Part shown: piece by piece, positions 1 through 32,671 of the stretch
Numbering within the stretch: the first letter of the stretch is position 1
Layout: every line of letters begins with the position of its first letter
DNA from: an uncultured Pelagibacteraceae bacterium
GTDB taxonomy: Bacteria > Pseudomonadota > Alphaproteobacteria > Pelagibacterales > Pelagibacteraceae
DNA: 32,671 nucleotides
Direction of reading: 5' to 3'
Assembly: GCA_902527485.1 (NCBI GenBank)
Contig: CABZPB010000011.1
Coordinates: forward strand, 1-32,671
Translations under genes and position numbers: made by a program
The notes under the pieces: model-generated
Told to the model about the DNA's origin: nothing
The model's database searches: none
What the model saw: the letters and a program-made list of their open reading frames with translations, nothing else

Positions 1-346
1 CTTGGGGATTCTCTACATCTCCTGATCTTCTTGGTATTAAATGAAAATGGCAATGTAAAATTGATTGACCTGAAACTTTACCAATATTAGTTCCTAGATT
101 AAAACCCTCAACTTGTGGATCCTTCCTTACAATATCCTTTTTAATGATTTTTATAAGATCATTGCAAGCAACAAGTTCCTTATTTGTTAGGTCAAAAAAA
201 TTCTTCATATGTCTCTTGGGTATTATTAAGCAATGATATTTTGAAACTGGATAAGTATCGTAACTTACATAAGCCAAATGATTTTCGATTATAAAACCAC
301 TTTCTTTAGAGTCACAAAATAGACATGGATTATTCGGATCGCTCAT
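1..346 (-). CDS. HIT-family (histidine triad) hydrolase, C-terminus cut by window edge
   Basis: Minus-strand translation starts MSDPNNPCLFCDSKESGFIIENHLAYV... and ends ...ILHCHFHLIPRRSGDVENPK; the HxHxH-type triad (HCHFHLIPR) is present. Confidence 0.88.
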   Translation of the reverse strand, partial: MSDPNNPCLFCDSKESGFIIENHLAYVSYDTYPVSKYHCLIIPKRHMKNFFDLTNKELVACNDLIKIIKKDIVRKDPQVEGFNLGTNIGKVSGQSILHCHFHLIPRRSGDVENPQ

Positions 347-349
347 AAA

Positions 350-1120
350 TTAAAATTTATATAGGTTAGATTTATTTATAGCTAAATTATAATATTTAGA
401 AAATAATTTGTATTGATTTAATTTTTTTCTTTTCCAACCTATTTGTTTTATGTTCTTTACAGATGCAACTCCTTTGCCAGAACCAATTAATAATATTTCC
501 TCATAATCTTTTAAATTGTTGACAAAAATTTCTTTTTTTTTTATTTTTTTTTTGGACTTAAAAAATTTATATGTAATTCCTTCATAGAAATTTTTTGAAG
601 GAGAAAATATATTATTCTTACTAACAAATAAAAGATTTGAAGTTCCAGTTTCGAAAATTTTTTTTTTATTAACAAGACCTATATCTGATTTAGAATTATC
701 CATTTTAGATAAATAAGATAAAATTTTTTCATATTTAAGATTTTTGTGTTTAGGTTTTTCTCTTTTTAAATTCACAAGTCTTAAATTAAAATCCAATTTT
801 GGTTTCATTCTTTTTCTTAAAGAAATTGATATAATTTTTTTATTTAAGGCGACCCTTAAAAGATGATTATAATTTTTTTCTTTCGATAAATTTTTTTTAA
901 TTATTTTGAGAATATCATTTTTAAGATTTTTTTTATAAATGCCATAAGTTTTCAGTGACACCATAAGATTTTTTATATGATTCTTAAAAAATAATATTTT
1001 AGGTGGTTTTCCAAAAATCCACATGGTTGTGAAGATGCCATGATCACCCCATAAATCTTTAAAATTAATCTCTTTAAGATCTTTAAGACGATAAGATTTT
1101 TTTAATAAGTAAATTACCAT
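350..1120 (-). CDS. Class IV aminotransferase-like protein, probable 4-amino-4-deoxychorismate lyase (PabC-like)
   Basis: 256-aa ORF; 'LWGDHGIFTTMWIFGKPPKILFFKNHIKNL' resembles the class IV aminotransferase N-terminus; overlaps the end of pabA in a pabB-pabA-pabC order. Confidence 0.65.
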   Translation of the reverse strand: MVIYLLKKSYRLKDLKEINFKDLWGDHGIFTTMWIFGKPPKILFFKNHIKNLMVSLKTYGIYKKNLKNDILKIIKKNLSKEKNYNHLLRVALNKKIISISLRKRMKPKLDFNLRLVNLKREKPKHKNLKYEKILSYLSKMDNSKSDIGLVNKKKIFETGTSNLLFVSKNNIFSPSKNFYEGITYKFFKSKKKIKKKEIFVNNLKDYEEILLIGSGKGVASVKNIKQIGWKRKKLNQYKLFSKYYNLAINKSNLYKF

Positions 1121-1640
1121 TATTTGTTAAAAATGACTCTGGGTGAAATTGAAATCCATAAATCTTATCTTTTTTATTCTCAAAAGCCATAGCTACTTTT
1201 GACTCCAAACATCTCATAGTTATAGCAAAATCTTTTATTTTAAAAGGCTCTTTTAATTTTAAAGAATGATAGCGTCCAACTTTAAATATTTTATTTTTTT
1301 CAAATATTGAGCTATCATTTATAACTTTTACACGTGATTGATAACCATGGTAAATTTTATTTTGTTCAACAATTTTAGCGCCCTCACAAAACAAGATTTG
1401 TTGAAATCCTAAACATATTCCTATTATTTTTTTTTCACCTTTATATTGATAGTAAATTTCAGATGTTGAAGGATAATTTTTTGGATTTCCTGGTCCTGGA
1501 GAAAAGATAATTGATTCGGCTTGTCTAAGTTTTAATCTGTTTATATTATTATAATTATCACATTCGACTTTATCAAATAAAGAAAACTGATGGACCACAT
1601 TATGTGTAAATGAATCGTTATGATCAATTACGTATATCAT
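1083..1640 (-). CDS. pabA: Glutamine amidotransferase component of aminodeoxychorismate/anthranilate synthase
   Basis: Class I GATase motifs: IDHNDSFTHNVV, FSPGPGNP, GICLGFQ (catalytic Cys), FQFHPESFLT. Confidence 0.9.
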   Translation of the reverse strand: MIYVIDHNDSFTHNVVHQFSLFDKVECDNYNNINRLKLRQAESIIFSPGPGNPKNYPSTSEIYYQYKGEKKIIGICLGFQQILFCEGAKIVEQNKIYHGYQSRVKVINDSSIFEKNKIFKVGRYHSLKLKEPFKIKDFAITMRCLESKVAMAFENKKDKIYGFQFHPESFLTNNGNLLIKKILSS

Positions 1641-2797
1641 TTAAAAAGATCAATTAGTGCTTTTGCTTTTATATAATTTTCGTTAAATTCTTGTCTCGAA
1701 TTACTATCGACAACCACACCTGAGGCTACAGAAATTTCAGAAATATTTTTAAAATTTAAGATAGATCTAATAATTATATTAAATTTTAAATCCCCATTAA
1801 ATTTTATATATCCAAAACTTCCTGTGTAAATATTTCTATTCTCTTTTTCTTGATTATTTAACAGGTTTAAAGTACTAATTTTTGGGCAACCTATAACTGA
1901 CCCCCCAGGCATCATAGCTTTAATAATGTCAATATTTTTAGTTTTCTCTTTAAGTTCGCCTTTAATTAAACTTACGTAATGAAAAAGATCTTTGTACTCC
2001 TCTACAACCTTTTCCTTAATTAATCTAACAGTACCAACCTTACATATTCTTGACATATCATTTCGTTCCATATCTACAATCATGTTATGTTCTTTAGTTT
2101 CTTTAAGATTATTTCTAAAATATTTTAAGGCTTTATTTTTTGTCATTTTTTTACTTTTCTTTACTGTCCCTGCAATAGGTTTAGTGGTTACTACTGGTCC
2201 AATTTTAGTAATTAAATTTTCAGGTGAGCAGCTGATTATGGAATAATTTTCATCTTTGATCATGAAAGCCTCTGGCGCTAGATTAGTGTGGGATAATCTA
2301 CAAAATAGATCCAAAGGATCAATTTTAGATTTCATCTTATATTTAGTGCAAATTTTTATTTGATATGTTTCACCACTTTTTATTTTTTTTTTAAATTTGT
2401 CGAAAATTTTTCTATAGTACTGACTATCTATATTTATTTTAAACTTTTTTTTAAAATTTATTCTAATTTTTGGATTATAAATTAATCTATTATTTAAACT
2501 TATTTTTGTCTCAGGTTTGTAAAATATACCTTGTGGAAACTTAATATTTCTTTGTTGTGGAACTTTAACACCAATAAGATTATTTAATAATTCGTAACCA
2601 AAAAAACCAATAAACAAATCTGTTTCTTTAAATCTTTTAGTCGAAATTTTTTGATTTAAAAAACGAAAAATATTCCTATTATTAAGAACAATCTTCTTAG
2701 AAAAATCGGTATACAAATCAAATCCCTTACTTGATTTATAAACAATATAAGATTTTTTTGTTTTATTAATATTCTGAAGTTGATTTGCTCTTTTCAA
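1637..2797 (-). CDS. pabB: Chorismate-binding enzyme, aminodeoxychorismate synthase component I-like
   Basis: Chorismate-binding motifs: TKPIAGTVKKS, EHNMIVDMERNDMSRICKVGTV, MMPGGSVIGCPK, TGSFGYI; ATGA overlap with pabA. Confidence 0.87.
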   Translation of the reverse strand: MKRANQLQNINKTKKSYIVYKSSKGFDLYTDFSKKIVLNNRNIFRFLNQKISTKRFKETDLFIGFFGYELLNNLIGVKVPQQRNIKFPQGIFYKPETKISLNNRLIYNPKIRINFKKKFKINIDSQYYRKIFDKFKKKIKSGETYQIKICTKYKMKSKIDPLDLFCRLSHTNLAPEAFMIKDENYSIISCSPENLITKIGPVVTTKPIAGTVKKSKKMTKNKALKYFRNNLKETKEHNMIVDMERNDMSRICKVGTVRLIKEKVVEEYKDLFHYVSLIKGELKEKTKNIDIIKAMMPGGSVIGCPKISTLNLLNNQEKENRNIYTGSFGYIKFNGDLKFNIIIRSILNFKNISEISVASGVVVDSNSRQEFNENYIKAKALIDLFK

Positions 2798-2798
2798 T

Positions 2799-4019
2799 TT
2801 ATTCTGTTTTTAATCTTAACACTTGTTGTTCTTTAATTGGCAAATGAATTATTGCTGCAAAAACTGATAAAGCAATTGCTAAATACCACGCGTAATCATA
2901 TGACCCATAAAGATCATGAAACAAACCTCCTAAATATGCACCAAAAAATGAGCCTATCTGATGACTTAAAAAAACAATACCATATAAAAGGCCTAGATAT
3001 TTAGTTCCAAACATATGTGCAACTATTCCACTTGTGGCCGGCACAGTAGATAACCATAAAAAGCCAAATGTGGCTCCAAAAATAAATGAATTAATATTGC
3101 TTGCAGGTAAAAATATGAAGAAAATAATAGATAGTCCTCTTAAACTATAAATCGTACTTAATATTATTTTCTTACTCATTTTAGTAGAGAGATAACCACT
3201 ACAAAGAGATCCAAAGATATTGAATAAACCTATCAAAGATAAAATTGCAGCTGCTGTCCAGCTCTCTAATCCTCGATCAATCACATAAGTAGGAACATGA
3301 GTGCCGACTAAAGTTATGTGAAAACCACATACAAAAAAACCTGAAACTAAAAGAATATAGCTTTTAGATCCAAAAGCTTCTTTGATTGCCTCGGCCGTAG
3401 TTTGGGTATTGGGTGCTTCAATAGTTTGTTCTAAAGACGGAGATCTTACAAAAAATGATATGATTAAACCAATAGATAAAGCTATCAAAAAAGCTACTAA
3501 AGTAATTTGCCATCCATTTTCAGTAAGAGAATACTCTGTTAAAATTGGGGATAGAAAATATCCGAAAGATCCTACCGCAGTAACTATACTCATCGCAATT
3601 GTTCTATTTGATAGTGGAAAATGTTTTCCGACAATTGACATGGGAATACTAATTGCTGTACCACCTAATCCAATTCCCACTAAAACTCCTAAATCAATCT
3701 GAAAAAAAATCCCAGTATTTGGGCCTGCATATAAAAAATAAACACCAGCAATAAAAAAAATAAATGCTAACGCTATTGCTTTATGACCGCCATATTTATC
3801 TGCAATAGCCCCAAAAATAGGACCTGTTAACCCCCACATTAACATTTGAAGTCCAACAGATAAACCAGATTGAGTTAAAGAAATCCCTAAGTCATCTCTG
3901 AAATCCATGAAGAACATTCCAAAAGTTTGCCTAACACCTAAAGAAATTAAAACTACTAAACTTGCAGCTATCAAAGTAATTAATGCAGTTCTGTTTCTTA
4001 TAAATTTTTCTGCTTTCAT
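2799..4019 (-). CDS. Major facilitator superfamily transporter
   Basis: 406 aa, about 12 hydrophobic segments, MFS-like 'GPIFGAIADKYGGHKAIA' loop. Confidence 0.88.
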   Translation of the reverse strand: MKAEKFIRNRTALITLIAASLVVLISLGVRQTFGMFFMDFRDDLGISLTQSGLSVGLQMLMWGLTGPIFGAIADKYGGHKAIALAFIFFIAGVYFLYAGPNTGIFFQIDLGVLVGIGLGGTAISIPMSIVGKHFPLSNRTIAMSIVTAVGSFGYFLSPILTEYSLTENGWQITLVAFLIALSIGLIISFFVRSPSLEQTIEAPNTQTTAEAIKEAFGSKSYILLVSGFFVCGFHITLVGTHVPTYVIDRGLESWTAAAILSLIGLFNIFGSLCSGYLSTKMSKKIILSTIYSLRGLSIIFFIFLPASNINSFIFGATFGFLWLSTVPATSGIVAHMFGTKYLGLLYGIVFLSHQIGSFFGAYLGGLFHDLYGSYDYAWYLAIALSVFAAIIHLPIKEQQVLRLKTE

Positions 4020-4025
4020 GAAATA

Positions 4026-5201
4026 TTAACTTAAGTGTTTTAAGGCTTGTTTAATATCAGCGATAAGGTCGCTTGAGTCTTCGAGTCCTATATGCAACCT
4101 AACAAGGTGCTCATCTTTCGCCAAATTCATGTATTTTCTTTTTCCAATCTCTTTATTTTCCTGATGTAGCACTAAACTTTCAAAACCACCCCAACTATAT
4201 CCGTATCCAAAAAGCTTAAGGGAATTTACAAATTTTCTAACCGAAATTACATTTTGAGCTTTAATCTTTAACCCCATTAAACCAGATGCTCCTGAGTAAT
4301 ATTTTTTCCACATTCTAAAATTTTGTGAATTTTTTTTATATGGATATAGAAGTTGAATTTTTTTATTCTTTGATAAGAAAGCTGCCACTTTTTTTGCATT
4401 ATTGTTATGTCTATCTAATCTAACGTCAAGAGTTCTTAAACCTCTTGTGATTAAATAAGCATCATCCGGTCCCAATCTTTGACCTGTAATTTTTTCGGCA
4501 AATTTTACTTTGGGAAATACTTTCTTATTCACTGCTAAACTCCCTCCCATTACATCTGAGTGACCTGAGTAATATTTTGTTGCGGAAACTATTGACATAT
4601 CGAAACCTAATTTAATAGGTTTAAGATAATAAGGTGTCCCCCAAGTATTATCGATTGCGGTATATACTTTATTTTTTTTTGCAATAGAAATTATTTTATT
4701 CAAATCTTGAAAATCAAAGGTATTACTACCAGGATTTTCAACAAAAATTAATTTAGTTTTAGGAGTGATATTTTTTTGTAAAGTTTTTAAATTGTGAGGA
4801 TCATAAAAAATAGTTTTAATATTAAACTCTTTTAAATAATTCTCAGTTAAAACTCTTGTAGGATTATATACAGGATCAGCCACTAATATTTCATCACCAG
4901 GTCTCACAACACTAAATATAGCCAAGAATACTGAACCAAAACCTGTTTGAGTAGTAAAGACATGATAACTTTCCTCAAGTTTTGTTAAAATTTTTTGTAA
5001 AATATAAGTGGTTGAAGTACCTGTTCTCGCATAATCAAAATACCCTCCTTTAGGATTTTTAATTGCTTTATTTTGCATCTTCCTAATTTCTCGCATAGAC
5101 TTAAATATGATTGTTGATGCCCTTACAACTGGTGGATTTACAGACTGATTATGGAAATCTTTAGCAGTGTGTTTTAAAAATGTCTTAAACGATTTAACCA
5201 T
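4026..5201 (-). CDS. metC: PLP-dependent Cys/Met metabolism enzyme, cystathionine beta-lyase-like
   Basis: Cys/Met-metabolism PLP fold: 'AIDNTWGTPYYLKPIKLGFDMSIVSATKYYSGHSDVMGG' with PLP lysine. Start moved to internal Met (MVKSFKTFLKHTAKDF) because the 14-aa upstream extension is atypical. Confidence 0.85.
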   Translation of the reverse strand: MVKSFKTFLKHTAKDFHNQSVNPPVVRASTIIFKSMREIRKMQNKAIKNPKGGYFDYARTGTSTTYILQKILTKLEESYHVFTTQTGFGSVFLAIFSVVRPGDEILVADPVYNPTRVLTENYLKEFNIKTIFYDPHNLKTLQKNITPKTKLIFVENPGSNTFDFQDLNKIISIAKKNKVYTAIDNTWGTPYYLKPIKLGFDMSIVSATKYYSGHSDVMGGSLAVNKKVFPKVKFAEKITGQRLGPDDAYLITRGLRTLDVRLDRHNNNAKKVAAFLSKNKKIQLLYPYKKNSQNFRMWKKYYSGASGLMGLKIKAQNVISVRKFVNSLKLFGYGYSWGGFESLVLHQENKEIGKRKYMNLAKDEHLVRLHIGLEDSSDLIADIKQALKHLS

Positions 5202-5276
5202 AAAAAAATTGATAACTTTGAAGGACAATGCTATATCCCACAAATAATTTCAATTAAATTATAACTAAAGGAAATA

Positions 5277-5360
5277 ATGGGGTACCCAAAAAAACATAGA
5301 GGCCGAAGAAAAATGGGCTCAAAGAAAAGAAGAGCCAGAAAAAAAAATAAAAAGAAATAG
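5277..5360 (+). CDS. 27-aa highly basic microprotein (MGYPKKHRGRRKMGSKKRRARKKNKKK)
   Basis: ATG preceded by AAAGGA 5 nt upstream; uninterrupted ORF to TAG; more than half Lys/Arg. Below the ORF-track length cutoff. Confidence 0.6.
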   Translation: MGYPKKHRGRRKMGSKKRRARKKNKKK

Positions 5361-5366
5361 TTCTCA

Positions 5367-6077
5367 ATGAATTCAATTGAAAAGGTAAGATCCATTAGCA
5401 TATGGATTTTTATAGTCCCTTTTGTTGCAGTAAATACCTGTCTAATATTAGTGACTCAATTCCATAGTTTATTTCCAAATCAACCAGATATTTTGCACAA
5501 TACTTTTCCATATTTTGATGGAGGTGCATCTATAAGTAGAACGGCAAGACCTTATCCTTCATGGTTAGTATTTAAGCCCGCAATGTTTTTGACATCTTAT
5601 CTCTTAATCAAATATTGGTTATTAAATAAAGACATCATTAAATATTTTGAAGTTGATAATAAAAATTTAAAAAAAGTAGTTTTTTTCGGTGTTGCGTCAG
5701 CAGTTGCTCTAACAGTGCATTCAATTTTTTTAGGTATTAAGTTTGATAATGATTTGTACAAACTTTTTAGAAGATTAATCATGCTGTCTTTTATTGTTTT
5801 TGAAATAATCGCCCAGGCTTACTTAGTAGCAACCTTTTGGTCTTTTAAAGAAAAATTGAAAGATTATATAAACCCATTAATTCTAAATCTTAAAATAATT
5901 TTAATTTCTATATTAATTATAGTTGCGGTCATAAGCATACCTATAATCAGTTTACCAGGTGATAATTTTTTTGGAATCCAATTAAAGTTTTTAAAACATG
6001 CACTAGAGTGGGATTATTTTATTGGAGTAATAACTTTCTATTTACTAACATTTTTTATGTGGAAAAAACCAAGTTAA
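5367..6077 (+). CDS. Multi-pass membrane protein, possibly Frag1/DRAM/Sfk1-like
   Basis: 236 aa with about 6 hydrophobic segments; conserved-looking '[28 protein letters not shown]' loop. Family assignment tentative. Confidence 0.6.
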
Positions 6078-7192
6078 TTTTTGATCCAACCACCACCTAA
6101 AACTTTCAAACCAAATTTATCTTTATCATAAAAAACACACGCCTGACCTGGAGATATTCCATCCTCAAATTTCTCTAAGTTAACTAAAGCTGTTTTACCT
6201 TTATTGAAGTTTACTTTTCCTTTAAGAAGTTTGCCTGTAGATCTTACTTTAACAAAGATGTTATTTTTAAATTCATCTTTGTTAACAAGTAAATTCAAAT
6301 TTTTAAGATTGATATCTTTTTTTCCAAGTTTTTCTCTTGGACCAACAACAATTTCATTTTTTTCTGCATCAACCTTTATTACGTATAAAGCATCTTTATC
6401 TGAAACTTTTATTCCTTTTCTTTGACCAACTGTAAAATTAATAATTCCATCGTGCACTCCGATCACTTTTCCCTTTAAGTTTTTTATGTTTCCTTTTTTA
6501 AAAGCGTCAGGCCTAAACTTTTGAATTACAGATGCATAATTACCATTGGGCACAAAACAAATATCTTGACTATCTGGCTTATCTGCTACATCAAGATTTA
6601 GTTTTTTTGCTATAGATCTTGTTTCATCTTTAAGCATACCTCCTAGTGGAAATCTTAGATAATTTAATTGTTCTCTAGAAGTATTAAATAAAAAATAACT
6701 TTGATCTCTATTTTCATCAATAGCTCGATACATATTTGTTTGATTGTCAGTGGTTATACTTTTTACGTAATGACCGGTAATTAATGCATCTGCTTTTAAA
6801 TCTTTTGCAACTTCAAATAAATCATTAAATTTGACAGTCTTATTACACTGCACACACGGAATAGGTGTTTCCCCTTTTAAATAACTATCAACAAAATTAT
6901 CAATTACTTCCTCCTTAAACTTGCTCTGATAATAAAGAATTTTGTGTTCAATATCTAATTTTTGAGCGACCCTTTTTGCATCCATTATATCCTGTCCTGA
7001 ACAGCATTGTTTTGATGCAGCAACCTCTTTACCATCATCATAAAGCTTTAAAGTTATACCTATAACCTTATAACCCTCTTTTTTCATCATTCCAGCAACA
7101 GTGGATGAATCTACACCACCAGACATTGCAACAACGACTGTTGTTTCTGAGGGTCTCTTTTTTAAACCAATGGAGTTTAAATTATTATTCAT
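6074..7192 (-). CDS. mnmA: tRNA-specific 2-thiouridylase MnmA
   Basis: PP-loop [15 protein letters not shown]; catalytic-site CVQCN and [22 protein letters not shown]. Confidence 0.96.
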
Positions 7193-7233
7193 TTCATGGT
7201 ATTTATACTTATTTCTAATATAAATTAAATTAA

Positions 7234-7410
7234 ATGATTTTTGATTTTGAACCAGGTGACAAAGTTTTCAATCCAGCTAATAAAGATTGGGGAATAGGAC
7301 AAGTCCAATCAATAATTAAAGGTAAAGTTACTGTAAATTTTCAAAATGTTGGTAAAAAAGTCATAAACTCTGAAAATGTAGAATTAAAAAAAATAAATGA
7401 TTCAAAGTGA
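7234..7410 (+). CDS. DUF3553-type small protein (58 aa)
   Basis: Hand translation [58 protein letters not shown]; pattern [19 protein letters not shown]...VNFxxxGKK matches my recollection of DUF3553. Confidence 0.78.
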
Positions 7411-8170
7411 TATAAAAAAAATTGTTGAAGATTTAGTTCAAACCTTTTTAGATGCAGGAAAAATTTCTTTAAATCTTAGAAGAAAAGGCCTCACTAAAGA
7501 AATAAAATCTGATAATACCCCTGTGAGTAATGGTGACTTAGAGGTCAACAAAATTTTGACCAAAAAAATATTAGATTTAACACCTAATATCTTAATAGTT
7601 TCTGAGGAAGCCTCAGAAAATAAAACACTAAACAACCTAGAAAATTTTTGGTTAATTGATCCGATCGATGGTACCTATGACTATATTAATGATCTCGATG
7701 AATTTACAATTAATGCAGGATTAATAATTGAAAAAAAACCTGTTGCTGGATTAATTTATGCTCCAGCAAAGAATAGAATGTTTTATTCTTATGGAGATGG
7801 TTTGTCTTTTGAGTTAATAAATGGAGAACCAATTAAATTAGATCACTCAAAAAATTTTAATAAAAACGAGATCAAATTTGTGTCCTACTCTAATAAAATT
7901 AAACCAGAAATAGATAAAATACATAAAAAACTTAATGTTAAAAAATATGTAAGAATGAAAAGTTCTTTAAAATTTTGTGTAATAGCTGCTGGAGAGTATG
8001 ATGGTTATGTTGCTGAGCCAAGAGCTTCAGAGTGGGATATAGCTGCAGGTCATGCAATTTTTAAACATTCTGGTGGAAGTGTAACTGATTTTAACGGACA
8101 AGAAATCCTTTATGGAAAAAAAGATTTTAAAAATCCAAGTTTAATCTTAAAAAGCAAAAATATTCAATAA
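7397..8170 (+). CDS. cysQ: 3'(2'),5'-bisphosphate nucleotidase / inositol monophosphatase family (CysQ-like)
   Basis: IMPase-family motifs SEEAS, DPIDGTYDYI, EWDIAAGHAIFKHSGG. Confidence 0.85.
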   Translation: MIQSDIKKIVEDLVQTFLDAGKISLNLRRKGLTKEIKSDNTPVSNGDLEVNKILTKKILDLTPNILIVSEEASENKTLNNLENFWLIDPIDGTYDYINDLDEFTINAGLIIEKKPVAGLIYAPAKNRMFYSYGDGLSFELINGEPIKLDHSKNFNKNEIKFVSYSNKIKPEIDKIHKKLNVKKYVRMKSSLKFCVIAAGEYDGYVAEPRASEWDIAAGHAIFKHSGGSVTDFNGQEILYGKKDFKNPSLILKSKNIQ

Positions 8171-8313
8171 TGGATGAGCAGCTAAGAATTATTTTAATTA
8201 TAATTGTTTCAGTTTCTATTTTCGGTTTACTTGTTTTTGTCTTTGTAAAAAATTATATAAAAAATAAGATTAATTTTTTAGTAAAAGAAAATAAAAAAAA
8301 CACATCAAAGTAA
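8170..8313 (+). CDS. Small single-TM protein (47 aa)
   Basis: Starts in a TAATG overlap with the upstream CDS; MDEQLRIILIIIVSVSIFGLLVFVFVKNYIKNKINFLVKENKKNTSK. Confidence 0.5.
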   Translation: MDEQLRIILIIIVSVSIFGLLVFVFVKNYIKNKINFLVKENKKNTSK

Positions 8314-8868
8314 TTTTATTATTTTAATAAAATCATCTTTTTCAATTTCCATTACTTTTTTTGAGGTTTCAAAATCAAAGCCATTTCTTGCTAATAAAGA
8401 TATATCTTTTTTATAAAATAAAGATCTATTATCTTCAGTCCTCGCGGGACCAATTCTTTTTTTTTTACACAATTTAATTGCTGAAAAAAAATCTTGGTCT
8501 GAATTGTCATCATGAATTTTATTGACAGTTTCTTTAATATATTCACTGTTGATACCTTTGCCTATTAAGTAATTTCTAATTTTGTTTATTGAACTGCCTC
8601 TTTGAATCATGCTTTTAGCTTTGCTTTCAGAGTAAAATTTATCATTAATAAACTTATTCTTTTCTAAGTCCAACAGAACAATATCGATCAAATTGGTAAC
8701 GTCTTGTTTTTTCACATTTGGCACTGAAGTTTTTAAGTATTTTTTTAGTAGGTAAGTTTTAAGCTGTTGTTTTGATGGTGCATATTTTTCCACATAAGAA
8801 AATGCAAAATTTCTCATCTCCTCAACAGTTACTTTTAAAGTTTTTTTTTTATTTCTTATAGGAATCAT
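8305..8868 (-). CDS. recX: RecX-family regulatory protein-like
   Basis: 'AFSYVEKYAPSKQQLKTYLLKKYLK...FINDKFYSESKAKSMIQRGSSINKIRNYLIGKGI' resembles RecX helical repeats. Confidence 0.72.
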   Translation of the reverse strand: MIPIRNKKKTLKVTVEEMRNFAFSYVEKYAPSKQQLKTYLLKKYLKTSVPNVKKQDVTNLIDIVLLDLEKNKFINDKFYSESKAKSMIQRGSSINKIRNYLIGKGINSEYIKETVNKIHDDNSDQDFFSAIKLCKKKRIGPARTEDNRSLFYKKDISLLARNGFDFETSKKVMEIEKDDFIKIIKLL

Positions 8869-8896
8869 AGGAAGATTTAATATAATATATTCTAAA

Positions 8897-9370
8897 ATGA
8901 TCGAACAAATTTATAATTATTTTTCAATAGATATGCTCTACTATTGGGTAAATTTAGGAGTTCTCCCATTTTGGTTGATTCTAATTTTTTTTCCAACGTC
9001 TAATCTTTGCCGATATTTTGTGACTTCAATATTTCCAATTTTTATATTGAGCGGTGCTTACATATTTTTATTATATAAGTCTTATTTAAACTCGTATGAT
9101 TTTAATAGTAATTTTAGCCTCTATATGGGTATTGATGATACGACGGATTTATTTTCCAACAAAAATTTTCTTATGATGTTCTGGATACATTTTATATCAA
9201 TTAATTTATTTACTGGAGGTTGGATTGTAAAAGACTCACAAAAGTTTGTCATTAATAAATTCTTAATTTCAATACCACTCATCATTACTTATATAATCGG
9301 ACCATTGGGTTTATTAACTTATTGGTTAATAAGAATTTTCTATGCCAAAAATATAAGCTTATATGACTAA
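8897..9370 (+). CDS. ABA4-like (DUF4281) membrane protein
   Basis: Four-TM architecture; 'FWIHFISINLFTGGWIVKDSQ...IGPLGLLTYWLIR' resembles the ABA4-like pattern. Confidence 0.65.
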   Translation: MIEQIYNYFSIDMLYYWVNLGVLPFWLILIFFPTSNLCRYFVTSIFPIFILSGAYIFLLYKSYLNSYDFNSNFSLYMGIDDTTDLFSNKNFLMMFWIHFISINLFTGGWIVKDSQKFVINKFLISIPLIITYIIGPLGLLTYWLIRIFYAKNISLYD

Positions 9371-9941
9371 AAAAATTGATTTTTATTTTGATTTTATTAG
9401 TCCTTATTCATTTTTAGCACATAAAAAAATTATCAACTCTAATGATAGGATCAAGTTTAACTATAAAGCAATTCTGCTTGGTGGACTTCATAATTTAGGA
9501 GGCATTACTGCCCCCGCTTTTAATGAGAGAAAAATGAAAAATATGAAAAATGATTGCACTTTAATTGCTGAAAAAAATAAGATTGACTTTACTTGGAATG
9601 ACAAATTTCCGATTAATTCATTATATCTGATGAGAGGATATCTTTTTATAAATAATAATAAAAAAGATAAGTATTTTGATCTCTGTTTTGATGCTTATTG
9701 GAAAAATAACGAAGATATTTCAAATGGAGAAACTATAAAAAATATTTTATCGAGATGTGAAATAAATCATAATGATTTTGAAACAGGTATTAAAGATCAA
9801 AAGATTAAGGATGAGCTAAAAAATTTGACAAATATTGCTTTCAATAATGACATCTTTGGTGCCCCGACTTTTGTTATAAATAATAATTTATATTGGGGAC
9901 AAGATAGACTTGGGTATGCTTTAGATGAATTGAATAATTAA
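9363..9941 (+). CDS. DsbA-like thioredoxin-fold protein, 2-hydroxychromene-2-carboxylate isomerase family
   Basis: 'IDFYFDFISPYSFLAHKKI' N-terminus and 'IFGAPTFVINNNLYWGQDRL' C-terminus typical of HCCA isomerase/kappa-GST. Confidence 0.85.
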   Translation: MTKKIDFYFDFISPYSFLAHKKIINSNDRIKFNYKAILLGGLHNLGGITAPAFNERKMKNMKNDCTLIAEKNKIDFTWNDKFPINSLYLMRGYLFINNNKKDKYFDLCFDAYWKNNEDISNGETIKNILSRCEINHNDFETGIKDQKIKDELKNLTNIAFNNDIFGAPTFVINNNLYWGQDRLGYALDELNN

Positions 9942-10321
9942 GTTATTTTAAATTTACTTTGTTTTAATGCTCCAAATCCTCCATCAATATGAGAGACTTT
10001 TTTAAATCCCATATCTTTTAAAGATTTAGCTGCGAGAGCTGATCTCATTCCACCAGCGCAAAATAAAACCATTTCTTTATTTAAATCTAGTTTGCCTTGC
10101 TTAAAATATGCACTCTCTGGATCAAGCCAAAACTCCAACATTCCTCTAGGAACATGATTTGAGTCATCAATTCTTCCCTCTCTCTCCAATTCTCTTACAT
10201 CTCTAATATCAATTAAGTTACACTCATTTTTAATAAATTTCTCAAAAGCTTCGTCAGTAGATATAGTCTTAATCTCTTTCAAAGCTTCTGCTACAAGAGT
10301 TTGGGATGATTTAATTGTCAT
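9938..10321 (-). CDS. Rhodanese-like domain protein
   Basis: 'LIDIRDVRELEREGRI...VLFCAGGMRSALAAKSLKDMGFKKVSHIDGGFGAL', active-site Cys in CAGGMRS. Confidence 0.9.
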   Translation of the reverse strand: MTIKSSQTLVAEALKEIKTISTDEAFEKFIKNECNLIDIRDVRELEREGRIDDSNHVPRGMLEFWLDPESAYFKQGKLDLNKEMVLFCAGGMRSALAAKSLKDMGFKKVSHIDGGFGALKQSKFKIT

Positions 10322-10356
10322 TCTATTGTAAATATTTATATCATAAATAAAAAGAT

Positions 10357-11334
10357 ATGAAAAAGTTTTTCATAAAGATTTGTAAATTTTTTGGCCTCGA
10401 AATTATTGATCAAAATGAATTTACCTCTCCTACACTAAATAAAGAACTGAATGAAGATCTTTCAATTTTAAACCAAAAATCAATAGTGTTACCTATGGGG
10501 GAAGTAAAAATTACAAGAAAAGTAAATTCAATCCTTATAATTATTAGAGTTAATACAGAAATTGAAGTTTGGGATCAAAATAAAAGAAGATTATTCGAAA
10601 AACCAAAGGTAGAATATTCAATTCGATCAATAAATTCTTTAATAAAATCAATTAATCTTTGTCAAAAAAAATATACAGATTTAAAAATAAAGACAATAAT
10701 TCTTGATGATTCTTCAAAAAACGAAAATTTAAATAAAATAAAAGAAGTAATAAAAGATACAAATGTAGAGATAATTACCTTAAACACCAAAAAATTTGAA
10801 GCTAAAATTAAAAAACAAAAAACAGAAGAAACTTTTTCAAATTTAGCGAGTTTATTTCAATGCTTTGAGATTGGTAAAGATATTGGGGAAGACTTAATTT
10901 TCTTTATTGAAGATGATTATCTTCATTTTGACACTATGTTATCAGAGATGATTGCTACATATGAAAGGGTATCATCTCAATTAGGTAGAGATATTTTTAT
11001 GTGTCCCTCAGATTATCCCTATCTATATATGGATAATGAAAAAACGAATATTCTAATTGGAGATAAAAGACATTGGAGAACAATTAATAAGACTTTATGC
11101 ACTTTTATGACAAGCAAAAAATTATTAGATTTATATTGGCAAAATTTTTTAAAAAATTGTGAAGATCGTCATCATCCTTTTGAGAAGTATATTAATGAAA
11201 TTTACAAAAATGAGTTTTGTATATCTCCTCTAAAAAGTTTGTCTGTACATTTAACAAACATTAATTCAAGTTACGGTTTATCACCATTTATTGATTATAA
11301 AAAATTATGGGATGAGAATAAATTTGATGCTTAA
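10357..11334 (+). CDS. Glycosyltransferase-like protein
   Basis: GT-A-like pattern: 'IILDDSSKNENL' and 'DLIFFIEDDYLHF' acidic motif. No specific family recognised. Confidence 0.5.
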   Translation: MKKFFIKICKFFGLEIIDQNEFTSPTLNKELNEDLSILNQKSIVLPMGEVKITRKVNSILIIIRVNTEIEVWDQNKRRLFEKPKVEYSIRSINSLIKSINLCQKKYTDLKIKTIILDDSSKNENLNKIKEVIKDTNVEIITLNTKKFEAKIKKQKTEETFSNLASLFQCFEIGKDIGEDLIFFIEDDYLHFDTMLSEMIATYERVSSQLGRDIFMCPSDYPYLYMDNEKTNILIGDKRHWRTINKTLCTFMTSKKLLDLYWQNFLKNCEDRHHPFEKYINEIYKNEFCISPLKSLSVHLTNINSSYGLSPFIDYKKLWDENKFDA

Positions 11335-11797
11335 GGAGAATATCAAAGCTCCTGATATTAGATTACCTTCCACAGATAATACGGAGTATTTACTTAAAAA
11401 ATCGATTGGTAATTATGTAATAATATATTTTTATCCCAAAAATGACACTCCGGGTTGCACTTTAGAAACTAATGATTTTAATAAACTTCTTCCAAATTTT
11501 AGAAAGCTTAATTGTGAGGTATATGGTATTTCAAAAGACAGTCTTGAAAGTCACATTAAATTTAAAAAAAAATATAAAATAAAGTTCGATCTTTTATCTG
11601 ACCTAGATAAAAAAGTTTTAAAAAAATATAAAGTGTGGGGTAAAAAAAAATTTATGGGTCGAGAGTTTATGGGAGTAATCAGATCAACCTTTCTAATTGA
11701 TAAAAAGGGAAGAGTTTTAAAAATTTGGAACAACGTGAGGGTCAAAGACCACGCTAAAGAAGTATTGAACACACTTAAAAGGATAGCATGTAAATAA
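11327..11797 (+). CDS. bcp: Thiol peroxidase/peroxiredoxin, BCP type
   Basis: 'YFYPKNDTPGCTLETNDFN' peroxidatic motif; start set to internal ATG (MLKENIKAPDI) overlapping the previous stop. Confidence 0.92.
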   Translation: MLKENIKAPDIRLPSTDNTEYLLKKSIGNYVIIYFYPKNDTPGCTLETNDFNKLLPNFRKLNCEVYGISKDSLESHIKFKKKYKIKFDLLSDLDKKVLKKYKVWGKKKFMGREFMGVIRSTFLIDKKGRVLKIWNNVRVKDHAKEVLNTLKRIACK

Positions 11798-11826
11798 AAA
11801 AGCCCCTCGAAGGAGGGGCTTTATTT
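11798..11826. terminator. Bidirectional intrinsic terminator between convergent bcp and amtB
   Basis: Perfect 8-bp stem AGCCCCTC-GAAG-GAGGGGCT (11801-11820), preceded by AAAAA (U-tract for the minus strand) and followed by TTATTT. Confidence 0.9.
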
Positions 11827-11847
11827 AACTAACTTAGAGAGAGTTGA

Positions 11848-11889
11848 AAGGATCCTTCATTTAAATTATACAGGGAGTTAGAAGGATCC
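11848..11889. repeat. Inverted repeat GGATCCTTC ... GAAGGATCC in the amtB 3' region
   Basis: 9-bp perfect arms 11850-11858 and 11881-11889 with 22-nt loop; also read as direct repeats GAGTTGAAAGGATCC / GAGTTAGAAGGATCC. Confidence 0.6.
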
Positions 11890-11906
11890 CTTTTCTTTAT
11901 TAACAA

Positions 11907-13208
11907 CTAGTCGCGAATTGCGTATGCAATCACTCCTGTTTCAGTAACGTCTGTACCTTTAGTTTCAGCTTCTTTACTTAACCTGATACCAATAGTTGCT
12001 TTCATTAAGCTCCAAACAATCATAGCTACTACGAAAACAAAAACGTTAATTGAAATCACGCCTAATAATTGAGTTCCAAATGAAGTATCTGGATTTGTAA
12101 TCGGCACTGCTAATGTACCCCAAATACCAGCAAATAAGTGAGCCGGTATTGCTCCTACTACGTCATCAATTTTTAGAGAGAATAGAAGTTTAGTACCATA
12201 AACTACGATTACACCACCAACTGCACCAATTAATATTGCTGCTAATGGCGAAGGCATCAATGGTTCTGCAGTAATTGCAACTAATCCACCGATACATCCA
12301 TTTAACATTTGTACAACATCTGTTTTTCCAAAATTCAATCTTGTAACAGTTGCTGCAGCCATTACACCACCGGCTCCTGCTAAGAAAGTATTTAAAAATA
12401 TAGATGATACAGCGATCGCATCATCAGCTGTACCTATAGCTAATTGAGAACCACCATTAAATCCAAACCAACCTAACCATAAAATAAATACTCCTACAGT
12501 TACCAATGGAATTGAAGATGCAGCAAAAGGTTTTAGCGGTGCGGGTTGACCAGACTTAGTAAATCTTCCAAGTCTAGGACCTAACATTAAAGCGCCTGCT
12601 AGAGCTGCTGCTCCACCGGTTGAGTGTACAAGTGTCGATCCTGCAAAGTCTGAGAATCCAGCAGAAGCTAACCAGCCTCCACCCCACTGCCAACCCATTA
12701 CGATTGGATAAATAATTCCTGATAAAATTGCTGCAAATAAAAAGAATGGCCATAACTTAATTCTTTCAGCCAAAGTTCCTGATACAATAGATACAGTTGT
12801 TGCACAGAATACCATTTGGAAGTACCAGTCTGATCCATCTGCATATCCAGTGTCAACTGCACTAGCATCCGACCATGGAACAAAGCTACCAATATATCCT
12901 CCTTCAGGAATTCCATAAGCAAGATTGTAACCTACCATCCAGAACATTATTCCAGCAATTGATATTAATCCTATATTTTTTGCACAGATAACAGATACAC
13001 TTTTTGATGTAACCATACCTGACTCCAACATTGCAAATCCACAAGCCATAAAGAAGACTAGAAATCCACACATTAAAAATAGCAAGGTATTAAATATAAA
13101 ACCTATTTCAGCAGAGACTGTTGTTTCCGCCATAGCTGCACCACTCATGTTTAATAATAAAATTAAACTAACAAGCGGCACGCTTATTTTGTTAATTAGT
13201 TTTGTCAT
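11907..13208 (-). CDS. amtB: Ammonium transporter
   Basis: 433 aa with signal-like N-terminus; Amt motifs 'GFAMLESG', 'FAGSTLVHSTGGAAALAGALMLGPRLG', 'LGWFGFNGGS', 'HLFAGIWGTLAV'. Confidence 0.96.
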   Translation of the reverse strand: MTKLINKISVPLVSLILLLNMSGAAMAETTVSAEIGFIFNTLLFLMCGFLVFFMACGFAMLESGMVTSKSVSVICAKNIGLISIAGIMFWMVGYNLAYGIPEGGYIGSFVPWSDASAVDTGYADGSDWYFQMVFCATTVSIVSGTLAERIKLWPFFLFAAILSGIIYPIVMGWQWGGGWLASAGFSDFAGSTLVHSTGGAAALAGALMLGPRLGRFTKSGQPAPLKPFAASSIPLVTVGVFILWLGWFGFNGGSQLAIGTADDAIAVSSIFLNTFLAGAGGVMAAATVTRLNFGKTDVVQMLNGCIGGLVAITAEPLMPSPLAAILIGAVGGVIVVYGTKLLFSLKIDDVVGAIPAHLFAGIWGTLAVPITNPDTSFGTQLLGVISINVFVFVVAMIVWSLMKATIGIRLSKEAETKGTDVTETGVIAYAIRD

Positions 13209-13301
13209 AAAGACCCCTTCTGTTAAGAGGATACTTTTATTTTAATCGAAATGAATATCTAACGCTGATTGTGTAAATTTGGTATGCAGAATTTGCATAT
13301 A

Positions 13302-13338
13302 GAAACAGCCTTAACGCGAATCTTGTTAAGGCTGTTTC
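13302..13338 (-). terminator. Hairpin terminator downstream of HU gene
   Basis: Perfect 14-bp inverted repeat GAAACAGCCTTAAC-(9 nt)-GTTAAGGCTGTTTC immediately 3' of the HU stop. Confidence 0.8.
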
Positions 13339-13344
13339 AAAAGA

Positions 13345-13620
13345 TTATTTGTTAAATACTTCTTTTAAAGCTTTAGCAGGTAAGAACTTAACTTTTTGTG
13401 ATGCAGCAATCTGAATCTGCTCACCAGTTCTTGGATTTCTTCCAACTCTAGCTTTTCTTTTAGCTACTTTATATGTACCAAAACCAGCAATTTTCACTGA
13501 ATCGTCTGCTTTTAAAGCATCTAAAATTGTGTTGGTAATTGTATCAAAAGTTCTCTCTGCATCAGCCTTACTAAGATTCAAAGCCCCAGAAATTTTGACT
13601 ACTAATTGTTTTTTGTTCAT
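13345..13620 (-). CDS. hup: HU-family DNA-binding protein
   Basis: 'GFGTYKVAKRKARVGRNPRTGEQIQIAASQKVKFLPAKALKE' is the HU/IHF signature. Confidence 0.96.
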   Translation of the reverse strand: MNKKQLVVKISGALNLSKADAERTFDTITNTILDALKADDSVKIAGFGTYKVAKRKARVGRNPRTGEQIQIAASQKVKFLPAKALKEVFNK

Positions 13621-13774
13621 TTTAGCTCCGGTTTTATTAGGTTAATTTCATTGTTGTCAAAAGTGTTGTTAAATCAAGACTTTTTTTAGTATTTCCTAAA
13701 AAGTTATACACAACATCTGGTGTGAACTTAAAAGTTGTTGATTTTATTAGGTTTCTAACCCTTTAAATGAATTA

Positions 13775-14887
13775 TTAATTGAGCAATCCTAAGTCTTTAA
13801 GGTCATTAAAAGTTGTGAAAAACATTAAAGATATCAGCAAAAATAATCCGATTCGAAAAAAACCTTCTTGTGTTTTTTGCGATAATGGACGACCTAACAT
13901 TTTTTCAAATGCATAAAACATTAAATGTCCTCCGTCCAACATCGGGATTGGAAACAAATTAACTAAACCAAGACTAATTGAGATGTATGCCATCATGCTG
14001 ATAAATGCCAAAACGCCGAATTCCGCTACCTGTCCTGAAATTTTTGCTATTCTAATAGGTCCTCCAAGCTGAGAGGTATCAGCCTTACCAAAAATCATTG
14101 CACCGATATATTTAAGAGAAGAAATACTCACATAGTAAACCTCATTAACTGCGTGATAAATTGATTGAGCAGGTCCCAATTTTACGTGATTAATTTCGTT
14201 ATTATACGCTCCTAATTTTATTCCAACTATCCTTTTATTAAGTTTATTTCCTAAATTATCTTCACCCAAAACCACATTTGGTTTTACTTTAAGGATTAAT
14301 TCATCGTAAGAACGTTTAATTTTAAAGTCAATTATTTCATCTGTAGACATAGTGATAAATTTGGAAACATCCATGATGCTTTCGACTTTATTGCCATCTA
14401 TTTCCAAAATTATATCATTTTGTTTTAGTCCCCCAACCATAGCTGGGCTGTCTTTCTGGACTTCATTGATTACAGCTGGTGTAAAATCTTTTCCAATAAA
14501 TGTATAAATTGAAAAGAATATCACCAAAGCTAGTAGAAAATTTGCTAAAGGACCACCAAATACAATTAAAGTTCTTTGATATAGAGGTTTTAAGATAAAT
14601 AATTTTTTTTGCTCTTCTTCATTATACTTTTCTAAAATCTCTTTATGGTCGGCTTGAGAATATACATTCCTATCTCCAAAAAATTTTACATAACCTCCAA
14701 GAGGTATCCAGCATATTTTCCATCTTGTACCCGATTTATCATTCCAGCCAAAAATTTCTTTACCAAACCCGATTGAAAAATCGGTAACTCCAACACCATA
14801 TTTTTTTGCAAAATAGTAATGACCATATTCATGTATAAATACAACAATTAAAATTAAAACAATAAAAGGTAAAATATAATCTAACAT
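13775..14887 (-). CDS. rseP: RseP-like site-2 intramembrane metalloprotease
   Basis: 'FIHEYGHYYFAKKYGV' (HExxH), PDZ-like middle, 'NLFPIPMLDGGHLMFY'. Confidence 0.93.
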   Translation of the reverse strand: MLDYILPFIVLILIVVFIHEYGHYYFAKKYGVGVTDFSIGFGKEIFGWNDKSGTRWKICWIPLGGYVKFFGDRNVYSQADHKEILEKYNEEEQKKLFILKPLYQRTLIVFGGPLANFLLALVIFFSIYTFIGKDFTPAVINEVQKDSPAMVGGLKQNDIILEIDGNKVESIMDVSKFITMSTDEIIDFKIKRSYDELILKVKPNVVLGEDNLGNKLNKRIVGIKLGAYNNEINHVKLGPAQSIYHAVNEVYYVSISSLKYIGAMIFGKADTSQLGGPIRIAKISGQVAEFGVLAFISMMAYISISLGLVNLFPIPMLDGGHLMFYAFEKMLGRPLSQKTQEGFFRIGLFLLISLMFFTTFNDLKDLGLLN

Positions 14888-14888
14888 A

Positions 14889-15890
14889 TTAGTAATCTAT
14901 AATATCTGACATTTTGGAAATTTGTCCAATACTAAAAATTATCGCATCTTTTTTTTTAAATCCATATTTTTCAGCATTATCCTTAAATCTTTTAGGAGGT
15001 TCCATTATTGGTTCCAAAGACAAAACAAATGTTCCCCAATGCATTCCTAAAACTTTTTTGGTTTTCAATTCTCGTCCGATACTTAAAGCTTCCTCGGGAT
15101 TTGTATGATAAACAGATTTATCTTTGTAAGGCATTATTGGAAAAAAATTATACGCACCTATATTTATAATTGTAAGATCAATTGGTCCATACTTATTCCC
15201 CAGATATTTATAAATATTTCCAATTCCGGTATCGCATGCAAATAGTATTTTTTTTTTATTATACTCTATTAAAAAATTTCCCCATAAAGTTTTATTAGTG
15301 TCAGTTAAGCTTCTTTTTGACCAATGCACAGCTGGAAGAAATGAAATTTTTAAATTTTCATTGATCTTAATTTCATCATACCAGTCCATTTCATTGACAT
15401 CTTTATATCCATTAGTTTTGAAATATTTGCTAAGATTTAAAGGAACTAATACTTTTGCATCTTTGAAAGGAAATTTTTTTATGGTCATCATATCCTGATG
15501 ATCATAATGATTATGAGTAAGTAAAAATAAGTTAATTTTGGGTAATTGGTTCAATCTCAAAGCTGGATTTGTGAATCTTTTAGGTCCAAATATAAGTGGT
15601 CCTGCATTCTTAGAAAAAATGGGATCTGTAATTATGGTATTATTTCCCAATTTAATAATAAAAGTTGCGTGACCAATCCAACCAATATAGTCATCGTTTT
15701 TTAATTTTTCTAAATCTCTTAACACTTGATCTTTATTTAAAACGTGGCCATCAGTTACAGTCATATCTAGTTTTTTTTTTTCTTTATTAAATATTTTATA
15801 AGACCACTTTACATTAGGATCTATTTGAGGTGAGCCTTCAGGATTTCTAAATGTTCCATCAGGAAGATGGTGGTAAAGTTTTTTTTTCAT
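14889..15890 (-). CDS. Metallo-beta-lactamase fold hydrolase, NAPE-PLD/UlaG-like
   Basis: 'WIGHATFIIKLGNNTIITDPIFS', 'LLTHNHYDHQD', 'FACDTGIG', 'GMHWGTF'. Confidence 0.85.
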   Translation of the reverse strand: MKKKLYHHLPDGTFRNPEGSPQIDPNVKWSYKIFNKEKKKLDMTVTDGHVLNKDQVLRDLEKLKNDDYIGWIGHATFIIKLGNNTIITDPIFSKNAGPLIFGPKRFTNPALRLNQLPKINLFLLTHNHYDHQDMMTIKKFPFKDAKVLVPLNLSKYFKTNGYKDVNEMDWYDEIKINENLKISFLPAVHWSKRSLTDTNKTLWGNFLIEYNKKKILFACDTGIGNIYKYLGNKYGPIDLTIINIGAYNFFPIMPYKDKSVYHTNPEEALSIGRELKTKKVLGMHWGTFVLSLEPIMEPPKRFKDNAEKYGFKKKDAIIFSIGQISKMSDIIDY

Positions 15891-15892
15891 CG

Positions 15893-16513
15893 TTAGTAAT
15901 TTTTTTTATTCTTTTTTAAAATTATCTTTTCTAATTTATTGCTAATAATAATTACTCCTTTATGATTCGGATGCATTCCATCGCTTAAATTAAGTTCAGC
16001 ATTCATAGCTACACCATCAAGTAAAAAAGGAATAAGTTCTAATTTATATTCTTTTGATAAATCTGAAAAAATCTTATCAAATTTTTTTTTATATTTTGAT
16101 CCATGCGAATTGGGGGCAATCAATCCAGTTAAAATGATATCGACATTTTTTTTCAGTGAAATTTGAATTATTTTTTCCAGATTATTTTTGGTTTCGCTCG
16201 GTTCAATACCTCTTAACATGTCATTAGCACCTAAACCTAAAATCATTAAATCTATCCCAGGCTCTGATAAAGTCCATTCTGCTCTATTTAGTCCTCCTGA
16301 TGAAGTGCTGCCTGACACACTTCCATTAATTACCTCTATATTGTAACCTTTAGATTTTAAGCTTTCTTGCAAAATGAATGACAAATGGTGCTGATTGGGT
16401 AAGCCATAACCTGCCATTATACTGTCTCCAAACAATACAATTTTTTCAATTGCATACGAGTTTATGGTCAGTAGACAGAGAACAATTATTTTAATAATAA
16501 AACTTTTATACAT
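15893..16513 (-). CDS. tesA: SGNH/GDSL arylesterase / acyl-CoA thioesterase I-like
   Basis: 'IVLFGDSIMAGYGLP' block I, 'LGLGAND', 'DGMHPNHKG'; start set at MYKSFIIK with signal peptide. Confidence 0.87.
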   Translation of the reverse strand: MYKSFIIKIIVLCLLTINSYAIEKIVLFGDSIMAGYGLPNQHHLSFILQESLKSKGYNIEVINGSVSGSTSSGGLNRAEWTLSEPGIDLMILGLGANDMLRGIEPSETKNNLEKIIQISLKKNVDIILTGLIAPNSHGSKYKKKFDKIFSDLSKEYKLELIPFLLDGVAMNAELNLSDGMHPNHKGVIIISNKLEKIILKKNKKNY

Positions 16514-17177
16514 GAGTATTCTTCTTAAATTAAAAAAAGTAAATCTTAAATATAAAACTGGCAAGGATAATATAAGTGTATTGAATAATATTAACCTAAT
16601 TACCAAAAAAAAAGAAACTGTCTCAATAGTAGGTGAAAGTGGCTCAGGAAAAACAAGTTTAATAATGTTGGTGGGAGGGTTAGAGCGTGCAACATCAGGT
16701 AAAATATTTTTTCAAGGTCAGGAGTTAACTAAATTGAATGATGACCAAGTATCAAAGATTAGAAAGAAAAGTATTGGTATAATTTTTCAGTCTTTTTATT
16801 TAATTCCTAATTATACAGCTGTAGAAAATGTTGCTTTAACTCTTGAACTTAATAAATTTAAAAATCCTGAAAGAAATGCAAAAGAATTATTGGATAGATT
16901 TGGTCTAAGACATCGACTAAATAATTTACCAAGCCAATTATCGGGAGGTGAGCAACAGCGCGTAGCAATTGCAAGAGCAATTGCAATGAAACCTGAATTA
17001 ATTTTAGCTGATGAGCCAACAGGAAATTTAGATACAGAAAATTCTTTAATGATCTCTAAGATATTATTTAATTATGTCAGAGAAGAGGGTTCGTCATTAA
17101 TAATAGTTACTCATGACACAAAACTTGCAAATAAAACCGACAGAAAAATTAAAATTAAAGATGGAAAAATTAATTAA
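16512..17177 (+). CDS. ybbA: ABC transporter ATP-binding protein (YbbA/LolD type)
   Basis: Walker A GESGSGKT, signature LSGGEQQRVAIARA, Walker B LILADEPTGNLD; divergent tesA and downstream FtsX-like permease match the E. coli tesA-ybbA-ybbP arrangement. Confidence 0.9.
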   Translation: MSILLKLKKVNLKYKTGKDNISVLNNINLITKKKETVSIVGESGSGKTSLIMLVGGLERATSGKIFFQGQELTKLNDDQVSKIRKKSIGIIFQSFYLIPNYTAVENVALTLELNKFKNPERNAKELLDRFGLRHRLNNLPSQLSGGEQQRVAIARAIAMKPELILADEPTGNLDTENSLMISKILFNYVREEGSSLIIVTHDTKLANKTDRKIKIKDGKIN

Positions 17178-19698
17178 TTTATCTGAAATTAATATGATAT
17201 TTAAATATGCTTTCAGAGACTTGAGAAGGAATTATAAAAAAATATCAAGTATTATTGTAACGCTATTTATTAGTCTTTTTATATTAAGTGCAATTTTTTC
17301 AATCGAAGACAGTTTAAAAAAAGAATTAAATAATAATGCTAGAGCATTGCTTGGAGGAGATTTTGAAATTGATTATAATCGTAATCAAGGAAATTTGAAG
17401 TTAATAAATAAGGTCGAAGAATTCGCAACTGTCTCCCGAATGATTGAGTTTAGTACAATGCTTTCAACAACTAATCGTGAAGAAAATAAATCTTTATTTA
17501 CTAGAATAAAAACAGTCGATAAAAAATATCCTCTTTACGGTGAGATTATTTATGAGCCTACGGGAGCTTTTGAACGGATGCACAATGAACCAAAAACAAT
17601 TTTAATTAATGAGAGTTTGTCAAAAACTCTTGAAATTAAAATTAATGAAACTGTAAATATTCAAGATCAAGAATTTACAGTTATTGGTAAAGTAAAGTCT
17701 GTTCCAGATGTTAGTGGGTTTGTGGCTTTTGGTGATTGGGCTTTAGCAAGCGAACAAACTTTGAATATTTTGAAATTAAATGGAATTGGTAGTTTTTTAA
17801 ATTATGAGTACAGAGTAAAATTTAAACAAAATAAAAATTCGGATATTTTTGAAAAAAAAATTGAAAAAATTTTTAAGGATGATCAAAAAGTAAAGCTTAG
17901 ATATCCTGAAGACTCCGCCAGCGGATTGAAGCGAATTATTAATAATTTTTCACAGTTTTTGTCACTTGTATCAATTAGTGCAATGTTAATTGCTGGAATT
18001 GGAATTTCTAATACTTTTTTATCTTTCATTAATCAAAACAATATGTCCATTGCAGTAAGAAAGGCTGTTGGTTTTTATTCCGGAAATATTAAAAAAATTT
18101 ATTATCTTCAGTTAGTTATATTACTATTCATCATCAGCATTTGTGCATACTCCACTAGTTTCTTGACTGTACCTATTACAAATAAATATTTATCTGATGG
18201 TATTGGATTAAGTATTTATCCTTCTATTTCTTATATTAACTTTATTAAAATATTTTTTATAGGTTTATTAGTATTAATTATTTTTTCTATTCCGACTATC
18301 AGCTCCATTGACCAAGTTAAAGCTTCAAATTTATTTAGAAATGTATTTCAAAATTTACAATTTTATTATTCAAAAAAATTAGCTATTTTAAGCATTTTTT
18401 TTCTATCGATCTTAATCTTATTATTCACTTTCCAATCTGAAAATCCAAGCTACAGCCTGGGTTATTTTGGAGCATTTTTTATTTGTCTAATTGTGTTTTT
18501 TTTACTATCAAAATTTATAATTTTTTCACTTAAAAAATTAAAAGTTAACTTAGGTATCTCTTTAAAATTATCTATAAAAAATATAACTCAAACAAAAAGT
18601 ATTACACCTATTACAATTATGTCTTTAGGTTTAGGTGTTACTTTACTATTAACTTTAGCTCTAGTTGGAACAAACTTTCAAAGAGAAATAGCAAAATCAA
18701 TTCCTGATATTGCTCCAGATTATTTCTTTGTAGGAATTCAACATGGAGATAGAGAAAAGTTTAAGAAAAAGATTTTGTTAATGGATCCTGACGCAAATAT
18801 TGAAATCGTACCAATGGTTTCTTCAGGCATTATTAAAATAAACGGTATAAATCCAAATACGTATATTGATAGTGATAATGATAGTTACTGGGTCATTGAA
18901 AGTGAAAGGAGATCATCGTGGTCAAAAAATGTACCTGAGGATAATCTAATTGTAAAAGGTCAGTGGTGGGATTTATCTAAACCTAATAACCTTCAAATAT
19001 CTTTAGACGCAAAAGTAGCGAAAGATTTTAATATCAATTTGGGCGATATATTCACTTTAAATATATATGGCAAAGAGGTAGACGGTGAAGTAATTAATTT
19101 TAGGAAGGTTGATTACAGAGATCTTAACATAAATTTTGCAATGCTGTTTAATCCCGAATTTGCAATGAAAATTCCTCATGAGTACTTAGCAACTACAAAA
19201 TTTAAAAATTTAGACAAATTTAATGAAATAGAAATGCTTAAAATTTTTCCAAGTTTATCAATGATAAAAATTGCAGATTATTTGAATAAAGTAACCTCTA
19301 TTTTAAATAAAGTTTTTATAGCTGTTATATTAATTTCAGCAGTAACAATCGTTATTGGTTTAATAGTGATTTCAAGTGCAATAATTGTACAAGGAAAAAT
19401 GAAAGAATATCAAAATTTAATTTTTAAAATTTTAGGATTTTCGAAAAAGGAGATTGTTTTTTCATCGTTAATTGAATTTTTAATCATTTTTAAATCAGTG
19501 ATATTAATTGCAGTATTTTTTTCGGTTTTTGGCTCAAAATTTATTATTGAAAATATATTTGATTTAGCATGGAAATTTGATTTTAAAGTTTTAATATACC
19601 TTTGTATTACTATTGGATTAACTACTTTAATTTTAATTTTATTAACTAATTTAAAATATTTAAATCCAAAAGTTTACCCACTTATAAGAAACCAATAA
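17161..19698 (+). CDS. ybbP: FtsX-like ABC transporter permease (YbbP type)
   Basis: Large permease with duplicated FtsX-like TM organisation; 'FKYAFRDLRRNYKK' start, 'ARALLGGDFEI'; ATG at 17161 overlaps the ybbA end. Confidence 0.87.
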   Translation: MEKLINLSEINMIFKYAFRDLRRNYKKISSIIVTLFISLFILSAIFSIEDSLKKELNNNARALLGGDFEIDYNRNQGNLKLINKVEEFATVSRMIEFSTMLSTTNREENKSLFTRIKTVDKKYPLYGEIIYEPTGAFERMHNEPKTILINESLSKTLEIKINETVNIQDQEFTVIGKVKSVPDVSGFVAFGDWALASEQTLNILKLNGIGSFLNYEYRVKFKQNKNSDIFEKKIEKIFKDDQKVKLRYPEDSASGLKRIINNFSQFLSLVSISAMLIAGIGISNTFLSFINQNNMSIAVRKAVGFYSGNIKKIYYLQLVILLFIISICAYSTSFLTVPITNKYLSDGIGLSIYPSISYINFIKIFFIGLLVLIIFSIPTISSIDQVKASNLFRNVFQNLQFYYSKKLAILSIFFLSILILLFTFQSENPSYSLGYFGAFFICLIVFFLLSKFIIFSLKKLKVNLGISLKLSIKNITQTKSITPITIMSLGLGVTLLLTLALVGTNFQREIAKSIPDIAPDYFFVGIQHGDREKFKKKILLMDPDANIEIVPMVSSGIIKINGINPNTYIDSDNDSYWVIESERRSSWSKNVPEDNLIVKGQWWDLSKPNNLQISLDAKVAKDFNINLGDIFTLNIYGKEVDGEVINFRKVDYRDLNINFAMLFNPEFAMKIPHEYLATTKFKNLDKFNEIEMLKIFPSLSMIKIADYLNKVTSILNKVFIAVILISAVTIVIGLIVISSAIIVQGKMKEYQNLIFKILGFSKKEIVFSSLIEFLIIFKSVILIAVFFSVFGSKFIIENIFDLAWKFDFKVLIYLCITIGLTTLILILLTNLKYLNPKVYPLIRNQ

Positions 19699-19764
19699 TC
19701 AAATCACCTAAAATAAAGTTAAAAATATAAATTTTTTTATTTAACTATAAATTAAATAACTTTT

Positions 19765-20463
19765 TTATTTTTTTATGATTTCGTACTCAAAATTTTGAGA
19801 ATTTTCATTCACTTGTAGAAGCTTTGCACCATTTTTACTATGAAATTTTGTCGCCATTTTTGTGAGAGGCGACAGTGTTACTAGTCTATTTAAGTGATTT
19901 GAACTTTTAATTTTTTTAAAAACTTCATTAACAATTAATTTACCACCACCTTTTTTTTTGGACCAAACTGTGTATGCAATTGCAATTTGACCCACATTTT
20001 GCCCTCGAAGGGTGCTTTGTAAATATGCATCCTGACTGAACTTATCTAATTCCTCAACATTCTTGGGAACTTTATTTGTAAAAGCAAAACACATAACTGC
20101 ATGAATTTCTTTTTTGTATTTTACACCATAAATTTTTCTTCCATTACTTGTGCGGAAAGATACATCTAATTCTGGTCTTACTGGGTCCTCAGCTGTATTA
20201 CATTGTTTAAGTTCAACTAATTCTGCTCCCTTGATCCAACCAAAAAAATTATCAATATTTTTATTAATTATCTGCTTATTTTTTCTCAATCTAGCTTTAA
20301 TTCTAGGTTTAAATTTTTTGATATTTTTAGAGGTTTTTTTTTCAAGATATTTGGCAGTTAATTGATCCTTTACATTTTTGAGTATGTTGCCACTTTTTAG
20401 ATTATTGCTGTCCAAATATTTGGATGCTAATTTTTCTTTTACATTTTTAAATATTTCTTTCAT
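19765..20463 (-). CDS. GNAT-like protein with repeated basic N-terminal region
   Basis: C-terminus 'RLVTLSPLTKMATKFHSKNGAKLLQ' is GNAT/malonyl-CoA-decarboxylase-like; N-terminus has two copies of a [FL]KNVK[ED]xLx[SA]KYL[DE] unit. Confidence 0.45.
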   Translation of the reverse strand: MKEIFKNVKEKLASKYLDSNNLKSGNILKNVKDQLTAKYLEKKTSKNIKKFKPRIKARLRKNKQIINKNIDNFFGWIKGAELVELKQCNTAEDPVRPELDVSFRTSNGRKIYGVKYKKEIHAVMCFAFTNKVPKNVEELDKFSQDAYLQSTLRGQNVGQIAIAYTVWSKKKGGGKLIVNEVFKKIKSSNHLNRLVTLSPLTKMATKFHSKNGAKLLQVNENSQNFEYEIIKK

Positions 20464-20487
20464 GTTTAATCTTTCATTAGCAACTTA

Positions 20488-20652
20488 TTAAAAATATAAT
20501 AAAGTAAAAATTGCTCCTAAAATTACAACAATAATTATTGCAACAATGTAATTTATTTTGATATTAAATTTCTTATAAACTAATTCATTTATATTTTCCC
20601 AAAAAAGAACAATTAAGAAAACAATAATTGCTGGTATTATAAATTTAATCAT
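20488..20652 (-). CDS. Small two-TM protein (54 aa)
   Basis: Hand translation MIKFIIPAIIVFLIVLFWENINELVYKKFNIKINYIVAIIIVVILGAIFTLLYF; fills the gap between flanking minus-strand genes. Confidence 0.55.
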   Translation of the reverse strand: MIKFIIPAIIVFLIVLFWENINELVYKKFNIKINYIVAIIIVVILGAIFTLLYF

Positions 20653-20663
20653 AAAACTTTAAA

Positions 20664-22097
20664 TTAAGAATTTTTGTCTCCAACATATACTGAAACACCT
20701 CTAGAATTAATATCAACATCAAATTTTTTGTGTAAAGGAGGAAAAGCTCTCTGAGAACAGTCTAATCTATCACATGTCCTACATGACACACCTATTGGTA
20801 TTTCTGTGGATTTGTCGTTAATGTTCAAATTTTCTGAGTAAATAAACTCCTTAGCATATTTTGCTTCGCATCCCAGTCCTATCGATAAAATACTTTTCGA
20901 TTGTCCAAATCTTCCAATTCCTTTTTCAACTGTTCTAGCAATACATACGTACTTTTCGCCATTGGACATTTTACTCACTGCAGCTTGAATAACCCCAGGT
21001 CTCGTCAAAGCTGAGTAAACGTTCCAACGTGGACAAGCACCTCCATATCTTGGGATTTCTATTCCAGATAAAGAAAATCTTTTAGAAATATTTCCGGCCA
21101 TATCCACTCTTAAAAAATGAAATGGAATTCCTGGTAATTTTGGATCTTGTAAACAAGTTACTCTATGCGCTACTTGTTCAAAAGAAGTCGCAAAGGTGTT
21201 TTGCAATAATTCTAAATCATATTTTAGCTTTTTACATTCCGCATGAAATAATTTATAGGGCATTAGTATTGCCGCTCCACAGTAATTTAATAATGCAACT
21301 TTAGTCAATTTTTTAGACTCATCGGAAGGAAATTTGAATTTAGTTAAATATTCCTCAATTTCTTTATCAGAACCTTCTTGAGCTATTTGGGCGGCTGCAT
21401 GAAGTTTTTTTGTTTCTAGAGAACTATAGTCACTTAATAAAAGCTCTTTTTTATTTTTTCGATATATCTTAGAAAAAGGTTTTTTTTCCTCTGGAATAAC
21501 ATCTTTTACAGTTATGTCATATTCTGATTTTAAATAATCACATAGAGATATATATCTTGTTCGATTATTTTTTTGAACTTTTTCAAAAACTTTATTTGCA
21601 AAATCTTCTAATTTTGGAAAATAGTTTTTATGTTCTTGTAAAAAATCTGAAATAACTTCGCCTGGAAACGAATTTTTTCTATTATCAACGATCTTACCAG
21701 ATATTGTCTCAATTTTATTGATCATTTCGTGATCTTTCTTTTTTAAAATATCTCCCAATCTTACTATTGCTCTGCCAATTTTAGGATTTGTACCAACAAG
21801 ATCTTTAACTTCTGGGGCTAAAATATCTAAATCTTCAAACAATTTATCATCAAGAATTTCTGACAAAGTATTTTCTAAATTAATGTCAGTTTTTGAGGTT
21901 AATTGAGAAAGCTCAATATTCAGCTTTTCACAAACTTTTAAAAGTAAATCTCCATCTATTTTTCTTTTGCCACCCTCTATTAAGTTTAAATAACTGGGTG
22001 AAATATTTAAATCTTCGGCTAATTTGTTAGCTTGAAGACCTAATTGTCTTCGAAAAGCCTTGATTTTTGGTCCCAATTTTAAATCTAATTGACTCAT
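20664..22097 (-). CDS. XRE/ImmA-IrrE-type short-chain fatty-acyl regulator (ScfR/RamB-like)
   Basis: N-terminal HTH 'GPKIKAFRRQLGLQANKLAEDLNISPSYLNLIEGGKRKI'; C-terminal 'IPIGVSCRTCDRLDCSQRAFPPLHKKFDVD' cysteine motif typical of this family; divergent from aceA. Confidence 0.88.
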   Translation of the reverse strand: MSQLDLKLGPKIKAFRRQLGLQANKLAEDLNISPSYLNLIEGGKRKIDGDLLLKVCEKLNIELSQLTSKTDINLENTLSEILDDKLFEDLDILAPEVKDLVGTNPKIGRAIVRLGDILKKKDHEMINKIETISGKIVDNRKNSFPGEVISDFLQEHKNYFPKLEDFANKVFEKVQKNNRTRYISLCDYLKSEYDITVKDVIPEEKKPFSKIYRKNKKELLLSDYSSLETKKLHAAAQIAQEGSDKEIEEYLTKFKFPSDESKKLTKVALLNYCGAAILMPYKLFHAECKKLKYDLELLQNTFATSFEQVAHRVTCLQDPKLPGIPFHFLRVDMAGNISKRFSLSGIEIPRYGGACPRWNVYSALTRPGVIQAAVSKMSNGEKYVCIARTVEKGIGRFGQSKSILSIGLGCEAKYAKEFIYSENLNINDKSTEIPIGVSCRTCDRLDCSQRAFPPLHKKFDVDINSRGVSVYVGDKNS

Positions 22098-22103
22098 ATT
22101 TTC

Positions 22104-22208
22104 TATTTGTAAATTTTGTAAATTTATTTTTACAAAATTTTTCTATGATTTACAAGCCTTTTTAACTTTTAAGTAGATTTTGTAAATTTTGTAAATTATA
22201 AGATTTAC
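22104..22208. promoter_or_regulatory. Candidate operator array for the ScfR/RamB-like regulator
   Basis: Repeated TTTGTAAA-type elements: TTTGTAAATTTTGTAAATTT at 22106-22125 and TTTGTAAATTTTGTAAATTA from 22179, plus inverted TTTTTACAAAATTT and GATTTACAAG between, and AGATTTACAT at the end. Confidence 0.6.
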
Positions 22209-22370
22209 ATGGAAGAAAAATTAAAAAACACTGAAAAAGAAGCTCAAATCATCAGACATGAAGATCTAGCTAGACACAATAGCAGAGGGATCTACATGCG
22301 AGATGACCATTGTGACTGGGGTTCTAGTGGAATGAACGATTTAACTGAGACACTTACAGAGTCAAACTAA
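22209..22370 (+). CDS. 53-aa protein encoded between the regulator and aceA
   Basis: MEEKLKNTEKEAQIIRHEDLARHNSRGIYMRDDHCDWGSSGMNDLTETLTESN; uninterrupted ORF to TAA, composition protein-like. No obvious Shine-Dalgarno. Confidence 0.55.
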   Translation: MEEKLKNTEKEAQIIRHEDLARHNSRGIYMRDDHCDWGSSGMNDLTETLTESN

Positions 22371-22433
22371 ATCTTATAACTTCTACTAAATTTCATTTTT
22401 CAATAATAGCTTTTAAAACCAAAGGAAACGACA

Positions 22434-23711
22434 ATGAGTGCTGAAAATATCTCATACGATTTAAAAAGATTTGCAGGGATTAAAAGAGATTATACTCCAG
22501 AAGAAGTTGAAAGACTTAGAGGTTCTATTAAAATTGAATATTCAATTTGTAAACAACAATCCATAAAACTGTGGAAATTGTTAAATACTGAAAATTATGT
22601 AAATACTCTTGGGTCCCTGTCAGGCAACCATGCAGTCCAACATGCAAAAGCTGGTTTAAAAGCAATTTATTTAAGTGGTTGGCAGGTGGCTGCTGATGCT
22701 AACAGTGCAGGAGAAATGTATCCTGATCAATCTTTATATCCTTATGATAGCGCTCCGAAATTAGTAGAGTCTATGAATAATGCATTAATTAGAGCTGATC
22801 AAATCCAACATATGGAATTAAAAGATGGCGATATGAAAAAAGAAAAAAGAATTGATTATATGCTTCCAATTATAGCTGACGGTGAGGCAGGATTTGGTGG
22901 ACCTCTAAATGTATTTGAGCTCGCAAAAAAATTTATTAAAGCGGGTGCTGCTGGCGTTCATTTTGAAGATCAACTGGCGAGTGAAAAAAAATGTGGGCAT
23001 ATGGGTGGTAAAGTACTAGTTCCAACAGGTACGATGATTAAAAACTTAAAAGCTGCTAGGTTAGCAGCTGATATTGCAGATGTTCCTTTGATTATTTTAG
23101 CAAGAACAGATGCTAATGCTGCTAAATTAATTACAAATGATTTTGATGAAAATGATAAACCTTTCTTAACTGGAGAAAGATCTCCAGAAGGTTTCTATTA
23201 TGTAAAAGCTGGTATAGAACAAGCAATATCAAGAGGTCTTGCTTACGCACCCTACTCAGATTTAATTTGGTGTGAAACAGCAACACCAAATCTTGAAGAG
23301 GCCAAAAAATTTGCTGATGCAATTCATGAGAAATTTCCTGGAAAACTTTTAGCTTATAATTGTTCTCCATCGTTTAATTGGAAAAAACATTTATCGGATG
23401 AAGAAATAGCATCATTTCAACAAAAAATTAGCCAAATGGGTTATAAATTTCAATTTATTACACTAGCAGGATTTCATACTCAAAACATTGCTATTTTTGA
23501 ATTAGCAGAAAAATATAAAAAAGAAGGTATGGCTGCATACTCAAAAATTCAACAACTAGAATTTGCTCGTGAAAAAGATGGGTATACAAGCGTAAAACAT
23601 CAAAGAGAAGTTGGTACATCTTATTTTGACGCGGTGTCAAATACAATAAGTAGTGGTAAAAGTGCGACTACGGCAATGGAGGGCTCAACAGAGTCAGAGC
23701 AATTTCAATAA
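22434..23711 (+). CDS. aceA: Isocitrate lyase
   Basis: '[12 protein letters not shown]', '[10 protein letters not shown]', '[23 protein letters not shown]' (catalytic KKCGH), 'YNCSPSFNW'; AAAGGA Shine-Dalgarno. Confidence 0.97.
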
Positions 23712-23765
23712 AAATATTTAAGTATATAATATTAACTAATAAATACCCTAGTTATGATGGGTTGA

Positions 23766-24533
23766 TTAAGTCTTAATATTATAACCTTTTTTTAAGAGAA
23801 CTGATACAGATATCACACATATAACTAGAAATGAGACCATTGATCCTACACTTATCCAAATATTAAAATCTGATATTCCATAAAATGAAAATCTTAAACC
23901 ATCAATTAAGTAAACTACTGGATTGAAATAAGAAACAGTTTGCCAGAATGGTGGCAGCATATCAAGACTATATAAACTACCCCCTAAAAATACCATTGGT
24001 GTAATAACTAATGATGGAACAATAGACATTTGTTCAAAGTTTTTACTTATAACACCAATTAAAAAACCAAATAATGCAAAAGTAAAAGAGACTAAAACCA
24101 ATAAAAATACCATTAATACTGGATACTCAACAGACACATCAGCAAAAAAAGAAGCTGTAATAAAGATTACAGCGCCAACAATTAAAGTTTTAGTAGCTCC
24201 TGCTCCTACAAAAGCTAAGACTGTTTCAAGTGTAGAAATAGGTGCAGCTAAGATCTCAGTAATGGTTCCGTTAAATTTTGGAAAAAATATCCCAAATGAA
24301 GTATTACTTATTGATTGAGTGAGCAGTGTTAACATTAATAATCCTGGAACGATGTAAGAACCATAACTCACGCCATCAATTTTTTGAATGTAACCTCCAA
24401 TCACTGAACCAAAAACAACAAAATACAATGACGTGGATATTACTGGTGATAGAAGCGACTGACCTACAGTTCTTAAAAATCTATTCATCTCATGAACATA
24501 TATAGCTTTAAAACCGTAATAATTAAATTTCAT
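23766..24533 (-). CDS. ABC-2 type transporter permease
   Basis: 255 aa, 6 TM; '[21 protein letters not shown]', '[17 protein letters not shown]'. Confidence 0.9.
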
Positions 24534-25458
24534 TATTTTCCTTAACTAAATTAACAAATATTTTCTCCAAATTACTTTGCTCTGTTTTTAAATCTCTTAA
24601 TCTTAAACCAGTATCTTTTAAATCCTGCAATAAATTAGTTATGCCTGTTTGTTTTTCTTTCAAACTGTAAGTATAATTTAAAAACATTTTATTGTCTCCA
24701 ATATTTAAATTATATTTTTCTAATGATTTTGGTATTTCGTTAATGCTTTCTTGTAATTCAATTATAAGTTTTTTTTGGCCCATCTTTTTTAACAATTCTT
24801 TTTTTTCTTCAACAAGTATTATTTCGCCCTGGTTAATCACCCCAACCCTATCTGCTATTGCTTCAGCTTCTTCAATATAATGAGTTGTTAAAATAATTGT
24901 CACTCCTGTTTTTCTTAATGTATCTACAACTTCCCACATTTCTTTTCTTAATTCCACATCTACCCCTGCTGTGGGTTCATCTAAAAATAATATCTTTGGT
25001 TCATGAGATAGAGCTTTAGCAATTAAAACTCTTCTTTTCATCCCGCCAGATAATTGTCTTAATCTTTGATTTTTTTTATCCCATAAACTTAAATCCTTTA
25101 AAATTTTTTCTATGTGTTCAGGTTTTGGGGATTTACCGTATAAACCTCTTGAATATGATACGGTATCAAAAACTGTTTCAAAAGACTCTAAACTTAATTC
25201 TTGAGGTACCATGCCGATTCTAGATCTTGTCTCTCTATAATCCTTGATAATATCAAAACCATCAACAGAAACAGAACCAGATGAGGGTGTAACAATGCCA
25301 CAAATTATACTTATTAAAGTAGTCTTTCCTGCACCATTTGGTCCGAGCATTGCAAGGATTTCACCCTGTTTAACTTCAAGACTAACTTTTTTTAATGCAT
25401 TAAACCCATTATCATAAACTTTGGAAAGATTATTAATTACTATTTGGTTAACTGACAT
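24523..25458 (-). CDS. ABC transporter ATP-binding protein (ABC-2 export type)
   Basis: Walker [11 protein letters not shown], signature [15 protein letters not shown], Walker [13 protein letters not shown]; overlaps permease start. Confidence 0.94.
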
Positions 25459-25505
25459 TGTGTCAGACTTATAGACATTAATTTTTCTAATGCAATCGAC
25501 TAATA

Positions 25506-26948
25506 TTAAAACCTTTTAGCTTTTAAAACTAATAATGGTAAAAAAGTTGCAATTACAAAAGATAAAAATAATAATGACTGTGACACAATAGGTATAAACA
25601 ATTCTTTGGGTAAAAGGATACCAACTAATAAACTTTTAGAAAAATCAGGAGCAGGAAACATTAAAAAACCTCCAATCAGTCCAATTATAATTGAAATATA
25701 CGCATTTTTTTCTTTAATGTTTTTATTATAAAAACTGTAAAAAACGGTAAGCACAAAAGCACAACAGAATAAATCAGCTAGTAAAAATAAATATAAAATA
25801 TCAAAACCTTTTGATGCAACTATAAAAGAAATAAAAGATAAAAATAAAATTACATATTTGGATAAATCTAAATAATTTGTTTTTTTATCTAGATTAAATG
25901 TTGCTTTACCATCTACAACAATTAAGCTTGATATAGCATTTACCAAAGTATCTAAAGTTGAGATAGTTAATGCCAAACCTAATATAATTACTACAACAGA
26001 AAGTAGTTCTGTTTGATCTTTAAGTAATAATGTAAAAAAACCAAGATCTGGTCTCTTAGTTGGATCTATTGAGAAAGCGACCATTCCTGAAAATCCCATG
26101 TAAAATACAATAGGTATAATTATAAAAAAAGATATAATTAAGCTTTTTCTAAGAGTTTCAAAATTCTTTGCAGCATACACTCTTTGCCAATTACCCTGAT
26201 GAAATAAATTAGTTGCTGCTACTGCAATAAAAAAAGTTAGACCAGCTGTATAACTTGGCACATAAGAATAGCTTAATAGTTGAGGATTTTTTTCTTTTAT
26301 AAAATCAAAAGAAAATTCAGATCCTGTAAAAGAGCTTATATAAGCTAAAGAAATTAACAAAAGAACTGCAATAACAACCATCTGAATATTATCAGTAAAT
26401 ATTGACGCTCTTAAACCCCCGTACAAAGTATATGCAAGTGTAGATATAAGCACAATTAGAGCAGTTATCCAAAGCTCTGTACCTGAAATATAATTAATTA
26501 AAACAGCTACAGCAGTAACTTCAGCACACAGAAAGATAAACATATAAAAAATTGTCATTAATAAAATTAATTTAAATAAACTTTTTCCAAACTTTTTGCG
26601 CATAAACTCAATCAAAGAAGACCCTTTAGGGAAGTCTTTTCTAATTTTTTTTCCAAGATATATTAAAAAAAACATTGGAAAGGCAGTTCCAAGTGAATAT
26701 CCTATAATAGCTCCTATTCCTCCCCATGTTGCTGCTGATGCTGGGCCGAATAGTATCCAGGCTCCTAAAGCTGAAGCAGTTAAACTTGTTGTTAAAGAAA
26801 ATAATCCAATATTTCTATCTGCGGTTAAATAGTTGTTTAAACCTTGATAGTTTCTCGAGTTATATAGGCCCAACAAAACAAATATCAAACTTATAATAAT
26901 AACTAAAGTTAGTGAAGTTGATTGGCTTAAAAAAAATGTGTTATCCAT
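25506..26948 (-). CDS. thiV: Sodium:solute symporter family, probable thiamin/HMP precursor transporter (ThiV-like)
   Basis: SSS-family topology (about 13 TM, '[17 protein letters not shown]'); directly preceded by a TPP riboswitch. Confidence 0.78.
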
Positions 26949-26951
26949 TTG

Positions 26952-27020
26952 TATCCCTTTCTGAATTACCGGACAGGTTCTTAGGGTTTAATCTCAGTCT
27001 GTTAAGACACCCCTTTAAAG
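26952..27020 (-). promoter_or_regulatory. TPP (THI-box) riboswitch
   Basis: Minus-strand RNA CTTTAAAGGGGTGTCTTAACAGACTGAGATTAAACCCTAAGAACCTGTCCGGTAATTCAGAAAGGGATA contains GGGGTGTC, CTGAGA, ACCC..GAACCTG, CCGGTAAT and 3' GGGA in canonical order. Confidence 0.92.
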
Positions 27021-27025
27021 TTTAA

Positions 27026-27313
27026 TTATACTTTATTACCCATGATTTCAACCATACATTTGGTTGCATATTCTTTCCATTCAGCTGAATTTTTGCCTTT
27101 GAGACTATTTAAGTGATCACGATTATTTTGAATATTTTCTTTATGTTTAATTTTATCTTTTTCATCTAAATTTGCCTCCATGTTTACTAAATTTGTCTCC
27201 ATGGCTCTTATCCAGCTATTTCCTAACTCAACACGCTTTTTATCATCTTTTTCATCGCAAATTTGTTTAAAAAAGTTAAAAATAACATCGTCTGTCTTTA
27301 CTGAGTTATTCAT
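27026..27313 (-). CDS. Hypothetical protein (95 aa)
   Basis: Charged, helical-looking ORF MNNSVKTDDVIFNFFKQICDEKDDKKRVEL...; compact fit between neighbours. Confidence 0.65.
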   Translation of the reverse strand: MNNSVKTDDVIFNFFKQICDEKDDKKRVELGNSWIRAMETNLVNMEANLDEKDKIKHKENIQNNRDHLNSLKGKNSAEWKEYATKCMVEIMGNKV

Positions 27314-27323
27314 AAAATGAATA

Positions 27324-27503
27324 TTATTTTTTAAAGCAATTATTTACTAAGATTGCCATTAAAATCCACATTACAAAAACTTCACCATTTGTAAAAGAAT
27401 AATCCGCTCCGGCAAAACCAGCGGCAAAATTTATTGCATAAATAATTATTGTGGAAATAACCAAACTTATAAAAAGATTTATAAGCCCGCTTACATATTT
27501 CAT
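27324..27503 (-). CDS. Small two-TM protein (59 aa)
   Basis: Hand translation MKYVSGLINLFISLVISTIIIYAINFAAGFAGADYSFTNGEVFVMWILMAILVNNCFKK. Confidence 0.55.
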   Translation of the reverse strand: MKYVSGLINLFISLVISTIIIYAINFAAGFAGADYSFTNGEVFVMWILMAILVNNCFKK

Positions 27504-27596
27504 GATTTTATCTTAACCAGAATTAATGTTAATGCAAATAATATTTCTATTCTAAAGTGAATTTTTTATGAAGGCTGAATATTACAAAACAGTCAG

Positions 27597-27651
27597 GTTG
27601 TATTCAAGAAATATATTTTATTTAAATTAAAATAAATTAGTTGAATACAAC
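27597..27651. repeat. Long inverted repeat / hairpin
   Basis: GTTGTATTCAA (27597-27607) and TTGAATACAAC (27641-27651), 11-bp perfect arms; loop contains a second TTTATTT/AAATAAA pairing. Confidence 0.65.
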
Positions 27652-27679
27652 TTAACTAAGATTTAGTATTTTTTCATAA

Positions 27680-27797
27680 GGAGGTAGTTTCTATGAATAA
27701 AATGCCACCTGATACTTAGCTGGCTAGCTTTATATTTCATAAAAACGAAAACAGAAAAAAAAGTCTAGTTAGACTTAAGTGCCAAAGAAGTGATTAA
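27680..27797 (+). other. Candidate leader peptide/short ORF with in-frame TAG and sequestered Shine-Dalgarno
   Basis: AAGGAGGT followed by ATG at 27693: MNKMPPDT-TAG(27717)-LASFIFHKNENRKKSLVRLKCQRSD-TAA(27795-27797). AGGT of the SD can pair with ACCT at 27707-27710. Confidence 0.4.
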
Positions 27798-27837
27798 GGG
27801 ATGCTTTTTTGGTTAAATAACCAAAAAGCAAACCCTT
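27796..27837. terminator. Hairpin, possible terminator for flanking transcripts
   Basis: AAGGG-AT-GCTTTTTTGGTT-AAAT-AACCAAAAAGC-AAA-CCCTT; lies just 3' of the short ORF and 3' of the cytochrome c' gene on the other strand. Confidence 0.55.
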
Positions 27838-27851
27838 CGTCAATTCTAAAT

Positions 27852-28307
27852 TTAATGTGGTGCTCTAAATTTACTATGACAAGCTTTGCAATTGCTCCAC
27901 ATCATTTGAGTTAGAGAAGCCCTAATATCATCAGAGTCCTCTATTAATGATGTTAATTTGATCATATCATCCGATGATTTTTTCATTAAATCATTGAACT
28001 CTTTTTTATTTTCCCAGATCAAAGGAAGGGCCTCGGTTTTAAAACCTTCTTTTGAATTTTCTGGAAAATATTCAATTAAAGTTTTGTAATTTTCACTCAT
28101 TTCTATCATTAAAGATTTCGACTTATCAAATTCTCCTTTACTGGCCAAAGCTTGTACTCTTTTTGCAGTGCTATAATTCTTGCTAAATAGAGCTTTTCTT
28201 CCTTTTATTATTTCCTCAACAGACATTTCAGAATTAACTGGAAGTGACAATAATACGAAAATTAAAATGCAGAAAAAATATTTAATTACTTTTATAATAA
28301 ATAACAT
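27852..28307 (-). CDS. Cytochrome c' family protein
   Basis: Signal peptide plus C-terminal CKACHSKFR heme-binding motif and helical body. Confidence 0.88.
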   Translation of the reverse strand: MLFIIKVIKYFFCILIFVLLSLPVNSEMSVEEIIKGRKALFSKNYSTAKRVQALASKGEFDKSKSLMIEMSENYKTLIEYFPENSKEGFKTEALPLIWENKKEFNDLMKKSSDDMIKLTSLIEDSDDIRASLTQMMWSNCKACHSKFRAPH

Positions 28308-28835
28308 ATGAAATTAAAGAATACCCTAACAGAATATGGAGCTATTTCCAGAATATTTCATTGGTTAAGTGCCACAGTATTAATAATTCAAATTCCTTTA
28401 GGCATGTATCTAGTAGAAATGGATTTTAATGAGAAAAGATTAACCATAGAAAATATTCACGTTATAGTCGGTATTAGTATATTTTACTTAACTATACTTA
28501 GGCTTATTTATAAAACTTTTAATCCAACTCCAAAATTAAATAATAGTATTTTTCCTGGTCAGAAAATAATTGCAAAATTAAATCATGTGTTTTTATATAT
28601 TTCAATTTTAATGATTACTATCTCAGGTGCTCTAAAAAAATTATATAACGGTGAGGAGCTTAATATGTTTTTTTTTAATCTTGAAATTCAAGATAATTTT
28701 GATTTAGCAGAAATATTTTACGAAATACATATAATCGGAAATTACACGCTTATAGGATTAATAACATTACATATATCTGCCGTTATAATCCACAAAATTA
28801 TATTTAAAGAAAATTTACTAAGAAGAATTTTATAG
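28308..28835 (+). CDS. Cytochrome b561
   Basis: 'ISRIFHWLSATVLIIQIPLG', 'IHVIVGISIFYLTILRLIYK', 'NHVFLYISILMITISG', 'YEIHIIGNYTLIGLITLHISAVIIH' with spaced His residues. Confidence 0.88.
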   Translation: MKLKNTLTEYGAISRIFHWLSATVLIIQIPLGMYLVEMDFNEKRLTIENIHVIVGISIFYLTILRLIYKTFNPTPKLNNSIFPGQKIIAKLNHVFLYISILMITISGALKKLYNGEELNMFFFNLEIQDNFDLAEIFYEIHIIGNYTLIGLITLHISAVIIHKIIFKENLLRRIL

Positions 28836-29541
28836 AATAGTACAAATTAATTTATCTTTAAATCTTAGCATACTTCTGTGTTTGGATTGAATTTCTTCTA
28901 TTCCTTGAATAATTTGTTTTTCTTTTAAGGGTATCAAAACTGAGATATACCTTCTTTTAATCATCTCTATATAATTTTTTTTTTTAATCTTTACTTTATA
29001 GATAAATTTTTTTTTAATTACGTGGGGATATAATTTTTTGATTATTTTTTGTATCTTCATATCTCGTATAAGAGATTTATTAAGTTTTTGCCTCATCTTT
29101 TTGAATGTTGGGATTTCATTTTTATTCGTATCTAAGGTAAAAATTAGAATTTTACCATTTTGGTTTAACTTTTTTTTTAATAGATTTAATATCTTTTTTA
29201 TTTCATTAAACTTCATTAAGTGAATTGTTTGCTTGATTATTATAAAATCAAATTTTTGATTATTTTTTTTTGAAAAATTTATTGCATTAATCCTTTCAAA
29301 ATTAATTCTTTTATCTCTGTCTTTGTGATCAATGATATCAATTCCTAAAGGTTTTTTATTGAATTTTAATTTTGAGCTTAGAGAGCCTATAATATTACCC
29401 CTTCCACATCCTATATCTAAGAATTTAGAGTTTGAACTAATACTGATATTTTTTGATTAAAAATTTATTGAATGCATTAATATAACTTTTTGAAGATAGC
29501 CAAGTTTGATTATCCCAATTTTTAATGACAGTTGATGCCAT
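28830..29541 (-). CDS. Class I SAM-dependent methyltransferase, frameshifted as sequenced
   Basis: N-terminal MASTVIKNWDNQTWLSSKSYINAFNKFLIK joins SAM-binding 'ISISSNSKFLDIGCGRGNIIGSL' only after removing one base from the A6 run (T6 on + strand, 29449-29454); continues into the 128-aa track ORF. Confidence 0.75.
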
Positions 29542-29961
29542 ATTTCTTTAATTTCCAATAATTATAAGGCCATGGTGTTAAAAAACCTACAATAAGCATT
29601 AAAGGTACGACCCACCATGTTAATATTGCTCCACCAGTTAAAAAATAATCTGTTAAGTTCATTGTGGTTTCCATACTTATCATTGAAATAAAACTCATAC
29701 CTAAAGCGGTTTTTATTGCATTTTTGAATTTAAAATTTTGACGCAATAAAATAATAGTTTCGAGTATTATGCTAGTTATCAAGCCATTTAAAATAGCTAA
29801 TAACATTATGGCCAAAACAGGAAAAGTTATTTTTGTTATTTGAAAAAAAATAAAATAGTTCCAAAATCTCCTATTGAACAACCAAGTAAACACCATGCAG
29901 TATTTTTTGCACTTTGTCTCCAGGAATTTTTACATGACCATTCAAATCTGGTGGTTTGCAT
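29522..29961 (-). CDS. DUF4396-like membrane protein, frameshifted as sequenced
   Basis: MQTTRFEWSCKNSWRQSAKNTAWCLLGCSIGDFGTILFF then shift in a T8 run (A8 on + strand, 29843-29850) into QITKITFPVLAIMLLAILNGLITS...SMETTMNLTDYFLTGGA...PYNYWKLKKYGINCH. Confidence 0.75.
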
Positions 29962-29983
29962 GATATTATGATAATATTTAATA

Positions 29984-30666
29984 ATGATTTTTAAACAAGT
30001 TTTTTTGACCAAAAATCCAGTACTTACACATACATAATTGCCTCAGCAAAAGGAAGAGAGGCATTAATTATAGATCCCGTTTTAGAGAACGTTGAAGATT
30101 ATATTAAAATACTTAATCAATTAAATTTAAAATTAGTTAAAGTAATAGATACTCACATTCATGCTGATCACGTTACAGGTGCAGGTAAATTAAGAGATAA
30201 AACAAAGTGTGTTACTATAATGGGAGAACATACTCCAACAGATGCTGTTGAAGTAAAAGTGAAAGATGATGAAATAATTGAACTTGATAGTGTCAAAATC
30301 AGAGCGCTCTATACACCTGGGCATACATCTGATAGTTTTTGTTTTTTGATGAAAAATTATTTATTTTCTGGTGATACTTTACTAATTAATGGTACTGGTA
30401 GAACTGATTTTCAAAATGGAAGTTCTAAAGATGCTTATAATTCAATTTTTAATAGACTATTGAAATTGCCTGATGAAACACTTTTGTATCCAGCCCATGA
30501 TTATAAAGGCGAAACAGTTAGTACAATCGGGAAAGAAAAAAGATCTAATCCAAGATTACAGGTTAGAAATGTAGATGAGTATATTGATATTATGAACAAT
30601 CTTAATTTAAGAAAACCAGAAAAAATTGATTTCAATGTTGAATGTAATCTTAAATTAGGATCTTAA
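29984..30666 (+). CDS. Metallo-beta-lactamase fold protein, ETHE1/persulfide dioxygenase-like, frameshifted as sequenced
   Basis: MIFKQV joins FFDQKSSTYTYIIASAKGREALIIDPVLENVEDYIKILNQLNLKLVKVIDTHIHADHVTGAGKL only with one extra T in the T7 run at 30000-30006; THIHADH, YTPGHTSDS and FSGDTLLINGTGRTDF motifs follow. Confidence 0.85.
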
Positions 30667-31058
30667 ATCTTAATCGAGGATTTTATAGCTTCGTAAATTA
30701 AATCTTCAGTTGTTTCACCAACACTTCTATATATCTCCTCATTATTTTTGAAAATTAAAAGTGTAGTTTGATATTGTACATTTAATAAATTTGAAATTTC
30801 TTTATTCGTTACGTCAAAAGAGAAATATTCAATATTATCAAATTTGATATCCGATAATTCACCCTTTTCTTTTGCGGTTTTTAAAATTTTCATTTGACCC
30901 GCGCAAGAGGAACAGTATTTAATCCAAGAACTCACCACAACAAATTTACCTTCGGATTGTGCTTTGTTAAACAGGTCTTTACTGAAAGTTGTTTTTTTAT
31001 CCATCGCAATAGCATTAAAAGAAATGATGCAAAAAAACAAAATTAATAACTTTTTCAT
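30663..31058 (-). CDS. Exported thioredoxin-like protein
   Basis: Signal peptide MKKLLILFFCIISFNAIA; 'FVVVSSWIKYCSSCAGQM' CxxC motif; 'LLNVQYQTTLLIFKNNEEIYRSVG'. Confidence 0.8.
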   Translation of the reverse strand: MKKLLILFFCIISFNAIAMDKKTTFSKDLFNKAQSEGKFVVVSSWIKYCSSCAGQMKILKTAKEKGELSDIKFDNIEYFSFDVTNKEISNLLNVQYQTTLLIFKNNEEIYRSVGETTEDLIYEAIKSSIKI

Positions 31059-31065
31059 AAAAAAT

Positions 31066-31380
31066 TTATATAACAAAAATTAAAAGCCAGTAAGAGACTA
31101 ATCCAGAAAATATTGTCGCAATTATACTTCTTGTAAATATCCCTATAACTGTTGCAATTATTGCTGCGATTATTTTTGGGTTATTATCTATTTGAAATAA
31201 ACCTAGGTCATTTATTAAAATTGCAGGAAAAATAATAGCTGGAAATATCGCTGAAGGTACAAATGACAACACTTCTCTCATCCTGTCACTAAACATCTCC
31301 TTTTTGACTAGAGCAATCATCGTAAATCTCGTTAGATAAGTAATTATTCCACAATATATTATCAAAGCCCAATTACTCAT
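31066..31380 (-). CDS. azlD: AzlD-type branched-chain amino acid export subunit
   Basis: 104-aa, 4 TM, 'YLTRFTMIAL...VLSFVPSAIFPAIIFPAIL', next to AzlC. Confidence 0.88.
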   Translation of the reverse strand: MSNWALIIYCGIITYLTRFTMIALVKKEMFSDRMREVLSFVPSAIFPAIIFPAILINDLGLFQIDNNPKIIAAIIATVIGIFTRSIIATIFSGLVSYWLLIFVI

Positions 31381-32069
31381 TTTGCATTAACTTTTCTTGT
31401 TAGTATCATTGCCGTAAACAATCCAGTCAAAGCAGCGACTATTATATAAGCTTTAAAAGGAATAAAATTGTAGCCAAACGTAGCCACTAATCCTGAGACA
31501 ACTATTACAATTACATTTGTGAATTTTCTAAAATCATTTACTAGTAATGCTAGAAAAGTTAATGGAACCGCAAAACTCAATCCAAGTTTTTCTGGAATAG
31601 CTGATCCTAGTATGATTCCCAATAATGTAGTTGATTGCCAAATAATCCAGCATGTGGCACCACCTCCAACTAGGTGAAAATATTTATTTCTCTCTTTGGT
31701 TTTTTTAAAATATTGATTTGATATTGCAAATGCTTGATCTATTAAGAAATAAGAAATTACGATTTTCCAAATTAATTTTAAGTCTGATAAATGTTCTGAT
31801 ACAACTGCGCCATAAAGCAAATGTCTTGAGTTTACTGCACCAACTGAACTTATAATAACTAAAGAAGATGCTCCCCCCGAAAATAGTTGTAAAAGAACAA
31901 TTTGCGAGGCACCACCAAATACTATTAAAGACATTCCGATTGTTTGCACTGGAGTAAATCCAACATCAATCGCCAAAACACCAAATATTAACCCAAATGG
32001 TATCACTGGTATCATCAATGGACTTACATCAATAATTCCTTTTAAAAAAATTTTAAACTTGCTGTGCAT
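31377..32069 (-). CDS. azlC: AzlC-type branched-chain amino acid permease
   Basis: 'GIIDVSPLMIPVIPFGLIFGVLA', 'FGGASQIVLLQLFSGGAS', 'NSRHLLYGAVVSEHL'. Confidence 0.92.
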   Translation of the reverse strand: MHSKFKIFLKGIIDVSPLMIPVIPFGLIFGVLAIDVGFTPVQTIGMSLIVFGGASQIVLLQLFSGGASSLVIISSVGAVNSRHLLYGAVVSEHLSDLKLIWKIVISYFLIDQAFAISNQYFKKTKERNKYFHLVGGGATCWIIWQSTTLLGIILGSAIPEKLGLSFAVPLTFLALLVNDFRKFTNVIVIVVSGLVATFGYNFIPFKAYIIVAALTGLFTAMILTRKVNAK

Positions 32070-32084
32070 TTTTAAAAGCTTTTA

Positions 32085-32671
32085 TTAGAAGCAAACTATA
32101 TGATCAATATGAATTGGTCTTTTAATACCAAATTTTTCATCTATTTCGTGTTGATGAATGTGGTGAGAATGAACAAAAACAGGAATAAGCGTTTCACTTG
32201 GTGTTTTAAGAGTATAAATAAAATTAGTACCCCTAAATTTCCTATCAACTACTTCAAATTTTAAGTTACTTTTATCGTCATGATGCAGATCTTCTGGTTG
32301 CACTAAAAGCTTTACTTTAGATCCTATTGGAAAAGGTTTAGTAAAATTTCCTGTAATTGTTCCAAGGTCTTTATTCTCTAAACTTTTAGGACTTGTTACT
32401 TCTGCCGGGATAAGAGTTCCTCTATTTAAAAAGTTAACTACTTCAATCGAGTTTGGTAAGTGATAAACATCATAAGGATCATCAAATTGTTTTAGCTTTT
32501 GATTTAAGATTATTCCACATTTTGATCCTAGATAAAAAGCCTCATATGAGTCATGTGTTACTATTATTGTTGTGATTTTAGAATTTTTTAATATCTTTTT
32601 TAATTTCTCCTGAATTTCTTCCTTAAAGCTTTGGTCAACGTTTGATAGTGGTTCATCTAACAACAATAAAT
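32085..32671 (-). CDS. ABC transporter ATP-binding protein, ferric-ion (FbpC/SfuC)-like, N-terminus cut by window edge
   Basis: Walker B/D-loop 'LLLDEPLSNVDQSFKEEIQ', H-loop 'TIIVTHDSYEAFYLG', C-terminal TOBE-like region 'KLLVQPEDL'. Confidence 0.85.
   Translation of the reverse strand, partial: LLLLDEPLSNVDQSFKEEIQEKLKKILKNSKITTIIVTHDSYEAFYLGSKCGIILNQKLKQFDDPYDVYHLPNSIEVVNFLNRGTLIPAEVTSPKSLENKDLGTITGNFTKPFPIGSKVKLLVQPEDLHHDDKSNLKFEVVDRKFRGTNFIYTLKTPSETLIPVFVHSHHIHQHEIDEKFGIKRPIHIDHIVCF

Follow-up and report, generated by a model that had tools for sequence, protein, structure and literature searches.

Clustered homopolymer frame breaks in three adjacent genes of a SAR11 draft genome are probably local assembly errors

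Phase-variable contingency loci, whose reading frame is set by homopolymer length, are known from Neisseria, Campylobacter and Helicobacter. In the endosymbionts Buchnera and Blochmannia, frameshifts in poly(A) tracts are rescued by slippage (PMC3017870), and the SAR11 bacteria lack MutS (PMC12374537). Small indels are also left in draft assemblies, for which a widely used single-cell workflow (SCGC/GORG) has been benchmarked at 3.0 indels per 100 kbp (PMC6122165, PMC11247762).

The locus studied here lies in a SAR11 (Pelagibacter-type) draft genome, G000, of 832,549 bases in 58 contigs and 69% completeness. The window, meaning the whole stretch of DNA that was analysed (32,671 nucleotides), is contig 11 (C11) of this draft. 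Three adjacent genes, with limits set from their orthologues, are each split over two frames:

28830..29541, minus strand: SAM-dependent methyltransferase gene (Pfam Methyltransf_31, E 2.3e-11), frame broken near the 5' end
29522..29961, minus strand: DUF4396 gene (PF14342), frame broken about 110 nt past the start
29984..30666, plus strand: ETHE1-type (persulfide dioxygenase-like) gene of the metallo-beta-lactamase fold (Lactamase_B), frame broken about 17 nt past the start

The DUF4396 assignment scores 92.8 bits, above the Pfam gathering cut-off of 27, and the ETHE1-type protein shows full-length similarity to solved ETHE1 (PDB 4chl_A, residues 3-222, E 9e-52). The methyltransferase and DUF4396 genes, both on the minus strand, overlap by 20 bases. 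The ETHE1-type gene is divergent from DUF4396, the two start codons being 22 bases apart, and at least two transcription units are therefore affected. Both flanking genes, for cytochrome b561 and a thioredoxin-like protein, have intact copies in the window and in 25/25 aligned relatives each.

The original prediction placed one break in each gene at a short A/T run, and stop-to-stop reading bears this out, since the two frames of each gene join at its run. The runs, at the positions first given for them, are as follows:

29449..29454, minus strand: sense A6 (T6 on the plus strand) in the methyltransferase gene; orthologues have A5 at the same column (+1)
29843..29850, minus strand: sense T8 (A8 on the plus strand) in the DUF4396 gene; the closest orthologue and most others have T6 (+2)
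30000..30006, plus strand: T7 in the ETHE1-type gene; the closest orthologue has T5 (+2)

The orthologue lengths were obtained by searching 300 genomes of the genus for loci that share this gene order; the closest, G302, is 89% identical. The resulting alignment holds 29 loci, 28 of which extend to the second and third sites, and no orthologue is out of frame at any of the three. Read on the plus strand, the changes are T5 to T6, A6 to A8 and T5 to T7, so that all three are expansions. The methyltransferase run had correctly been called one base too long. The other two had been called one base too short, which is equivalent modulo 3 and mistaken in both sign and size. Every other aligned relative has unbroken DUF4396 and ETHE1-type genes, and of the 25 others with a full methyltransferase copy, 24 have that gene intact. 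Over the approximately 28.9 kb of the window that align with G302, the only uncompensated frame-breaking indels are these three. A pattern search of a viral collection found no further copy of the DUF4396 site.

The alignment also bears on whether the locus could be a phase-variable contingency locus. No on/off variation in run length was seen, all relatives being in frame at the three sites. As in contingency loci, frame is set here by homopolymer length; unlike them, every relative seen is in frame, the runs are A/T runs of 5-8 rather than long tracts varying among close relatives, and the genes are not surface structures.

Transcriptional slippage, one of the explanations first offered, fares no better. 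Slippage at the A/T runs, during transcription or translation, could allow the genes to be expressed, as at the poly(A) tracts of AT-rich endosymbionts: the runs are homopolymeric, the remainder of each frame is open, and homopolymer slippage is well documented in bacteria. However, comparison with orthologues, the test that the original prediction itself proposed, gave no out-of-frame run in any orthologue at any of the three sites. An alignment in frame at these sites led us to reject conserved or programmed slippage. Runs of 6-8 are also short for slippage to be efficient, and longer ones stand in frame in the same gene. Slippage would moreover be needed at once at three unlinked sites in two transcription units. 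We regard this explanation as very improbable. The locus shares with the rescued frameshifts of Buchnera and Blochmannia (PMC3017870) an AT-rich reduced genome, a homopolymer-dependent frame and an otherwise open reading frame, but here only a single genome is out of frame, and its runs are short.

Frame breaks were then counted across the assembly by searching the genes of one genome against the others for single proteins matching two adjoining frames. The comparison covered approximately 807 of the 833 kb of the source draft, approximately 1.0 Mb of G302 and 400 kb of G314, a one-contig genome. About 11 frame breaks in conserved genes were found in the source draft, 10 of them insertions and one a deletion, nearly all in homopolymers:

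C2, position 141
C11, the three breaks described here
C19, positions 1258 and 3522
C21, position 139
C22, position 4741 (74% identity, less certain)
C35, position 2912
C38, positions 4258-4350, two breaks within 90 bp in one gene, 0.4 kb from the contig end, forming a second tight cluster

The single clear break in G302 lies 962 bp from a contig end, and the 400 kb of G314 that were compared contained none. All breaks in the source draft lie at most 4.8 kb from a contig end (139 to 4,741 bp with the C11 and C38 clusters counted once), and a mean distance this small arose in 0.1% of random placements (permutation P about 0.001). The C11 cluster itself is moderately near the end of its 32.7 kb contig (2.7-3.2 kb) and not at the very edge. 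With the clusters counted once, the excess over G302 alone is marginal (Fisher P 0.04). The remark that the breaks cluster within about 560 bp holds up, as three of seven events inside 560 bp exceed chance when breaks are placed at random on the homopolymers of this genome (P = 9e-5). When coding A/T runs were compared between the source draft and G302 with exact flanks required, 1,838 had the same length and the four that differed were all longer in the source draft. Two of them belong to the three sites described here, a third is 137 bp from a contig end, and the fourth sits at a gene's upstream edge; three of the four lie within 2.9 kb of a contig end.

Because the breaks occur in this assembly and hardly in its relatives, lie near contig ends, add bases to short runs and leave selection undisturbed, a data-quality cause is the simplest. 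Among the explanations first proposed, a local assembly or read-quality problem is thus the best supported, the breaks in this assembly being far more numerous than in G302 or G314. We consider it likely that the three breaks are local consensus errors in the draft and not biology, and the cell itself probably carries intact copies of all three genes. The source draft is most likely a single amplified genome, as judged from its size, fragmentation, low contamination and many single-cell relatives. Coverage in single-cell assemblies is very uneven, and stretches represented by few independent molecules or reads would retain indels. Spurious extra bases could thus have entered short A/T runs inside one poorly supported assembly stretch, and several errors would fall together if they shared a single weak stretch. 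We infer that local read support at the three sites was low.

A real and recent pseudogenisation would require that the three genes were dispensable in the lineage of this cell and were inactivated in quick succession by A/T-run slippage, favoured by the lack of MutS-type repair. MutS was absent from 31/31 SAR11 genomes, with a control search positive in 11/14 named genomes; the source draft is incomplete, but complete relatives also lack it. Real run-length mutations should therefore be commoner in SAR11 than in most bacteria. The locus is also less than universal within the order, where many genomes are without a close ETHE1-type copy, and in one relative, L044 (contig C3 of G234), the methyltransferase gene is independently out of frame, with an extra T in a T run elsewhere in the gene. 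Equally MutS-less relatives are nevertheless hardly broken, with one break in approximately 294 gene copies at the locus (four neighbouring genes) and, genome-wide, one in G302 and none in the 400 kb of G314, and the breaks of the source draft track contig ends.

Selection on the three genes adds nothing in favour of their loss. Against G302, dN/dS is 0.20 for the methyltransferase, 0.18 for DUF4396 and 0.10 for the ETHE1-type gene, as low as between intact pairs. Measured against L035, the DUF4396 gene gives 0.10 for the window and 0.11 for the intact G302 copy, and the ETHE1-type gene gives 0.09 and 0.10, respectively. There is no sign of decay in the three genes, although a very recent pseudogene would not show raised dN/dS or further lesions either. 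Neither the unchanged dN/dS nor the absence of further lesions gives positive support to the suggested recent pseudogenisation of one block.

The lengths of the affected runs may also weigh against slippage in the cell. Homopolymers as long as the broken ones had been noted in other genes that are intact. This is correct, and the point holds even within the methyltransferase reading frame, which keeps runs of T11, T9, T9 and T9 in frame. Slippage should favour long runs, yet runs of 5 and 6 are altered while those of T9-T11 in the same gene are not, a contrast drawn from few events, and a strictly length-dependent slippage model was rejected as ill-fitting. Taken together, these observations leave recent pseudogenisation an unlikely explanation, albeit one that retains some weight. 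A further reading, in which a local indel shower of A/T-run expansions in a MutS-less lineage inactivated three genes on both strands and left substitutions untouched, has a slim chance of being correct.

Divergence between the window and G302 is uneven. It drops sharply from about 25% (28750-29480) to 2-10% (29500-30660), with the step near 29480 adjoining the +1 site, and dS is mosaic at 0.93 for the methyltransferase, 0.18 for DUF4396 and 0.22 for the ETHE1-type gene. The cytochrome b561 and methyltransferase genes of G302 are close to those of L035 (dS 0.13). We read the step as a mosaic produced by homologous recombination between SAR11 species, and it is better placed in G302 than in the window. 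We therefore rejected an imported methyltransferase allele in the window as the cause; its best match among 399 genomes of the genus is only 80%.

The position of the step beside the +1 site could suggest a local mutational event in the cell, for example error-prone synthesis at the edge of a recombination tract, that lengthened several runs together. The better placement of the mosaic in G302 counts against this. Comparison of the window with G302 gave no rise in substitution rate near either +2 site, so that these expansions lack an accompanying substitution excess, and such an event leaves the breaks on other contigs unexplained. We consider it extremely unlikely.

The main loose end concerns the size of the steps. 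Illumina data seldom show +2 steps in runs as short as 5 and 6, and such steps are odd under every model considered here, consensus error included.

Another feature of the contig is a stand-alone conserved element at 27590-27830 on the plus strand, between a 59-aa ORF (27503-27324) and a cytochrome c' gene (28307-27852). It carries a 13-bp inverted repeat, GGTTGTATTCAA...TTGAATACAACC, followed by a strong Shine-Dalgarno sequence (AAGGAGG) and a start codon that opens MNxMPPDT. An invariant in-frame TAG within CCACCTGAYACTTAGCTGR comes next, and then a terminator-like hairpin. The element is single copy and genus-wide where sought, having been seen or matched in 12 SAR11 genomes, and was not found in the five same-order genomes tried. 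In most relatives the frame past the TAG is open and indels are multiples of three, L307 being an exception. Pfam and Rfam gave no match above the cut-off. Candidate identities for the element are a leader peptide, a small RNA and a gene read through its stop codon.

A claim of gene loss or of a pseudogene that rests on one draft SAR11 genome needs to be backed by reads or sister genomes, especially where the locus lies only a few kilobases from a contig end. Several conserved genes are split at homopolymers near the contig ends of C2, C19, C21, C35 and C38 of the source draft, and their annotations are best treated as data errors pending reads. Were the lesions real, they would offer a rare view of how homopolymers slip in a wild bacterium that lacks MutS.

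Compared with ordinary recent pseudogenes, the locus is alike in having frameshifts in otherwise conserved genes. It differs in that three adjacent genes carry a single lesion each with no other decay, and in that conserved, housekeeping-like genes near contig ends of the same draft are also broken. Residual indel errors in the SCGC/GORG single amplified genomes offer another parallel. The papers describing them give a mean rate only, whereas the clustering in homopolymers near contig ends and the +2 steps are observations made here. In both cases, small assembly-specific indels are scattered in a fragmented draft at a rate of similar order, the approximately 11 breaks in 0.6 Mb found here being of the same order as the benchmark of 3.0 indels per 100 kbp.
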